Assembly (NCBI GenBank): GCA_902805665.1
Contig: CADCTB010000106.1
Coordinates: forward strand, 319 to 62,516
Direction: 5' to 3'
Length of the DNA stretch: 62,198 nucleotides
Origin: an uncultured Acidimicrobiales bacterium
GTDB taxonomy: Bacteria; Actinomycetota; Acidimicrobiia; Acidimicrobiales; AC-14
Part shown: positions 1 through 62,198 of the stretch, in pieces
Layout of the letters: every line of letters begins with the position of its first letter
Numbering within the stretch: position 1 is the first letter of the stretch
The notes under the pieces: model-generated
What the model was told of the DNA's origin: nothing
Seen by the model: the letters and a program-made list of their open reading frames with translations, nothing else
Database searches by the model: none
Made by a program: the position numbers and the translations under genes

Positions 1-136
1 TGAGCCGGGGCACCAGGTGCTCCGTCGTCGCCCGGACCAGGCCCTCGAACCGCCGGCCGCACCACACGCACGTCGGCCCGTCGCGCTCGAGAATCTGCTC
101 GAGCCGCTGGCTGCGATTGGCCTGGGCCACGTGCAC
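1..136 (-). CDS. HNH endonuclease-like protein, N-terminal part (cut by window edge)
   Basis: Only the first 45 codons lie in the window. From the GTG at 136 the peptide carries a zinc-type CxxC (CVWCGRRF, residues 23-30) followed by EHLVPR at residues 39-44, the spacing expected for the first half of an HNH nuclease fold. The rest, including the final His/Asn, lies off the left edge, so catalytic competence cannot be judged. It sits on the same strand as, and 31 bases downstream of, the DUF3291 gene. A second in-frame GTG is two codons further in. An alternative is a non-nuclease zinc protein. Confidence 0.55.
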   Translation of the reverse strand, partial: MHVAQANRSQRLEQILERDGPTCVWCGRRFEGLVRATTEHLVPRL

Positions 137-167
137 ACGTCAAGCATGCCCCGGTGCGCCGACGCGG

Positions 168-617
168 TCACCGCAGGTCGGCGCCCTCCGGATCGAACTG
201 ACGCCGGAGAGAGAAGGCGTGCGGGGTCGGTCCGTGCAGCCGCAGATGCGCGAGCCGGCTGAGCCCCTCCTCGACCGATGGCAGGACGCCGTCATCGATC
301 CACCACATCGCCGTCGTGAACCCTCCGATCGGTACGAACCACCGGCTGCGCCTCTGCATGAAGAGGGCGTGCCCACTGCGGTAGACGTACTGCTGAAGCG
401 CCTCGAAATGCGTCCAGACCGAGAGGGTGACGATCACCTCGTCATCACCCAGCTGACCAAAGGTGACCGGCCCGTGCTGAGGCGGCAACCGCCAGACCAA
501 ACCGGGGCTCTTGTCGGCCAGCCAGTTGACGTCGTCGACAACCTTGACGAACCCGGCCATCACCGGCTGGTCCAGTGGCGCCTGCGGGAGGGCCACGTTC
601 ACCTGGGCGAGTTGCAC
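168..617 (-). CDS. DUF3291 domain protein
   Basis: This is a 149-residue protein starting at GTG. It matches the DUF3291 pattern: LAQVNVALPQAPLDQPVMAG at the N-terminus, then PGLVWRL, a VTLSVW strand and a MWWIDDG segment near the C-terminus. The fold is thought to resemble dimeric ferredoxin-like monooxygenase/EthD proteins, but no reaction is established and I assign none. The gene starts eight bases after the stop of the HTH gene, so the two are probably co-transcribed. No signal peptide or membrane segment is visible, which suggests a cytosolic protein. Confidence 0.8.
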   Translation of the reverse strand: MQLAQVNVALPQAPLDQPVMAGFVKVVDDVNWLADKSPGLVWRLPPQHGPVTFGQLGDDEVIVTLSVWTHFEALQQYVYRSGHALFMQRRSRWFVPIGGFTTAMWWIDDGVLPSVEEGLSRLAHLRLHGPTPHAFSLRRQFDPEGADLR

Positions 618-625
618 GCCTCAGC

Positions 626-919
626 TCAGTGTTCGGGGGGGCCCGGCTGGCGGAGCATGTCCTTGATGGCCTCCTTGCTCGGATTGGCCGGCGCCACCTT
701 GGAGAACCTCTGCCAGGCCGCCTGCCGGGTGGTGCCCACGGCCTCGCCGATCTCCTCCCACGTCCGGCCCTGGGCCCGGGCCGCCCGCACGGCCTTGTCC
801 TGCACCTCGAACAAGTAGCGCTGGTACGTGCCCGCCAGGCGGAGGACCTCCATCGGGTCCGGGTCGCCGGCACGGATCAGCCGCTCCCAGGCTTCCCATG
901 CTCCCGAGCGCTCCGCCAT
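626..919 (-). CDS. Small helix-turn-helix protein
   Basis: A 97-residue protein from the ATG at 919. The stretch GRTWEEIGEAVGTTRQAAWQ (about residues 51-70) is a clear helix-turn-helix of the sigma-70 region 4/LuxR kind, preceded by a helical segment (RYLFEVQDKAVRAARAQ). It probably binds DNA as a small regulator; its target is unknown. The reading frame stays open upstream to 1102, but that extension is arginine- and proline-rich and runs under the divergent AlkZ-like gene, so I place the start at 919. It heads an operon with the DUF3291 gene. Confidence 0.7.
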   Translation of the reverse strand: MAERSGAWEAWERLIRAGDPDPMEVLRLAGTYQRYLFEVQDKAVRAARAQGRTWEEIGEAVGTTRQAAWQRFSKVAPANPSKEAIKDMLRQPGPPEH

Positions 920-990
920 CCCACAATGGTGTGAGCTCGCGGCCCGTTGTGTCAAGGGCCCTTGACGTCCCGCGGGTGACAGAGTGCGGC

Positions 991-2163
991 ATGCGTCGGA
1001 TGTCCACGGACGAACGCAGGGCACGCCTCGCCGTCCGCCACCGGCTGGCGCCGACTGCCCGCACCGACGATCCGGTCGCCATCGCCGAGGGGATGGTGGC
1101 ACTGCACGCCACCGATCCGTCGACAGTGTTCCTGTCCACCGCCGCCCGCATGGCCACGCCCGCGGTCGAGCCGCTCGAGCGCGCCCTGTACGACGACCGG
1201 CGGCTCGTGCGCACGCTCTGCATGCGTCGAACGATGTTCGTGCTGCCCGTGCCGATGGTGCCGGTGGTCCAGGCCGCGTGCACCGACGCGCTCGTCCCTG
1301 GCGAACGCAAGCGCACCCTGGCCATGCTGGCGCAGAACGGTGCGGCGGACGCCGACGCCCACCTCCGGGCCCTCGAGGCGGCCACCGTGGCCGCCATCGA
1401 GGAGCACGGCGAGATCACCGGCGCCGAGCTGTCCAGGGTCGTGCCGGGGCTGCGCCAGCAGCTGCTGGTCGGGAAGGGGACGAAGTGGGAGGGCATGATC
1501 GGCCTCACGACCCGTGTCCTCTTTCTGCTGTCGACCGAGCAGCGAATCGTGCGGGGCCGCCCCCGGGGCGGGTGGACCAGCAGCCAGTACCGCTGGTCGC
1601 CGATGTCGTCCTGGCTTCCGGGAAACGTCACGAATCCCGGCGCGGACGACGCGCGGGTCGAGTTGAGCCGGCTGTGGCTCCGGGCGTTCGGGCCGGCGAC
1701 TGTCGCCGACCTCAAGTGGTGGAGCGGGCTCACCCTCGGCCAGGTCCGCAAGGCGGTGGCGGCTCTCGACGTCGAGGAGGTCGACCTCGACGGTGTGCCG
1801 GGTGTGGTGCTGGCGGGCGACGTGGCCCCGACCCCGGAGCCCGAGCCCTGGGTCGCCCTGCTGCCCAGCCTCGACCCCACGACGATGGGGTGGCAGCAGC
1901 GGGCCTGGTACCTCGGCGACCACGCAAAGACGCTTTTCGACGCGAACGGCAACGCCGGCCCCACCGTCTGGTGCGACGGGCGGGTGGTGGGTGGGTGGGC
2001 GCAACGCAAGACCGGTGAGGTCGTGTTCCGCCTGCTCGACGACGTCGGGCGGGACGCCGGGGCGGCGGTCGAGGCCGAGGCGGCCCGGCTGACCGCCTGG
2101 TTGGGAGACGTGCGGGTGACGCCCCGCTTCCCCACGCCTCTCCAGCGCACGTTGATCGCCTGA
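991..2163 (+). CDS. Winged-helix DNA-binding protein of the AlkZ/YcaQ (HTH_42) family
   Basis: About 390 residues. The pattern of this family is visible: an N-terminal RLAVRHRLAP segment, GMVALHATDPSTVFLSTAAR, LVRTLCMRRTMFVLP, and a central WTSSQYRW region followed by LWLRAFGPATVADLKWWSGL. Relatives include AlkZ, a glycosylase that unhooks DNA interstrand crosslinks through a QxQ motif. Here the corresponding stretch reads ALHATDP, so the AlkZ chemistry should not be assumed. A start nine bases later (ATG at 1000) is possible; no strong ribosome-binding site precedes either. It is divergent from the HTH gene, whose start is 71 bases away. Confidence 0.75.
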   Translation: MRRMSTDERRARLAVRHRLAPTARTDDPVAIAEGMVALHATDPSTVFLSTAARMATPAVEPLERALYDDRRLVRTLCMRRTMFVLPVPMVPVVQAACTDALVPGERKRTLAMLAQNGAADADAHLRALEAATVAAIEEHGEITGAELSRVVPGLRQQLLVGKGTKWEGMIGLTTRVLFLLSTEQRIVRGRPRGGWTSSQYRWSPMSSWLPGNVTNPGADDARVELSRLWLRAFGPATVADLKWWSGLTLGQVRKAVAALDVEEVDLDGVPGVVLAGDVAPTPEPEPWVALLPSLDPTTMGWQQRAWYLGDHAKTLFDANGNAGPTVWCDGRVVGGWAQRKTGEVVFRLLDDVGRDAGAAVEAEAARLTAWLGDVRVTPRFPTPLQRTLIA

Positions 2164-2274
2164 GCGCCGGGTCGACGGGAATCGACGATCTTTTTCTTTG
2201 CCGGGCGCTGCCGGGTGTAGCTTTCGTGCTTCCGGCGCACGCTCGGAACTCGGCGATCGGCAGGGGGTCTTCCA

Positions 2275-3399
2275 ATGAAGAAGCAGGCTCGACGTGGACG
2301 GATCGCTCTGTCGGCGGCGCTGGTTCTGGGCGCAAGCTGGGGCAGCGTGGCCATCAACCCCGCACACTCGCTGGTGACCGCCGACGTGTGCAACGGAGGC
2401 GACGGCGGGAACGGCGGCCCCGGACTGGGAGTCGGCGGCAGCGCCGTGGCCACGGGCGGAGCCGGTGTCCTGGCTACCGGCGGCACCGCGCGCGGTGGGG
2501 CCGCAGTGGGGGTGGGAGGTGCAGCGGGCGACGGCGGCAATGCCTGCAACGGCACCGGCGGCGCCCTGTTCTCTCCGGTTCCGGCGGTCATCGCCCCCGC
2601 GGCCACCACCGACGTCGACGTCTGCAACGCCGGTGACGCCGGCGACGGTGGGCCCGGCGCGGGTATCGCCGGCCACGCCCTGGCCACCGGCGGCACCGGC
2701 GTGGCCGTGACGGGCGGCACGGCGACGGGCGGCGCCGCGGCCGGTGTCGGAGGCGCAGGCGGTGACGGCGGCGACGCCTGCAACCGCAGCGGCGGCGCCC
2801 TGGTGGCGGCCGCTCCTGCGGTCATCGCCCCTGTGGCAGCCACCGATGTCGACGTCTGCAACGCAGGTGACGCGGGCGACGGCGGTGCGGGCCTGGGCGT
2901 CGGCGGTACCGCGGCGGCTACCGGCGGCATCGGGGTCGCGGCCACCGGCGGCACCGCCACCGGAGGCGCCGGTGCGGGGGTCGGAGGGGCAGGGGGCGAC
3001 GGCGGTCACGCCTGTAACGTCACCGCTGCTCCGGTCGTCGTTGCTACCCCGGTCGTCGTCACGCCGGCCCCGGTGGTGGTCACGCCCGTCGTGGTCACGC
3101 CCGTCGTGGTCACGCCGGCCCCGGTCGTGGTGACGCCGGCGCCGGTCGTGGTCGTCACTCAGCCCGTGGTTGTCGTTCAACACCCGTCCCCGCAGGTCGT
3201 CGTGGTCAGTGGCAACGGTGGCCCCGGTGGGCCGGGCGGCGCCGGTGGTGCCGGTGGCGCTGCTGGTTCAGGCGGTGCCGGTGGGGCCGGCGGCGCCGGT
3301 CCCGGCGGCGGAGCGGGTGGCGCGGGTGGCGCCGCCGGTTCTGGTGGCGCAGGCGGCGCCGGTGGCGCCGGTGGCGCCGGGGGTGCCGGCGGGCGGTAG
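2275..3399 (+). CDS. Secreted glycine/alanine-rich triple-repeat protein (PGRS-like composition)
   Basis: A 374-residue protein with a positively charged N-terminus (MKKQARRGR) and hydrophobic core ending near residue 31, a likely Sec signal peptide. Three repeats of about 75 residues follow, each opening with a V-C-N motif (DVDVCNAGDAGDGG in copies 2 and 3) and closing with GGDGGxACN, so each copy carries a cysteine pair. Then come a valine/proline linker built from VVVTPAP units and a final Gly-Gly-Ala tail. CAGGGGGT at 2261-2268 is a good ribosome-binding site. Composition recalls mycobacterial PGRS proteins but there is no PE domain. Function is unknown; a cell-surface or matrix role is inference. 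Confidence 0.75.
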   Translation: MKKQARRGRIALSAALVLGASWGSVAINPAHSLVTADVCNGGDGGNGGPGLGVGGSAVATGGAGVLATGGTARGGAAVGVGGAAGDGGNACNGTGGALFSPVPAVIAPAATTDVDVCNAGDAGDGGPGAGIAGHALATGGTGVAVTGGTATGGAAAGVGGAGGDGGDACNRSGGALVAAAPAVIAPVAATDVDVCNAGDAGDGGAGLGVGGTAAATGGIGVAATGGTATGGAGAGVGGAGGDGGHACNVTAAPVVVATPVVVTPAPVVVTPVVVTPVVVTPAPVVVTPAPVVVVTQPVVVVQHPSPQVVVVSGNGGPGGPGGAGGAGGAAGSGGAGGAGGAGPGGGAGGAGGAAGSGGAGGAGGAGGAGGAGGR

Positions 3400-3422
3400 A
3401 GACGAGCGCCGTGCCGGAGGCC

Positions 3423-3438
3423 GGGGCCCTCGGGCCCC
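3423..3438. terminator. Hairpin between converging genes
   Basis: GGGGCCC and GGGCCCC face each other around a two-base centre, 24 bases after the stop of the glycine-rich gene and just before the end of metF on the other strand. There is no T-run, so it is only a candidate bidirectional terminator. Confidence 0.35.
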
Positions 3439-3447
3439 TGCCCCGGT

Positions 3448-4323
3448 TCAGCCCGGCGAGCTCGGAACCAGACCGAGGTTGGCGTAGATCTCGCGCGTCG
3501 CGGTCGACCGGTTCAGTGTGTAGAAGTGCAGCCCGGGGACGCCGTTGTCGAGAAGGTCGCGACAGAGCTCCGTGGCCAGCTCGACTCCGACCCGCTTCAC
3601 GTCATCCGGGTCGTCGGCCACGGCCTCGACCCGGGCGACGATCTCCGGCGGCACCTCGCAGCCGGACAGCTGAGCCATGCGCTGGACCGACGAGAGGCTG
3701 GTGATCGGCATGATGCCGGCGATCACCGGCTTGTGCATGCCCCGCCGGGCCAGGTCGTCGACCAGGCCGATGTAGTCACTGGTCCGGAAGAAGAACTGGG
3801 TGATGGCGAAGTCGGCGAGCTCCATCTTGGCGACGACATGGCGGCGATCCAGCTCACGGTCGCCGTGCGAGTTGGGGTGCAGCTCCGGGTGGGCGGCCAC
3901 TCCGATCGAGAACCCGCCGATGGCCCGGGCCAGCTCGACCAGCTCGATGGCGTGGGTGAGCTCGGCGTGACCGAGCTCCTGGGCGTCGGGCGGCGCGTCG
4001 CCGCCGAGGGCCAGCACGTTGTCCACCCCGGCCTTGCGCAGCTCGACGAGGATCTCGGCGAGCTCCAGGCGACTGTGGACCACGCAGGTGAGGTGGGCCA
4101 TGGGGTTGAGCGTGGTGGTCTGGATCATGCCGGCCACCAGATCGTGGGTCCGCTGCCGGGACACGCGACCCCCCCGGTACGTCACCGACACGAAGGCGGG
4201 GTTGAGGGGCTCGAGCTCGCGCAGCGTCCGCACGAGCGTGGCCTGCTCCACGTCGTTCTTGGGCGGGAAGAACTCGAAGGAGAAGGTGGTCCCCTCGTCG
4301 AGGAGCTGGATGATCTTGGTCAT
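3448..4323 (-). CDS. metF: Methylenetetrahydrofolate reductase
   Basis: MetF reduces 5,10-methylene-THF to 5-methyl-THF with an FAD cofactor, supplying methionine synthesis. The 291-residue protein has the family length and motifs: FSFEFFPPK near the N-terminus, FVSVTYRGG, HLTCVVHSR, ALGGD, SIGVAAHPELHPN and FAITQFFF. Its ATG overlaps the folD stop (ATGA, 4323-4320), so it is the last gene of the purN-purH-folD-metF operon. This groups enzymes that consume or interconvert folate one-carbon units. Cytosolic. Confidence 0.93.
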   Translation of the reverse strand: MTKIIQLLDEGTTFSFEFFPPKNDVEQATLVRTLRELEPLNPAFVSVTYRGGRVSRQRTHDLVAGMIQTTTLNPMAHLTCVVHSRLELAEILVELRKAGVDNVLALGGDAPPDAQELGHAELTHAIELVELARAIGGFSIGVAAHPELHPNSHGDRELDRRHVVAKMELADFAITQFFFRTSDYIGLVDDLARRGMHKPVIAGIMPITSLSSVQRMAQLSGCEVPPEIVARVEAVADDPDDVKRVGVELATELCRDLLDNGVPGLHFYTLNRSTATREIYANLGLVPSSPG

Positions 4324-5234
4324 GAGGCCTCCAGCTTGCCCCGTGCGGCACGGACGGCGTTGCCCAGCAGCATGGCCACCGTGGTGGGACCGACCCCACC
4401 CCGGCGGGGCGTGACCCACCCGGCCACCTCGGCCACCGACTCGTCGACGTCGGAGATGATGCGCCGGCCCTCCCAGGTCAGGCCCGCGCCGACCACGGCC
4501 GCACCCGGCCGCACGTCGTCCGGTCCGATCATGTTGGGCACGCCTGCACCGCCCACCACGATGTCGGCCCGGCGGGTGTAGTCGGCCCAGTTGGCCACGC
4601 CGGTGTGCACGACGGTGACCGCGGCGTTGGCCCCGGGCCGCTTCAGCGAGAGGAGCAGCGACAACGGCCGGCCGATCGTTGGTCCGCGGCCGACGATGAC
4701 CACGTTCCGCCCCTCGACCGGCACCTCGTAGTGGGCGAGCATGGCCACGATCCCCGCCGGGGTGCACGCCAGCGGGGCGCCGGTGACGCCGAGGGCCAGC
4801 AGGCCGAGGTTGGTGGGGTGCAGCCCGTCGGCGTCCTTCGCCGGGTCGACGGCGGCGATGGCCGCGTTGTAGTCGAGCCCCTTGGGAAGCGGGTTCTGGA
4901 CGAGGAAGGCGTCGACCGCCGGGTCCTCGTTGAAGGCGACGACGGCTGCCTGCACCTCCTCCTGCGTGGCGGTGGTCGGAAGCTCCTGATGGAACGACCG
5001 CATGCCGACCGCGGCGCACGCCTCGTGCTTCTTGGCGATGTACCCGGCGCTCGCGGGGTCGTCGCCCACGAGGATGGTGCCGAGCCCGACCTCGATCCCC
5101 TCGGCCGCCAGCTTGGCCACGTCGTCGGCCACCTGGGCCAGGACGGCGTCGGCCACTGGCGCCCCGTGCATGAGGATGGCTGCGTTGCCTGCCTGGTCGC
5201 GGCGACCCTCCGCGTCGCTCCGGTTCTCGCTCAA
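4320..5234 (-). CDS. folD: Bifunctional methylenetetrahydrofolate dehydrogenase/cyclohydrolase
   Basis: FolD makes 10-formyl-THF from 5,10-methylene-THF, the cofactor needed by PurN and PurH encoded just upstream. Motifs are [11 protein letters not shown], the catalytic YxxxK (YIAKK), PLPKGLD, the dinucleotide loop [14 protein letters not shown] and [12 protein letters not shown]. The start is uncertain. The first in-frame ATG (5171) would remove the first beta-strand (AIL, conserved before the folate-binding D/H-G segment). The only standard codon upstream is TTG at 5234, which overlaps the purH stop as TTGA, in keeping with the 4-base overlaps in this operon. That start gives 304 residues, the ATG gives 283. 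Confidence 0.9.
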
Positions 5235-6745
5235 TGCCGGAACTGCCGCTCGCCGGTGAGGACCATGGCGATGCCGTGCTCGTCGGCCGCGTCGATCAGC
5301 TCCTGGTCCCTGACGGACCCGCCGGGCTGGATCACCACTCCGACGCCCGCGGCGGCGGCCACATCGAGGCCGTCGCGGAAGGGATAGAAGGCGTCCGTGG
5401 CGCACGCCCCGCCCTTGCCCCGCCCAGCCGCCTTGCGGGCCGCGATCTCGCCCGCGTCGACCCGGCTCTGCTGGCCGGCGCCGATGCCCACCGCCTGGCC
5501 GCCGGCGACGAGGACGACGGCGTTGGACTTGGTGTAGCCGGCCAGCTTCCACGCCAGCTCCGTGTCGGCCCACTGCTCCTCGGTGGGAGCCACCTTGGTG
5601 ACCACCCGCCAGTCGGCGCGCGTCGCCGCGAAGCGGTAGGGCTGCTGCACCAGGAATCCGCCACTGATCTGGCGCACGTGCAGCGCCTCGTCGCCAGGGG
5701 GCGGCCCCTGCAGCAGGCGGGTGTTCTTGCGCTTGGCGACGAGCGCCTCGAGCGTGCCGGACGCGTACCCGGGCGCTATGACCACGTCGGCCTGGGCCGC
5801 GGCCACCATGGCCGAGGCCGTCGCCCCGTCGACCGGGCGGTTGAGGGCGACGATCCCACCGAACGCAGACTTCTCGTCGCACTCGTACGCCAGCTGGTAG
5901 GCCGTGGCCAGGTCGCCGGCCACCGCCGCCCCGCACGGGTTGGCGTGCTTGATGATGGCGACCGCAGGCTGGGGGCCCAGCTCGTGGACGAGCTGCCAGG
6001 CGGCTGCGGCGTCGAACAGGTTGAGGTACGACAGGGGCAGTCCCGCATGCTGCACGACGTCGTCCCACCAGCTGTGGGCGCCCAGCTGGCGGTACCGGGC
6101 CCCTTGCTGGTGGGGGTTCTCGCCGTAGCGCAGGTCCTGGGCCCGCTCCAGGCGCAGCTCGAGCGTGCCGGGCAGCGCGGCCGCCCCTTCATCCCCCGAG
6201 CCACTGTCCAACCACGAGACGATCGCCGCGTCGTAGGCCGCGGTGTGGGCGAACGCCGCCCGGGCCAGCCGCCTGCGGGTCTCGGGGCCGAGGAGGCCCT
6301 CACGGGCCAGCTCCTCGAGCACGGCGGGGTACTCGGCCGGGTCGACGACGACCCCCACGTGGGCGTGGTTCTTGGCCGCGGCCCGGACCATGGTGGGACC
6401 GCCGATGTCGATCATCTCGATCGACGGGTCCGACGTGAACGGATAGAGGTTGCAGACCACCAGCCCGATGGCGGCGATGTTCTGGGCCAGCAGGTCGGCC
6501 ACGTGCTCGGGCCGGTCGCGGTCGGCGAGGATGCCGCCGTGGATGGCCGGGTGCAGCGTCTTGACCCGCCCCCCGAGCATCTCCGGGCTGCCGGTGACGG
6601 CCTCGACCGGGGTGCACTCCACCCCGGCGGCGTTGAGGGCGGCCGCCGTGCCGCCGCTCGACACGAGCTCCCATCCGAGCCGGGACAGCCCACGGGCCAG
6701 ATCGACCAGGCCGGTCTTGTCGTAGACGGAGAGCAGCGCCCTCAC
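5231..6745 (-). CDS. purH: Bifunctional AICAR transformylase/IMP cyclohydrolase
   Basis: PurH performs the last two steps of IMP synthesis. The 504-residue protein starts at GTG 6745, overlapping the purN stop (GTGA). The N-terminal MGS-like cyclohydrolase domain shows [31 protein letters not shown] and [15 protein letters not shown]. The C-terminal transformylase domain shows [10 protein letters not shown], the catalytic IKHANPCG, the SAFGGI segment and a final [14 protein letters not shown]. It follows purN and precedes folD, so the operon supplies both the enzyme and its formyl donor. Confidence 0.97.
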
Positions 6746-7290
6746 GATATGAAGCGTTTGATGGTCTCGGGGTACAAGCGGTGCTCGACTTCCTTGATGC
6801 GTGCGTGCAGGGTCTCGGGGGTGTCGTCGTCGAAGACGGGCACCGCCTCCTGGGCGAGGATCGGCCCGCTGTCGACTTCGAGGGTGGCCAGGTGGACGGT
6901 ACAGCCGGTCACCTTCACCCCCGCGGCCAACGCCTCCTCGACGGCATGCCAGCCGGGAAATGCCGGCAGGAGGGCGGGATGGGTGTTCAGGATGCGCCCG
7001 GGATAGGCGTCGTGGATCTGCTTGTCCAGGACGGTGCCGAATCCGGCCATGACGACCAGCTCGACACCGTGGCGCTCGAGGGCGTCGACGACCTGCTCGG
7101 TGTAGGCGGGCCGGTCGAAGTCGGGACCGAACGACGTCCGCGGGACCAGCTCGGCGGGCACGCCGGCCGCCTCGGCGACCGCGGTCGCGCCGCACGGACG
7201 GTCGACCACCACCGCCACCACCGGCAGGCCGGCACGAAGAATGGCCTCCAGGTTCGTCCCCCCGCTGGAGGCGAGTACGCCTATGCGCAT
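6742..7290 (-). CDS. purN: Phosphoribosylglycinamide formyltransferase
   Basis: PurN transfers a formyl group from 10-formyl-THF to GAR in purine synthesis. It has 182 residues from the ATG at 7290 (MRIGVLASSGGTNL). The active-site block LNTHPALLPAF contains the conserved Asn and His, and EVDSGPIL carries the third catalytic residue, Asp. The frame is open further upstream, but the family N-terminus is at 7290. It opens the folate/purine operon and is divergent from a small membrane-protein gene 54 bases away. Confidence 0.95.
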   Translation of the reverse strand: MRIGVLASSGGTNLEAILRAGLPVVAVVVDRPCGATAVAEAAGVPAELVPRTSFGPDFDRPAYTEQVVDALERHGVELVVMAGFGTVLDKQIHDAYPGRILNTHPALLPAFPGWHAVEEALAAGVKVTGCTVHLATLEVDSGPILAQEAVPVFDDDTPETLHARIKEVEHRLYPETIKRFIS

Positions 7291-7344
7291 CACAGGCACC
7301 GTATCGCCCTTGTGGCATGGTTGGGCGACTTCAACGGAGTGGAG

Positions 7345-7761
7345 ATGCTGGCCAGGCTCACGCGGGGCGAACGGTTCGTGGTGGTGGCCGGCGGGCTCCT
7401 GCTCGTCAGCCTTGCGTTCTTCCCATGGCACAGGTTCGAGCTCGCCGGGTTCCTCGGTGGGGATCCGCGGCGAACCGGTCTCCAGACCCCCAACGCGCTA
7501 CAGGGCACCCTGGCGTTCCTGATCACCGTGGCCATGGTGGCCCAGGTGGTGATGAGCCGCTACTCCAACCAGAAGGTCAATCCGACCCTGGCCAGGCTCC
7601 AACCCGCCGCCGGCCTCGCCGTGGTCGGCACACTGGCCTGGAAGCTGGCCAGCGAGCTGTCGAGCCTGTCCGTCGGCGCCTACCTCGGGGTGATCCTCGG
7701 CGGGGTGCTGGCCTATGGCGCCTTCGTCATGGCCAAGGAGTCGGGCTCCAAGTTCCGGTAG
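7345..7761 (+). CDS. Small integral membrane protein, unknown function
   Basis: I do not recognise a family. The 138 residues contain about four hydrophobic segments: VVVAGGLLLVSLAFF, then LAFLITVAMVAQVVM, then LAVVGTLAWKLAS and AYLGVILGGVLAYGAFVM. Short charged loops and a KESGSKFR tail follow. GGAG sits upstream of the ATG at 7345; a GTG two codons earlier is an alternative. It is transcribed away from purN and converges on the DUF3039 gene, whose stop lies three bases after its own. Confidence 0.6.
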   Translation: MLARLTRGERFVVVAGGLLLVSLAFFPWHRFELAGFLGGDPRRTGLQTPNALQGTLAFLITVAMVAQVVMSRYSNQKVNPTLARLQPAAGLAVVGTLAWKLASELSSLSVGAYLGVILGGVLAYGAFVMAKESGSKFR

Positions 7762-7764
7762 GGC

Positions 7765-8004
7765 TCAGCGCGACCAGGCCGCAGCCAGCTCCTGGCACAC
7801 CACGCACACCGGCAGGCGGCTCGGGTCGGCGTGGGGTTGGAACAGGGTGCCGCACAGCGCCTTGACCGCCCGCCCCTGCTTGCGCGCCGCGTGCAACTCG
7901 TCGTTGCGGGCGTAGTGGGCGAGGTCGTCGTCATCACCGTCGAGGTCCACATCGACGTCAGCGACTTCCGGCGAGACGTCGGTCACAGCATCGCCGGGGC
8001 TCAC
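7765..8004 (-). CDS. DUF3039 zinc-ribbon-like small protein
   Basis: A 79-residue protein from GTG 8004. An acidic N-terminus (VDVDLDGDDDD) is followed by HYARNDELHAARKQGRAVKA, LCG and the C-terminal PVCVVCQEL. The cysteines and the LCGxxFxPxxDPxxLPVC spacing are the DUF3039 signature, an actinobacterial family of unknown role that probably binds one metal ion. Its GTG overlaps the stop of the DUF4235 gene (GTGA), so the two are translated together. Confidence 0.75.
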   Translation of the reverse strand: MSPGDAVTDVSPEVADVDVDLDGDDDDLAHYARNDELHAARKQGRAVKALCGTLFQPHADPSRLPVCVVCQELAAAWSR

Positions 8005-8288
8005 GGGCTGACGGTCTCCAGGTCCGCCGGATACGTGCCGGTGCTGGCCTTCCACGCCTCGGCCGCGCCCCGCTGGGCGATCAGGCGGGTCACCGCCATG
8101 GCGACGCCCGAGGCCACGGCCCAGATGAGCGCCTCCGACCACCGGGTGCTCGGCGACGCCGGGTTGGTGGGCGGGTCGCCTCCCATGGTCCGCCGCCAGC
8201 AGGCCCGCAGCAGCGCACGTGTCGCCGAGCCGGCGGCCACGCCGCTCAGCGACCCGACCGCCTTCCACAGAAGTCGTTGATCAGCCAT
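8001..8288 (-). CDS. DUF4235 membrane-associated protein
   Basis: 95 residues from the ATG at 8288. WKAVGSLSGVAAGSATRALL and EALIWAVASGVAMAVTRLIA form two hydrophobic helices, and an RGAAEAWKASTG motif follows, as in DUF4235. The family is common in Actinobacteria and has no assigned activity; membrane location is inferred from the helices. It is divergent from the WhiB gene across about 100 bases that probably hold both promoters. Confidence 0.7.
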   Translation of the reverse strand: MADQRLLWKAVGSLSGVAAGSATRALLRACWRRTMGGDPPTNPASPSTRWSEALIWAVASGVAMAVTRLIAQRGAAEAWKASTGTYPADLETVSP

Positions 8289-8390
8289 CGACGTATCCTG
8301 CCCGTAATCGCCCGGCCGCGAACCGGGAATGAGGCGGACGGCCGTGGGGTACACCCGAAAAAATCGCCTCAAGCAGCGGGGGGACATGAC

Positions 8391-8678
8391 GTGCGACAGC
8401 CGCCTCTGGCTGGAAACAACAAGAGCTGGCGGGCCGAGGCCCGGTGCCTCGGCAGTGATCCCGACCTCTTCTTCCCACTTGGCGGCACCGGCGAGCCACT
8501 CGCCCAGGCCGAGGCGGCCAAGCGCATCTGCCACCAGTGCGAGGTGCGCGACGTGTGCCTTCAGTTCGCCCTGGAAACCAACCAGGTGACGGGCGTCTGG
8601 GGCGGCACCACCGAGGACGAGCGGAAGTCGGTGCGAAGGAACTGGCTGCGGGCCGGTCGCCCTGCGCTCGTGCCCTGA
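8391..8678 (+). CDS. WhiB-family iron-sulfur transcriptional regulator
   Basis: WhiB proteins bind a [4Fe-4S] cluster and modulate the sigma factor/RNA polymerase. The 95-residue protein has the four cluster cysteines at residues 19, 47, 50 and 56 (ARC, ICHQCEVRDVC), the DPDLFFP segment, and the GVWGGTTEDERKSVRR block that carries the GxWGG turn and basic tail. The start is GTG 8391, chosen because a GGGGGG Shine-Dalgarno tract ends six bases upstream and the frame upstream is not family-like. It is found only in Actinobacteria and their phages, so it is the strongest taxonomic marker here. Confidence 0.9.
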   Translation: MRQPPLAGNNKSWRAEARCLGSDPDLFFPLGGTGEPLAQAEAAKRICHQCEVRDVCLQFALETNQVTGVWGGTTEDERKSVRRNWLRAGRPALVP

Positions 8679-8844
8679 ACCCCGGGCGCGGTGACCGCGT
8701 CCGTCATAGGCTTCTCGGATCGGACGGCGGGCGGCGGCGATCGCACTGGGGGCACTGCTGCTCACCACCGCCTGCGGAGGCGGTGGCGACTCGTCGTCGG
8801 CTCGACCGGCCCCGGTCCAGAACAGTCGGATCAGCGTCGGCGGA

Positions 8845-9621
8845 GTGGACCGTGCCTACCGGGTCTTCGTGCCGCCCACCCTCGACCGGCGCCGTCCTGC
8901 GCCACTGGTGCTGGTCCTGCATGGTGGAGCCAACAGCGTCGAGGACACCGTCAAGACCACCCGGTTCGACCGCGAGGCGGCGGCCGGCGACTTCATCGTC
9001 GCCTATCCCGAGGGCACCCGGGGGGAGTGGAACGCAGGGACGTGCTGCGGCTCGGCGCCGAGCCGCAACCCCGACGACGTCGGCTACCTGACCGGCGTCC
9101 TCGACCAAGTGGAAGCGGACTACCCGATCGACAAGGCCCGGGTGTTCGTGGCCGGAGTCTCCAACGGGGCGATGATGGCCTACCGGTTCGCCTGCGAGCG
9201 GGCCGACCGCGTCACGGCCGTGGGCTCGGTGGCCGGCGCGGTGGTCGTCGACGGGTGCCGGCCCTCACGGCCGGTCTCGGTCCTGGAGATCCACGGCACC
9301 GAGGACCAGCTCATCCCCTACGAAGGCGGGAAGCCTTCGGCAGTCGAGGCGCAGAACGCACCGCCGTACACGTCGACGCCGGCCATGGTCCGGCGCTGGG
9401 CCGACCTCGACAGGTGCCCGCCGCCGTCGCCTACGCAGGTGGCCGGGCCGGTGACAACCGAGGCTTGGGAAGGCTGCGCCAACGGCTCGGCGGTGAGCCT
9501 CGTGACCGTGCAGGGTGCGGGACACATCTGGTTCGCCGACGGCCTCGGACCGGCGAACGGCGCCCTGGACGCGACGGCGACCATCTGGCGGTTCTTCGCC
9601 GCCTTGCGCCCCACGGCCTGA
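8845..9621 (+). CDS. PHB depolymerase/feruloyl-esterase-like alpha/beta hydrolase, probable lipoprotein
   Basis: The catalytic serine lies in GVSNGAM, the acid in HGTEDQLIPY and the histidine in GAGHIWF. LVLVLHGGANS supplies the oxyanion loop. This is the LpqC/CE1-like pattern, so a polyester or aryl ester is a likely substrate. The first standard start is GTG 8845. The same frame, however, is open back to 8710 and encodes GRRAAAIALGALLLTTACGG, a lipoprotein signal that has no ATG, GTG or TTG; an ATC at 8719 sits where an initiator is expected. The mature enzyme is therefore probably exported and lipid-anchored. It converges on the GH13 gene. Confidence 0.8.
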   Translation: MDRAYRVFVPPTLDRRRPAPLVLVLHGGANSVEDTVKTTRFDREAAAGDFIVAYPEGTRGEWNAGTCCGSAPSRNPDDVGYLTGVLDQVEADYPIDKARVFVAGVSNGAMMAYRFACERADRVTAVGSVAGAVVVDGCRPSRPVSVLEIHGTEDQLIPYEGGKPSAVEAQNAPPYTSTPAMVRRWADLDRCPPPSPTQVAGPVTTEAWEGCANGSAVSLVTVQGAGHIWFADGLGPANGALDATATIWRFFAALRPTA

Positions 9622-9630
9622 GCCCGGGCC

Positions 9631-11274
9631 TCAGCGACCGGGCGTCTCCCGGAGGCGGATCCACCGGTAGCCGTAGCCCGCCAGGTCCACGCCCTCGAGC
9701 TGGGGGGCGACCCGACCGTAGACCCGGTCGGCGAACATCTCGACCGGATCGCCTTCGGCACCGGGCTGCTCGCCCAGGTCGACGGTGCGCTTGCGGTCGG
9801 AGAGGTTGTGGAGGGCCAGCATCACCCCTCCCGGTGCCTCGTAGTGCAACGCCAGCACCGACGACTCACCGGTGTCGATGGGCGTGCAGACACCGATGCC
9901 GAACTCGGGGCACTCCCGCAGGGTGTGGAGCATGCGCTCCATCCAGTGCAGGAGCGAGCCGGGGTCGCGACGCTGGCTTTCGACGTTGACCGTCTCGTAG
10001 CCGAATTCACCACCGGTGATCACCGGGTGGTGCAGGTCCTTCTTCTTCGGTGTGGTGGAGAACCCGCCGTTGGCGGCGGCGGACCACTGCATCGGTGTGC
10101 GGATGGCGTCGCGCTCTTTGAGCGACAGGTCGTCGCCCATGCCGATCTCCTCGCCGTAGCGCAGCACGGGCGTTCCCGGAAGGGTGAACTGGAGGCTGTA
10201 CGCCATCTCGATGCGCCGGCGGTCGTTGCCCAGCATCGGGGCGAGCCGCCGCCGGATGCCCCGCCCGTAGAGCTGCATGGTCTCGTCGGGACCGAAGGCG
10301 GCGAAGCAGTCGGCCCGCTCCCGCTCACTGAGGCGGCCGAGGTCGACCTCGTCGTGGTTGCGCAGGAACGTCGCCCACTGGCAGGAGTCCGGGATGGAGG
10401 GCGTCGCTTCCAGGGCGGAGACGATCGGGCCGGCGTCGCCCCGGGCCATGGCCAGGAACTGGCGCTGGTTGACCAGGAAGTTGAAGAGCATGGGCAGCCG
10501 GTCGCCGGTGCCGAAGTACTCGACGAGCTCGTCGCGCTCGGCGTTGGCCTCGGCCAGGATGAGCGCGTCGCCCCGTCGCCAGGAAAGCAGCTCCCGGAAC
10601 TCGCGCAGGTACCCGAACTCCTTCGGCGCCTGCGGCTCGTTCGGCCGGGTGAGCTCGATGATGAACGGCGCGGCGTCCATGCGGAAGCCCGAGACGCCGA
10701 GCTGCAGCCAGAACGCCATGATCTTGCGGACCTCGGCTCGTACCGCCGGATTGGCCATGTTGAGGTCGGGCTGGAAGTCGTAGAAGCGGTGGTAGTACCA
10801 GGCGTCCGCGCCCTCGTCCCACGTCCACGTCTCGCTCTGCTGGCCCGGGAAGACCATGCCCTGGTGGCGGTCGGACGGCTCGTCCTTGGACCACACGTAC
10901 CAGTCCCGGTACTTCGACTCAGGGTCGGAACGGGCCGACTGGAACCACGGATGCTCGTCGGAGGTGTGGTTGACGACCAGGTCGATGATGACGCGCAGGC
11001 CGCGGTTGGCGGCCTGGTGCACAAGCTCGGCGAAGTCGCCAAGGGTGCCGAGGCGGGGATCCACGCCGTAGAAGTCGGCGGCGTCGTACCCGTCGTCGCG
11101 ATTCGGGCTGGGGTGGATGGGGTTGAGCCAGAGACAGGTCACGCCCAGCCGGGCCAGGTAGTCGAGGCGGCTGGTGAGACCGGCGAAGTCCCCCACCCCG
11201 TCGCCGTCGGAGTCCTGGAACGTCTCGACGTCGAGGCAGTAGATCACGGCCTGCTTGTACCAGCGCTCGTGCAT
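9631..11274 (-). CDS. GH13 alpha-glucan enzyme, trehalose synthase-like
   Basis: A 547-residue (beta/alpha)8 enzyme. GH13 regions are all present: DLVVNHTSDEHPWF, GFRMDAAPF with the nucleophile Asp, LILAEANAE with the acid Glu, and FLRNHDEVDLG with the third Asp. The N-terminus WYKQAVIYCLDVETFQDSDG and the RNHDE block resemble TreS (maltose/trehalose interconversion) more than amylase, although the usual maltokinase partner is absent nearby. It may act on maltose, trehalose or short maltodextrins. No signal peptide is seen. It lies 10 bases from a second GH13 gene, probably one operon. Confidence 0.8.
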   Translation of the reverse strand: MHERWYKQAVIYCLDVETFQDSDGDGVGDFAGLTSRLDYLARLGVTCLWLNPIHPSPNRDDGYDAADFYGVDPRLGTLGDFAELVHQAANRGLRVIIDLVVNHTSDEHPWFQSARSDPESKYRDWYVWSKDEPSDRHQGMVFPGQQSETWTWDEGADAWYYHRFYDFQPDLNMANPAVRAEVRKIMAFWLQLGVSGFRMDAAPFIIELTRPNEPQAPKEFGYLREFRELLSWRRGDALILAEANAERDELVEYFGTGDRLPMLFNFLVNQRQFLAMARGDAGPIVSALEATPSIPDSCQWATFLRNHDEVDLGRLSERERADCFAAFGPDETMQLYGRGIRRRLAPMLGNDRRRIEMAYSLQFTLPGTPVLRYGEEIGMGDDLSLKERDAIRTPMQWSAAANGGFSTTPKKKDLHHPVITGGEFGYETVNVESQRRDPGSLLHWMERMLHTLRECPEFGIGVCTPIDTGESSVLALHYEAPGGVMLALHNLSDRKRTVDLGEQPGAEGDPVEMFADRVYGRVAPQLEGVDLAGYGYRWIRLRETPGR

Positions 11275-11283
11275 GGGACCTAC

Positions 11284-12822
11284 CTACCCTGCGGGCCTGA
11301 GCACCACCGCGTCGGCCGCGGCCAGCCGTCCGTCCCACCGCTGACCCTCGCCGCCGTCGCGCGTGGCGACCTCGACGACCCAGTCGCCGAGGGGCGTGCA
11401 GACCACCTGGTCGTCGCCGAAGTTGGCCCACACCTGCCGCGTCTCGAAGCCGGCCGAGCGCTCATAGGCGAGGACGCCCTTGGGGGCGTCGACGAGCTGC
11501 CAGGAGCCGGCGCGGAGGGCCGCTGACCGGCGGCGGGCGGCGAGCAGGCGCCGGTACAGATGGAGGATCGAGCCGGGGTCCCTCGTCAGCGTTTCCGCGT
11601 CCTGCGTGCCGGCGCCCTTGGGCCAGGGCAGCCACGGCTCGGCCGGCCACCCGTGGCCCGGGCCGTCGTCCCACGGGATCGGGGCCCGGCAGCCGTCGCG
11701 CCCGCCCGGGTCGACCCGCACACCGTCGGGCACCTCGGCGTCGTCGAGGCCCAACTCCTCGCCGGCGTACATGAACGGCGTACCTCGGAGCGTGAGCAAA
11801 ACCGTGGCCGCCACGCGGGCCCGGGCCTCCGAGCCGCCGTAGCGATCCCGATGACGGGGCGTGTCGTGGTTCGACAGCACCCACACCGGCCATGCCCCGG
11901 TCGGGTTGAGCGCCTCCTCCGACTCCACGATCCGCTCCGCCCATCGGGTCGGATCCCATGGCGCCCACAGGAGCGAGAAGTTGAAGACCATGTGCAGCTC
12001 GTCGCCCGCCCCGTAGTACGGCGCCAGCAGGCCGGCCGACCCCAGGTTCACCTCGCCGACCATGACCCGGTCGCCGGGGTACGAGTCGAGCACCCGCCGG
12101 ATCCCTCGCAACAACGGATGCGCCGCGGGATGGTCGTGCACGCCCACCAGGTCCATGTCGGCGAGCTCGCGTGGATGGTCCGGCAACCTCTCGTCCTTGC
12201 CGATCAGATGGACGACGTCGGCGCGGAAGCCGTCGACCCCCCGATCGAGCCAGAAGCGCAGCACGCCGTGCATGGCGTCGACCACGCCGGGATGGCCCCA
12301 GTTCAGGTCGGGCTGCTCGGGAAGGAACAGGTGCAGGTACCACTGGCCCGTTCGCTCGTCCCAGGTCCAGGCGTGACCGCCGAAGGCAGCCTTCCAATTG
12401 TTCGGCGGGAGCCCTTCGGCCCGCCCATCCCGCCAGAAGTACCAGTCCCGCTTCGGCGAACTGCGGTCGGAACGCGACTGGAGGAACCAGGGGTGGCGGT
12501 CGCTCGTGTGGTTCGGCACCCAGTCGAGGAGGACGCGCAGCCCCTGCCCGTGGGCGTCGCCGAGAAGGGCGTCGAAATCGTCGAGGTCACCGAAGACCGG
12601 GTCGATGGCGCAGTGGTCGCTGACGTCGTAGCCGAAGTCGGCCATGGGCGACCGGTAGATGGGCGACAGCCACACACCGTCGACACCGAGCCACCGCAGG
12701 TAGGGCAGCCGGGACCGCAGTCCGGCCAGGTCGCCGATGCCGTCGCCGTCACTGTCCAGGAACGACCGCGGATAGACCTGGTAGAGAACGGCCGTCTGCC
12801 ACCAGGGCGTCTCGTGTGGCAT
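11284..12822 (-). CDS. GH13 alpha-glucosidase (oligo-1,6-glucosidase-like)
   Basis: 512 residues. Characteristic segments: WWQTAVLYQVYPRSFLDSDG, YDVSDHCAIDPVFG, DWVPNHTSDRHPWF, GFRADVVHLIGKD (nucleophile), VMVGEVN (acid/base), WVLSNHDTPRH (third Asp). These match the alpha-glucosidase/oligo-1,6-glucosidase group that releases glucose from malto-oligosaccharides inside the cell. No export signal is visible. It is upstream of and co-directional with the TreS-like gene, so together they may process storage glucan or imported maltodextrin. The exact linkage specificity cannot be read from the sequence. Confidence 0.85.
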   Translation of the reverse strand: MPHETPWWQTAVLYQVYPRSFLDSDGDGIGDLAGLRSRLPYLRWLGVDGVWLSPIYRSPMADFGYDVSDHCAIDPVFGDLDDFDALLGDAHGQGLRVLLDWVPNHTSDRHPWFLQSRSDRSSPKRDWYFWRDGRAEGLPPNNWKAAFGGHAWTWDERTGQWYLHLFLPEQPDLNWGHPGVVDAMHGVLRFWLDRGVDGFRADVVHLIGKDERLPDHPRELADMDLVGVHDHPAAHPLLRGIRRVLDSYPGDRVMVGEVNLGSAGLLAPYYGAGDELHMVFNFSLLWAPWDPTRWAERIVESEEALNPTGAWPVWVLSNHDTPRHRDRYGGSEARARVAATVLLTLRGTPFMYAGEELGLDDAEVPDGVRVDPGGRDGCRAPIPWDDGPGHGWPAEPWLPWPKGAGTQDAETLTRDPGSILHLYRRLLAARRRSAALRAGSWQLVDAPKGVLAYERSAGFETRQVWANFGDDQVVCTPLGDWVVEVATRDGGEGQRWDGRLAAADAVVLRPAG

Positions 12823-12866
12823 CTGGGGAGAAGTACCCCGGAGTTCCGAGGCGGTACCGTTGCCCC

Positions 12867-13142
12867 ATGGGCGGCATACGAATCACCCCCGCAGGGCCCC
12901 ACGAGTTCGGCGTCGAGGTCACCGAGGGCCAGGAGACCACCTCGCACCGCGTGCTCGTCCCGCCGTCGCTTCTCGACGACTGGGGCCTGGAGGACACCGA
13001 CTCGGAGGCGGTCGTCCGCGAGTCCTTCGCGTTTCTGATGGAGCGTGAGCCGGCGTCGTCGATCCTTCCCGAGTTCTCCCTGGCCATCATCCCCCGGTAC
13101 TTCCCGGAGTACCGCGACGAGCTGCCCGAGCGCCTCGGCTGA
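12867..13142 (+). CDS. Conserved small protein of unknown function
   Basis: 91 residues: a beta-rich N-terminus (MGGIRITPAGPHEFGVEV), then HRVLVPPSLLDDWGL and a helical C-terminus (VVRESFAFLMEREP, PEYRDELPERLG). No signal or membrane segment is seen. It looks like a real conserved small protein and I cannot name the family. No Shine-Dalgarno precedes the ATG, but TACCGT (12855-12860) lies seven bases before it, where a leaderless-transcript -10 box would be. It is divergent from the GH13 gene, 44 bases away. Confidence 0.65.
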   Translation: MGGIRITPAGPHEFGVEVTEGQETTSHRVLVPPSLLDDWGLEDTDSEAVVRESFAFLMEREPASSILPEFSLAIIPRYFPEYRDELPERLG

Positions 13143-13257
13143 GGCGCAACCGGTAGGTGTCAACCCCCAGATAGGTGTTGGAAGCGTCCGTCGGGAACCC
13201 TTGATCGGGTCCCCGGTGTGAGCTAGACCTCCGCCAAGAGGAACCCTGGGGGGACGT

Positions 13258-14775
13258 ATGAAGGCGCGCATGGTGGGGATGGCCGCGGCTGCGGCATTGA
13301 TGGTTGCGGGGCTGCTGGCGGCCATCGCTCAACCGGCGGCCGGCTTCGGCTCCTCGTCGCCACAGCCCGGACCGCCGTCGGTCAACGCCGGCGGCTACAT
13401 GACCTGCGGTATCCAGCCCGACATGACCGCCACCTGCTGGGGCGACAACGTGTCCGAGGGGCCGGGCCAGGCCACTCCGCCGGCGGGGGTTCGCTTCATC
13501 GAGGTGAACGCCGGCTACAACACCGCCTGCGGCGTCACCGTCACCCGCAGCATCGTGTGCTGGGGCAACAACACCGGCGGCAAGGTCACCGGCGTGCCCT
13601 CGGGCACGTTCCTCCACGTGGCGCCCGGGTTCAACTTCGTCTGCGCGCTGCGCACCGATGGCCACCCCGTGTGCTGGGGAGCGAACGACACCGGGGTCGT
13701 CGCCAACACGCCCACGAACGAGGTGTTCAAGGAGCTCACGGTCGGCATCCGCCACGCGTGCGGGCTGCGCTACGACGGCACCGTCGTCTGCTGGGGCTCG
13801 AACACGGACCGTCAGCAGACCGACATCCCGGCCGGGACGTTCATCTCCATCAACTCCGGGAACTTCACCATCTGCGGCATACGGCCCGACCTGAGCGTCG
13901 AGTGCTGGGGCCGCAACCAGGGCGGACAGCTCAACGAGCCTCCGGGCCCGTTCATCCAGGTCAGCGTCGGTTTCGCCCACGTCTGCGGGTTGCGGCCCGA
14001 TCGCAGCATCACGTGCTGGGGGCGGAACGCCGAAGGCCAGACCAACGCTCCTCCCGGCCAGTACACCAACGTGAGCGCCGGCACCTTCCACAGCTGCGCC
14101 ATGCCGGTCACCGGCCCGCCGGCCGTCTGCTGGGGGAACAACGCCGCCGGCAGGGTCCAACCCTCGCTGAGCCCCACCGCTCCTCCGGGTGGAACGGTCG
14201 GCACCCCCTATAGCCACCAGCTCACCATGAACACCCATCTGTCCCCGGCGCCGACCTTCAGGGTGGTCTCCGGGACGTTGCCTCCGGGCGTCTCGCTCAC
14301 CCCGCAGGGTCTCCTCGCCGGTACGCCGACGGCGCCCGGCACCTACGAGTTCACGGTGTCGGCGGCCAACGCCCTGTCTCCGCCGGACTGCCCCTTCGGC
14401 GCCACCGGCAGCTTCCCCTGCACGCCGGGCGACCCCTCGTCCGTCGCCACCGCCACCCGGGTCTACCGCATCGTGGTCACCGAGGGCACCGGCGCCCCCA
14501 CGACGACCACGCCGTCGCCCACCACCACGACCACCGTGCCCTCGCCCACGACGACGACCACGATGCCGTCGCCCACCACGACGACCACCCTCCCCGGGTC
14601 AGGCGCCCAGTGCCAGACGCTCCTGGCCCAGCGCGCCGCCTTCAACGCCAACCTCGACGCCTTGGCCGACCAGGTCGCCGACTTCCCTGAGGTGCTCGCC
14701 TCCGTCGAGGAGACCCGGGCCGAGGGCAACGCCGACTACAACCGGCAGCTGGCCCGAGCGGGCTGCGCCGTCTAG
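13258..14775 (+). CDS. Secreted RCC1-like seven-repeat protein with Ig-like domain and Thr/Pro linker
   Basis: 505 residues. A signal peptide occupies about residues 1-30. Seven repeats of about 38 residues follow, each with a C-[GA]-x...C-W-G-x-N core (for example CGLRYDGTVVCWGSN), giving a probable seven-bladed RCC1/BLIP-II-type propeller with a paired cysteine in every blade. Then comes a putative Ig-like domain (PPGGTVGTPYSHQL, GTLPPGVSLTPQGLLAGTP, GTYEFTVSA), three PSPTTTTT units and a helical C-terminal segment with two cysteines. A GGGGGGA tract precedes the ATG. Location is extracellular or cell-wall; the role, possibly adhesion or binding, is inference. Confidence 0.8.
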   Translation: MKARMVGMAAAAALMVAGLLAAIAQPAAGFGSSSPQPGPPSVNAGGYMTCGIQPDMTATCWGDNVSEGPGQATPPAGVRFIEVNAGYNTACGVTVTRSIVCWGNNTGGKVTGVPSGTFLHVAPGFNFVCALRTDGHPVCWGANDTGVVANTPTNEVFKELTVGIRHACGLRYDGTVVCWGSNTDRQQTDIPAGTFISINSGNFTICGIRPDLSVECWGRNQGGQLNEPPGPFIQVSVGFAHVCGLRPDRSITCWGRNAEGQTNAPPGQYTNVSAGTFHSCAMPVTGPPAVCWGNNAAGRVQPSLSPTAPPGGTVGTPYSHQLTMNTHLSPAPTFRVVSGTLPPGVSLTPQGLLAGTPTAPGTYEFTVSAANALSPPDCPFGATGSFPCTPGDPSSVATATRVYRIVVTEGTGAPTTTTPSPTTTTTVPSPTTTTTMPSPTTTTTLPGSGAQCQTLLAQRAAFNANLDALADQVADFPEVLASVEETRAEGNADYNRQLARAGCAV

Positions 14776-14784
14776 ATCACTGTT

Positions 14785-14813
14785 GGAGCGGGCCGTCGAC
14801 GACGGCCCGCTCC
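14785..14813 (+). terminator. Perfect 13-bp hairpin downstream of the RCC1-like gene
   Basis: GGAGCGGGCCGTC pairs perfectly with GACGGCCCGCTCC around GAC. It begins ten bases after the stop codon of the RCC1-like gene. No T-run follows, as is common for actinobacterial terminators. Confidence 0.65.
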
Positions 14814-14835
14814 GGCGGACTTCTACGGTCGGTCG

Positions 14836-15273
14836 GTGGCTGCGCTGTCGCCCCGGCTGGCACGGATCGTCGACGCCCTACCGCTGCGTCCCGGCCTCCG
14901 CGTCGTCGAGATCGGCTGCGGTCCCGGAGCCGCGGCTCGGGAGGTCGCCGAGCGCGTCGGCCCGCAGGGCCACGTGCTCGCCGTCGACCGTTCGGCGAAG
15001 GCGATCGCCCAGCTCAGCCGGTCTGCCGCCGAGTTGATCGCGGGCAAGCGGCTCACTGCTCGACAGGTCGCCGCGGAGGAGCTTGCGCTCGAACCGGGCG
15101 AGGAGCGCTATGACATCGCGTTCGCAGTGAGGGTCGGAGCGTTCGACGGCCGTGATCCCCACGCCGGATCGCAGGCGCTCGAGCGGCTGGGGCACGTCCT
15201 CGTTCCAGGTGGACGGCTGTTCATCGACGGGGGTGATCCCCTTCGGGAGATCACCGTGCCGGCCCCGCGTTAG
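14836..15273 (+). CDS. SAM-dependent methyltransferase, small class I
   Basis: 145 residues from GTG 14836. The SAM-binding motif I is VVEIGCGPGAAAREVA, followed by an acidic VLAVDRS strand end and a later LGHVLVPGGRLFIDGG that corresponds to motif III. The protein is shorter than typical class I enzymes and the C-terminal substrate-recognition part is minimal, so the methyl acceptor is unknown. It lies just after the hairpin that ends the RCC1-like gene and converges on sucD. Confidence 0.75.
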   Translation: MAALSPRLARIVDALPLRPGLRVVEIGCGPGAAAREVAERVGPQGHVLAVDRSAKAIAQLSRSAAELIAGKRLTARQVAAEELALEPGEERYDIAFAVRVGAFDGRDPHAGSQALERLGHVLVPGGRLFIDGGDPLREITVPAPR

Positions 15274-15285
15274 GCGGCACACGTC

Positions 15286-16173
15286 CTAGCCCAGGCCCTG
15301 CAGGACCTCTTTCATGCGGGAGCCGAGCTCGGTGGGGTCGAGGACGACCGTGGCGCCCGCCGCTTGCAGCGCTTCGATCTTGGCGGCCGCGCCGCCCTTG
15401 CCGCCCGACACGATGGCGCCGGCGTGACCCATGCGGCGGCCCGGCGGGGCGGTGACGCCCGCGACGTAGGCGACGACCGGCTTGTCCATCTCCCCGGCGA
15501 TGAAGCCGGCGGCGGCCTCTTCGTCCGCGCCACCGATCTCGCCGATCATGATGACGGCCCGGGTCTCGGGGTCGGCTTGAAACAGGCGGAGGCAGTCGAT
15601 GAAGCCCGTCCCCGGCACAGGGTCGCCGCCGATGCCGACGCAGGTGGTCTGTCCGATCCCGTTGCGGGTCAGCTCGTGGAGGGCCTGGTAGGTGAGCGTG
15701 CCGGAACGGCTGACCACGCCCACGGGGCCACCCGCCAGGGCGATGCCCCCCGGGGTGATCCCCAGGTTGGCCCTGCCCGGCGAGATCACGCCCGGGCAGT
15801 TGGGCCCGAGCAGGCGGGTACCTGGGCAGTTGCGAGCCAGGTGGTGGAAGGCACGGGCCTCGTCGTGGAGCGGGATGCCCTCGGTGATGCAGACCACGAG
15901 GGCGATGCCGGCGTCGCCCGCCTCGATCACCGCAGCGGCGGCGGCCCGGGCCGGCACGAACACCAGGCTGGCGTCGGCGCCGGTGGCGGCCACGGCCTCG
16001 GCCACCGTGTCGAAGACGGGGATGCCGTCGACGTCGGTGCCCCCCTTGCCCGGCGTGACACCGGCCACGATCGACGTCCCGTAGTCCCGGTTCCGCAGGC
16101 CATGGAACCGGCCCTGGCTCCCGGTGAGGCCCTGCACCAGCACCCGTGTCGAACCGTCGACGAGGATGCTCAC
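15286..16173 (-). CDS. sucD: Succinate-CoA ligase, alpha subunit
   Basis: The alpha subunit carries the phospho-histidine used in ATP/GTP-linked cleavage of succinyl-CoA in the TCA cycle. In 295 residues it shows [60 protein letters not shown], and [13 protein letters not shown], whose His is the phosphorylation site. Its GTG overlaps the sucC stop (GTGA), giving stoichiometric translation of the two subunits. Confidence 0.97.
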
Positions 16174-17324
16174 GACGAGGGCCCTGATGCGGCCAGGGTC
16201 ACCGCGGTCCGGGCCGCCTCGAGCATCGTCGGGCGTGACACCAGCCGGTCGGACTCGTGGGAGGCGAGGATGGCCCGTCCCTCCTCGGCGTTGGTGCCGT
16301 CGAGGCGGACGACGATCGGGCTGTGCAGCTCGACCCGCCCGAGCGCCTCGACGATGCCGTTGGCCACCTCCTCACCTCGGGTGATGCCCCCGAAGATGTT
16401 GACGAAGATGGCGCGGACGGCGGGATCGGCGTTGACGACCTCGAGGGCGGCGGTGATGACGTCGGCCGCCGCGCCGCCTCCCACGTCGAGGAAATTGGCA
16501 GCCCGCCCGCCGACCTGAGCGACGACGTCGAGCGTGGCCATCACCAGCCCCGCCCCGTTGCCGATGATCCCGACGCTGCCGTCGAGGCCCACATAGGTGA
16601 GCCCTTTCTCGCGGGCCGACCGCTCCCGCGGGTCGAGCCCCTCGACGTAGCGCCACTCCTCCCAGCCCGGATGGCGCCACGCCGCGTTGTCGTCGAGGAT
16701 CACCTTGGCGTCCATGGCCAGCACGCGGCCGTCGGCCACGACGGCCAGCGGGTTGACCTCGACCAGCTCGGCGTCCTCGGCCGTGTAGGCGTCGTAGAGC
16801 TTCACGAGCATCCCGGCCACCGGCTCGGCGGCGTCGCCGGTGATGCCGGCCGCCTCTACCGCCGCCGTCGCCTCAGCCTCCGACAGCCGCTCCAGAGGGT
16901 TGACGTGGAAGCGGTGGATGGCCTCGGGGAACTCGGCCGCCACCTGCTCGATGTCGATGCCTCCGCGGCCCGAGAGCATGCCCAGGTGCAGCTTGGCCGC
17001 CCGGTCGAAGGTGAAGGAGAAGTAGATCTCACGGGCCGCGGTCAGCGCCTCCTCGACCCAGATGCGGTGGACGAAGTGTCCCTTGATCGACATCCCGAGC
17101 ACCTCGCCGGCCGCCACGGCCAGCTCGGCGGCATCGTTGGCCACCTTGATGCCGCCGGCCTTCCCCCGGCCGCCCACCGGAACCTGCGCCTTGACCACCA
17201 CTGGGTAACCGATCGCGTCACCCGCCGCCACCGCCTGGTCGACGTCGAAGGCGACATGGCCGACGGGCACCGGGACACCGTGCGCGGCAAGGACGCGCTT
17301 GCCCGCGTGCTCGAGGAGATCCAC
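16170..17324 (-). CDS. sucC: Succinate-CoA ligase, beta subunit
   Basis: 384 residues from GTG 17324, close to the family length. It has the ATP-grasp N-terminus ([18 protein letters not shown]), [26 protein letters not shown] with the metal-binding Asn, and the C-terminal [12 protein letters not shown] and [15 protein letters not shown] that contact the alpha subunit. The GTG was chosen because the family start lies here. It is divergent from the Rieske-like gene, whose start is only 19 bases away. Confidence 0.96.
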
Positions 17325-17343
17325 CGCCCCGCATACTAGGAGC

Positions 17344-17868
17344 GTGACCGAGCCCGATCCCCCGTACCCCGTCGAGGGCCCAGCCGCCGACCACGGCGCC
17401 GCCCACCGGCGGACGGTGCTCTTCACCGCCATCGGTGCGGTGCTGGCGGCCGCGCTGCTCTTCGCCGTCGTCGCCCGGGTGGCCGGCACGCGCACGGCCA
17501 CGTCCGGCGGTACCGACGCCGAAGGCAACAAGGTGGCCCAGTTCGAGATCGGACGGGCCACGGACTACGCGCGCACGATCGCCCGCGACGGCCCCATCCT
17601 GTTTCCCGATCCCAAGGGTGGGACCCGCGACATCTACGTGCAGCACCTCGGCGAGTCGAACTGGCTGGCCTTCGAGGCGCGGGTCGCCGGCGCCCCGCGC
17701 CGGTGCGTCCTCACCTGGGAACGCGACGCCCGGCACTTCGTCGACCCCTGCGACGGCCGTATCTACCCCGCCGACGGCGCCGGGCTGGTGACGTTCCCCG
17801 TTCGGGTCAACGACAAAGGACGGGTGATCGTCGACCTGGGCAGACCGACCACCGCCCAAGGGCCCTAA
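17344..17868 (+). CDS. Single-span membrane protein with Rieske-like C-terminal domain
   Basis: 174 residues. One transmembrane helix (VLFTAIGAVLAAALLFAVVA, about residues 22-41) is followed by an extracytoplasmic domain. Its second half (RRCVLTWERDARHFVDPCDG, then RIYPADG, VTFPVRVNDKGRVIVDLG) resembles the strands around a Rieske cluster. However, the CxH...CxxH pair is not intact: a cysteine and the DPCDG cysteine are present but both histidine ligands are doubtful. It may be a degenerate Rieske fold without a cluster. A link to sucCD is only by neighbourhood. Confidence 0.55.
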   Translation: MTEPDPPYPVEGPAADHGAAHRRTVLFTAIGAVLAAALLFAVVARVAGTRTATSGGTDAEGNKVAQFEIGRATDYARTIARDGPILFPDPKGGTRDIYVQHLGESNWLAFEARVAGAPRRCVLTWERDARHFVDPCDGRIYPADGAGLVTFPVRVNDKGRVIVDLGRPTTAQGP

Positions 17869-17985
17869 CGACGTATCAGGGGGGCTAGCACCACCATCAA
17901 AGAGGCAGGTCAGCACACTTTCGCCCGGGTCCCGGACATGACCAAATAGGACCACGGGCATTTCTTGCCTCGGAGGGGAGCTTCA

Positions 17986-18507
17986 ATGGGTAGGGCCAGG
18001 CGTTTGGGCGGCGGCACGCGCGGGACCGGGTTGGCGATCGAATATGTGCGCAAGCGCAAGATCGTGCGTCTGGTCGGCTGGCTGGACGACGAGGCCATCG
18101 CGCCCGTCGAGATTCCGGTGGGCGAGCTGTGCACCGCCCTCGGCATCGACCCGCGCGACCTCGGTGTCCCCCGGCAGTTCCTGCTCTTCGCCGGCTCCTA
18201 CAGCCGGCCGGCCGGTGGCCTGCGCGACCTGGTCGGCACGTTCGACGTCGAAGAGAGTGCCTGGGAGGCGTTCCGCGAGCTGCGCCAGGCTCATCCCGCC
18301 ACCCACGCGTGGGCCGAGCTGGCCACCATCGACGCTCTGGGGCACGTCACGCAGATGGCCTGGTTCGGCCTGCACCCGGCGTCGCAGCCGGGTGAGGGCC
18401 CGCCTGCGGCCGGCGACGTACCCGCACGCTCCCGCATCCGTGCCCTTCACCGGCCGGTCCGGAAGACCGGCTCCGCCTCCTACCTTCGGGCCATCACGCC
18501 TTCTTGA
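17986..18507 (+). CDS. Conserved hypothetical protein
   Basis: 173 residues from the ATG at 17986, which follows a strong GGAGGGGAG Shine-Dalgarno tract. The N-terminus is basic (MGRARRLGGGTRG), then YVRKRKIVRLVGWLDDEAIA, PRQFLLFAGSYSRPAGG and a WEAFRELRQAH helix. I do not recognise a domain. No signal peptide is present. The gene converges on pcrA and their last 14 bases overlap (18494-18507), so the end is either tightly packed or slightly over-extended. Confidence 0.55.
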   Translation: MGRARRLGGGTRGTGLAIEYVRKRKIVRLVGWLDDEAIAPVEIPVGELCTALGIDPRDLGVPRQFLLFAGSYSRPAGGLRDLVGTFDVEESAWEAFRELRQAHPATHAWAELATIDALGHVTQMAWFGLHPASQPGEGPPAAGDVPARSRIRALHRPVRKTGSASYLRAITPS

Positions 18508-20740
18508 GGGGGGACCAGGCCAGCAGCAGCCGCTTCTCCCCCACGCTCGGGAAGCGGACGATCACCTCGGCCGAGTCACCGGACCCGATGATCTCCAGCA
18601 CGACGCCCTCGCCGAACTTGCCGTGGACCACGTCGTCGCCGACCCTGATGCCCAGACGCTCGGCGCCGGTGGACCGGACCGGGCGCACGGCCGACGGCGG
18701 TCGGGATGCGGCCTCCACGATGCGGTCACGTCCCCACGAGCCTGCGCCGCCCGAGGACCGTCCCCGGCTGTGGCTGCCCTCCACCAGCTGCGTCAGCTGC
18801 TCGGGAATCTCCTTCAGGAAGCGGCTGGGCGGGTTGTACTGGGTCGACCCGAAGAGTGAGCGGCTCCACGCGTGCGACAGGTACAGGCGCTCCCGCGCCC
18901 GGGTGATCCCCACGTAACAGAGGCGGCGCTCCTCCTCCAGCTCCTCGGGCTCGCCCAGCGAGCGCAGGTGGGGGAAGACACCGTCCTCCAGCCCGATGAG
19001 GAACACGTCGGGGAACTCCAGGCCCTTGGCGGTGTGGAGTGTCATCAGCACGACACTGGATGCGTCGTCGGGGAGCTGGTCGGCGTCGGCCACCAGGCTC
19101 ACGGTCTCCAGGAACTCCGCCACCGTGGCGTCCCGCCCCTCGGCGGCGGCGATGTCCTCGTACTCCCGGGCCACGCCGACGAGCTCGGCCAGGTTCTCCA
19201 ACCGGCCGTTCGCCTCCACCGACCCGTCGGCCTCCAGCTCGGCGGCGTAGCCGGTGCGGGCCAGCACCGCCTCGAGCATGCCGGAGGGCGAGCCGCCCCC
19301 GCCTGCGTGGCCGAACGCCGCGGACGCCCGGAGCTCGTCGAGCAGCCCGACCAGCTGGGTGACGCCCGCCAGGGCCCGCCCGCCAACACCGGCCTCCTCG
19401 GCCTTGGCCAGAGCGTCGATGAACGGCCGGCCCCGGCTGGTGGCCCACGCCTCGAGCCGGGCCAGGCTCGTGTCGCCCACGCCCCGCTTCGGCACATTGA
19501 TGATCCGCCGCACCGACACCTCGTCGGTGGGGTTGACCACCGCCCGCAGGTAGGCCAGGGCGTCCTTCACCTCCCGCCGGTCGTAGAAGCGGGTGCCGCC
19601 CACCACCCGGTAGGGGATCTTGAGCCGGACGAGCTGCTCTTCCAGCACCCGGCTCATGGCGTTGGTCCGGTAGAAGACGGCCATGTCGCCCCAGCGCTGG
19701 TTCTCGGTCTCGTGCAGGCGCTGCATCTCGCGGGCGACCCAGGACGACTCCTCGTGCTCGTCCTCGGCGAAGTACCGCTGGATCAGCTCGCCGCCCACCT
19801 GCTCGGTCCACAGCGCCTTGGGCCGGCGCATGGCGTTGTTGGCGATGACCGCATTGGCGGCGTCGAGGATGGTCGACGTCGACCGGTAGTTCTGCTCGAG
19901 GACGACCACCGTGGCGTCGGGGAACTTCTCCTCGAAGTCCAGGATGTTGCGGATGTCGGCCCCCCGGAAGCGGTAGACGCTCTGGTCGCTGTCGCCGACC
20001 ACGCAGATGTTGCGGTGCTTCCGGGCCAGCTGCACGACCAGCTCGTTCTGGGCCCCGTTCGTGTCCTGGAACTCGTCGACCAGCACGTGGGCGAAGCGGT
20101 CCTGGTAGTACTCGAGGACGTGGGGGTGGGCCCGCAGGAGGTCGACGGCGCGCACCAGCAGGTCGTCGAAATCCATGGCGTTGGCGTCGACCAGGCGGCG
20201 CTGGTACTCCCGGTAGGCGGCGGCGATGCGCTTCTCGAACGGTCCCCGGGCCCGGTCCTCGTACGCGTCGACGCCCACGAGGTCGTTCTTGGCCGCGCTG
20301 ATGGTGGCGTGCACCGACCGGGGCGGGAAGCGCTTGGGGTCGACGTTCTGGTCCCGCAGCACGTAACCGGTCAGGCGCTCGGCATCGGCCTGGTCGTAGA
20401 TCGTGAACGAAGACGAGTAGCCCAGGTGGTGGCCGTCGCGCCGGAGGATGCGGACGCACGCCGAGTGGAACGTCGACACCCACATCTTGCGGGCCACCGG
20501 GCCCACCAGGGCCGCGACCCGGCCCTTCATCTCGTCGGCCGCCTTGTTGGTGAAGGTGATGGCCAGGATCTCGAACGGCGACACGCCTTGGTCCTTGATG
20601 AGCCAGGCCACCCGCGAGGTGAGCACCCGCGTCTTTCCCGAGCCGGCCCCGGCCACGATGAGCAGCGGTCCACCGGGGTGGGTCACGGCCTCGCGCTGCA
20701 CCGGGTTGAGGTTGGCGAGCAGGTCGGCGGAGGTCGGCAT
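18494..20740 (-). CDS. pcrA: ATP-dependent DNA helicase PcrA/UvrD
   Basis: This SF1A 3'-5' helicase works in repair, replication restart and transcription-coupled repair. It has 748 residues with all motifs: GAGSGKT (I), FAHVLVDEFQDTN (II), VVGDSDQSVYRFRGA (III), VLEQNYRST (IV), TLHTAKGLEFPDVFL (V), VGITRARERLYL (VI). The C-terminal GIRVGDDVVHGKFGEGVV block is the Tudor-like RNA-polymerase-binding domain of PcrA, which separates it from the shorter helicase at 44246. The ATG at 20740 fits the family start (NPVQREAV follows). It is divergent from the alcohol dehydrogenase. Confidence 0.95.
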   Translation of the reverse strand: MPTSADLLANLNPVQREAVTHPGGPLLIVAGAGSGKTRVLTSRVAWLIKDQGVSPFEILAITFTNKAADEMKGRVAALVGPVARKMWVSTFHSACVRILRRDGHHLGYSSSFTIYDQADAERLTGYVLRDQNVDPKRFPPRSVHATISAAKNDLVGVDAYEDRARGPFEKRIAAAYREYQRRLVDANAMDFDDLLVRAVDLLRAHPHVLEYYQDRFAHVLVDEFQDTNGAQNELVVQLARKHRNICVVGDSDQSVYRFRGADIRNILDFEEKFPDATVVVLEQNYRSTSTILDAANAVIANNAMRRPKALWTEQVGGELIQRYFAEDEHEESSWVAREMQRLHETENQRWGDMAVFYRTNAMSRVLEEQLVRLKIPYRVVGGTRFYDRREVKDALAYLRAVVNPTDEVSVRRIINVPKRGVGDTSLARLEAWATSRGRPFIDALAKAEEAGVGGRALAGVTQLVGLLDELRASAAFGHAGGGGSPSGMLEAVLARTGYAAELEADGSVEANGRLENLAELVGVAREYEDIAAAEGRDATVAEFLETVSLVADADQLPDDASSVVLMTLHTAKGLEFPDVFLIGLEDGVFPHLRSLGEPEELEEERRLCYVGITRARERLYLSHAWSRSLFGSTQYNPPSRFLKEIPEQLTQLVEGSHSRGRSSGGAGSWGRDRIVEAASRPPSAVRPVRSTGAERLGIRVGDDVVHGKFGEGVVLEIIGSGDSAEVIVRFPSVGEKRLLLAWSPLKKA

Positions 20741-20801
20741 GGGCCCCCCCAGCGTACCGACGGTCCGTTTCGTCCGGGCCGACCCCGGGAACGCACGGCA
20801 G

Positions 20802-21941
20802 ATGCGGGCAGTGGTGTGGCACGGGAAGGGCGACGTCCGGGTGGACACCGTCGACGACCCCAAGATCGAGGAACCGACCGACGCCATCGTGCGGATCACG
20901 TCGACCGCCATCTGCGGATCTGACCTGCATCTGTACACGAAGCTCTGGCCGGTGATGGACGAGGGCGACATCATCGGCCACGAGCCGATGGGCATCGTCG
21001 AGGAAGTGGGGCCGGAGGTTCCCAACCTCCAGGCCGGCGACCGGGTGGTCGTGCCGTTCAACATCTCGTGTGGCTGGTGCGACCAGTGCTCCGACCAGCT
21101 GTACTCGCAGTGCTCGACCACCCAGAACAAGAGCCTGCGCAAGGGGGCCAGCCTGTTCGGCTACACCAAGCTGTACGGCCACGTGCCCGGGGCCCAGGCC
21201 GAGTACCTACGGGTGCCGCAGGCCCAGTTCGGACCGATCAAGGTGCCCGAGGGCCCGCCCGACCACCGGTTCCTGTTCCTCTCCGACGTGTTGCCGACGG
21301 CATGGCAGGCGGTGGAGTACGCCGCCGTGCAGCCGGGGCAGACCGTCGCCGTGCTCGGCCTCGGTCCCATCGGCCAGATGTGCGCGCGGATCGCGCTGCA
21401 CAAGGGCGCCGGCCGGGTCATCGGCATCGATCAAGTGCCTGAGCGGCTGGCCATGGCCGGCCGTCACGGCATCGAGCCGCTCGACTTCTCCGACGTCAAG
21501 GACGTGACCGACGCCATGTTCGAGATCACCGACGGGGCGCTCTGCCACTCGGTGATCGATGCCGTCGGGATGGAGGCCGCGGGCTCGCTGATGGACTCGG
21601 TCCTGCAGGCGGCCAAGGTGCAGCCCGACAAGCTGGTCGCCCTCCACCAGGCCATGGGATGCGTCCGTCGAGGTGGCACCCTGTCGATCAGCGGCGTCTA
21701 CGGCGGACCGTTCCCGATGTTCCCGCTGGGCGACCTGTTCGACAAGCAGGTGACCCTGCGCATGGGCCAGGCCAACGTCCGCCGCTGGGTCGACGACATC
21801 ATGCCCCTGCTCACCGACGCCGATCCCCTGGGCGTCGACGACCTCGTCACCCACGAGCTCCCCCTCGACCAGGCCCCCTACGCCTACGAGATCTTCCAGA
21901 AGAAGGAAGATGGCTGCATCAAGGTGGTCCTCGAGCCTTAA
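20802..21941 (+). CDS. Zinc-dependent alcohol dehydrogenase (formaldehyde-dehydrogenase-like MDR)
   Basis: 379 residues of the medium-chain dehydrogenase superfamily. Catalytic zinc ligands are in STAICGSDLHLY and GHEPMG. The structural zinc lobe is CGWCDQCSDQLYSQC. The NAD loop is VAVLGLGPIGQMCARIA. The long insertion QNKSLRKGASLFGYTKLYGH and the FPLGDLFDKQ segment resemble glutathione-independent formaldehyde dehydrogenases and related threonine/alcohol dehydrogenases. The true substrate is unknown. The ATG at 20802 marks the family start, although the frame is open further upstream under pcrA. Confidence 0.88.
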   Translation: MRAVVWHGKGDVRVDTVDDPKIEEPTDAIVRITSTAICGSDLHLYTKLWPVMDEGDIIGHEPMGIVEEVGPEVPNLQAGDRVVVPFNISCGWCDQCSDQLYSQCSTTQNKSLRKGASLFGYTKLYGHVPGAQAEYLRVPQAQFGPIKVPEGPPDHRFLFLSDVLPTAWQAVEYAAVQPGQTVAVLGLGPIGQMCARIALHKGAGRVIGIDQVPERLAMAGRHGIEPLDFSDVKDVTDAMFEITDGALCHSVIDAVGMEAAGSLMDSVLQAAKVQPDKLVALHQAMGCVRRGGTLSISGVYGGPFPMFPLGDLFDKQVTLRMGQANVRRWVDDIMPLLTDADPLGVDDLVTHELPLDQAPYAYEIFQKKEDGCIKVVLEP

Positions 21942-21950
21942 GAGGGTCGG

Positions 21951-21994
21951 GTTTGTTCAATCGGGGGTGGTAGAGCGCCACCGATTGATCAAAC
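21951..21994. terminator. Long imperfect inverted repeat between adh and guaA
   Basis: The left arm GTTTGTTCAATCGG pairs with the right arm CCGATTGATCAAAC with one mismatch, around a GC-rich centre. It starts ten bases after the adh stop and lies between two converging genes, so it probably ends both transcripts; 95 further bases before guaA contain nothing I recognise. Confidence 0.55.
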
Positions 21995-22089
21995 GCAAAC
22001 AGCGATCGCGGCGGGACGTCGGTTCGGGTGCATGGTTGGTTGGGATATCGGCGTGTGCGGCCCGGATCACGACCAGTGCACCGAACCCG

Positions 22090-23622
22090 CTATTCCCACT
22101 CGATGGTGCCGGGGGGCTTCGACGTGATGTCGAGGGCCACCCGGTTCACACCCGGCACCTCGGCGATGATCCGGCTCGAAAGGCACTCGAGGAGGTCGTG
22201 GGGCAGGCGGGCCCAGTCGGCGGTCATGGCGTCGTCGCTCACCACGGCCCGCACGATGACGGGGTAGGCGTAGGTCCGCTCGTCGCCCATGACCCCGACG
22301 GTGCGGATGGCCAGGAGGACGGCGAAGCTCTGCCACAGCTCGGCGTAGACCCCGGCCCGCTTGATCTCCTCGATCACGATGGCGTCGGCCTGGCGGAGGA
22401 TCTCCAGCCGCTCGGGCGTGACCGTGCCGACGATGCGGACGGCCAGACCGGGGCCGGGGAACGGCTGGCGCCACACGATCTCCTCGGGCAGGCCCAGCTC
22501 CTCACCCACGGCGCGGACCTCGTCCTTGAACAGGTTGCGCAGCGGCTCGACCAGCTCGAACTGCATGTCGTCGGGGAGGCCGCCGACGTTGTGGTGCGAC
22601 TTGATACGAGCCGCGTCCTTGGTGCCCGACTCGATGATGTCGGGGTAGAGGGTGCCCTGGACCAGGAACCGGGCGTCCTCGAAGTCGGCCGCCACCTCCT
22701 CGAAGACCCGGATGAAGGTGTTGCCGATGGCCTTGCGCTTCTGCTCGGGGTCGTCGACGCCGTCGAGGGCCTCGAGGAAGCGGTCGGCGGCCTTCACGTG
22801 GACCAGGTCGACCTTGAACTGGCGGCGGAACGTGTCCTCGACCTGCTCGGACTCCCCTGCCCGCATGAGCCCCGTGTCGACGAACACACACGTCAGCTGG
22901 TCGCCGACCGCCTTGTGGACCAGGGCTGCGGCCACCGCACTGTCGACTCCGCCGGACAACCCGCAGATGACCTTCTCGTCGCCGACCTGCGACCGGATCA
23001 GCTCCACCGCCTGCTCCACGATCGACGTCATGGTCCACCGGGGCAGGCAGCCGCAGACGTCGTAGAGGAAGTGCTTCAGCACCTCCTGGCCCCGGGCGGT
23101 GTGGGCCACCTCGGGATGGAACTGCACGGCGTACACGGCCCGCTCGACGTCCTCCAGGGCGGCGATGGGCACCACGCCGGTGCGGGCGGTCACCCGGAAG
23201 CCGGTCGGGGCCCGAACGATGGAGTCGGCGTGGCTCATCCACACGTCCTGCTCCGAGGGCAGACCGGCGAAGAGGCCGGACGAGCCGGTGACCTCCAGGG
23301 ACGTGCGGCCGTACTCGGCCACGTCGGTGCGGGCCACCTCGCCGCCGAGCTGCTGGGCGATGAGCTGGGCGCCGTAGCAGATGCCCAGCACGGGGACGCC
23401 GCTGTCGTACAGGGCGTCGTCGATCGACGGGGCACCCGGCACGTGGACCGAGGCCGGGCCGCCACTGAGGATGATCCCGGCCGGCTTGCGGGCCAGCATC
23501 TCGGACAGCGGCATCGTGCGGGGCACGATCTCGCTGTAGACGTGCGCCTCCCGCACCCGGCGGGCGATGAGCTGGGCGTACTGGGCGCCGAAGTCGACCA
23601 CCAGCACATTGTCGAAAGCCAT
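22090..23622 (-). CDS. guaA: GMP synthase (glutamine-hydrolysing)
   Basis: GuaA converts XMP to GMP with ammonia from glutamine. It has 510 residues. The class I amidotransferase domain shows the nucleophile in [12 protein letters not shown] and the catalytic HPE in [11 protein letters not shown]. The PP-loop ATP pyrophosphatase is [14 protein letters not shown], and the C-terminal dimerisation domain shows [13 protein letters not shown] and a final KPPGTIEWE. It is the last gene of its strand block before the adh inverted repeat. guaB3 is about 4 kb away. Confidence 0.97.
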
Positions 23623-23718
23623 GGACCAGCTTACCGGGCCGGCGCCACCACCATGAGGAGTGAGCGACTCCGATGCGGCTGCGACGTCCGGTAGTGCGAC
23701 AGCACCCAGCGCTCGTCG

Positions 23719-24252
23719 TCAGGCCGCGCCATGGCACACCGCCAACGTCAGCCAGCCCTCGGGGCGGCTGCTGCTCAGGTACTCGAACGTCCGTCCGTGC
23801 CGGTCGCGAGCTCCGCCGGCCAGTGCCTGCGCGTCGTTGACCTCGTAGTCGAGGAACACCGCGGTGTCGTTGCGCGGCGTGGCCTTGAAGAGCGCCTCCT
23901 TGACCGTCCACAGCCGAAGGAGGTCGCCCTGCTCGTAAGCGTGGAGGTACAACCGGGCGGTGTGCGGGTCGATCACCTGCCAGCCCTCGAGATCGACGCC
24001 CAGGCCGGCCTGCGGACCGTCGCAGCGGGCGGCCACGGCCACGCCCGCCGAGTGGGTGAGCGACACCGAACGGTTCGGGAACATCACCACGGAGGTGTCG
24101 GCGATGCCGAGAACCGCCTTGAGTGCGGCTCGGCCGAGCAGCCAGTCGTGCCGGCGCTTTCCTTCAGGCAGCCGGGCCAGTTCGCCCGGCGTGAGGTCGT
24201 CGACGGCGACCGGCGAGGTGGCCACCGCCAGGTCCACGTCAGCCCACCTCAC
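23719..24252 (-). CDS. 4'-phosphopantetheinyl transferase (Sfp type)
   Basis: The enzyme transfers phosphopantetheine from CoA to carrier proteins. In 177 residues it has the two Sfp signatures GVDLE (about residues 87-91) and LLRLWTVKEALFKA, whose Glu and Lys bind magnesium and CoA, and SVSLTHSAGVAVAA upstream. The start is GTG 24252, overlapping the stop of a 23-codon ORF (GTGA). The window also encodes AcpS, so this enzyme probably serves polyketide, peptide or other secondary carriers, though no such synthase is in view. Confidence 0.9.
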   Translation of the reverse strand: MRWADVDLAVATSPVAVDDLTPGELARLPEGKRRHDWLLGRAALKAVLGIADTSVVMFPNRSVSLTHSAGVAVAARCDGPQAGLGVDLEGWQVIDPHTARLYLHAYEQGDLLRLWTVKEALFKATPRNDTAVFLDYEVNDAQALAGGARDRHGRTFEYLSSSRPEGWLTLAVCHGAA

Positions 24253-24320
24253 GGCACCCCCGCCTGGTGGCCATCAGCGAGTCGCACGTCACCGTCGGGG
24301 CACACGTCGACGAAGGTCAT
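24249..24320 (-). CDS. 23-residue micro-ORF translationally coupled to the phosphopantetheinyl transferase
   Basis: An ATG at 24320 follows a very good Shine-Dalgarno tract (GGGAGGAG) and opens a 23-codon frame (MTFVDVCPDGDVRLADGH, then QAGVP). Its TGA overlaps the GTG of the transferase gene. The transferase itself has no comparable ribosome-binding site, so it may depend on ribosomes ending this frame. It could be a leader peptide, a true small protein, or chance. The peptide has no recognised domain. Confidence 0.4.
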   Translation of the reverse strand: MTFVDVCPDGDVRLADGHQAGVP

Positions 24321-24440
24321 GGCTCCTCCCACCGGAGTGTACGGGTGCCGTGGAGCTGCGTGGGCACCCTCGTGCTGAAGGCCAGAGCGGGCGATCCGCG
24401 GGCGTCGACGGCACGGAATCCTCGACACTCGCCGCTCGTT

Positions 24441-25040
24441 CTAGGCGGCCGAGCGGCGGTCGATGTCGGCAGCCTTCCGCCGGTACTCCGTGGCCGTGTA
24501 GCGCCATGCCTGCATGCCTCGGGGCCACTGGCCCGGGCGGAGGCCGGCCTTGGCCTGGAGATGGCGGAGGAACGAGAGGGGATCGGACACCTTCTGCCAG
24601 ACGGCGGGGAGAAAGGTGGCGTTCGCGGCCCCAGACCGAATGAGCACGCCGTCGACGCCGGGGCGCAGGTGGGCGGCCAGCTCGGCCTCCGTTTCCGCGG
24701 GGACCGGCTCCAGCGGGCTGATCAGCGACAGCTTGACCTCGAGCGACGGGTACTCGGCCTCGGTCAGCGGGGGCAGACGGGGGTCGTCGAATGCAGCCGC
24801 CCACGCGAGGCGCGGCACCGCGGCGCCGAGTGGCGCCTCCGGCACCACGGAGCCGATGCAGCCGTTGAGGTCGCCGGCGACTTCCAGGGTGACGAAGACG
24901 CCCGCGGGCTCGCGGAGACCGGGGGCCAGGGCGGCCGCATCGACCCTCGGGGCCGGGTGCCCGGCGAGCCCGGCCCGCACACCGAGGTCGGCGAGCGCGA
25001 ACAGGGCGTCGAGCTCCTCAGGCGAGAGCGAAGGCTCCAT
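24441..25040 (-). CDS. AMMECR1 domain protein (AmmeMemoRadiSam system protein A)
   Basis: 199 residues from the ATG at 25040. The AMMECR1 core is visible: GVFVTLEVAGDLNGCIGSVV (the conserved GCIG), then AWAAAFDDPRLPPLTEAEYP, LEVKLSLISPLEPV, GVDGVLIRSG, ATFLPAVWQ and a YTATEY segment near the end. AMMECR1 is found in all domains of life and its chemistry is not settled. Its start overlaps the end of the Memo gene by 23 bases, so it is the last gene of the radical SAM-Memo-AMMECR1 operon. It is followed by 120 bases with nothing I recognise. Confidence 0.92.
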   Translation of the reverse strand: MEPSLSPEELDALFALADLGVRAGLAGHPAPRVDAAALAPGLREPAGVFVTLEVAGDLNGCIGSVVPEAPLGAAVPRLAWAAAFDDPRLPPLTEAEYPSLEVKLSLISPLEPVPAETEAELAAHLRPGVDGVLIRSGAANATFLPAVWQKVSDPLSFLRHLQAKAGLRPGQWPRGMQAWRYTATEYRRKAADIDRRSAA

Positions 25041-25812
25041 ATCCAACCACTCGGCCGGGGTCACCAGCGGTGTCGGCCGAGGTTCGGAGGTCGAGCAGCT
25101 CCACGTGGAGGTCGTGACCTGCGGCCGCCAGGAGCAGGGCCTGCAGGGGAACCACGCCACAGGCGTCGTACGGCCCCAGCCGGTCGGGGCGTGCGGCGAC
25201 CACCGCGTCTGCGGTGCGCCGGTCGAGCTCGGTGGCGGTCTGGTGGTCGTGGTAGTGACTCAGGTCGGTGCTGACGACCACGAGCGTCTCGTCACCGCCC
25301 CACGCCGCCTCGAGCACGCCGGCCACCTGCTGGGCGTCGACGTGGCCGACCGCCAGCGGGAGCACGGCGACGTCGCCGAGGGCCACCTGCAGGAACGGCA
25401 GTTGCACTTCGAGGCTGTGCTCGCCGGCATGGGCATGGTCGTCGACGACCACCAACCCGGCGGCGACCAGTGCGTCCCGCCGTTCGACGTCGACCCGGAC
25501 CAGCCCGAGCGGGGTGGCGAACGCCTCCGCGCCGGAAGCGACGACGGCCACCCCGGGCGCCCGGTGCGCGGGACCGAGAAGGACGACCCGGGTGATCCGG
25601 CCGCGAGCCGGCGCCACCCGGGCATAGGCGGACGCGGCCACGGGGCCCGAATAGGCGTAGCCGGCGTGGGGGGCGACGACGGCCTTGGCGACCGGCCCGG
25701 CCACCGGCGCCGCCGCGGCGAGGGCCTGCTCGACCGCGGCGCGGAGCTCACCGGGGTCGGCGGGGTAGAAGAGGCCGGCGACCGCAGGCGGGCGCACCCG
25801 CATGGTCCTCAT
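25018..25812 (-). CDS. Memo family protein (AmmeMemoRadiSam system protein B)
   Basis: 264 residues; the ATG at 25812 overlaps the radical SAM stop (ATGA). Memo hallmarks: RPPAVAGLFYPADPGEL, VVAPHAGYAYSGPVAASAY, VVLLGPAHRAPG, DDHAHAGEHSLEVQLPFLQ, VVSTDLSHYHDH and YDACGVVPLQALL. The His/Asp/Cys residues resemble the metal site of extradiol-type dioxygenases. The reaction of bacterial Memo is not known to me. It is probably part of one complex or pathway with its two operon partners. Confidence 0.93.
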   Translation of the reverse strand: MRTMRVRPPAVAGLFYPADPGELRAAVEQALAAAAPVAGPVAKAVVAPHAGYAYSGPVAASAYARVAPARGRITRVVLLGPAHRAPGVAVVASGAEAFATPLGLVRVDVERRDALVAAGLVVVDDHAHAGEHSLEVQLPFLQVALGDVAVLPLAVGHVDAQQVAGVLEAAWGGDETLVVVSTDLSHYHDHQTATELDRRTADAVVAARPDRLGPYDACGVVPLQALLLAAAGHDLHVELLDLRTSADTAGDPGRVVGYGAFALA

Positions 25813-26966
25813 GGCCGCCCTCCGGTCAGACGAACCGGAATCCGCCTCGGTCCCCAGCCGCCGACCGGTCCATCGAAGACGCCGGGCAGGCGGGTGCCGC
25901 ACGACCGGCAGTGACCGTCGTCGGTCAGTCGGTACTCGCCGATGGCGTACCAGTCGCGCTCCACCACCACGGTCCCGCATCCCCCGCAGTAGGTGCTCGA
26001 CCCATCGGCGTCGTGCACGTTGCCGGTATACGCGAACCGCACTCCGTTCTCGCGCGCGATGCGCCGGGCCCGGGTGAGAGTCGCCGGGGGCGTCGGCGGA
26101 CGGTCGGTCATCTTGAAGTCGGGATGGAAGGCGGTGAAGTGGACCGGTACGTCGGGTCCGAGATCCTCCACCACCCACGACGTCATGGCGTGCAGCTCCT
26201 CGTCGGAGTCGTTGAGGCCGGGGATCAGCAGGTTGGTGATCTCGAACCAGACCGGTGTCTCGTGACGTAGGTAGCGCAGCGTCTCCTTCACCCAGTCGAG
26301 CCGGGCCCCGCAGGTGTGGCGGTAGAACTCTTCGCTGAACGCCTTGAGGTCGATGTTGGCAGCGTCCATGTGGGCGTAGAACTCAGCCCGCGGCTCGTCA
26401 CACACGTACCCGGCGGTGACGGCCACCGCCTTCACCCCGGACTCGTGGCACGCGTCGGCGACGTCGATCGCGTACTCGTGGAAGATCACCGGGTCGTTGT
26501 ACGTGAAGGCCACGCTGCGACATCCGAGGCGTACGGCCGCCTCGGCCAGCGTCTCCGGCGACGCCGCGTCCGACAGCGTGTCGATCTCCTTGGACTTGGA
26601 GATGTCCCAGTTCTGGCAGAACCGGCAGGCCAGGTTGCAACCGGCGGTGCCGAAGGACAGCACCGAGCTGCCGGGCAGGAAGTGGTTCAGCGGCTTCTTC
26701 TCGATCGGGTCGACGCAGAAGCCGGACGAGCGGCCGTAGCTGGTGAGCACCACCTGATCGTCCAGCCGGGCCCGCACGAAGCAGACGCCACGCTGGCCGT
26801 CACGCAGCTTGCACGCCCGCGGACAGACGTCGCACTGGATGCGGCCGTCGTCGAGCGCGTGCCAGTACTGCGTGGGCACGGTGAAGTCGTCCCACGCCGG
26901 AGCCTTGTCCGAGCCGGATGCGGCCGCGTCCATTCGCGCGTTCACGTCCATCACACCGTTCAACAT
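25809..26966 (-). CDS. AmmeMemoRadiSam system radical SAM enzyme
   Basis: 385 residues. The SAM-radical cluster motif CNLACRFC is in FGTAGCNLACRFCQNWDISK, preceded by the family N-terminus (CDVCPRACKLRDGQRGVCFV) and followed by FTYNDPVIFHEYAIDVA, NIDLKAFSEEFY and NLLIPGLND. A second cysteine set (YCGGCG, then CRSCG) near the C-terminus suggests a zinc ribbon. It opens the three-gene cluster. It resembles pyruvate formate-lyase activating enzymes, so a protein-radical or peptide-modification role is plausible but unproven. An ATG 15 bases downstream is an alternative start. Confidence 0.93.
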   Translation of the reverse strand: MLNGVMDVNARMDAAASGSDKAPAWDDFTVPTQYWHALDDGRIQCDVCPRACKLRDGQRGVCFVRARLDDQVVLTSYGRSSGFCVDPIEKKPLNHFLPGSSVLSFGTAGCNLACRFCQNWDISKSKEIDTLSDAASPETLAEAAVRLGCRSVAFTYNDPVIFHEYAIDVADACHESGVKAVAVTAGYVCDEPRAEFYAHMDAANIDLKAFSEEFYRHTCGARLDWVKETLRYLRHETPVWFEITNLLIPGLNDSDEELHAMTSWVVEDLGPDVPVHFTAFHPDFKMTDRPPTPPATLTRARRIARENGVRFAYTGNVHDADGSSTYCGGCGTVVVERDWYAIGEYRLTDDGHCRSCGTRLPGVFDGPVGGWGPRRIPVRLTGGRP

Positions 26967-27029
26967 CCCCGTCGGGAGCCCAATTCCTGCGCCGAAGGTA
27001 TCCTGAGCGGAACGTCAGGGAGGTGCGAC

Positions 27030-27353
27030 ATGGTGCACGACACCAGTCTCCGGCCAGTCGAGCGCAGGGTGCTGCGCATGAGCGAGCAGGGCCTCGACGA
27101 CGCCGAGATCGGGCGGCGGTTCCGTCACAGCGCGGACTGGACGGCCCGGGTCCGCAGCCTGTCCGAGGTCCCGCGCCCGAACGGGCACCACCTGCGCGGC
27201 GACGTCCTGCGGCCGATCGAGCGCCGGGTGCTCCGGTGGCGGGCGGCTGGTGCGGACTACGACGAGCTCGCCCCCCGGTTCCGGCGGAGCCCGGACTTCC
27301 TCCGCCAGGTCGAGGCACTCGCCCAGTACCGGCTTCGGGGACCCGACTCATGA
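27030..27353 (+). CDS. Internally duplicated helix-turn-helix-like protein
   Basis: 107 residues with a good GGGAGGT ribosome-binding site. The sequence is a tandem duplication: LRPVERRVLRMSEQGLDDAE, then IGRRFRHSADW, is repeated about 53 residues later as LRPIERRVLRWRAAGADYDE, then LAPRFRRSPDF. Each half looks like a LuxR/sigma-region-4 type helix-turn-helix (ERRVL...EI..RF..S), so the protein may bind two DNA half-sites. The stop overlaps the thioredoxin ATG (ATGA), so the two proteins are made together. No known family is assigned. Confidence 0.6.
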   Translation: MVHDTSLRPVERRVLRMSEQGLDDAEIGRRFRHSADWTARVRSLSEVPRPNGHHLRGDVLRPIERRVLRWRAAGADYDELAPRFRRSPDFLRQVEALAQYRLRGPDS

Positions 27354-27865
27354 GCACCGTCGCCGGAGGCGGCGCCAGCAGTACCGTCGCCGGAGGTGGC
27401 GCCAGCAGCACGTTCGCCGGAGGTGGCGCCAGCAGTACCGTCATCGCCTGCGCGAGCTGCGGCAAGAAGAATCGCGTGCCCGCGGCGGCCGCCGGCGTGC
27501 CGCGCTGCGCGGCGTGTCATGCGCCCCTCCCGTGGTTGACGACGGCGGAGGACGCCGACTTCGACCGGGTGGCCGGTGAGTCGCCCCTTCCCGTCCTCGT
27601 CGACCTGTGGGCACCGTGGTGCGGCCCGTGCAAGGCCGTCGCCCCGGGCGTGGAGCAGGCGGCCCGGAAGCTCGCCGGACGGCTCAAGGTGGTGAAGGTC
27701 AACGTCGACCGGGCACCGGCCGTCTCCGCCCGGTACGACGCCAGGAGCATTCCGACCCTGCTCATCCTCGACAATGGAGTGGTGAAGGACCGCCAGGTCG
27801 GCGCCGTGCCGCCCGACGCGCTCCTCAGGTGGGCGGAGCAGGCGCTCCGCCGCAGCGCGGCCTGA
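27350..27865 (+). CDS. Thioredoxin (TrxC-like, zinc-ribbon N-terminus)
   Basis: 171 residues. After a start MSTVAGGGASST and two further AGGGASST repeats comes a four-cysteine zinc ribbon (CASCGKKNRV, then CAACHAPLPW) as in thioredoxin-2. The thioredoxin fold follows with the active site LWAPWCGPCKAVAPG and the cis-proline segment RSIPTLLILDNG. It reduces disulfides in the cytosol. The N-terminal repeat comes from three 27-bp tandem DNA copies and is a lineage-specific add-on. Coupling to an HTH-like gene is unusual for TrxC. Confidence 0.9.
   Translation: MSTVAGGGASSTVAGGGASSTFAGGGASSTVIACASCGKKNRVPAAAAGVPRCAACHAPLPWLTTAEDADFDRVAGESPLPVLVDLWAPWCGPCKAVAPGVEQAARKLAGRLKVVKVNVDRAPAVSARYDARSIPTLLILDNGVVKDRQVGAVPPDALLRWAEQALRRSAA
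27359..27439 (+). repeat. Three tandem 27-bp units in the thioredoxin gene
   Basis: Units at 27359-27385, 27386-27412 and 27413-27439 share the core CGCCGGAGG(C/T)GGCGCCAGCA and differ at three or four positions in total. The period of nine codons keeps frame and encodes three VAGGGASST-like units, so copy number could vary without breaking the gene. Confidence 0.9.
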
Positions 27866-27871
27866 GCCCCC

Positions 27872-29035
27872 TCAGGCCCCCATGCCGATGGCCTGGGAGA
27901 TCTGGAGGCTCTTGCCTTCGGTCTGCAGGGCGGGCGCGACCATGACCTCGGCCTTCTGGAACTCCTTGACCGTCTCGTAGCCGCACGTGGCCATCGATGT
28001 CTTCAGGGCGCCGAACAGGTTGAGCCGGCCGTCGTTCTCGTGAGCGGGGCCGGTGAGGATCTCACGCAAGGTGCCGCGGGTGGTGGTGCGGACGCGGGCG
28101 CCACGGGGCAGGGTGGGGTGGAACGTGGCCATGCCCCAGTGGTAGCCCCGGCCGGGGGCCTCGTGGGCGGCGGCGAGCGGGGAGGCGATCATCACCGCGT
28201 CGGCCCCGCAGGCGATGGCCTTGGCGATGTCGCCGCCCGTGCTCATGCCGCCGTCGGCGATGACGTGGACGTAGACACCGGTCTCGTCGAGGTGGCGCAT
28301 GCGGGCGCCGGCCGCGTCGGCGATGGCGGTGGCCTGGGGGACGCCGAGCCCGAGGACCGCCCGCGTGGTGCAGGCCTGCCCGGGGCCGACGCCGACCAGG
28401 ATGCCGACCGCACCGGTGCGCATGAGCTGGAGGGCGCTCTTGTACGAGGCACACCCGCCGACGACCACCGGGATCTCCAGCTCCCGGACGAAGGTCTTCA
28501 GGTTGAGGGGCTCGACCGTCTTGGAGACGTGCTCGGCCGAGACCACCGTGCCCTGGATGACCAGCAGGTCGAGCTCGGCCTCCAGGATGGCCTTGGAGAG
28601 CTGATACGTGCGCTGGGGCGTGACCGAGGCGCACGCGGTGACGCCGGCCTCCTTGATCTCGGCGATGCGCCGGCCGACCAGCTCCTCCTTGATGGGCTCG
28701 GCGTAGATCTCCTGCATCCGCAGCGTGGCCTTCTCGGAGTCGAGCGTGGCGATCTCGTCGAGCAGGGGCTCGGGGTCGTCGTAGCGCGTCCACAGGCCTT
28801 CGAGGTTGAGCACGCCCACCCCACCTAGCTGGCCGATGGCGATTGCCGTCGCCGGGCTGACCACGCCGTCCATGGCCGACGCCATCAGAGGCAGCTCGAA
28901 GCGGAAAGCATCGATCTCCCACGAGATGTCGCAGTCCTCGGGGTCGCGTGTGCGGCGACTGGGGACGATGGCGATGTCGTCGAACCCGTATGCCTGCCGA
29001 CCCGACTTCCCGATGCCAATCTCGATCTCTGCCAT
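27872..29035 (-). CDS. guaB3: IMP dehydrogenase-related protein, GuaB3 family
   Basis: 387 residues, lacking the CBS pair of true IMP dehydrogenase. It keeps the barrel features: DIAIVPSRRTRDPEDCDISW, LPLMASAMDGVVSPATAI, GVLNLEGLWTRY, the catalytic-loop-like GVGPGQACTTRAVLG, and HVIADGGMSTGGDIAKAIA. Such proteins are widespread in Actinobacteria beside guaB and may reduce GMP or act on a related nucleotide; IMP dehydrogenase activity is not assured. The gene is alone on its strand, with neighbours on both sides converging or diverging. Confidence 0.9.
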   Translation of the reverse strand: MAEIEIGIGKSGRQAYGFDDIAIVPSRRTRDPEDCDISWEIDAFRFELPLMASAMDGVVSPATAIAIGQLGGVGVLNLEGLWTRYDDPEPLLDEIATLDSEKATLRMQEIYAEPIKEELVGRRIAEIKEAGVTACASVTPQRTYQLSKAILEAELDLLVIQGTVVSAEHVSKTVEPLNLKTFVRELEIPVVVGGCASYKSALQLMRTGAVGILVGVGPGQACTTRAVLGLGVPQATAIADAAGARMRHLDETGVYVHVIADGGMSTGGDIAKAIACGADAVMIASPLAAAHEAPGRGYHWGMATFHPTLPRGARVRTTTRGTLREILTGPAHENDGRLNLFGALKTSMATCGYETVKEFQKAEVMVAPALQTEGKSLQISQAIGMGA

Positions 29036-29089
29036 CCGTCGACAATACCGGGGTCAGCCACACAACAAGTGGTTGGGTACGGTCGGGCG

Positions 29090-29791
29090 GTGCGGGGCAT
29101 CGGCACCGTCGTCAACGTGATCACCGTGGTCGGCGGCACCCTGGCCGGCGTCGTCCTGGGCGCCCGGCTGCCGCAGCGACTGCGCACCGCCGTCCTGCAG
29201 GCCGTGGGCCTGGTGACGCTCGTGATCGGAGCCCGGGACGCCCTGGGCACCCGCAACGTCGTCTTCCCCCTCGTCGCCCTGATCTTCGGCGCCGTCATCG
29301 GTGAGTTGCTGCGGATCGAGGACCGGCTGGAGGCACTCGGTCAGGCCATACGACGCCGGTTCGCGGGGAGCGAGGGCGAGGAGTCGCGGTTCGTCGAGGG
29401 GTTCGTGGCCGCCAGCCTGCTGTTCTGCGTGGGACCACTCACCATCCTGGGCGCCATCCGGGACGGTCTCGGCGGCCCCGACCACGCGCAGCTGCTCCTG
29501 GTCAAGGCCGCGCTGGACGGGGTTGTCTCCATTGCGTTCGCATCCACGATGGGCTGGGGCGTGGGGTTCAGCGCCCTCACCGTGGTCGCCGTGCAGGGGA
29601 CGCTCACCCTGGGAGCCGGCGCCGCCGACCGTCTGCTCACCGACCGGATGATCGTCGAGATGACCGCCACGGGCGGGGTCATCGTCATCGGGATCGGGCT
29701 GCGCCTGCTCGACCTCAAGAAAGTGGCGGTGGCGTCGTTCCTACCGGCGTTGGTGCTCGCCCCGATCGGGGTGGCCCTGTTCGCCCGCTGA
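29090..29791 (+). CDS. DUF554 integral membrane protein
   Basis: 233 residues from GTG 29090 with about seven hydrophobic segments. The DUF554 signature is visible: GTVVNVITVVGGTLAGVVLG at the N-terminus, VFPLVALIFGAVIGELLRIE, FVAASLLFCVGPLTILGAI, and a GVIVIGIGLRLLDLKKVAVA segment. The family is an inner-membrane putative transporter of unknown substrate. It converges on the 59-residue gene; only one base separates their stops. Confidence 0.85.
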   Translation: MRGIGTVVNVITVVGGTLAGVVLGARLPQRLRTAVLQAVGLVTLVIGARDALGTRNVVFPLVALIFGAVIGELLRIEDRLEALGQAIRRRFAGSEGEESRFVEGFVAASLLFCVGPLTILGAIRDGLGGPDHAQLLLVKAALDGVVSIAFASTMGWGVGFSALTVVAVQGTLTLGAGAADRLLTDRMIVEMTATGGVIVIGIGLRLLDLKKVAVASFLPALVLAPIGVALFAR

Positions 29792-29792
29792 C

Positions 29793-29972
29793 TTAGCGCA
29801 GCTCGGCCGAGGCGGCCAGGTCGGCCTGGGCCTCGGCAGTGGCCTCGAGGAACTCCCGCATGCCGGCGATCTTCAGGTTGCTCAGGACGCGGCCGGGCGG
29901 GGTGTCCCCGCGCTCCCACTCCATCCAGGCCACGAGCAGCTTGGTCGGATCGGGCGGCGGTCGTTCGTCCAC
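29793..29972 (-). CDS. Small conserved actinobacterial-type protein
   Basis: A 59-residue protein from GTG 29972, VDERPPPDPTKLLVAWMEWE, then RGDTPPGRVLSNLKIAGMRE. The WMEWERGDTPPGR block is highly regular and looks conserved; the C-terminus is helical. No catalytic motif is visible. An alternative in-frame GTG lies at 29981. It is divergent from the ferredoxin gene with only 20 bases between starts, so it may be translated from a leaderless transcript. Function unknown. Confidence 0.6.
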   Translation of the reverse strand: MDERPPPDPTKLLVAWMEWERGDTPPGRVLSNLKIAGMREFLEATAEAQADLAASAELR

Positions 29973-29992
29973 ATGGGCCACACTAGTGCCCA

Positions 29993-30196
29993 ATGGCCCT
30001 GGAGATCGACGTGAGCGTGGCCCGCTGCATCGCATCGAAGGCCTGCGTCCACGCCGCCGAGGGGGTGTTCGAGATCGTCAACGGGGTGGCGCGCGTGGTC
30101 GATCCGGATGCGGCGCCGCTGGACGACATCCTGGCCGCGGCGGACGAGTGCCCGACCGGCGCCATCACGGTGAAAGAGGACGGCCGGCAGCTCTGA
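29993..30196 (+). CDS. Ferredoxin, [3Fe-4S] type
   Basis: A 67-residue ferredoxin: EIDVSVARCIASKACVHAAEG, then VFEIVNGVARVV and DECPTGAITV. Only three cluster cysteines are present (C-x5-C near the start and C-P near the end), with Ala where the second cluster cysteine would stand, which is typical of the one-cluster 3Fe-4S ferredoxins that serve actinobacterial cytochrome P450s. No P450 or reductase is nearby in the window. It starts at ATG 29993. Confidence 0.88.
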   Translation: MALEIDVSVARCIASKACVHAAEGVFEIVNGVARVVDPDAAPLDDILAAADECPTGAITVKEDGRQL

Positions 30197-30216
30197 GCGC
30201 GCTGCCGGCCGTCCTC
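30176..30216. terminator. 16-bp perfect hairpin ending ferredoxin and groEL transcripts
   Basis: GAGGACGGCCGGCAGC pairs perfectly with GCTGCCGGCCGTCCTC around nine bases. The left arm covers the last codons of the ferredoxin gene, including its CGGCAGCTC end, and the right arm lies before the groEL stop on the other strand. On the minus strand TTTC follows the stem, so it can serve both converging genes. Confidence 0.7.
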
Positions 30217-30228
30217 CCTGAAAACGTC

Positions 30229-31872
<1,644 letters not shown>

Positions 31873-31876
31873 CTAC

Positions 31877-32173
31877 CTACTTGCTGCCGGCGATGGCGAG
31901 GACGTCGCGGCTGGACAGGATCAGCACGTCCTCACCGCCGACGGTGATCTCGGTGCCGCCGTACTTGCTGTAGACGACGGTGTCGCCGACCTTGACGTCG
32001 AGCGGGATGATCTCGCCGGTCTGCTCCGAACGGCGGCCGGGGCCTACCGCGAGGACCTCGCCCTGCTGGGGCTTCTCCTTCGCCGTGTCGGGGATGACCA
32101 GGCCGCTGACGGTGGTCTGCTCAGCCTCGTTGGGGCGGACGACGATACGGTCGTCGAGGGGCTTGAGGTTCAT
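31877..32173 (-). CDS. groES: Chaperonin GroES (Hsp10)
   Basis: GroES is the lid of the GroEL chamber. It has 98 residues: [53 protein letters not shown] and [24 protein letters not shown] ribosome-binding site precedes the ATG at 32173, and a perfect CIRCE operator lies 32 bases upstream, so the operon is probably repressed by HrcA. The first gene of groES-groEL. Confidence 0.98.
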
Positions 32174-32204
32174 GTCGGTTCGACCTCCATAGGACGAAAA
32201 GGGA

Positions 32205-32231
32205 TTAGCACTCTCGTGTGTCGAGTGCTAA
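32205..32231 (-). promoter_or_regulatory. CIRCE operator of groES-groEL
   Basis: TTAGCACTC, nine spacer bases, GAGTGCTAA: the exact HrcA-binding CIRCE consensus. It lies between the predicted -10 box and the groES start and covers the expected transcription start. hrcA itself is outside the window. Confidence 0.97.
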
Positions 32232-32259
32232 CGATAGCCCGGTCCGGTTGCTACAGCAA
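32231..32259 (-). promoter_or_regulatory. Predicted groES promoter
   Basis: On the minus strand TTGCTG (32259-32254) and TATCGT (32236-32231) are separated by 17 bases, and the -10 box touches the CIRCE element. The -35 box sits in the loop and right arm of the 14-bp hairpin 32238-32269. Confidence 0.6.
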
Positions 32260-32269
32260 CCGGACCGGG
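32238..32269. terminator. 14-bp perfect hairpin upstream of groES
   Basis: CCCGGTCCGGTTGC pairs perfectly with GCAACCGGACCGGG around TACA. It is well placed to stop transcripts coming from tsaD before the groES promoter, and it overlaps the predicted groES -35 box. No T-run follows on either strand. Confidence 0.6.
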
Positions 32270-32339
32270 ATGTCTTGCGGCGGGCACCCGGGCCCTTCGG
32301 GCACTGCAACTCCGTTGCCACGTAGGAAGGCCGCCGCTG

Positions 32340-32364
32340 CCGGCGGGGGCCCCTGCCCCGCCGG
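32340..32364 (-). terminator. Hairpin after tsaD
   Basis: CCGGCGGGG and CCCCGCCGG form a nine-base stem around seven bases, 15 bases past the tsaD stop. Together with the hairpin at 32238 it probably ends the tsa operon transcript. The rest of 32270-32339 shows only a small GGGCCCTTCGGGC stem. Confidence 0.55.
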
Positions 32365-32378
32365 CCCGCCGGAAACGG

Positions 32379-33386
32379 TTACGCCAGGCGCAGGTTCGGC
32401 TGGGCGCCGATGTCGAGCGGCGTCGCCCCGTCCGCCCGGTAGCGCCACCAGGCTGCCGCGGCCACCATTGCCGCGTTGTCGGTGCACATGGAGCGGCTGG
32501 GGAGGAAGCAGCGCAGGCCCTCTTCGGTGCAGAGGTCGAGTATGCGCTCCCGCAGCAGCGAGTTGGCCGCCACCCCCCCGCCCAGGCAGACGGTGCTGGC
32601 CCCCACCTCGGCGACGGCCCGCCGGGTCTTGTCCACCAGCACGTCGACCACCGCGGCCTGGAACGAGGCGGCGACGTCGGCCACCGGTGTTTCCGGGTTG
32701 TCCCGCACGTAGCGGATCACCGCCGTCTTCAGCCCGCTCAGGGAGAAGTCGAGCCCCTGCGGCATGGCCCGGGGGAACTTCACCGCGGTGGGATCACCGG
32801 TGAGGGCCACGTTGTCGATGGCCGGCCCGCCGGGGTAACCGAGCCCCATGACCCGGGCGACCTTGTCGAACGCCTCGCCCACCGCGTCGTCGACCGTGGT
32901 GCCCAAGAGCCGGTATTGGCCGTGGGCGTCCATGGCCACGAGCATGGTGTGGCCCCCGGAGACCAGAAGCACCACCAGCGGTGGTTCGAGGTCGGGCTCC
33001 TCGAGGAAGCAGGCGTAGAGGTGGGCCTCCATGTGGTTGACGCCGATGAACGGCAGCCCCCAGGCCAGGGCGTAGGCCTTGGCCGCGCTGATGCCGACGA
33101 GGAGGGCGCCGGCCAGGCCGGGCCCGACCGTTGCCGCCACTGCGTGCAGCTCGTTGCCCTCGATGCCGGACTCCACCAGCGCCTGGGCCACGGCCGGCGT
33201 GAGCAGCTCCACGTGGGCCCGGCTGGCGATCTCGGGCACGACCCCGCCGTACCGGGCGTGCAGGTCGACCTGGCTGGACACCACCGACGACACCACCGTG
33301 TCGCCGTTGGAGACGACCGCGGCGGCGGTCTCGTCGCACGACGTCTCTATGCCGAGGATCAGGAACTGGTCTGGTGTTTCACTCAC
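32379..33386 (-). CDS. tsaD: tRNA N6-adenosine threonylcarbamoyltransferase TsaD
   Basis: TsaD transfers threonylcarbamoyl to A37 of ANN-decoding tRNAs, working with TsaB and TsaE encoded upstream. In 335 residues it has [16 protein letters not shown] at the N-terminus, the metal-binding HMEAH motif, [26 protein letters not shown], and [13 protein letters not shown]. The start is GTG 33386. A 34-codon ORF fills the gap to rimI upstream. It is the last gene of its operon before the groES promoter. Confidence 0.97.
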
Positions 33387-33390
33387 GGTG

Positions 33391-33495
33391 CTAACTATGC
33401 CTCCGGATCCGCTCGCCGAGCCCAGATGGCCCGCCGGCAGCGGCCTGCGCTCCGCTCCGGCAGGGCCGGCGGCCCGCTCGGCGATCGCCGCTCAC
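33391..33495 (-). CDS. 34-residue micro-ORF between rimI and tsaD
   Basis: A GTG at 33495 overlaps the rimI TGA (GTGA). The frame VSGDRRAGRRPCRSGAQAAA, then GGPSGLGERIRRHS, ends in TAG four bases before the tsaD GTG. The peptide is basic and has no recognised domain. The underlying DNA is rich in palindromes, so the frame could be a repeat read by chance. It is listed because it fits a pattern of bridging ORFs in this window. Confidence 0.3.
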   Translation of the reverse strand: MSGDRRAGRRPCRSGAQAAAGGPSGLGERIRRHS

Positions 33496-34055
33496 CGTAA
33501 ACCGTCGCTCACGAGGGTCACGCCCGGGATGCCGGCCTCGATCTCGGCCAGGCGGAGGGTGTACTCGGGCGTGTCGACGTCGTGCGCCCACATGACGAGA
33601 GCGTCCTCGTTGGTCTCGACGTAGTAGTTCTTGCGGATGCCGGCGGGGCGGAAGCCGAAGCGGCGGTACATCTCCTGGGCCGCGCTGTTGCCGACGCGGA
33701 CCTCGAGGGTGAGGTTGCAGGCACCCCGGCGGATGGCCGTCCGGGCCAGCGTCAGCAGCAGCCGGGTGCCGATCTTGTTGCGGTGCCACTCCGGGTCGAC
33801 GGCCAGCGTGGTCACGTGGCCGTCACCCTCGCTCACCATCAGGCCGGCGTAGCCGCACAGGACGCCGTTGATGCGGGCGACGTAGTACGCCCGGCTGGTG
33901 CGCATGGCCATCTCGCTCACGAACAGACTGAGCGACCACGGCCGGGCGTAGACCTGGGCCTCGATCTTCAGCACCGACCGGAGGTGGCGCCGACGCATGG
34001 GGACGATGTGCACGACCAGCTGGTCGGGTGCGAGCTCACGCCTGGCCTGCACCAT
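33492..34055 (-). CDS. rimI: Ribosomal-protein-alanine N-acetyltransferase RimI-like
   Basis: A GNAT acetyltransferase of 187 residues, usually found beside tsaB; RimI acetylates the N-terminus of ribosomal protein S18. The core is VPMRRRHLRSVLKIEAQVYA at the start, the acetyl-CoA-binding DPEWHRNKIGTRLLLTL, then NLTLEVRVGNSAAQEMYRRF, GFRPAGIRKNYY. The N-terminus (MVQARRELAPDQLVVHI) is a little longer than usual. The ATG at 34055 lies two bases after the tsaB stop. Confidence 0.9.
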   Translation of the reverse strand: MVQARRELAPDQLVVHIVPMRRRHLRSVLKIEAQVYARPWSLSLFVSEMAMRTSRAYYVARINGVLCGYAGLMVSEGDGHVTTLAVDPEWHRNKIGTRLLLTLARTAIRRGACNLTLEVRVGNSAAQEMYRRFGFRPAGIRKNYYVETNEDALVMWAHDVDTPEYTLRLAEIEAGIPGVTLVSDGLR

Positions 34056-34057
34056 CG

Positions 34058-34762
34058 CTATGTGGCCCGGTCCATCGCCGCGTTCCAGTTGATCTCCGCG
34101 TCGCTCTTGCGCAGGTAGAGGGGCTGGAGCTCCCAGGGCTGCACGAACTCCTCCCGCAACGCCTGCGGGTGGGCCAGCTCGACGAGCGAGGCTGCCGAGG
34201 GGAACGCCGACGTGGCCCCGCCGGCCTCGGCGCCGGAGACCTCGGTGAGGATCGCCGGGTAGCGGAGGGCGCCGTCGCCCACCACCAGGCAGTCCTCGCC
34301 CCGGGCCAACAGCTCGGACGCCAGGTCGTCGGGGGACCCCACCTGGTACGACGACAGCCGCTGGGCGCCCCCCGGCACCTGGCGGTAGAACGCGTAGAAC
34401 AGCTCGCCCCGGCGGGCGTCGATCACGGGGACGATCAACCGGTCGGTGTAGCGGACCGGGAAGGCGAGCAGGTCGAGGCTGGAGATGCCGATCGTCGGTA
34501 CCCGCAGGGCCTGGGCCAGGGCCTTGGCGGCCGACACGCCGACCCGCAGGCCGCTGAAGAGCCCGGGTCCCACGTCGACGGCGATGGCGCTGATGTCGCT
34601 GAGGTCGATCTGCGCCTGCCGGCACATGAACTCGATGGCGGGCACCAGCGTCTCCACGTGGCGGCGGCCCTTGGCCGCGTGGAAGCAGGCCAGGACGCCC
34701 TCGTGGCCGCCGATGGCGCATCCGACCTGGATGGTCGCCGTCTCGATGCCCAGGATCAGCAC
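34058..34762 (-). CDS. tsaB: tRNA threonylcarbamoyladenosine biosynthesis protein TsaB
   Basis: TsaB is the ASKHA-fold partner of TsaD and TsaE in t6A synthesis. It has 234 residues from GTG 34762: MLILGIETATIQVGCAIGGH, then RRHVETLVPAIEF, AVDVGPGLFSGLRVGVSAAK (the glycine-rich ASKHA segment) and VIDARRGELFYAFYR. The C-terminal third diverges, as usual for TsaB. It lies between tsaE and rimI in the conserved order. Confidence 0.95.
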   Translation of the reverse strand: MLILGIETATIQVGCAIGGHEGVLACFHAAKGRRHVETLVPAIEFMCRQAQIDLSDISAIAVDVGPGLFSGLRVGVSAAKALAQALRVPTIGISSLDLLAFPVRYTDRLIVPVIDARRGELFYAFYRQVPGGAQRLSSYQVGSPDDLASELLARGEDCLVVGDGALRYPAILTEVSGAEAGGATSAFPSAASLVELAHPQALREEFVQPWELQPLYLRKSDAEINWNAAMDRAT

Positions 34763-34779
34763 GGCGGGCGCTCGCTCAT
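34756..34779 (-). CDS. 7-residue micro-ORF between tsaE and tsaB
   Basis: An ATG shares one base with the tsaE stop (TGATG). It opens MSERPPC, and the TGA lies just inside tsaB, four bases after its GTG start. This is too short to judge as a peptide and is kept only because it follows the bridging pattern seen in other operon gaps. It may be pure chance. Confidence 0.15.
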   Translation of the reverse strand: MSERPPC

Positions 34780-35258
34780 CACACCGTCCAGGGTGCCATC
34801 GCCCGGCGGAGTGCGTCGGCGCGCGGGGGCCAACCGGGGCCGACCGACCGGATGGTCAGCAGGCGGTCGTCGGGCCCACCCGGGGCCTCGAGGCGCACCT
34901 CCAGGAAGTCGGCGGGTAGCGCGGGGGTCACCGCGTCGCCCCACTCGATGAGGGTCACGCCTCCGTCGTCGAGCAGCTCGGCGATCCCGAGATCGACCAT
35001 CTCCTGCATCGTCTCCAGGCGGTAGACGTCGAGGTGGACGAGCGGCAGGCGCCCGTCGTAGGTGCGGACGAGGATGAACGCCGGACTCGTGACCGGCTCC
35101 TCCACGCCGAGGCCCCGGGCGAAGCCCTGGGCGAAGGCGGTCTTGCCCGTGCCCAGGTCGCCCGCGAGCACGATGAGGTCGCCGGGAGCGGAGAGCGAGG
35201 CGATCTCCGCAGCGAGGGAGCGGGTGTCGTCGACCGATGTGGTGGCGGCGCGGATCAC
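34779..35258 (-). CDS. tsaE: tRNA threonylcarbamoyladenosine biosynthesis ATPase TsaE
   Basis: TsaE is the P-loop ATPase that supports TsaB-TsaD. It has 159 residues from GTG 35258, which overlaps the udg stop (GTGA). The motif VLAGDLGTGKTAFAQGFARG is the Walker A segment. TSPAFILVRTYDGRLPLVHL, then DVYRL and LIEWGDAV, are the family signatures. It opens the tsaE-tsaB-rimI-tsaD group within a longer operon. Confidence 0.96.
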   Translation of the reverse strand: MIRAATTSVDDTRSLAAEIASLSAPGDLIVLAGDLGTGKTAFAQGFARGLGVEEPVTSPAFILVRTYDGRLPLVHLDVYRLETMQEMVDLGIAELLDDGGVTLIEWGDAVTPALPADFLEVRLEAPGGPDDRLLTIRSVGPGWPPRADALRRAMAPWTV

Positions 35259-35851
35259 GGTCGCTCCCCGTCGCCGGTCAGGTACTGCTTGGCCCGGACC
35301 AGGTCGGCGCGCATCTGGGCCGCCAGGTCCCCGCCGCCTCTCAGGATCGCCGCGGGGTGGAAGGTCGGTACCAGCACGCCGCCGCGGTAGGGATAGGCCC
35401 GGCCCCGCAGCCTGGTGATGCCCTCTGTGGTCCCCAGCAGGAGCTTGGCTGCGAAGTTCCCGAGGGTGACGACCACCTTGGGGTCGATGAGGTCGACCTG
35501 GGTCTCCAGCCACGGGTGGCAGGCGGCGATCTCCACCGGCTGAGGATCGCGGTTCCCCGGGGGCCGGCACTTCACCGTGTTGGCGATGTAGAAGCGGTCG
35601 CGGGTCAGGCCCATCTCCTCCAGGACCATGCGGTCGAGCAGCTGGCCGGAGCGGCCGACGAACGGCTCGCCCTGCAGGTCCTCCTGCTGGCCGGGCGCCT
35701 CACCGACGAACATGAGGTCGGCGCTCGAGCTCCCCACGCCGAACACCACCTGGGTGCGGCCCTGCGCCAGCGGGCAGCGGGTGCAGCCCTTCGCCTCGCG
35801 CTCCACCTCGGCCAGGGCCGGCACGGACGCGATGGTAGTGGTCGGGCTCAC
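35255..35851 (-). CDS. Uracil-DNA glycosylase, iron-sulfur type (family 4/5)
   Basis: This enzyme removes uracil from DNA. It has 198 residues from GTG 35851, overlapping the alr stop (GTGA). A C-x2-C pair ([20 protein letters not shown]) and a second pair ([12 protein letters not shown], then AACHPWL) can bind a [4Fe-4S] cluster. The catalytic block is [19 protein letters not shown], and the second motif is [10 protein letters not shown]. Family 4 is favoured by GEAPGxxED. It is an unusual insertion between alr and tsaE. Confidence 0.92.
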
Positions 35852-36993
35852 ACATAGACCTTCGGTACTCGGGGACCGATGCCGCACAGGACCTCGTAGG
35901 CGATGGTGCCCACCAGCGTCGCCCAGTCCCAGGCGGTGATCTGCTCGTCGCCCTGGCGGCCCAGGAGGACGACTTCGTCGCCGGGCACCACGCCGTCGTC
36001 GTCACCACAGTCGACCAGGATCTGGTCCATCGTGACGCTGCCCGCCAACGGCCGCCGCCGGCCACCGATGAGCACCTCCCCGCCACACACACCGAGCCGC
36101 CACGGCACGCCATCGGCGTACCCGACCGGGACGGTGGCCACGGTGGCCGCCCGCTCCAGCGGTCGACGGAGCCCGTAGGACACGGCCTCGCCCGCCGCCA
36201 CCCGCCGCACATAGGAGACCTTGGCCCGCAGGGACAGTGCAGGGCGCAGGCCGTGGCCATCCTGGACCAGGGCGGGCTGCACGGCGGCGAGCGCCGGGCT
36301 CGGGGCGACGCCGTAGAGGGCGATCCCACAGCGCACCATGTCGTGCCGGGCGGCGGGCGAGGCCAGGGCGCCGGCCGAGTTGCAGGCATGCGCGAGCGGT
36401 GGCCGCAGGCCCATCGCCACCACCCGTTCGATCACCGCCTCGAAGCGGTCGCACTGCTCACCGGTGAAGGGGTGGTCGGGCTCGTCGGCGACCGCGAAGT
36501 GGGTCCAGAGCCCGCCGAAGGTCAGCTCCGGGAGGCCGGCCACGGCCTGGACGACGGCGAGGGCGCCGTCGGGCGACGCCCCGACCCGGTGCATCCCGGT
36601 GTCGACCTTCACGTGGACGCTCAGGGGTGGAGCGCCCGCGGACGCGACCGCCTTGGCCGCCGCCTCCACGCCCTGCTCGGTGTAGAGCGTGGGCGTGAGC
36701 CTGAGCGCCACCACGTCGTCCATGGCGTCGACCGGGGGCTCGGAGAGGAGCAGGACCGGCCCTTCGATGTCGTGCCGGCGGAGCACCGCCCCCTCCTCGA
36801 CCAGCGCGACCGCCAGCCACGACGCCCCGCCCTCGAGCGCGGCGCGGGCCACCGCCACCGACCCGTGCCCGTACCCGCTCGCCTTCACGACGGCACACAG
36901 CCGGGCCGGGGCCACCAGGTCCGACAGCAGGGAGGCGTTGTGCCGGATGGCGCCGAGGTCCACCTCGGCCCACGCCCGGCGGCCGGCCGCCAT
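35848..36993 (-). CDS. alr: Alanine racemase
   Basis: Alr makes D-alanine for peptidoglycan with a PLP cofactor. It has 381 residues from the ATG at 36993 ([19 protein letters not shown]). The PLP lysine lies in [18 protein letters not shown] (K-A-S-G-Y-G-H-G). Further features: [14 protein letters not shown], the C-terminal VSYGLRRP with [11 protein letters not shown], and [12 protein letters not shown]. An upstream ATG at 37008 would overlap the CBS gene. It is between a CBS protein and udg. Confidence 0.96.
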
Positions 36994-36997
36994 CGTG

Positions 36998-37471
36998 CTA
37001 ATTCTCACCGCCCACGATGGCCCGCACGAGATCGCCGCGCGAGACGATGCCGACCAGCCGGCCGTCGTCGTCGACCACCGCCATGCGGGAGGAGTTGCGC
37101 TCGTGCAGGTTCGTGGCGACGGTCTCCAGGGTGTCGTTGGCCTTGCAGGTCGGGGCGTCGGCGTCCATCACGTCGGCCACGGTGGCCCCGACCGCCTTGC
37201 GCAGGTCGTCCTCGAACCGGTGGAGCGACGACGGCAGCTCGAGGTAGGCCCCGAACACCGAGATCACCGTCGGGAAGTGCAGCCGGGTGTCCTGGACGAT
37301 GAGGTCGTCGTCCTCGAGCAACCCCACGACCCGCCCGTCGTCGTCAACGACAGGCGCGCCGCCCAGCCGTCGCTCGGACAGGGCGCGGGCCGCAGTCTCG
37401 ACGGTGTCCGTGGGCCGGAACGTGAGCACGTCGGTGGTCATCACCTGGTGCACGAGCGTGTTGCGGGGCAT
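36998..37471 (-). CDS. CBS-domain-pair protein
   Basis: 157 residues that are almost entirely a tandem CBS pair: VHQVMTTDVLTFRPTDTVET, GGAPVVDDDGRVVGLLEDDD in the first, and VADVMDADAPTCKANDTLET, then MAVVDDDGRLVGIVSRGDLV in the second. The linker between contains a short FEDDLRKAVG helix. Such proteins sense adenine nucleotides or related ligands and regulate partner enzymes; the partner here is unknown. It lies four bases upstream of alr, so they share a transcript. Confidence 0.9.
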   Translation of the reverse strand: MPRNTLVHQVMTTDVLTFRPTDTVETAARALSERRLGGAPVVDDDGRVVGLLEDDDLIVQDTRLHFPTVISVFGAYLELPSSLHRFEDDLRKAVGATVADVMDADAPTCKANDTLETVATNLHERNSSRMAVVDDDGRLVGIVSRGDLVRAIVGGEN

Positions 37472-37483
37472 TCCACCTCGAGA

Positions 37484-38839
37484 TCAGGGGGCGAGGGAGT
37501 TGAGGACGACAGGCAGCAGGTCGAGCAGGTCGCCTGCCACCAGGCCGCGCCGCCAGCCTAGGCCCGCCGCCGTCCCGTGGACGAAGGCGCCCGCCGCCCC
37601 TGCCTGCAGCGGGTCGAGGCCCTGGGCCAGGAGCGCGCCGACCACGCCGGCCAGGACGTCGCCACTGCCGGCGGTGGCCAGCCGGGCGTCGCCCGCATCG
37701 GTGAGCAGGACGTCGCCGGACGGATCGGCCACCACGGTGGTCGATCCCTTGAGAAGGACGGTGGCGCCGGTGGTGAAGGCCAGGTGGCGGACCGCCGAGA
37801 TGCGGCGGGGGCCGGGTGGGCACCCGACCAGACGCGAGAACTCCCCGTCGTGCGGGGTGAGGATGGTGGGACCGGGACGGGCCCGCAGGAAGCGAACCGG
37901 GTCATCGAGGGAGCCCAGGGCGTAGAGGGCGTCGGCGTCGACCACTACCGGCACCCTGGCCGTGGCCAGCAGCCGCCGGACGGCCGCGGCGGTGGCGTCG
38001 GACCGCCCCAGGCCGGGCCCGATGACCAGGGCTTTCATGCGGTCGAGGTCGGTGATGTGGGCGTCCCAGCCCTCGGCCGGAAGCTCTCGGCCGATGACCT
38101 CCGGGAAACGCGGTGCCGGGGGCTGGCCGGGGATGCCGAGGCGAACCGTCCCGCTGCCGGACCGCATGGCCGCCCGCGCCGCCATGTCGGCCGCCCCCGT
38201 CATGCCCGGTGACCCGGCGACCATCCAGATCGCCGCCTTCCATTTGTGGCTCTCCCGCGGCCGGTCGGGCATCCACGCCCCCACGTCGGAGCCCTCGACC
38301 AGCCCGATCGTGGACCGGGAGACGTCGAGGCCGATGTCGGCGACGCTGACGCGGCCGGCATGGTCGGCGCCGGCGCCCAGCAGCAGGCCGGGCTTGAGGG
38401 CGGCGAAGGTCAACGTCGCCGTGGCCCGCACCGCGCCTTCGCCCACCTCACCGGTGAGCCCGTCCACGCCCGAGGGGATGTCGACCGCCAGGACTGGTGC
38501 GCCACCCGGCTCGGGAGCGCGGTAGTCGCCGCGGAAGCCGGTGCCGAAGGCGGCGTCGATCACCAGGTCCGACGGCGGGAGCCGCTCGAGCTCCTCGGCG
38601 GCGTCGACCACCACGACCCGCACGCCCCGGCCACGGAGAAAATCGGCCGCCACCCGCCCGTCGGCTCCGTTGTTCCCCTTGCCGGCGACGACCACCACCC
38701 GCCGCCCGTACCCCCCGCCCAACATGGTCAGCGCAGTTCGGGCCACCGCCGCCCCGGCCCGCTCGACCAGCACGTCGAGCGGCTCGGGCGCGGCGCGGTC
38801 GACCGCCTTCATCTCCTCGGGGGTGAGGACCGGGATCAC
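37484..38839 (-). CDS. nnr: Bifunctional NAD(P)H-hydrate epimerase / ADP-dependent NAD(P)H-hydrate dehydratase
   Basis: The enzyme repairs hydrated NADH and NADPH. In 451 residues the N-terminal epimerase (YjeF-N) shows PVLTPEEMKAVDRAAPEPLD, VVVVAGKGNNGADGRVAADF, then PSGVDGLTGEVG. The C-terminal dehydratase (YjeF-C) shows KALVIGPGLGRSD, PTILTPHDGEFSRLVGC, KGSTTVVADPSG and ATAGSGDVLAGVVGALLAQG. The usual actinobacterial order acpS-nnr-alr is kept. The start at 38839 is GTG. Confidence 0.96.
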   Translation of the reverse strand: MIPVLTPEEMKAVDRAAPEPLDVLVERAGAAVARTALTMLGGGYGRRVVVVAGKGNNGADGRVAADFLRGRGVRVVVVDAAEELERLPPSDLVIDAAFGTGFRGDYRAPEPGGAPVLAVDIPSGVDGLTGEVGEGAVRATATLTFAALKPGLLLGAGADHAGRVSVADIGLDVSRSTIGLVEGSDVGAWMPDRPRESHKWKAAIWMVAGSPGMTGAADMAARAAMRSGSGTVRLGIPGQPPAPRFPEVIGRELPAEGWDAHITDLDRMKALVIGPGLGRSDATAAAVRRLLATARVPVVVDADALYALGSLDDPVRFLRARPGPTILTPHDGEFSRLVGCPPGPRRISAVRHLAFTTGATVLLKGSTTVVADPSGDVLLTDAGDARLATAGSGDVLAGVVGALLAQGLDPLQAGAAGAFVHGTAAGLGWRRGLVAGDLLDLLPVVLNSLAP

Positions 38840-38848
38840 GGCCAGGCC

Positions 38849-39214
38849 CTACAGGGCGACGGCGACGGCTTCGGCCACGAGGCCGGAATGGGTGAGGGAC
38901 ACGTGCCACGACGTGACGCCTCGCCGGGCCGCGAGGTCTGCAGCCCGGCCGGTGAGGGAGAGTGACGGCGCGCCGGAGGGGGCCTTGACCACCTCGACGT
39001 CGCGGAAGGCAAATGCTCCGAGGCCCACCCCCAGCGCCTTCATGACCGCCTCCTTGGCCGCGAAGCGGGCGGCCAGGCGCTCGGCCGGGTCGCGCTGGCG
39101 GCGGCCGTAGGCCTGCTCCGCGGGGGTGAACAACCGGTCGGCGATGCCGGGACGCTTCTGCAGCGCCTTCCGGAACCGCTCGACCTCCACGGTGTCGATC
39201 CCGATCCCGATCAC
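38849..39214 (-). CDS. acpS: Holo-[acyl-carrier-protein] synthase
   Basis: AcpS activates the fatty-acid acyl carrier protein with phosphopantetheine. It has 121 residues from GTG 39214 (MIGIGIDTVEVERFRKALQK), with the Mg-binding Asp in GIDTVEV and RFAAKEAVMKALGVGLG supplying Glu and Lys. WHVSLTHSGLVAEAV ends the protein. The GTG overlaps the stop of a 25-codon ORF (GTGA) that begins at the end of glmS. A longer start reading MCERTKSAGG is possible but lies inside that ORF. Confidence 0.95.
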   Translation of the reverse strand: MIGIGIDTVEVERFRKALQKRPGIADRLFTPAEQAYGRRQRDPAERLAARFAAKEAVMKALGVGLGAFAFRDVEVVKAPSGAPSLSLTGRAADLAARRGVTSWHVSLTHSGLVAEAVAVAL

Positions 39215-39284
39215 GCAGCCCCCAGCGCTCTTTGTCCGCTCACACACCGTGGCGGTACCCCAGCGGACAAAGACCGCCGGCGGA

Positions 39285-39288
<4 letters not shown>
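39211..39288 (-). CDS. 25-residue micro-ORF bridging glmS and acpS
   Basis: The ATG at 39288 overlaps the glmS TGA (ATGA), and the frame MIRRRSLSAGVPPRC, then VSGQRALGAA, ends in a TGA that overlaps the acpS GTG (GTGA). Both ends therefore share bases with real genes. The peptide is basic with no domain I recognise. The 12-bp inverted repeat at 39229-39273 lies inside it. This is the best single example of a bridging ORF here. Confidence 0.4.
39229..39273. repeat. 12-bp inverted repeat between glmS and acpS
   Basis: TCTTTGTCCGCT (39229-39240) and AGCGGACAAAGA (39262-39273) are perfect complements separated by 21 bases, within the 70-base gap between glmS and acpS. The RNA could fold into a stem with a large loop, or the arms could be an operator. 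Confidence 0.7.
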
Positions 39289-41126
<1,838 letters not shown>

Positions 41127-41155
41127 GGCAGCAAGGGTACGTCTCTGCCGGCCCT

Positions 41156-42496
41156 TTACGCGCCGAGGGCGCGGCCCACGACCTGGCAGAGCGTCTCGCA
41201 GGCCGCCTCGGCCTCCTCGGCGGTGACGGCCTCGACCATGACCCGCACGACAGCCTCGGTGCCGCTGGGCCGCACCAGAACCCGCCCGCGGTCGCCCAGG
41301 TCGGCTTCGACCGCCTTGACGGCCAGGGTCAGCTCCTCGGATCCCTTGATGTCCATGCCCCGGGTGGCCACGCGCACGTTGCGCAGTACCTGCGGCAGGC
41401 GAACCATGACCCCGGCCAGGTCGGCAAGCGACCGGCCGGTGCGGGCCATCACATCGAGAACCTGCAGGCCGGTGAGAACACCGTCGCCGGTGGTGGCCAG
41501 GTCGCCGAAGATGATGTGGCCGGACTGCTCGCCGCCGAGGATCCAGCCGCCCCGCTCCATCTCCTCGAGCACGTAGCGGTCGCCCACGTCCGTCTCGATC
41601 ATGGCGATCCCGTGGGCCGCCATGGCCTGGCGGAAGCCGAGGTTGGCCATGACGGTCACGACCACCGTGTCCCCCGGCAGCCGGCCCTGGGTGCGGCGAT
41701 CCAGAGCACAGATGGCGATGAGCTGGTCGCCGTCGACCAGTTCACCGGTGTGATCGACGGCCAGCACCCGGTCGGCGTCACCGTCGAAAGCCAGGCCGAC
41801 CGCGGCCCCTGCGGCCACGACGTGGCGCTGGAGGTCCTGGGGGTGGGTGGAGCCCGAGCCGTCGTTGATGTTGACGCCGTCCGGGGCGTCGTGCAGGACA
41901 GTGACCTCGGCCCCGAGCGCCCGCAGGACGTCCGGAGCGACCTCGCTGGCCGCCCCGTTGGCGCAGTCGAGGACCACCGACAGCCCCGCCAGGTGGCGTC
42001 CGCCGATGGACGCGGCAAGCGCGGCCTCGTAGCGGGCGTGACCGTCGCCGGGGAGCAGCCGCCCCAGTGCGGGACCGGTCCGGCGGGCGTGCGCGGCCGG
42101 GTGGGCGAGCAGGCGGTCGAGCTCCGCCTCCAACGCCGCCTCGGTCTCATCGGACAGCTTCCGCCCGCCCGTCTGGAAGAACTTCACCCCGTTGTCCGGG
42201 AACGGGTTGTGCGACGCCGAGATCATCGCCGCCGGTTGCCCGTCGGCCGCTGACAGCCAGGCCACGCCGGGAGTCGGGAAGACGCCCAGGTCGAGCACGT
42301 CGGCGCCCTCGGTGGCCAGGCCGGCGGAGAGCGCAGCCTGCAGGAGGGGCCCGGAGATGCGGGTGTCGCGCCCGACCAGGAACGGCCCCTCGCCCAGGAC
42401 GCGGGCCGCGGCCCGGCCGAGCGCCAGCACGAGCTCAGGAGTGAGCTCGGCATTGGCGATGCCGCGGACGCCGTCGGTACCGAACCGGAGGGTCAC
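41156..42496 (-). CDS. glmM: Phosphoglucosamine mutase
   Basis: GlmM converts glucosamine-6-phosphate to glucosamine-1-phosphate. In 446 residues it shows LRFGTDGVRGIANAELTPEL, the phosphoserine loop AAMISASHNPFPDNGVKFF, the metal loop GLAFDGDADRVLAVDHTG and the phosphate-binding RPSGTEAVVRVMVEA. The start is GTG 42496. It sits directly after rpsI and before glmS, the normal actinobacterial order. Confidence 0.97.
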   Translation of the reverse strand: MTLRFGTDGVRGIANAELTPELVLALGRAAARVLGEGPFLVGRDTRISGPLLQAALSAGLATEGADVLDLGVFPTPGVAWLSAADGQPAAMISASHNPFPDNGVKFFQTGGRKLSDETEAALEAELDRLLAHPAAHARRTGPALGRLLPGDGHARYEAALAASIGGRHLAGLSVVLDCANGAASEVAPDVLRALGAEVTVLHDAPDGVNINDGSGSTHPQDLQRHVVAAGAAVGLAFDGDADRVLAVDHTGELVDGDQLIAICALDRRTQGRLPGDTVVVTVMANLGFRQAMAAHGIAMIETDVGDRYVLEEMERGGWILGGEQSGHIIFGDLATTGDGVLTGLQVLDVMARTGRSLADLAGVMVRLPQVLRNVRVATRGMDIKGSEELTLAVKAVEADLGDRGRVLVRPSGTEAVVRVMVEAVTAEEAEAACETLCQVVGRALGA

Positions 42497-42509
42497 CGGG
42501 GACCCGGAC

Positions 42510-42902
42510 TTAACGCTTGGAGTACTGAGGAGCCTTACGGGCCTTCTTCAGCCCGTACTTCTTGCTTTCCTTCTTCCGTGCGTCACGGGTGAGGAAGCCG
42601 GCCTTCTTCAGGGTGTTCCGCAGCTCCTCGTCGAGGTTCACCAGCCCGCGGGCGATGCCCAGGCGGAGGGCGCCGGCCTGGCCGGAGATGCCGCCACCGT
42701 CCATCGTGGCGTCGATGTCGTAGTTCTCGGCGAGCGTGGTGAGCCGCAGCGGCTCGGTGACGATCATGCGGTGCGTCTCCGACGGGAAGTAGTTCTCGAT
42801 CGGGCGCTTGTTGACCGTGATCACGCCGGTGCCGGGCCGGATACGGACGCGGGCGACGGCCTGCTTGCGGCGGCCGGTCGACTGCATGAGGGGCTTGGGC
42901 AC
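42510..42902 (-). CDS. rpsI: 30S ribosomal protein uS9
   Basis: uS9 has a long C-terminal tail that reaches the P-site tRNA. This one has 130 residues with [20 protein letters not shown], then [40 protein letters not shown], and the basic end [23 protein letters not shown]. It starts at GTG and pairs with rplM upstream as the usual operon. Confidence 0.97.
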
Positions 42903-42923
42903 GAGAGTCCTTTACGTACGTGT

Positions 42924-43382
42924 CTACAGGCCGCGCTGGCGGGCGACGGCCATCGAGAGCTCGAGCGGCTCGGGCATCTGGGCGGCGTGGGGGTGGGTGG
43001 GGCCGGAGTACACCTTCAGCTTCTTCAGCATCAGGCGGCCGAGGGGGCCCTTGGGCAGCATGCCCCGGACCGCCTTGCGGACGGCCTCCTCGGGGTTGTT
43101 GGCCATGACCTCGGTGTAGGACCGTTGCCGCAGACCACCGGGGTACCCGGTGTGGCGGTAGTCGATCTTCTTGGCCTCCTTGCCGGAGGTCAGGACCACC
43201 TTGGAGGCGTTGACCACGATCACGTGGTCGCCGGTGTCCAGGTGGGGGGCGAACATGGGCTTGTGCTTGCCCCGCAGCAGCCGGGCGACCTCGGACGACA
43301 TGCGACCGAGGACCAGGCCCTCGGCGTCGACGAGATGCCAGGCGCGCTGGACGTCGGATGGTTTTGTGGAAAAGGTGCGCAC
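42924..43382 (-). CDS. rplM: 50S ribosomal protein uL13
   Basis: uL13 is an early-assembly protein of the large subunit. The 152 residues contain AWHLVDAEGLVLGRMSSEVA, LLRGKHKPMFAPHLDTGDHV, GGLRQRSYTEVMANNPEEAV and AVRGMLPKGPLGRLMLKKLK. It leads the rplM-rpsI-glmM-glmS run. Its promoter must lie in the 22-base gap or in the end of the mycothiol-type gene upstream. Confidence 0.97.
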   Translation of the reverse strand: MRTFSTKPSDVQRAWHLVDAEGLVLGRMSSEVARLLRGKHKPMFAPHLDTGDHVIVVNASKVVLTSGKEAKKIDYRHTGYPGGLRQRSYTEVMANNPEEAVRKAVRGMLPKGPLGRLMLKKLKVYSGPTHPHAAQMPEPLELSMAVARQRGL

Positions 43383-43404
43383 CGGGGAAAGAGTGTAGTC
43401 GGAG

Positions 43405-44223
43405 TTACGGATTGCGCAGCCAGGAGCGCATCTGCATGCCGAGCCAGGGCTTGCGGCCCCAGGCCATGAGCTGGCCCTTGGCGATGGCGGGCCACTGGCT
43501 GGTGCGTCCCCACGCCACCAGCAGGAAGGTGGCCGGGTCGACGGAGAGGTGGCAGTCGACCGGGCCCTGGGGCGACGCTTCCACCGAGAAGTCGCCGTCG
43601 GAGAAGTGGAGCCACGCCCGCCCGTCGCCCCGGAGCCGGACCTCGAAGCGGGCCCGGACCTTCCCCGCCTTCTCCTGGACGACCATGGCCCGGCCCAAGG
43701 TGTGGAGGGAGGGGAAGAGGTACCCCTGGAGGATCAACGAGGCGTGGTCGCGGTCGATCGGCCAGGGGACGCCCTCGGCGCGGGCGATGTCGAGCCCGTG
43801 GACGGTCAGCTCGTTCAGCACCTGGCAGGTGAGGGTGGACAACGGCATCTCCGTGCCCTGGATCACCCAGCTGTGGGCGCGGTCTTCGCCGGCGGCCTCC
43901 ACCGCGGCGAGGAAGCCGGCCACACTGGCGTCGATCCGGTCCGCCATCTCGGCCGGTGTCCGCCGGCCCTCGCCTTCCACCAGGACCTGAGACAGGGCCG
44001 ACAGGTCCCAGATGTCGGCGATCAGGTTGCCGCCGCCTTTGGTCATGGCCCACACCGCATCAATCGTCAACGACACGTGCACCGCGGCCTGGCCCAGGTC
44101 CCACTTTCCGAGGGCCGGGGCGTCGGGTTTCCGGACCGAGCGCAGGAGCGACGTGAGCCGGGGCCCCGCTTCGGCCACCGCCCGCTGCGCCGCCGCCCAG
44201 TCGACGGTGGAAGTGGGGGTCAC
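43405..44223 (-). CDS. Mycothiol-dependent maleylpyruvate isomerase-like protein (DinB fold plus SCP2-like domain)
   Basis: 272 residues from GTG 44223. The N-terminal DinB-type four-helix domain shows LGKWDLGQAAVHVSLTIDAV and VLNELTVHGLDIARAEG, with His residues placed for one metal ion as in mycothiol-dependent enzymes. The C-terminal part (GRAWLHFSDGDFSVEASPQG, then PATFLLVAWGRTSQW) is the SCP2-like MDMPI-C domain. The real substrate is unknown. It implies a mycothiol-using actinobacterium. It sits between uvrD-like and rplM genes. Confidence 0.82.
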   Translation of the reverse strand: MTPTSTVDWAAAQRAVAEAGPRLTSLLRSVRKPDAPALGKWDLGQAAVHVSLTIDAVWAMTKGGGNLIADIWDLSALSQVLVEGEGRRTPAEMADRIDASVAGFLAAVEAAGEDRAHSWVIQGTEMPLSTLTCQVLNELTVHGLDIARAEGVPWPIDRDHASLILQGYLFPSLHTLGRAMVVQEKAGKVRARFEVRLRGDGRAWLHFSDGDFSVEASPQGPVDCHLSVDPATFLLVAWGRTSQWPAIAKGQLMAWGRKPWLGMQMRSWLRNP

Positions 44224-44245
44224 GCTCGGCGAGGCTAGCGACGAA

Positions 44246-46336
44246 TCAGCCCCACAGGTCGGCCAGCATGCGGTCGACGCCGGCCAGGCCCCCCTCGACC
44301 ACCGACGCCCCGCCCTCGCCCTGCCCGCCCGGCGCGTCGTCGAAGCGGCGGCGGCCCTCGGCGTGGACCTCGTCCATGAGGAACCGGACCGCCGGTGAGA
44401 GGAACCGGCTGACCTGGGCGTAGCTGTGGGCGTCGGTGAGCGGGCGGCGTTTGTGGTGGTAGCGGAGCGGGACGTTGATCTCGAGGGCGGAGCGGGCCCG
44501 GGTGACGGCCACGTACAGCAGCCGGCGTTCCTCCTCGATGCCCTCGGGGTCGCCCGTGGCCATGTCGGAGGGGAACATGCCGTCGCTGGCGTGCAGCACG
44601 TGGACGACCTCCCACTCGCCCCCCTTGGCCGAATGCACGGTGGACAGGACGAGCCAGTCCTCGTCGACAAGTGGCGGCCCGGCCAGATCGGCGGTCGACG
44701 AGGGTGGGTCGAGGGTGAGGTCGCCCACGAAGCGGCTGCGCGACGGGGCGTTGGCGGCCACCCCCTCCAGCTGCTCGAGGTCGGCCCGCCTGGCCGCGGC
44801 ATGGTCGTAGGCCCGATCCATCACCGGCCCCAGCCATTGCCCGAGCCGCTCGACCTGCACCGCAGGCGGCGGGGTGGCGCCTCCGGGCAGGCAACCGTCG
44901 GCGCACTCCCCGAGGGCGGACCGCAGGCCGCCCAGCTCGGCCCGGGCCGCGGCGGGCACGCGCGGCGCCGCCGCCAGGAGGCGGGCGAGAGGTGTGACAT
45001 TGGGCTCACCGGGGGCCGCCGGGGGTTCGCCGAACCCGAGCTCACCCATCACCCGGCGGGCCGTCGCCGCGCCGACCCCTTCCAGCAGCTGCAGGGCCCG
45101 GAACCAGGCCAGCTCGTCCCACGGGTTGTCGAGCACCCGCAGGAGCGCCAGCAGGTCCTTGACGTGGGCGGCCTCGAGGAACCGCAGGCCGCCGTACTTC
45201 ACGAAGGGGACGTTGCGCCGGGTGAGGTGCAGCTCGAGCAGGTCGGAGTGCGATGCGGCCCGGAAGAGCACCGCCTGGTCGTGCAGGGCGATGCCGTCGT
45301 CGCGGTGGGCCAGGACGGAGTCGCACACCGCACCTGCCTCGGCGTCCTCGTCGCCGCAGGTGCGCAGCACCGGCCGGCGGGCACCGGCGCGGTCGGACCA
45401 CAGGACCTTTGTCATGGCCGCGCCGGGTGCCGACTCGGCCATGACCGCATTGGCGACGGCCACGATCGGCGGGGTGGACCGGTAGTTCTGCTCCAGACGC
45501 ACGATGGTGGTGCCCGGGAATCGGGTGGGGAACTCCAGCAGGTTGCCGCTGCTGGCGGCGCGGAAGCCGTAGATGGCCTGGGCGTCGTCGCCGACCACGG
45601 TGAGACCCCGACCGCCAGGGCACAGGGCGGACAGGATGTCGGCCTGCAACGTGTTGGTGTCCTGGTACTCGTCGACCAGCACGTGGTCGAACAGGCCGGG
45701 CAGGAGGCCGGGAACCGCCGCCAGCGCCCTCCAGCACAGGAGCAGGTCGTCGTAGTCGAGCAACTGCCGCTCGCGTTTGCGGGCGGTGTACGCCTCGAAC
45801 GACGCCCGGATGCCCTCGGCCTCCCCGGCGCACCAGGGAAAGGACCGCTCGAGGACCACCGGCAACCGCTCGCCCGTGTTCACCACCCGGTCGTAGATCG
45901 ACGCCAGGGTCGACGCCCGGGGCGACCGCCGGTTCGGGCCGTCGGCGGCGTTGTGATGGAGCCCGAGGTCCGACCGGATGAGCCCGAACAGCTCGGTGAC
46001 GTCGGCCGAGTCGAGGATGCTGAAGCCGGGATCCACCCCGAGGCGCCGCCCGTGCAGCCGCAGGACCCGGTTGGCCACGGAGTGGAAGGTGCCACCCCAC
46101 ACCCGGCCGGCGGCCCGGCTGTCGGACAGGCGCCCGGCCCGGCTCAACAGCTCCTGCGCCGCCCGCCGGCTGAAGGTGACGAGGCACACCCGCTCGGGGT
46201 CGGCGCCTTCCCGTAGCAGCCGGGCGACGCGGTGGGCGAGCGTGCCGGTCTTCCCGCTCCCCGCCCCGGCCAGCACCAGGAGCGGCCCTCCCTCGTGCTC
46301 CACGGCAAGGCGCTGTTGCTCATTGAGGTCGAACAT
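44246..46336 (-). CDS. UvrD/PcrA-like SF1 helicase, second paralogue
   Basis: 696 residues. Motifs: VLAGAGSGKTGTLAHRVARL (I), HVLVDEYQDTNTLQADILSA (II), TVVGDDAQAIYGFRAA (III), VRLEQNYRSTPPIVAVA (IV), LSTVHSAKGGEWEVVHVL (V), YVAVTRARSALEINV (VI). It differs from the PcrA at 18494 by having no Tudor-like C-terminus and by GFRAA rather than RFRGA in motif III, so it is a separate subfamily. A DNA repair helicase role is expected. The ATG at 46336 is the family start. Confidence 0.92.
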   Translation of the reverse strand: MFDLNEQQRLAVEHEGGPLLVLAGAGSGKTGTLAHRVARLLREGADPERVCLVTFSRRAAQELLSRAGRLSDSRAAGRVWGGTFHSVANRVLRLHGRRLGVDPGFSILDSADVTELFGLIRSDLGLHHNAADGPNRRSPRASTLASIYDRVVNTGERLPVVLERSFPWCAGEAEGIRASFEAYTARKRERQLLDYDDLLLCWRALAAVPGLLPGLFDHVLVDEYQDTNTLQADILSALCPGGRGLTVVGDDAQAIYGFRAASSGNLLEFPTRFPGTTIVRLEQNYRSTPPIVAVANAVMAESAPGAAMTKVLWSDRAGARRPVLRTCGDEDAEAGAVCDSVLAHRDDGIALHDQAVLFRAASHSDLLELHLTRRNVPFVKYGGLRFLEAAHVKDLLALLRVLDNPWDELAWFRALQLLEGVGAATARRVMGELGFGEPPAAPGEPNVTPLARLLAAAPRVPAAARAELGGLRSALGECADGCLPGGATPPPAVQVERLGQWLGPVMDRAYDHAAARRADLEQLEGVAANAPSRSRFVGDLTLDPPSSTADLAGPPLVDEDWLVLSTVHSAKGGEWEVVHVLHASDGMFPSDMATGDPEGIEEERRLLYVAVTRARSALEINVPLRYHHKRRPLTDAHSYAQVSRFLSPAVRFLMDEVHAEGRRRFDDAPGGQGEGGASVVEGGLAGVDRMLADLWG

Positions 46337-46450
46337 GTGTTCGAAGCGTACCCCAGCTTGAGGCATGCGCCGAGGATCGAGGGGGTACACACGCGGAAGG
46401 ACCGGCGAAGCCGAGTGGGCTCCAGCAGCGGTCCAGGAGGAGGAGACACC

Positions 46451-46702
46451 GTGGTTGAAGTCGACCCGCAGCTCCAGGATCACGCGGTGGGGCTGGAGAT
46501 GGAGATCGTCGAGTTGGCCCGCCAGGCCGACGACGCCGCTCACGACGGCTGGCCCGAGCGGGAGGCGGAGCTCCGCGCCCAGCTCGACAAGCTGTACGCC
46601 GAGCTGGCTTCGGTGGCCGAGCGGCTGACCGACGAGGCGTCCGCCACCGCACCGACGGCCGAGGTCGACGCCCGACCGGCCGGCGTCTCCATCGAGGAGT
46701 GA
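46451..46702 (+). CDS. Small coiled-coil-like protein, unknown function
   Basis: 83 residues from GTG 46451 with an excellent GGAGGAGGAG ribosome-binding site. The middle is a long amphipathic helix (VGLEMEIVELARQADDAAHD, then REAELRAQLDKLYAELASVA) with heptad-like leucines, and the ends are acidic. No known domain. It is divergent from the helicase gene and 97 bases upstream of yceI. Its tail reads ARPAGVSIEE. Confidence 0.6.
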   Translation: MVEVDPQLQDHAVGLEMEIVELARQADDAAHDGWPEREAELRAQLDKLYAELASVAERLTDEASATAPTAEVDARPAGVSIEE

Positions 46703-46718
46703 TCTCCCGGCTCGGGAA

Positions 46719-46746
46719 TTGACTTAGCTCTCAACTGTTGTAAGAT
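46719..46746 (+). promoter_or_regulatory. Sigma-70-like promoter of yceI
   Basis: TTGACT (46719-46724), a 16-base spacer and TAAGAT (46741-46746). The region is clearly more A/T-rich than its surroundings, and its -10 lies directly before the palindromic operator. Confidence 0.75.
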
Positions 46747-46756
46747 CAAGCATCTA

Positions 46757-46770
46757 GTTGAATCTTCAAC
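46757..46770. promoter_or_regulatory. Palindromic operator upstream of yceI
   Basis: GTTGAA-TC-TTCAAC is a perfect 6-bp palindrome about ten bases after the -10 box, over the expected start of the transcript. The related TCAACTGTTG (46731-46740) lies inside the promoter spacer. The motif resembles a MarR-type site, so repression by a MarR regulator is plausible. Confidence 0.6.
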
Positions 46771-46799
46771 ATGCCGCCTCCGGGCGGAAAAGGAGCGAC

Positions 46800-47369
46800 A
46801 TGGCAACCACGTTCACCAGGGAGCACCAGGGCGTCCAGGTCCCCGAGGCGGGTACCTACGCCTTCGACCAGGGCCACACCACCATCGAGTTCGTGGGCCG
46901 GCACCTCATGATCACCAAGGTCCGTGGTCGGTTCACCGACTTCAGCGGCCAGATCGTGATCGGCGAGGCGCCCGAGAACTCCTCCGTCGAGGTCACGATC
47001 AACACCGCCAGCGTGGACAGCTCGGACGAGAAGCGGGACGGCCACCTGCGCAGCCCCGACTTCCTCGACGTCGAGAACTACCCGACCATCACCTTCCGCA
47101 GCACCGAGGTCGAGATCGCCGGGGACGGCACGGCCAAGGTCACCGGTGACCTGACGGTCAAGGACGTCACCCGGCCCGTGACCTTGGATGTCGAGTTCGA
47201 CGGTGCCCAGGCCGACCCCTGGGGCGGTCAGCGGCTCGGCTTCTCGGCCCACACCGACATCGACCGCGAGGACTGGGGCCTCACGTGGAACGTGGCCCTG
47301 GAGACCGGCGGCATGCTGGTCAGCAAGAAGGTCCGCCTCGAGTTCAACGTCGAGGCCGTCAAGCAGTAG
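46800..47369 (+). CDS. YceI family protein
   Basis: YceI proteins are lipocalin-like barrels that bind isoprenoid-type lipids; some respond to stress. The 189 residues have the family blocks: HTTIEFVGRHLMITKVRGRF, TDFSGQIVIGE, then GHLRSPDFLDVENYPTITFR, VTGDLTVKDVTRPVTLDVEF and AHTDIDREDWGLTWN. No signal peptide is seen, so it is likely cytosolic. AAAGGAG precedes the ATG at 46800. Its stop touches the truA stop without a single base between. Confidence 0.9.
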   Translation: MATTFTREHQGVQVPEAGTYAFDQGHTTIEFVGRHLMITKVRGRFTDFSGQIVIGEAPENSSVEVTINTASVDSSDEKRDGHLRSPDFLDVENYPTITFRSTEVEIAGDGTAKVTGDLTVKDVTRPVTLDVEFDGAQADPWGGQRLGFSAHTDIDREDWGLTWNVALETGGMLVSKKVRLEFNVEAVKQ

Positions 47370-48185
47370 TCAGCCCTGCGGCGCCGTGCCCCGGTCGCGC
47401 CAATGCGGCCGGGGCACCCTCGCGTCAGGGCCCTCGCCGGGGTACACGACCTCCCACAGACACAGCCCCCGAGCCGGGGCGATTCGGTTGGCCACTGACC
47501 GCGTCCGGGCCCGGAGGATGCCGGCCATCTCGCCCGCCCGCTGGCGCCCGAGCCCCATCGGCACCATGGTCCCCACCAGGGCCCGCACCATCTGCTGGCA
47601 GAACGAGCTGGCGTCGATGTCGAACCGCAGCAGCCCATCACCGAGGTCGTGCCAGCGGGCGTCGTAGACCAGCCGGACCAGGCTGGCGTCGGGAATCCGC
47701 TTCGGCACCCGGCAGAACGACGAGAAGTCGTGCTCGCCGATGATGGGGTCGCAGGCCAGTCGCAGGGCGGCCAGATCGAGCGGCTCGGCCACGTGCCAGG
47801 TGGTGGTGGCCAGGAACGGGTCGGGGACCGGCCGGTTGAGCACGGTGTAGCGGTACCGGCGGGCCACCGCCGAGCGGCGGGCGTTGAACCCCGCGGACGC
47901 CACCTCGGCCGAACGGACCACGATGGCCGGGCCCAGCATCGAGTTCAGGTGCCGCTGGAGCCCCACCAGGTCGGGCTCAGGCTGATCCACGTCGAAGTGG
48001 ACGACCTGGCCCCACGCGTGGACACCCCGGTCCGTGCGCCCGGCCACGATGAGGTTGACCGGCTGGCGCAGCACGGTCTCCAGCGCTCGGGCCAGCTCAC
48101 CGCCGACGGTGCGGACGTCGAGGTTCTCCGAGAACCCGTGGAACCCGGTCCCGTCGTAGGCGACGAGCATCCGCACGCGTGTCAT
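47370..48185 (-). CDS. truA: tRNA pseudouridine38-40 synthase
   Basis: TruA isomerises uridines 38-40 in the anticodon arm. It has 271 residues from the ATG at 48185 (MTRVRMLVAYDGTGFHGFSE), with the catalytic Asp in VAGRTDRGVHAWGQVVHFD and ARRYRYTVLNRPVPDPF. FDIDASSFCQQMVRALVGTM and GLCLWEVVYPG follow. Ten codons upstream another ATG at 48215 could extend it. It follows rplQ, as in many Actinobacteria. Confidence 0.95.
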   Translation of the reverse strand: MTRVRMLVAYDGTGFHGFSENLDVRTVGGELARALETVLRQPVNLIVAGRTDRGVHAWGQVVHFDVDQPEPDLVGLQRHLNSMLGPAIVVRSAEVASAGFNARRSAVARRYRYTVLNRPVPDPFLATTTWHVAEPLDLAALRLACDPIIGEHDFSSFCRVPKRIPDASLVRLVYDARWHDLGDGLLRFDIDASSFCQQMVRALVGTMVPMGLGRQRAGEMAGILRARTRSVANRIAPARGLCLWEVVYPGEGPDARVPRPHWRDRGTAPQG

Positions 48186-48230
48186 GTGGCCGACCTCCCG
48201 GGCCGGCAGCGTCACGGGTCGGGCGCGGGA

Positions 48231-48584
48231 CTAGACGAGCTCGATGCGGGCCATCGGCGCGTTGTCGCCGTGGCGGGGGCCCAGCTTGAGGATCCGGGTG
48301 TAACCCCCGGGGCGGCCCTCGTAGCGGGGGGCGATCTCCTCGAAGAGCTTGTGGGCCATGTCCTTGTCGCCGATGTACGACACCACCTGGCGGTGGTTGT
48401 GCACCCCGCCCTTACGGGCCTTGGTGATGAGCTTCTCGGCGATGGGGCGGAGGGCCTTGGCCTTGGCCTCAGTGGTGACGATGCCCTCGGCCGCGAAGAG
48501 CGACGCCGCCATGTTGGCGAACATCAGCCGCTGGTGCGAGGCCGACCCGCCGAAGCGGCGACCCTTGGTGGGGGTGCCCGGCAT
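48231..48584 (-). CDS. rplQ: 50S ribosomal protein bL17
   Basis: bL17 lies near the exit tunnel. The 117 residues: [60 protein letters not shown] and [20 protein letters not shown]. It follows rpoA by four bases and ends the alpha operon, with truA 45 bases later. Confidence 0.97.
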
Positions 48585-48588
48585 GGCC

Positions 48589-49533
48589 CTACGCCCCGCT
48601 CTTCGACCGCAGGGCCAGGCCCCGCTCGTCGAGCTTCTGCAGGACCTCGTCGAGGGACTTCTGCCCGAAGTTGGTGATGGCCAGCAGGTCCTCTTCGGTC
48701 TTGTTGACCAGCTCGCCCACGGTGTTGACCTGCGCCCGCTTGAGGCAGTTCCGGGGCCGCTCGGAGAGGTCGAGCTCCTCGATGGCCAGATCGAGGTCGG
48801 GCGAGCCGCTGCCCAGCACACCCACGTCGCCCAGTTCCAGGGCCCGGGGGGCGTCGCTCATCTCGGCCACCAGGGTGACGAGGGAGCGGAGGGTGGCGCC
48901 GGCCGAGGCCAGGGCCTCACGGGGCGAGATCGACCCGTCGGTCTCGATGTCGAGGGTGAGGCGGTCGTAGTTGGTGGCCTGCTCGACCCGGGTGGGCTCG
49001 ACGGCGAAGGCGACCCGGCGCACCGGGGAGAAGATGCTGTCGATGGGGATGACGCCGATGACCGACGACTTCTTGTTCTTGTCGGCGGACACGTAGCCCC
49101 GGCCCCGCTCGACGGTGATCTCCAGCGCCAGGCGGGACTTCCCCGACAGGGTGGCGATGTGCATGTCCGGGTTGAGGATCTCGACGTCGGAGTGCGGCTG
49201 GAGGTCACGGGCGGTGACGTCGCCGGGCCCCCGGGCGTCGAGGCGCAGGGTGACCGGCTCGTCGGACTCCACCCGCAGGACCAGGTCCTTCAGGTTGAGC
49301 ATGATGTCGGTGACGTCCTCCTTCACCCCGGCGATGGTGGTGAACTCGTGGAGGACGTCGTCGAAGCGGATCGAGGTGACGGCGGCACCCGGGATCGACG
49401 ACAACAGGGTGCGGCGGAGGGAGTTGCCCAGGGTGTGGCCGAAGCCGGGCTCCAGGGGCGAGATGGTGAAGAGCTGGCGGTCGCCCTCCTGCTCTCCGAG
49501 GGCTTCGACTGACGGGCGCTGAATGATGAGCAT
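48589..49533 (-). CDS. rpoA: RNA polymerase alpha subunit
   Basis: The assembly platform of RNA polymerase and the contact for activators and UP elements. The 314 residues include the N-terminal domain ([40 protein letters not shown]) and the C-terminal domain ([20 protein letters not shown], then [20 protein letters not shown]). Both halves are intact. It stands between rpsD and rplQ. Confidence 0.98.
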
Positions 49534-49548
49534 TGGCTGTTCGCTTTC

Positions 49549-50172
49549 CTACTTCGAGTAGAGCTCGACGATGAGCGACTCCCGCACCGGGACGTCGATG
49601 TGCTCCCGGAGGGGCAGGTCGCGAACGGTGGCGGTGAAGCCCTCTCCGGAGACTTCGATCCAGGGCGGCTTGGCCCGGTCGAGGGTGTCGAGGTTGTGGC
49701 GCAGGACGATCATGGCCCGGGACTTCTCCCGGATCTCCACGACGTCGCCCTTGCGGACTTGGTAGCTGGGAATGGTGACCCGACGGCCGTTGACGTTCAC
49801 GTGGCCGTGGCGGACGAACTGGCGGGCCTGGTTGCGGCTCGAGCCCCAGCCGGCCCGGTAGGCGACGTTGTCGAGGCGCTGCTCGAGCATGCGCAGCAGG
49901 TTCTCGCCGGTGATGCCGTCCTGGCGGTTGGCTTCCTTGTACATGTTGCGGAACTGCTTCTCGAGCACTCCGTAGATGCGGCGGGCCTTCTGCTTCTCCC
50001 GCAGCTGGAACATGTACTCGGACTCACGGATGCGGCCGCGGCCGTGCATGCCGGGGGGGTAGGGCCGGCGCTCGATCGGGCACTTCATCGAGTCGCACTT
50101 CGGGCCCTTGAGGAAGAGCTTCATCTTCTCCCGCCGGCACAGACGGCAGACGGGACCGGTGTACCGAGCCAT
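49549..50172 (-). CDS. rpsD: 30S ribosomal protein uS4 (zinc-binding form)
   Basis: uS4 starts 16S assembly. The 207 residues show a four-cysteine N-terminus (C at residues 9, 12, 26 and 31: VCRLCRREK, KCDSMKCPIER), so this is the zinc-carrying form. The S4 RNA-binding domain is RLDNVAYRAGWGSSRNQARQ, then FVRHGHVNVNGRRV. In many bacteria it represses its own operon; no such site was searched for here. Confidence 0.97.
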   Translation of the reverse strand: MARYTGPVCRLCRREKMKLFLKGPKCDSMKCPIERRPYPPGMHGRGRIRESEYMFQLREKQKARRIYGVLEKQFRNMYKEANRQDGITGENLLRMLEQRLDNVAYRAGWGSSRNQARQFVRHGHVNVNGRRVTIPSYQVRKGDVVEIREKSRAMIVLRHNLDTLDRAKPPWIEVSGEGFTATVRDLPLREHIDVPVRESLIVELYSK

Positions 50173-50175
50173 GTG

Positions 50176-50574
50176 TCAGACCCTCCGACGCTTGGGGGGA
50201 CGGCAGCCATTGTGGGGGATGGGCGTGAGGTCCTTGATGCCGGAGACCTCGATGCCCGTCTGCTGGATCGAGCGGATGGCGGTCTCCCGGCCGGAGCCGG
50301 GGCCCTTCACCAGCACGTCGACCTTGCGCACCCCGTGCTCCATCGCCCGACGGGCGCACGCCTCGGCCGCCAGCTGGGCGGCGAAGGGCGTGGACTTGCG
50401 GGAGCCCTTGAAGCCGACGTTGCCGGCCGACGCCCAGGCCAGGACGTTGCCCTCCATGTCGCTGATCGAGATGATCGTGTTGTTGAACGAGCTCTTGATG
50501 TGCGCCACCCCGTAGGAGACGTTCTTCCGCTCGCGCTTCTTCGGACGCCTGCCTCCCGGCTTGGGCTTCGGCAT
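50176..50574 (-). CDS. rpsK: 30S ribosomal protein uS11
   Basis: uS11 lies on the platform near the mRNA exit. The 132 residues include [60 protein letters not shown], then [20 protein letters not shown] and CRPPKRRRV at the end. Its ATG shares one base with the rpsM stop. Confidence 0.97.
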
Positions 50575-50951
50575 TACTTGCGCACCTTCTTCTTTCCGGC
50601 GACGGTCTTCTTCGGGCCCTTGCGGGTCCGGGCGTTGGTGTGGGTGCGCTGGCCCCGCACCGGCAGGCCACGGCGGTGGCGGATGCCCTGGTAACAGCCG
50701 ATCTCGATCTTGCGCTTGATGTCCTGGGCGACGTCGCGCCGCAGGTCACCCTCGACCTTGAGGGTGGCGTCGATGTGGTTGCGGAGCTGGGCGACCTCTT
50801 CCTCGGTCAGGTCCCGCACGCGGGTGTTCGGGTCGATGCCGGTGTCGATGCAGACCCGGTGCGCGGTGGTGCGACCGATGCCGAGGATGTAGGTGAGGGA
50901 GATCTCCAGCCGCTTCTCCCGGGGAATGTCGACGCCTGCGATTCGAGCCAT
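50574..50951 (-). CDS. rpsM: 30S ribosomal protein uS13
   Basis: uS13 contacts both the P-site tRNA and the large subunit head bridge. The 125 residues: [40 protein letters not shown], then [20 protein letters not shown] and [20 protein letters not shown]. The ATG shares one base with the rpmJ stop (TGATG). Confidence 0.97.
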
Positions 50952-51064
50952 CAGCCTTGCCTTTGCTTGTGACGGGGGTTGGAGCAGATCACCATCACCC
51001 TGCCCTCGCGACGGATGACCTTGCAGCGTTCACAGATCTTCTTCACGCTCGGCTTGACCTTCAT
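50951..51064 (-). CDS. rpmJ: 50S ribosomal protein bL36 (zinc-binding form)
   Basis: A 37-residue zinc-finger ribosomal protein, [20 protein letters not shown], then [17 protein letters not shown]. Three Cys and one His (CERC, C, H) bind one zinc. Its ATG is at 51064, 32 bases after the infA stop. It is too short for most ORF filters and is easily missed. Confidence 0.96.
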
Positions 51065-51096
51065 GTGGATGCCACCTTCATCGGCTGCCTTCTCTT

Positions 51097-51321
51097 CTAC
51101 TTGTAGCGGTAGGTGATGCGCCCGCGACTGATGTCGTACGGCGTCAGCTCCACCTGCACCCGGTCACCAGGGAGGATCCGGATGTAGTGCATCCTCATCT
51201 TCCCCGAGATGTGAGCCAGTACCTTGTGGCCGTTCTCCAGCTCGACGCGGAACATGGCGTTGGGCAGCGGTTCCACGACCGTGCCCTCCATCACGATGGC
51301 GTCTTCCTTGGGCTTTGGCAG
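51097..51321 (-). CDS. infA: Translation initiation factor IF-1, probable CTG start
   Basis: IF-1 occupies the A site during initiation. The OB-fold sequence [40 protein letters not shown], then [18 protein letters not shown] is complete. Standard starts (GTG 51294 or ATG 51291) would cut off the conserved first strand. The frame continues upstream as PKPKEDAIV to a CTG at 51321. A perfect AGGAGA lies seven bases before that CTG. With CTG the protein has 74 residues, about the length of the family. Confidence 0.93.
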
Positions 51322-51328
51322 GTGATCT

Positions 51329-51334
51329 TCTCCT
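51329..51334 (-). promoter_or_regulatory. Shine-Dalgarno site of infA
   Basis: AGGAGA on the minus strand, seven bases before CTG 51321 and 34 bases before GTG 51294. Only the CTG has proper spacing, so this site decides the infA start. Further upstream TATTCT may be the -10 of an infA promoter inside the 117-base gap to map. Confidence 0.65.
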
Positions 51335-51438
51335 GACGACGCGTCTCAACCAGCAAACTGCCGGGGGACAGGTGGATAGAATAACGCACTTCGCCCCGGT
51401 AGATTCCCGGGGGTCCGCGCGCGTGCGCTCGTTCGCGG

Positions 51439-52191
51439 CTAATCGAGGACGGTCAGGACCTCGGGGCCGTTCTCGGTGACTGCGATCGAGTGCTCGAAGT
51501 GGGCGGACAGAGAGCCGTCGGCCGTGACGACCGTCCAGCCGTCGTCGTTGAGCTGGGTTTCTGCGCTTCCGAGGTTCACCATGGGCTCCACGGCGAGGGC
51601 GTGGCCCCGCTTGAGCTTCATGCCCTTGCCGGGAATCCCGTAGTTCGGGACCTGCGGTTCCTCGTGCATGGCCCGGCCGATGCCGTGCCCGACGTACTCC
51701 CGCACCACCGAGAACCCGGCACCCTCGGCCACCGTCTGCACGGCATGGCCGATGTCGGAGAGCCGGGCGCCCTGGCGGACGTGCTCGATCCCCGCCCACA
51801 GGCTGTCCTCGGTGACGGTGAGGAGCTTGCGGGCCTCCTCGGAGATCTCCCCGACCGGGATGGTGCGGGCGGCGTCGCCGTGCCAGCCGTCGATGATGGC
51901 GCCGCAGTCGATGGAGATGATGTCGCCTTCCTCGAGACGGTACGTGCCCGGGATCCCGTGGACGATCACGTCGTTGGGCGACGTGCAGATCACCGCCGGG
52001 TACCCGTGGTAGTTCAGGAAGTTCGACTTGGCCTTGCGCTTGGCGAGCACCTCGCGGGCGACCTTGTCGAGGTCGGCGGTGGTCTTCCCGGGCCGGGCCG
52101 CCGCCGCGCAGGCGTCGAGCATCTCGGCCACCACCCGGCCGGCCTGGCGCATCTTGGCGATCTCCGCCGCCGACTTGATGGTGATGCTCAT
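51439..52191 (-). CDS. map: Methionine aminopeptidase, type I
   Basis: Map removes the initiator methionine from new proteins. The 250 residues carry the five metal ligands: IISIDCGAIIDGWHGDAART (two Asp), GHGIGRAMHEEPQVPNYG (His), HALAVEPMVNLG (Glu) and FEHSIAVTENGPEVLTVLD (Glu). There is no N-terminal zinc or SH3 extension, so it is the short type Ia-like form. Its ATG overlaps the adk stop (ATGA). Confidence 0.97.
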   Translation of the reverse strand: MSITIKSAAEIAKMRQAGRVVAEMLDACAAAARPGKTTADLDKVAREVLAKRKAKSNFLNYHGYPAVICTSPNDVIVHGIPGTYRLEEGDIISIDCGAIIDGWHGDAARTIPVGEISEEARKLLTVTEDSLWAGIEHVRQGARLSDIGHAVQTVAEGAGFSVVREYVGHGIGRAMHEEPQVPNYGIPGKGMKLKRGHALAVEPMVNLGSAETQLNDDGWTVVTADGSLSAHFEHSIAVTENGPEVLTVLD

Positions 52192-52850
52192 GCCCGGGCC
52201 AGCCGGTTTTCGATGGCCCGCAGGAGGCGGCGGGTGACGGTGTCGGGTTCACCCTCGCCGTCGACCGCGGCGAGGCGGTCGGTGGCCAGGTACCAGGCCA
52301 CCAGCGGGGCCGTCTGCTTGTCGTACTGGTCGAGCCGCCGGGTGATGACGGCTTCGGTGTCGTCCTCGCGCTGGACGACCTCGCCGCCGCAGGCGTCGCA
52401 GGTCCAGTTCTCCTTGGGGGGGGCGTCGATGCTGTAGTTCAGCCCGCAGACGGAGCAGACCCGCCGGCTCGCCAGCCGCTTGAGCACCACGCCCATGGGC
52501 ACGTTGAGCTCGATGACCAGGTCGACGTGGTGGGGGGTCAGCATCTCGTCGAGCGCCTCGGCCTGGGCGACGTTGCGGGGGAAGCCCTCCATGACGAATC
52601 CTCGCTCGGCGGCGTCGAGCTCGGTCAGGCGCTCGCGCACCATCTCGTTGACCACCTCGTCGGGGACCAGGTCGCCGGCATCCATGTACTTCTTGGCCCG
52701 GCGCCCGATCTCGGAGTCACCCTTCACGAACATGCGGAACATGTCACCGGTCGAGATCCGGGGCACGCCGAAGTGTTGGGACAGCCGGATGGCCTGTGTC
52801 CCCTTCCCCGCACCCTGCTTGCCCAGGATGACAAGCCGTGTGGCGAGCAC
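52188..52850 (-). CDS. adk: Adenylate kinase, zinc LID form
   Basis: Adk balances ATP, ADP and AMP. The 220 residues from GTG 52850 contain the P-loop VILGKQGAGKGTQAIRLSQH, the AMP-binding GVPRISTGDMFR, and the LID with four cysteines (CSVCGLNYS, CDACGGEVV) that hold a zinc. QREDDTEAVITRRLDQYDKQ follows. The GTG overlaps the secY stop by one base (TAGTG). Confidence 0.96.
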   Translation of the reverse strand: MLATRLVILGKQGAGKGTQAIRLSQHFGVPRISTGDMFRMFVKGDSEIGRRAKKYMDAGDLVPDEVVNEMVRERLTELDAAERGFVMEGFPRNVAQAEALDEMLTPHHVDLVIELNVPMGVVLKRLASRRVCSVCGLNYSIDAPPKENWTCDACGGEVVQREDDTEAVITRRLDQYDKQTAPLVAWYLATDRLAAVDGEGEPDTVTRRLLRAIENRLARA

Positions 52851-54142
52851 TAGGCGAGGAAGCCCTCGTAGTTCCGCATCATGAGCTGACTGTCGATCTG
52901 CTTCATCGTTTCCAGGGCCACACCGACTGCGATCAGGATGGTGGTGCCGCCGAACGGGAACTGCTGGACGCCGTAGAGCGACAGCAGGATGTTCGGGACC
53001 AGGGCGATGGCGGCGAGGAACAGTGAGCCTGGCAGCGTGATGCGGTTGAGGATCTGACCGAGGTAGCGCTCGGTGGGAGGCCCGGGGCGGATGCCCGGGA
53101 TGAACCCACCCTGCTTGCGGATGATGTCCGCCTGTTGCTGGGGGTTGAACGTGATGGCCGTGTAGAAGTAGGTGAAGAACACGATCATCAGGCCGTAGGT
53201 GAGGATGTAGACGATGTTGTCCTGCTGCACCAGGTACTTGTTGATGAAGTTCACCACCCCCTCCCACTGGATGATGTTGGAGAGCAACACCGGGAAGTAG
53301 AGGACGGAGCTGGCGAAGATGATCGGGATGACGCCGGCCTGGTTGACCTTGAGGGGGATGTAGGTGCTCTGGCCGCCGTACATCCGCCGGCCGACGACCC
53401 GCTTGGCGAACTGCACGGGGATGCGGCGTTGGCCCTGCTCGACGAACACGATGGCCACGATCATCCCGACGGCCAGCAGCATGAAGATGGTGAAGGCGAA
53501 GTAGCCCTTCTCGGCCTGGATATTGCCGACCTGGGCCGGCATGCGGCTCACCACGTTGGCGAAGATCAGGATGGACATCCCGTTGCCGATGCCCCGCTGG
53601 GTGATCAGCTCCCCCATCCACATCACGATGGCCGTGCCCGCGGTGATGGTGAGGACGATCAGGGCGACGTGGGGCACGTCGAACGTGGTCACCAGCGGAA
53701 GGCCGGTGTCGGTGCCCGAGCCGAGGAGGCCGTTGTTGAACTGGTAGGTGATGCCGGTGGCCTGGAGGACGGCCAGGCCGACGGTCATGTAGCGCGTCCA
53801 CTGGGTGATCTTCTTCTGGCCGACGGCGCCCTGCTTCTGCCACTGCTCGATCTTGGGGATCACCACCGCCAGGAGCTGCATGATGATCGAGCTGGTGATG
53901 TAGGGCATGATCCCGAGGGCGAAGACCGCCATCTGGGTGAGGGCGCCACCGGAGAAGAGGTTCAGGAAGCCCAGGACGCCGCCCTCGTCGGCCTGGCGCT
54001 GCAGGTCCTGCACCGCGTTGAAGTCGATGCCCGGCACGGTGACGTTCGACCCGAGCCGGTACAGCAGGATCACGAACAGGGTGAAGAGGATCTTGTTGCG
54101 AAGATCCACGACCTTGAAGATGTTCTTCAGGCTCGACAGCAT
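52850..54142 (-). CDS. secY: Protein translocase subunit SecY
   Basis: SecY forms the central channel of the Sec translocon. The 430 residues are ten transmembrane segments, with VTVPGIDFNAVQDLQ near the start, FALGIMPYITSSIIMQLLAV, GELITQRGIGNGMSILIFAN and VGRRMYGGQSTYIPLKVNQA. The C-terminal loop FFTYFYTAITFNPQQQADII, then KQGGFIPGIRPGPPTERYL is intact. It sits between rplO and adk in the spc operon. Confidence 0.98.
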   Translation of the reverse strand: MLSSLKNIFKVVDLRNKILFTLFVILLYRLGSNVTVPGIDFNAVQDLQRQADEGGVLGFLNLFSGGALTQMAVFALGIMPYITSSIIMQLLAVVIPKIEQWQKQGAVGQKKITQWTRYMTVGLAVLQATGITYQFNNGLLGSGTDTGLPLVTTFDVPHVALIVLTITAGTAIVMWMGELITQRGIGNGMSILIFANVVSRMPAQVGNIQAEKGYFAFTIFMLLAVGMIVAIVFVEQGQRRIPVQFAKRVVGRRMYGGQSTYIPLKVNQAGVIPIIFASSVLYFPVLLSNIIQWEGVVNFINKYLVQQDNIVYILTYGLMIVFFTYFYTAITFNPQQQADIIRKQGGFIPGIRPGPPTERYLGQILNRITLPGSLFLAAIALVPNILLSLYGVQQFPFGGTTILIAVGVALETMKQIDSQLMMRNYEGFLA

Positions 54143-54227
54143 GGCGTCCTCAGGCTCGTCTGACGGCTCGGTGTGCGCAGACTGAACAGGTTAGTTGTCA
54201 GCGGTTCTAAAACGGTCGCAGAACGGT

Positions 54228-54716
54228 TCAGCGGTTCGACAGCGCGTTGCCCGAGGCTGCGGGACGGCCGTTGTTGAACGGCGGCGGCAGGACCTCGACG
54301 GTGCCGCCGGCGGCGGTGATGGCGTCCTGGGCCGACTTGGAGAACCCGTGGGCCGAGACCCGCAGGGCCCGGGTCAGCTCGCCCCGGCCCAGCACCTTCA
54401 CCAGGCCGTGCTTGTGCACCAGGCCATTGGCCCGGAGGGTGTCGGGGCTGACGACGTCGCCGTCGAACTCCTGCAGGGTGTCCAGGTTGACCACCACGTA
54501 CTCCACCCGGAAGGGGTTGCGGAAGCCCTTGAGCTTGGGGACGCGCCGGCTCAGGGGCATCTGACCACCCTCGAACCCGGGCTTGACCGAGCCGCGGGCG
54601 CCCTGGCCCTTCGTGCCCCGGCCTGCGGTCTTGCCGCCCTTGCCGCCGATGCCTCGTCCGACGCGGCGACGCTCCTTGGTGGCGCCGGGGGCCGGCTTCA
54701 GGTCATGGACCTTCAT
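54228..54716 (-). CDS. rplO: 50S ribosomal protein uL15
   Basis: uL15 links domains of 23S rRNA. The 162 residues from the ATG at 54716 show MKVHDLKPAPGATKERRRVG, then RGIGGKGGKTAGRGTKGQGA, FEGGQMPLSRRVPKLKGFRN and KVLGRGELTRALRVSAHGFS. Its start overlaps the rpmD stop (ATGA). Eighty-five bases separate it from secY; the 10-mer TCAGCGGTTC that ends the gene occurs again at 54198. Confidence 0.97.
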   Translation of the reverse strand: MKVHDLKPAPGATKERRRVGRGIGGKGGKTAGRGTKGQGARGSVKPGFEGGQMPLSRRVPKLKGFRNPFRVEYVVVNLDTLQEFDGDVVSPDTLRANGLVHKHGLVKVLGRGELTRALRVSAHGFSKSAQDAITAAGGTVEVLPPPFNNGRPAASGNALSNR

Positions 54717-54904
54717 GCGAGTTCCTCTCCGGGCTCGACGGTGATCAGGTGCGTCACCCTGGCCAGCATGCCGCGGACATCGGCGGTGTCGGGCAGGTTG
54801 GTCTGCCGCCCGATGCCGGCCAGCCCGAGGGCCTTCATGGTCTTGCGGTGGACCGGCTTGGTGCCGATGGTGGACTTGACCTGGGTGACCATGATCCGGG
54901 CCAT
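54713..54904 (-). CDS. rpmD: 50S ribosomal protein uL30
   Basis: A 63-residue protein: [40 protein letters not shown], then MLARVTHLITVEPGEEL. The ATG at 54904 shares one base with the rpsE stop; a GTG one codon earlier is possible. It overlaps rplO by four bases. Confidence 0.96.
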   Translation of the reverse strand: MARIMVTQVKSTIGTKPVHRKTMKALGLAGIGRQTNLPDTADVRGMLARVTHLITVEPGEELA

Positions 54905-55452
54905 CACGCCACCTCGACCGGGGTGTGGGGGCCGCGCTGGCTCTCCTGGTAGGCCTTGAGCAGGCCGGGAGGGGTGACCTCTTCGGGCGACTTGCCCCGC
55001 TTGCGGGCCACCTCGTCGGGCCGCATGAGGCCCTTGAGGCCGGCGACGGTGGCGTGGGCCACGTTGATGGCGTTCGACGACCCGAGCGACTTGGCCAGGA
55101 TGTCGTGGACGCCCGCCGACTCGAGGATGGCCCGGGCCGCACCGCCGGCGATCACGCCGGTACCGGGAGCGGCGGGCTTGAGCAGCACGCGGCCGGCGCC
55201 CCGCTCACCAAGGATGGGGTGGGTGATGGTGCTCCCGGCCAGGGGGACGTCGAAGAGCTCCTTCTTGGCCTCTTCGATCCCCTTCTGGATGGCGGCGGGG
55301 ACTTCCTTGGCCTTGCCGTAGCCCAGACCGACCTTGCCGGCGCCGTCGCCGACGACCACCAGGGCGGTGAAGGAGAAACGGCGGCCACCCTTGACCACCT
55401 TGGCCACCCGGTTGATGGCGATGACTCGCTCGACGTAGGGACTCTCAGCCAT
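54904..55452 (-). CDS. rpsE: 30S ribosomal protein uS5
   Basis: uS5 helps accuracy and mRNA unwinding at the entry site. The 182 residues show [60 protein letters not shown], then [20 protein letters not shown] and [19 protein letters not shown]. The ATG at 55452 was chosen; the frame runs upstream through the palindromic gap but that part is not family-like. Confidence 0.97.
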
Positions 55453-55606
55453 GTGACTCCAATCTCGGTCCGGCGGCCGCAAGAACCGCCGAAGGCGGCC
55501 CCCACGGCTGGCGGCCAAAGGAAACGGCGAAGGAAGGCCGGCTCCGCCGGCCGACCGAAGCGCCTTCAAACTCGCCGAGCAAGCTCTGCTTGCGAGTGCG
55601 AAACAT
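55445..55606 (-). CDS. 53-residue micro-ORF filling the rplR-rpsE gap
   Basis: An ATG at 55606 directly follows the rplR TAG. The frame [40 protein letters not shown], then [13 protein letters not shown], ends five bases inside rpsE. The DNA is made of three short palindromes and looks like a repetitive element, so the peptide may be spurious even though it spans the gap. Other frames of the same DNA are equally open. Confidence 0.25.
55571..55606 (-). repeat. REP-like element after the rplR stop (copy A)
   Basis: CTCGCCGAGCAAGCTCTGCT and the following GCGAG...ACAT resemble the element after the rplN stop (58163-58196): 22 of the first 25 bases match. It contains GCAAGC-TCT-GCTTGC. The same gap also holds CCGCC-GAA-GGCGG (55486-55498) and GGCCGGC-TCC-GCCGGCC (55536-55552), all with three-base loops. 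Confidence 0.6.
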
Positions 55607-55972
55607 CTAGAACTCCAATCCAGCTTCACGGGCGGCGTCGGCGACTGCCGCGACGCGGCCGTGGTAGAGGTTGCCGCCCCGGTCGAAGACGACCTTGGTG
55701 ACCCCGGCGGCCTTGGCCCGCTCGGCCACCAGCGTGCCGACGGCCTTGGCCGCCTCCTTGTTGCCGGTGGGGCCCGAGCGCAGGTCGGCCTGCACCGTGC
55801 TGGCCGCGGCCAGGGTGCGGCCGGTGATGTCGTCGATCACCTGGGCGGTGATGTGCTTGTTCGACCGGAACACAGCCAGGCGCGGACGGTCGGCCGTACC
55901 CCGGACCAGCTTGCGGACCCGGTGGTGCCGGCGGGTACGGGCCACCTGCTTCTTCTTCGTGGAAAAACTCAC
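55607..55972 (-). CDS. rplR: 50S ribosomal protein uL18
   Basis: uL18 brings 5S rRNA to the large subunit. The 121 residues from GTG 55972: [40 protein letters not shown], then [19 protein letters not shown] and [20 protein letters not shown]. The GTG overlaps the stop of the second 16-codon ORF in the rplF-rplR gap (GTGA). Its stop is followed by a palindromic gap of 154 bases before rpsE. Confidence 0.97.
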
Positions 55973-56019
55973 GTGGCTGCCTTTCCGGCTCGACTGATGA
56001 GGCCTGGCAGGCGGCTCAC
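55969..56019 (-). CDS. 16-residue micro-ORF, second tandem copy, rplF-rplR gap
   Basis: GTG 56019 overlaps the stop of the first copy (GTGA). The frame [16 protein letters not shown] ends in a TGA overlapping the rplR GTG (GTGA). The sequence is a 47-bp duplicate of the upstream unit, so its last residues echo the rplF C-terminus. It may let ribosomes pass on from rplF to rplR. Confidence 0.35.
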
Positions 56020-56074
56020 TTCGCCGCCTTTCCGGCTCTACTGATGAGGCCTGGCAGGCGGCTCACTTCGCCGC
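55981..56074. repeat. Two tandem 47-bp copies around the rplF stop codon
   Basis: 55981-56027 and 56028-56074 are identical except for one base (G at 55992, T at 56039). The second covers the last codons of rplF (GKAAK and stop) and part of the spacer. The start of a third copy (CTTTCCGGC) follows at 56075. The unit length equals 51 minus a 4-base GTGA overlap, so each copy recreates a start-stop frame. Confidence 0.95.
56016..56066 (-). CDS. 16-residue micro-ORF, first tandem copy, rplF-rplR gap
   Basis: GTG 56066 overlaps the rplF TGA (GTGA). The frame [16 protein letters not shown] ends in TGA, which in turn overlaps the GTG of the second copy. The final GKAAK is the same as the rplF C-terminus because the DNA is duplicated. 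Neither copy has a Shine-Dalgarno site, so any translation would depend on termination-reinitiation. Confidence 0.35.
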
Positions 56075-56602
56075 CTTTCCGGCCTTGCGGCGGACGACCT
56101 CGCCGGCGTACCGGACACCCTTGCCCTTGTAGGGCTCGGGCTTGCGAAGGCTGCGGATGTTGGCGGCCACCTGGCCGACGGCTTCCTTGTCGATGCCCCG
56201 CACGGTGATGCGGGTGGGCGCCGGGGTCTCGAACGTGATGCCCTCGGGGGCGTCGACGGAGACGGGGTGGCTGAAGCCGAGGGCCAGGTCGAGCTTGGCC
56301 GGCGTGGTGGCGGCGGCCCGGTACCCGACGCCGACGATCTCCAGGTCGCGGGTGAAGCCGTCGGTCACGCCGACGACCATGTTGCTGACCAGGGAACGGG
56401 TCAGGCCGTGCAGGGCCCGGTGCTGGCGCTGGTCGGTGGGGCGCTCCACCAGCAGGACGCCCTCGTCCTGGCGGATGGTGATGTCGCGGGGAAGGTCACG
56501 CTCGAGCGTGCCCTTCGGACCGGAGACCTTGACGTGGCCGTCGGTCATCTCGATGGTCACGCCGGCCGGGACCGGGATGGGGCTTCTACCGATGCGAGAC
56601 AT
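56063..56602 (-). CDS. rplF: 50S ribosomal protein uL6
   Basis: uL6 lies near the factor-binding site. The 179 residues contain [40 protein letters not shown], then [19 protein letters not shown] and [20 protein letters not shown]. The C-terminal GKAAK codes the repeated 47-bp unit. It follows rpsH in the spc order. Confidence 0.97.
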
Positions 56603-56611
56603 GACCCCTCC

Positions 56612-57016
56612 TCACCACACGTAGCAGAGGACTTCGCCACCGACCCGGCGCTGACGCGCCTCCCGGTCGGTGAGCAGCCCCTGGCTGGTCGAGAGCACGG
56701 CGACGCCGAGGCCGCCGAGCACGCGCGGCAGGCTGTCGGCCTGGATGTAGACCCGCCGGCCCGGCTTGGACACCCGGCGGAGGCCGGAGATCGTGGGCGA
56801 GCGGTCGTGGGTGTACTTCATGGTGATCTCCAGGATGCGACCCGGGCGGGTGCCGTCCTCGCTCACCTTGAAGTCGCCGATGTAGCCCTCGCGGCGGAGG
56901 ATGGCCGCCAGGGCCTCCTTGAGCTTCGAGGACGGCATGCGCACGCTGTCCTGGCTGGCGGTGGCCCCGTTGCGGAGGCGCGTCAGCATGTCGGCGATCG
57001 GATCGGTCATCGTCAT
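56612..57016 (-). CDS. rpsH: 30S ribosomal protein uS8
   Basis: uS8 is a primary 16S binder and, in enterobacteria, the spc-operon repressor. The 134 residues: [60 protein letters not shown], then [20 protein letters not shown] and [10 protein letters not shown] second ATG two codons on (57010) may be the true start. Confidence 0.97.
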
Positions 57017-57029
57017 CGGCGGCCTCCTC

Positions 57030-57215
57030 TCACCAGCTGGCCTTCGTCACGCCGGGAACCTCGCCGGCGTGCACCATCTCCCGAAGGCAGATGCGGCACA
57101 GGTTGAACTTGCGGTACACGGCACGCGGCCGCCCACACCGCGCACAGCGGGTGTAGGCGCGCACCTTGAACTTCGGCTTGCGCTGCTGCTTCTGGATGAG
57201 CGCTGTCTTGGCCAC
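57030..57215 (-). CDS. rpsN: 30S ribosomal protein uS14, type Z (zinc form)
   Basis: A 61-residue protein with [20 protein letters not shown], then [20 protein letters not shown] and [21 protein letters not shown]. Two CxxC pairs (CARC, CRIC) bind zinc. It lies between rplE and rpsH as usual for type Z. Confidence 0.97.
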
Positions 57216-57233
57216 GAAACTCCTCAGATCCCT

Positions 57234-57833
57234 CTACTGCGGGGCATCAGCACGGCGGAACGGAAAACCGAAGGCGTCGAGCAGGGCCCGACCCTCGGCG
57301 TTGGTGCGGGCGGTGGTGACGATGGTGATGTCCATCCCCCGCACCGCGTCGATCTTGTCGTAGTCGACCTCGGGGAAGATCAGCTGCTCGTCGACCCCGA
57401 AGGTGTAGTTGCCCCGGCCGTCGAAGCCGTTGGGCGGCAGCCCCCGGAAGTCACGGATTCGGGGGATGGCGAGGGCGATCAGCCGGTCGAGGAACTCCCA
57501 CATGCGGTCGCCCCGCAGAGTGACCTTGGCGCCGATGGGCACGCCCTCCCGCAGCTTGAACGCGGCGATGGACCGGCGGGCCCGGGTGACGAGCGGCTTC
57601 TGCCCGGTGATCAGGGTCAGGTCGGTGACCGCCCCCTCGAGGAGGGACGCCTGCTGGGTGGCCCGGCCCACGCCCATGTTGACCACGATCTTCTCGAGGC
57701 GGGGGACCTCCATGATGTTGCCGAGCCCCAGTGACTCCTGGAGCTCACCGCGCAGCACGTCGTTGTACCGGACCTTCAGGCGGGGCATCTCTTTGGTAGT
57801 CGTGGCGCCCGTCGTTGATGTGGAGGTGGCCAT
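57234..57833 (-). CDS. rplE: 50S ribosomal protein uL5
   Basis: uL5 binds 5S rRNA and contacts P-site tRNA. The 199 residues have a 20-residue N-terminal tail ([20 protein letters not shown]) and then the family core [60 protein letters not shown] and [20 protein letters not shown]. It shares one base with the rplX stop. Confidence 0.96.
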
Positions 57834-58138
57834 CAGACGTCACCTCCGCACTTGCGGCAGATGCGGACCTTCGTGCCCTGGTCGTCGAAGCGGTAGCCGA
57901 CGCGGGTCGGGCCGCACGACGGGCAGATCAAGGCGACGTTGGACGCCGGCATAGGCATGTCCTTGTCGATGATCCCCGCTTGCATGGTGGCCCGGGCCGC
58001 CCGCTGGTGCTTCTTGGCCACGTTGACGCCCTCGACGATGACCTTGCCGTCCTTGGGGAAGACGCGCATGATCTCGCCCTCGTCGCCCCGGTCCTTGCCG
58101 GTGAGCACCCTCACCCGGTCGCCCTTCTTCAGCTTCAT
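57833..58138 (-). CDS. rplX: 50S ribosomal protein uL24
   Basis: uL24 initiates large-subunit assembly. The 101 residues from the ATG at 58138: [60 protein letters not shown], ending in a four-cysteine block ([20 protein letters not shown]), likely a zinc site. The start shares one base with the stop of the 19-codon ORF upstream. Confidence 0.96.
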
Positions 58139-58197
58139 CACAGACCTCCGGTCAAAACGGCGCTCGCTGAGCAAGCTCCGCTCGCGAAGCGAGACAT
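58138..58197 (-). CDS. 19-residue micro-ORF bridging rplN and rplX
   Basis: The ATG at 58197 shares one base with the rplN TGA (TGATG) and the frame [19 protein letters not shown] ends in a TGA that shares one base with the rplX ATG (TGATG). Both ends are fused. A GGAGGT site inside serves rplX. The DNA carries copy B of the REP-like element, read in another frame than copy A, so a conserved peptide is unlikely even if translation occurs. Confidence 0.3.
58163..58196 (-). repeat. REP-like element after the rplN stop (copy B)
   Basis: CTCGCTGAGCAAGCTCCGCT and the following GCGAAGCGAGACAT match copy A (55571-55606) at 22 of the first 25 bases and again end ACAT just before a stop codon. Nested palindromes CTCGC...GCGAG are visible. 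Confidence 0.6.
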
Positions 58198-58565
58198 CAC
58201 AACACCTCAGGTGCGAGAGAGATGATCCTCATGAACTTCTTGTCCCGCAGCTCGCGGCCCACCGGGCCGAAGATGCGGGTGCCCCGCGGCTGCTGGGCGT
58301 CGTTGATGAGCACGGCGGCGTTCTCGTCGAAGCGGATGTAGCTGCCGTCGGGACGGCGGTTCTCCTTCTTCGTGCGCACGACGACGCACTTCACCACCTC
58401 GCCCTTCTTCACCGCTGCGCCCGGGATGGCGTCCTTGACCGTGCCGACGATGATGTCGCCGATCGAGGCGTAGCGCCGCTTGGAACCGCCCAGCACCTTG
58501 ATGCAGAGCACCTCCTTGGCGCCGGAGTTGTCGGCCACCCGTAGACGAGTTTCCTGTTGGATCAC
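58197..58565 (-). CDS. rplN: 50S ribosomal protein uL14
   Basis: uL14 forms an intersubunit bridge and a binding site for the silencing factor RsfS. The 122 residues from GTG 58565: [60 protein letters not shown], then [21 protein letters not shown]. It is 67 bases after rpsQ. Confidence 0.97.
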
Positions 58566-58632
58566 TGCGTCACCGCCCGAAGGGCTGGTGATGCGGAACA
58601 GGGAGACAGTGCGACGAAGCCGCTCGTAGCCT

Positions 58633-58950
58633 TCACTTTGCCCTCTCGAGGACTTCGACGATGCGCCAGTGCTTCAGCTTGGACAGGGGGCGGGTCTCGG
58701 AGATGCGGACGCGGTCCCCGACCCTGCTCTCGTTGCCCTCGTCGTGGGCGTGGATGCGCTTGGTGCGCTGCACCGTCTTGGTGTAGCGGCGGTGGCGCAC
58801 CCGCTCGACGACCGCGACAACGGCGGTCTTGTCCATGGCGGAGGAGACCACTACGCCCTCGCGCACCTTGCGCGGGTTGGGACGCGCCTCCTGCCCGCTG
58901 GCGCCCTGCTCTCCGCTCACGGGGCCGCTCGGGCCCTGGGCGTCAGCCAC
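58633..58950 (-). CDS. rpsQ: 30S ribosomal protein uS17 with N-terminal extension
   Basis: uS17 is a primary 16S binder. From GTG 58950 the 105 residues begin with a low-complexity stretch of about 22 residues ([20 protein letters not shown]) before the conserved [60 protein letters not shown], and [21 protein letters not shown]. The start overlaps the rpmC end by eight bases; a later start cannot be excluded. Confidence 0.95.
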
Positions 58951-59260
58951 TGGTCTCTCCCTCGTTCTGTGCGGCGCCGCGGCTGGCGGCGACCCTGGCC
59001 CGGCGGGCCTCGTTGGCCGCCTGCCACTCGGCATCGGCCTCGGCCTCGGCCGCCTCGGCGGCGGCGATCTCGCTCTCCCGCAGCAGCGTCTCGATGCGGG
59101 CGATGTCCCTGCGCAGTTGCCCAAGGCGGGCGTAGTTGTCGAGCTGGCCGGTCACGTGCTGGAACCGCAGGTTGAAGAGCTCCTCACGGGCCTCGGCCAG
59201 GCGGGTGGCCAGCTCGTCGTCGCTCATGTCGCGCAGTTCCGACGTTCGGTTGGAGGCCAT
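58943..59260 (-). CDS. rpmC: 50S ribosomal protein uL29 with long C-terminal tail
   Basis: uL29 sits at the exit tunnel where trigger factor and SRP dock. The normal core is residues 1-65 ([57 protein letters not shown]). After it a tail of about 40 residues, [20 protein letters not shown], then [21 protein letters not shown], extends the protein to 105. The ATG at 59260 shares one base with the preceding 26-codon ORF. Confidence 0.94.
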
Positions 59261-59340
59261 CAGCCGCCCGCCTCCGGCGTGACGCCGATGGGAAGCCCCA
59301 TGGAGCTGCGCTCCTCCGCTGTGCTTCGGTGCTGGCTCAT
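59260..59340 (-). CDS. 26-residue micro-ORF bridging rplP and rpmC
   Basis: The ATG at 59340 shares one base with the rplP TGA (TGATG). The frame [20 protein letters not shown], then TPEAGG, stops at TGA sharing one base with the rpmC ATG (TGATG). So the three frames are chained without a free base. A GGAGGAG tract lies inside, before an internal ATG, and GGAGG precedes rpmC. It could be a real small protein or a coupling device. Confidence 0.4.
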
Positions 59341-59756
59341 CAGATCTCCTCGGCCCGCACGATGATCTTCGCCTTGATCGGCAGCTTCTGGATCGCCCGG
59401 TTCATGGCCTCGCGAGCCAGGGGCTCGGCCACACCGGCGAGCTCGAACATGACCCGGCCGGGCTTGACCACAGCCACCCAGTGCTCGGGGTTGCCCTTGC
59501 CGGAGCCCATGCGGGTCTCGGCCGGCTTCTGGGTGACCGGCTTGTCCGGGAAGATGTTGATCCAGACCTTGCCACCACGCTTGATGTGGCGGGTCATGGC
59601 GATACGTGCGGCCTCGATCTGGCGGGCGGTGATCCATCCGGGCTCCTGGGCCTGGATCCCGAAGTCACCGAAGGTGATCTCGCTCCCGCCCGTGGCCTTT
59701 CCGGTCAGCCGGCCGCGGTGCTGCTTGCGGTGCTTGACCCTGCGCGGCATCAGCAT
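59340..59756 (-). CDS. rplP: 50S ribosomal protein uL16
   Basis: uL16 is close to the peptidyl transferase centre and aids A-site tRNA. The 138 residues from the ATG at 59756: [80 protein letters not shown] and [20 protein letters not shown]. It is one base from rpsC. Confidence 0.97.
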
Positions 59757-59757
59757 G

Positions 59758-60747
59758 TCACTCGTCCCCTGACCTGAAGTGGGGGGTCTCGTGGTGCTCG
59801 CGCGTGCGCCGCTCGATCTCCTCTTCCTCGGCGAGCAGGCGCTCGCGCTCGGGGTCGGAGTCTGGGATGAGCGGCGCGGCGGTGGTGACATCGGCGTCGT
59901 CGGTGAGGCCGGCGTCGTCGAGCAGCGCGGCGTCCTCCGCGCCCAGGACACCGTTGCCGGTGGGGGCGGCGCCCGTGGCGCTACCCGGCTCTTCCTGGCC
60001 CGGCAGACGACGACCGCCACCGGCCGAGATGATCCGGCGCGGACGGGCGGCGCCACCGGAGGTCTCGCCGACGGCCATGGCCGCCTCACGGGAGATCTTG
60101 TCCTCGGTGGAGGTCTTGTAGGGCAGGATGTCGCCCTTGTAGATCCAGGTCTTGACGCCGATGCGCCCGAATGTGGTGCGGGCCTCGCGGAAGCCGTAGT
60201 CGATGTCGGAGCGGAGGGTGTGCAGGGGCACCCGGCCTTCGCGGTACCACTCGCTGCGGGCCATCTCAGAGCCGCCGAGGCGACCGGAGCACTGGACCCG
60301 GATGCCGAGGGCGCCCGCCTTCTGGGCGGTCTGGACCGCGCGCTTCATGGCCCGCCGGAAGCTGACCCGGCCGGCCAGCTGGTCGGCCACGCCTTGGGCG
60401 ATGAGCGCGGCGTCGAGCTCCGGCTGCTTGATCTCCTGGATGTTGAGCTGGATCTTGGGGTTGCCGCTCATCTTGGCCAGGTCGGCCCGAAGGCGGTCGG
60501 CCTCGGCGCCCCGCCGCCCGATGACGATGCCGGGACGGGCGGTGTGCACGTCGACCCGCAGGCGGTCACGGGTGCGCTCGACCTCGATGCGGCTGATGGC
60601 CGCATGGGGCAGCTGCTTCATGAGGTAGTCGCGGATCTCCCAGTCCTCGATGAGGTAGGCCTTGTACTCACGGTCGCTGAACCACCGGGACTTCCAGTCC
60701 GTGGTGACGCCCAGGCGGAACCCGTACGGGTTGACCTTCTGGCCCAT
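59758..60747 (-). CDS. rpsC: 30S ribosomal protein uS3 with long C-terminal tail
   Basis: uS3 guards the mRNA entry. The core is complete: [20 protein letters not shown], then [40 protein letters not shown] (KH domain) and [20 protein letters not shown]. After about residue 215 comes a tail of over 100 residues ([20 protein letters not shown], then acidic [20 protein letters not shown], and [20 protein letters not shown]), for a total of 329 against about 210-275 in typical bacteria. Confidence 0.95.
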
Positions 60748-60749
60748 GA

Positions 60750-61457
60750 CTACTTCGACTCCTCTTCGGTGTTCGTGGTCTCGTCTGCCTCTCGTGTGGT
60801 GCTCTCGTCGGTCACCGTGTCGACCGTGGTGGTCTCCTCCGGCTCGGTCAGGAGCTCGTCCATCGTTGCTTCTTCGGTCTCGACCGGGGTCGTCGCCGCA
60901 GGGACCGTGCGATCCTCGGGACGGCGACGGGTGGGCCGGCCCCGCGACTCAGTGGCCGCCTCGGCACCGCCGGTACGGCGGCGACGGCGGTCGCCGGTGA
61001 CGCCCTGGGCCCGGCGGGCCCGGCGCTCCTGCAGCTCGCGGTCGGGCAGGCGGGAGACGAGCAGGGTGATGTGACAGGTGCGCTTGCGGATGCGGGTGGC
61101 CCGGCCCCGGGCCCGGGGGCGCCAGCGCTTGAGGGTGGGGCCCTCGTCGGCGTAGCAGGCGGAGACGAACAGCTCGTCGCCGACCATGGCGTGGTCGTGC
61201 TCGGCATTGGCGATGGCGGAATCCAGCAGCTTGCCCACCACGATCGCCGCGTCGCGCTCGCAGAACTTCAGGATCTCCTTGGCCCGCTCGGCGTCGTAGC
61301 CGCGGATGAGGTCGAGGACCTGACGCACCTTGTAGGGAGAGATGCGCACGTAGCGGGCGACGGCACGCGTCGAGGTGACCGGCGTGCGGACGGCCTGGGA
61401 GCGGGACTCCGGGCGCCGGCGCATGACGGGGGCTTCGTTGAGCTTCGGACCGGTCAT
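60750..61457 (-). CDS. rplV: 50S ribosomal protein uL22 with long acidic C-terminal tail
   Basis: uL22 lines the exit tunnel. Core: [80 protein letters not shown] and ITLLVS. The tail (about residues 140-235) first is arginine-rich ([20 protein letters not shown]) and then acidic ([37 protein letters not shown]). The total of 235 residues is about twice the usual size. Confidence 0.95.
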
Positions 61458-61460
61458 CGG

Positions 61461-61739
61461 TTAGCGCCTCCCCGCCCGCTCCTGGCCGGCGTGGAACCGG
61501 AAGGTGCGGGTGAGGGCGAACTCGCCCAGCTTGTGACCGACCATGGCCTCGGTGATGTAGACGGGGACGTGCTTGCGCCCGTCGTGGACGGCGATGGTGT
61601 GGCCGACCATGTCGGGGATCACCGTCGAGCGACGGGACCAGGTCTTGATGACCCGCTTCTCGCCCTTCGCATTGAGGGCGTCGACCTTCCTCAGGAGGTG
61701 GTCGTCGATGAACGGGCCCTTCTTCAGGCTGCGTGCCAC
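61461..61739 (-). CDS. rpsS: 30S ribosomal protein uS19
   Basis: uS19 sits in the head beside uS13. The 92 residues: [92 protein letters not shown]. It starts 23 bases after rplB. Confidence 0.97.
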
Positions 61740-61762
61740 GGTGTACCCCTACCTCGTCTTTA

Positions 61763-62198
61763 TCAACGTCGTGAGCCGCGCGTCCGGCGGCGACGGATGA
61801 TGAGCTTCTGGGACGGCTTGTTGGTGTTGCGGGTTCGGCCCTCCGGCTGTCCCCACGGCGAGACCGGGTGGCGACCACCCGACGTCTTGCCCTCGCCACC
61901 GCCATGGGGGTGGTCGACGGGGTTCATGGCCACGCCACGGCTCTGGGGGCGAACGCCCTTCCAGCGGTTCCGGCCGGCCTTGCCGATCGAGATCAGCTCG
62001 GCCTCGGAGTTGCCGACCTCGCCGATGGTGGCCCGGCAGTCGATGGGCACCCGGCGCATCTCGGTGCTGGGCAGGCGCAGGGTGGCGAAGTCGCCCTCCT
62101 TGGCCACCAGCTGGATGCTGGCGCCGGCGCCCCGGCCCATCTTGCCGCCGGCGCCCGGCTTCAGCTCCACGTTGTGCACCGTGGTGCCGACGGGGATG
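61763..62198 (-). CDS. rplB: 50S ribosomal protein uL2, C-terminal half (cut by window edge)
   Basis: The last 144 residues of uL2 are present, from [20 protein letters not shown] at the right edge through [40 protein letters not shown] with the conserved peptidyl-transferase-proximal His, to [13 protein letters not shown]. The N-terminal half and the rest of the S10 operon (rplW, rplD, rplC, rpsJ) lie outside. Confidence 0.97.

Follow-up and report, generated by a model that had tools for sequence, protein, structure and literature searches.

A short bridging frame through a dispersed hairpin element may keep glmS and acpS translationally coupled in an uncultured Acidimicrobiales bacterium

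Termination-reinitiation at ATGA or GTGA couples the translation of adjacent genes through a -4 overlap (PMC6728339, PMC10666635). In tested pairs the coupling was nearly abolished at gaps of about 20 nt (PMC10666635); coupling at longer spacing has been seen in other studies, according to a review (PMC12548453). A stable structure after the stop codon insulates against reinitiation (PMC7518266). Ribosome-delivering upstream ORFs (uORFs) are short frames devoid of a protein role, whose stop overlaps a gene start, while mycobacterial interspersed repetitive units (MIRU) are repeats inserted at start codons, containing ORFs that are coupled by a -4 overlap (PMC12548453).

In the window (i.e., the whole 62,198-nt stretch of DNA that was analysed), glmS (39285..41126, minus strand; Pfam SIS and GATase_6), ending in GAATGA, is separated by 70 nt (39215-39284) from acpS, which encodes holo-ACP synthase (38849..39214, minus strand; Pfam ACPS). 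The gap is spanned by a 25-codon micro-ORF (39211..39288, minus strand, ATG to TGA, product MIRRRSLSAGVPPRCVSGQRALGAA), recognised from the sequence, the ORF list and the chain analysis. Its start lies in an ATGA over the glmS stop (39285..39288, minus strand) and its stop in a GTGA over the acpS start (39211..39214, minus strand), the latter placed by sequence comparison with relatives. The gap length, the frame and both four-base overlaps are exactly those of the original prediction. The acpS start GTGATCGG at 39214 is conserved in the window genome (G000), its congeners G001 and G002, and G004, G014 and G022, and is represented by GTGATCGGT in G003; for this reason, a start at 39247, within the hairpin described below, was rejected. 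A weak Shine-Dalgarno-like GGGGG run (39219..39223, minus strand) precedes the acpS GTG, partly within the hairpin base, and may, judging from sequence and fold, constitute a weak initiation site of acpS itself. As in known termination-reinitiation pairs, the overlap is of the -4 type, here at both ends and twice in series; unlike in those pairs, the genes lie 70 nt apart and are joined by an intermediate micro-ORF. Similarly, the frame resembles ribosome-delivering uORFs, except that here the short ORF would itself be fed from the upstream gene.

Most of the micro-ORF lies within a sense-strand hairpin (39222..39280, minus strand) with a predicted folding energy of -42 kcal/mol (z -6.6), compared with -30.6 kcal/mol for the opposite strand. 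Its 12-bp arms (left, 39229..39240, and right, 39262..39273; TCTTTGTCCGCT/AGCGGACAAAGA) bear out the inverted repeat previously noticed inside the frame. The repeat is far beyond chance because it is one member of a family of repeats: further places in the same genome match the hairpin alone in a DNA search, and pattern searches together with a covariance model delimit the 41-bp core (39231..39271) of a dispersed palindromic element. Exact and near-exact patterns recovered six copies in the window genome, five in G002, two in G001 and 12 in G142, which belongs to another family. Over 84,980 species genomes, the 41-bp pattern matched 24 stretches, all in five Acidimicrobiia/Actinomycetota metagenome-assembled genomes (MAGs), and the covariance model finds more, several relatives reaching about 10-19 copies per genome. 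The element is about 50 bp long, with the consensus GTTCTTTGTCSGNT-N5-ACC-N5-GGT-N5-ANCSGACAAAGAAC; its arms covary (31 double-change cells vs. 13.3 in shuffles), which would also be expected of a palindromic protein site.

The position of the copies, scored with a simple codon-usage gene caller, is strongly biased. Among 63 intergenic copies, 34 are convergent, 27 tandem and 2 divergent, compared with 10, 68 and 21 of the other junctions at the same loci (Fisher P 1.5e-9 for convergent and 0.001 for divergent placement). Most lie 3-30 nt from the nearest upstream stop; eleven copies are placed within called ORFs, some of them possibly caller errors. As the element mostly follows stops directly and is enriched between convergent genes, it is a 3'-end element. 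It has the GC-rich hairpin of an intrinsic terminator but no U-tract after the stem in the window sequence, and for that reason its terminator-like nature is something that we infer. Ribosome termination structures (PMC7518266) and bidirectional terminators likewise place a stable hairpin directly past a stop codon, whereas the hairpin described here belongs to a conserved dispersed sequence family and would be translated through. Like REP sequences, the copies are dispersed extragenic palindromes; however, a search of six genomes, five of which carry the element, yielded no Y1_Tnp (RAYT) gene, and a REP/RAYT origin was rejected. Identity with a known RNA family was rejected as well, since Rfam yielded no match at gathering score and only sub-threshold miRNA hits, as was derivation of the gap from a phage or plasmid, for which searches returned no match. 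The dispersed 3'-end hairpin family is without a match in Rfam or the literature searched.

MIRU constitute the nearest precedent; the window case would function in a similar way, yet it is no MIRU, because sequence, host and usual placement differ. Both are interspersed repeats, present in several copies per genome, that can occupy a start/stop overlap in an operon, where a short ORF through the repeat couples the next gene with -4 spacing. Such a DTGA-overlapping ORF runs through the element at glmS-acpS and also in G142 (L197 1118-1207, G142:C67), where a 29-codon GTGA...GTGATG frame bridges a DUF58 gene and a gene for a VWA-like membrane protein, although most element copies do not bridge genes. 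MIRU insert mainly at DTGA starts in operons, in contrast to the largely convergent, 3'-end placement of the element, a palindrome whose reading frame changes from site to site. Among the 84,980 genomes, none of the matches to the element pattern is mycobacterial, a comparison made by pattern and not by alignment to the MIRU consensus. Two further combinations of element and relay are possible, in G004 between what we take to be mazG and eno and in G002 between genes that are presumably dop-like and DUF3866-like.

Comparison with relatives provides the main evidence on the frame. The glmS-acpS survey covered 56 TGA-ending junctions at the level of the order, drawn from MAG data, with start codons assigned by homology. 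RTGA is present at every examined glmS ending in VTVE* with TGA, and in 42 of the 56 junctions the acpS frame begins at this RTGA itself. As the commonest state, this direct overlap is probably ancestral. Twelve of the 14 non-direct junctions are bridged, by a single or a double relay frame: all ten in phase 1 have a single relay whose stop overlaps the in-frame acpS start, and two of the four in phase 0 (G130 and G156) have two serial relays, while L095 and L143 are without a bridge. Within the window genus (the window genome and two congeners), the gaps of 16, 70 and 160 nt are unrelated in sequence, differ by multiples of three between congeners, and are bridged in 3/3 cases by relays of 7, 25 and 55 codons. 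In the same family, G003 has a relay of 14 codons and G004 is direct; in another family, G014 has a double relay. G022 is direct as well (these junctions were read by hand). In G012, a 14-nt tandem duplication at the acpS start, with a period of 3n-1, created the relay. A separate case is the gap in L078 (G081:C38), where in-frame 54-nt tandem copies of the glmS tail form a 60-codon relay ending on the acpS GTG.

The idea that the frame hands ribosomes from glmS to acpS withstood the alignment of the gap in relatives, since phase, overlaps and bridges persist, both overlaps being retained in the two congeners (16 and 160 nt) despite unrelated sequence, and the relay in G003. The support is nonetheless partial, because conserved residues largely dictate the overlaps, the relay peptide is unconserved, and the hairpin, a dispersed 3'-end element, is not peculiar to this junction. 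The congeners lack the element at glmS-acpS. In two genomes of another family it occurs just upstream of acpS (L171/L187 64-120 and L195 1113-1169), behind a variant GlmS-like gene with a CTGA stop and without a relay.

Bridging frames are also found at other operon joints. Between rplF and rplR (window 55969-56066, minus strand), each of two tandem 47-nt units forms a 16-codon frame that begins and ends at a GTGA, the pair being a double relay, and 47 nt (3x16-1) is the period required for serial relays. At this junction in relatives, nine D-TGA cases are direct and 4/4 non-direct cases, including the tandem double relay of the window, are bridged, with shuffle probabilities of 0.005, 0.17, 0.41 and 1.0; among the congeners, the overlap is direct in G001, and a single relay of about 49 codons is present in G002. 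The acpS-nnr junction, intended as a negative control, offered no more than two non-direct D-TGA cases, each of them with a bridge, too few to be informative; in G364 a 74-nt tandem duplication (period 3n-1) created a relay at the nnr start. Other non-direct D-TGA junctions of the window, among the co-directional pairs checked, are without a bridge. A 20-codon GTGA...GTGATG frame also bridges the 55-nt gap between rplN and rplX (58138-58200, minus strand); it may be incidental, rplX also having a GGAGG site.

Our preferred reading, with a probability of roughly 0.55 as judged from sequence comparison, is that the micro-ORF serves as a relay that keeps glmS and acpS translationally coupled after an insertion at their ancestral overlap. 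We infer this history, together with translation of the frame and coupling, from the observed geometry, the conservation of phase and overlaps, and the element family. Ancestrally, acpS would have started on the RTGA of the glmS stop. Extra DNA would then have come to separate the acpS start from the glmS stop in the window genus, carrying here the dispersed 3'-end hairpin element, and the frame from the old RTGA would have remained open to end on the acpS GTG. As distance and stable structure reduce reinitiation, a 70-nt gap with a hairpin of -42 kcal/mol should weaken or abolish coupling to acpS, and the relay frame would restore it. After terminating on glmS, ribosomes would start again at ATGA, melt the hairpin while translating the 25 codons, and reinitiate at GTGA, the relay peptide itself not being the product. 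The same passage of ribosomes would prevent the hairpin from forming behind RNA polymerase. A tentative extension, for which we would claim little confidence, is that the lineage-restricted, near-symmetric hairpins are bidirectional and terminator-like, are tolerated in coupled operons only with a relay, and act between glmS and acpS as a terminator gated by translation.

The most serious competing explanation, which we regard as possible but doubtful, is coincidence, with acpS initiating alone, helped by the GGGGG run. Both overlaps are nearly free, because GlmS ends in Glu plus TGA (tail ...TVTVE*, GAR + TGA giving RTGA) and AcpS starts with V-I (xTG-ATH giving NTGA); therefore, only the phase of the gap and the open frame are informative. 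The phase fits in one of three cases, and in stop-poor, GC-rich DNA the frame stays open with a probability of 0.64 (dinucleotide shuffles). For the window junction alone, the chance is about 0.2, the overlaps themselves are weak evidence, and, once the phase is taken as given, a strict null that fixes the acpS start codon assigns P 0.75 to the relay of the window. The relatives argue against coincidence: bridges join 12/14 non-direct junctions vs. 2.5 expected (P 3e-10, from dinucleotide-shuffled gaps conditioned on the existence of the acpS start, in a loose test that counts related genomes together), rplF-rplR is likewise bridged, and the gaps of congeners differ by multiples of three. With the acpS start codon fixed, the product P is 0.003, rising to 0.011 when each lineage contributes a single case; the excess of bridges is real but moderate, as much of the geometry is automatic.

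It is less probable still that the hairpin alone matters, as a site of termination or processing behind glmS, setting the glmS:acpS transcript ratio, with the micro-ORF being incidental. The location of most copies shortly past stops, their convergent enrichment and the very stable fold agree with such a role, but the stem lacks a following U-tract, the congeners' junctions lack the element, and the window copy lacks an in-frame TAG typical of its sisters. When other copies from the same genome are placed in the window frame in either orientation, TAG is inserted in 8/10 cases, whereas the window copy introduces none; it differs from its sisters at that very spot, the sense-strand stem being kept by G-U pairs. 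A functional small protein is very improbable and was rejected: its sole support is the open frame, while the relay peptide is unconserved between congeners and between G047 and G093, relay length varies from 7 to 55 codons, and the one homologous pair, compared by eye, shows mostly non-synonymous differences.

The relay reading would carry the MIRU idea past mycobacteria, to a repeat of unrelated sequence. Single and double relays that occur naturally provide material for asking whether a ribosome reinitiates several times serially. The collected junctions indicate that operon joints apparently tolerate insertions and duplications while the chain of stop/start overlaps survives, which constitutes a testable rule for the evolution of coupled operons.
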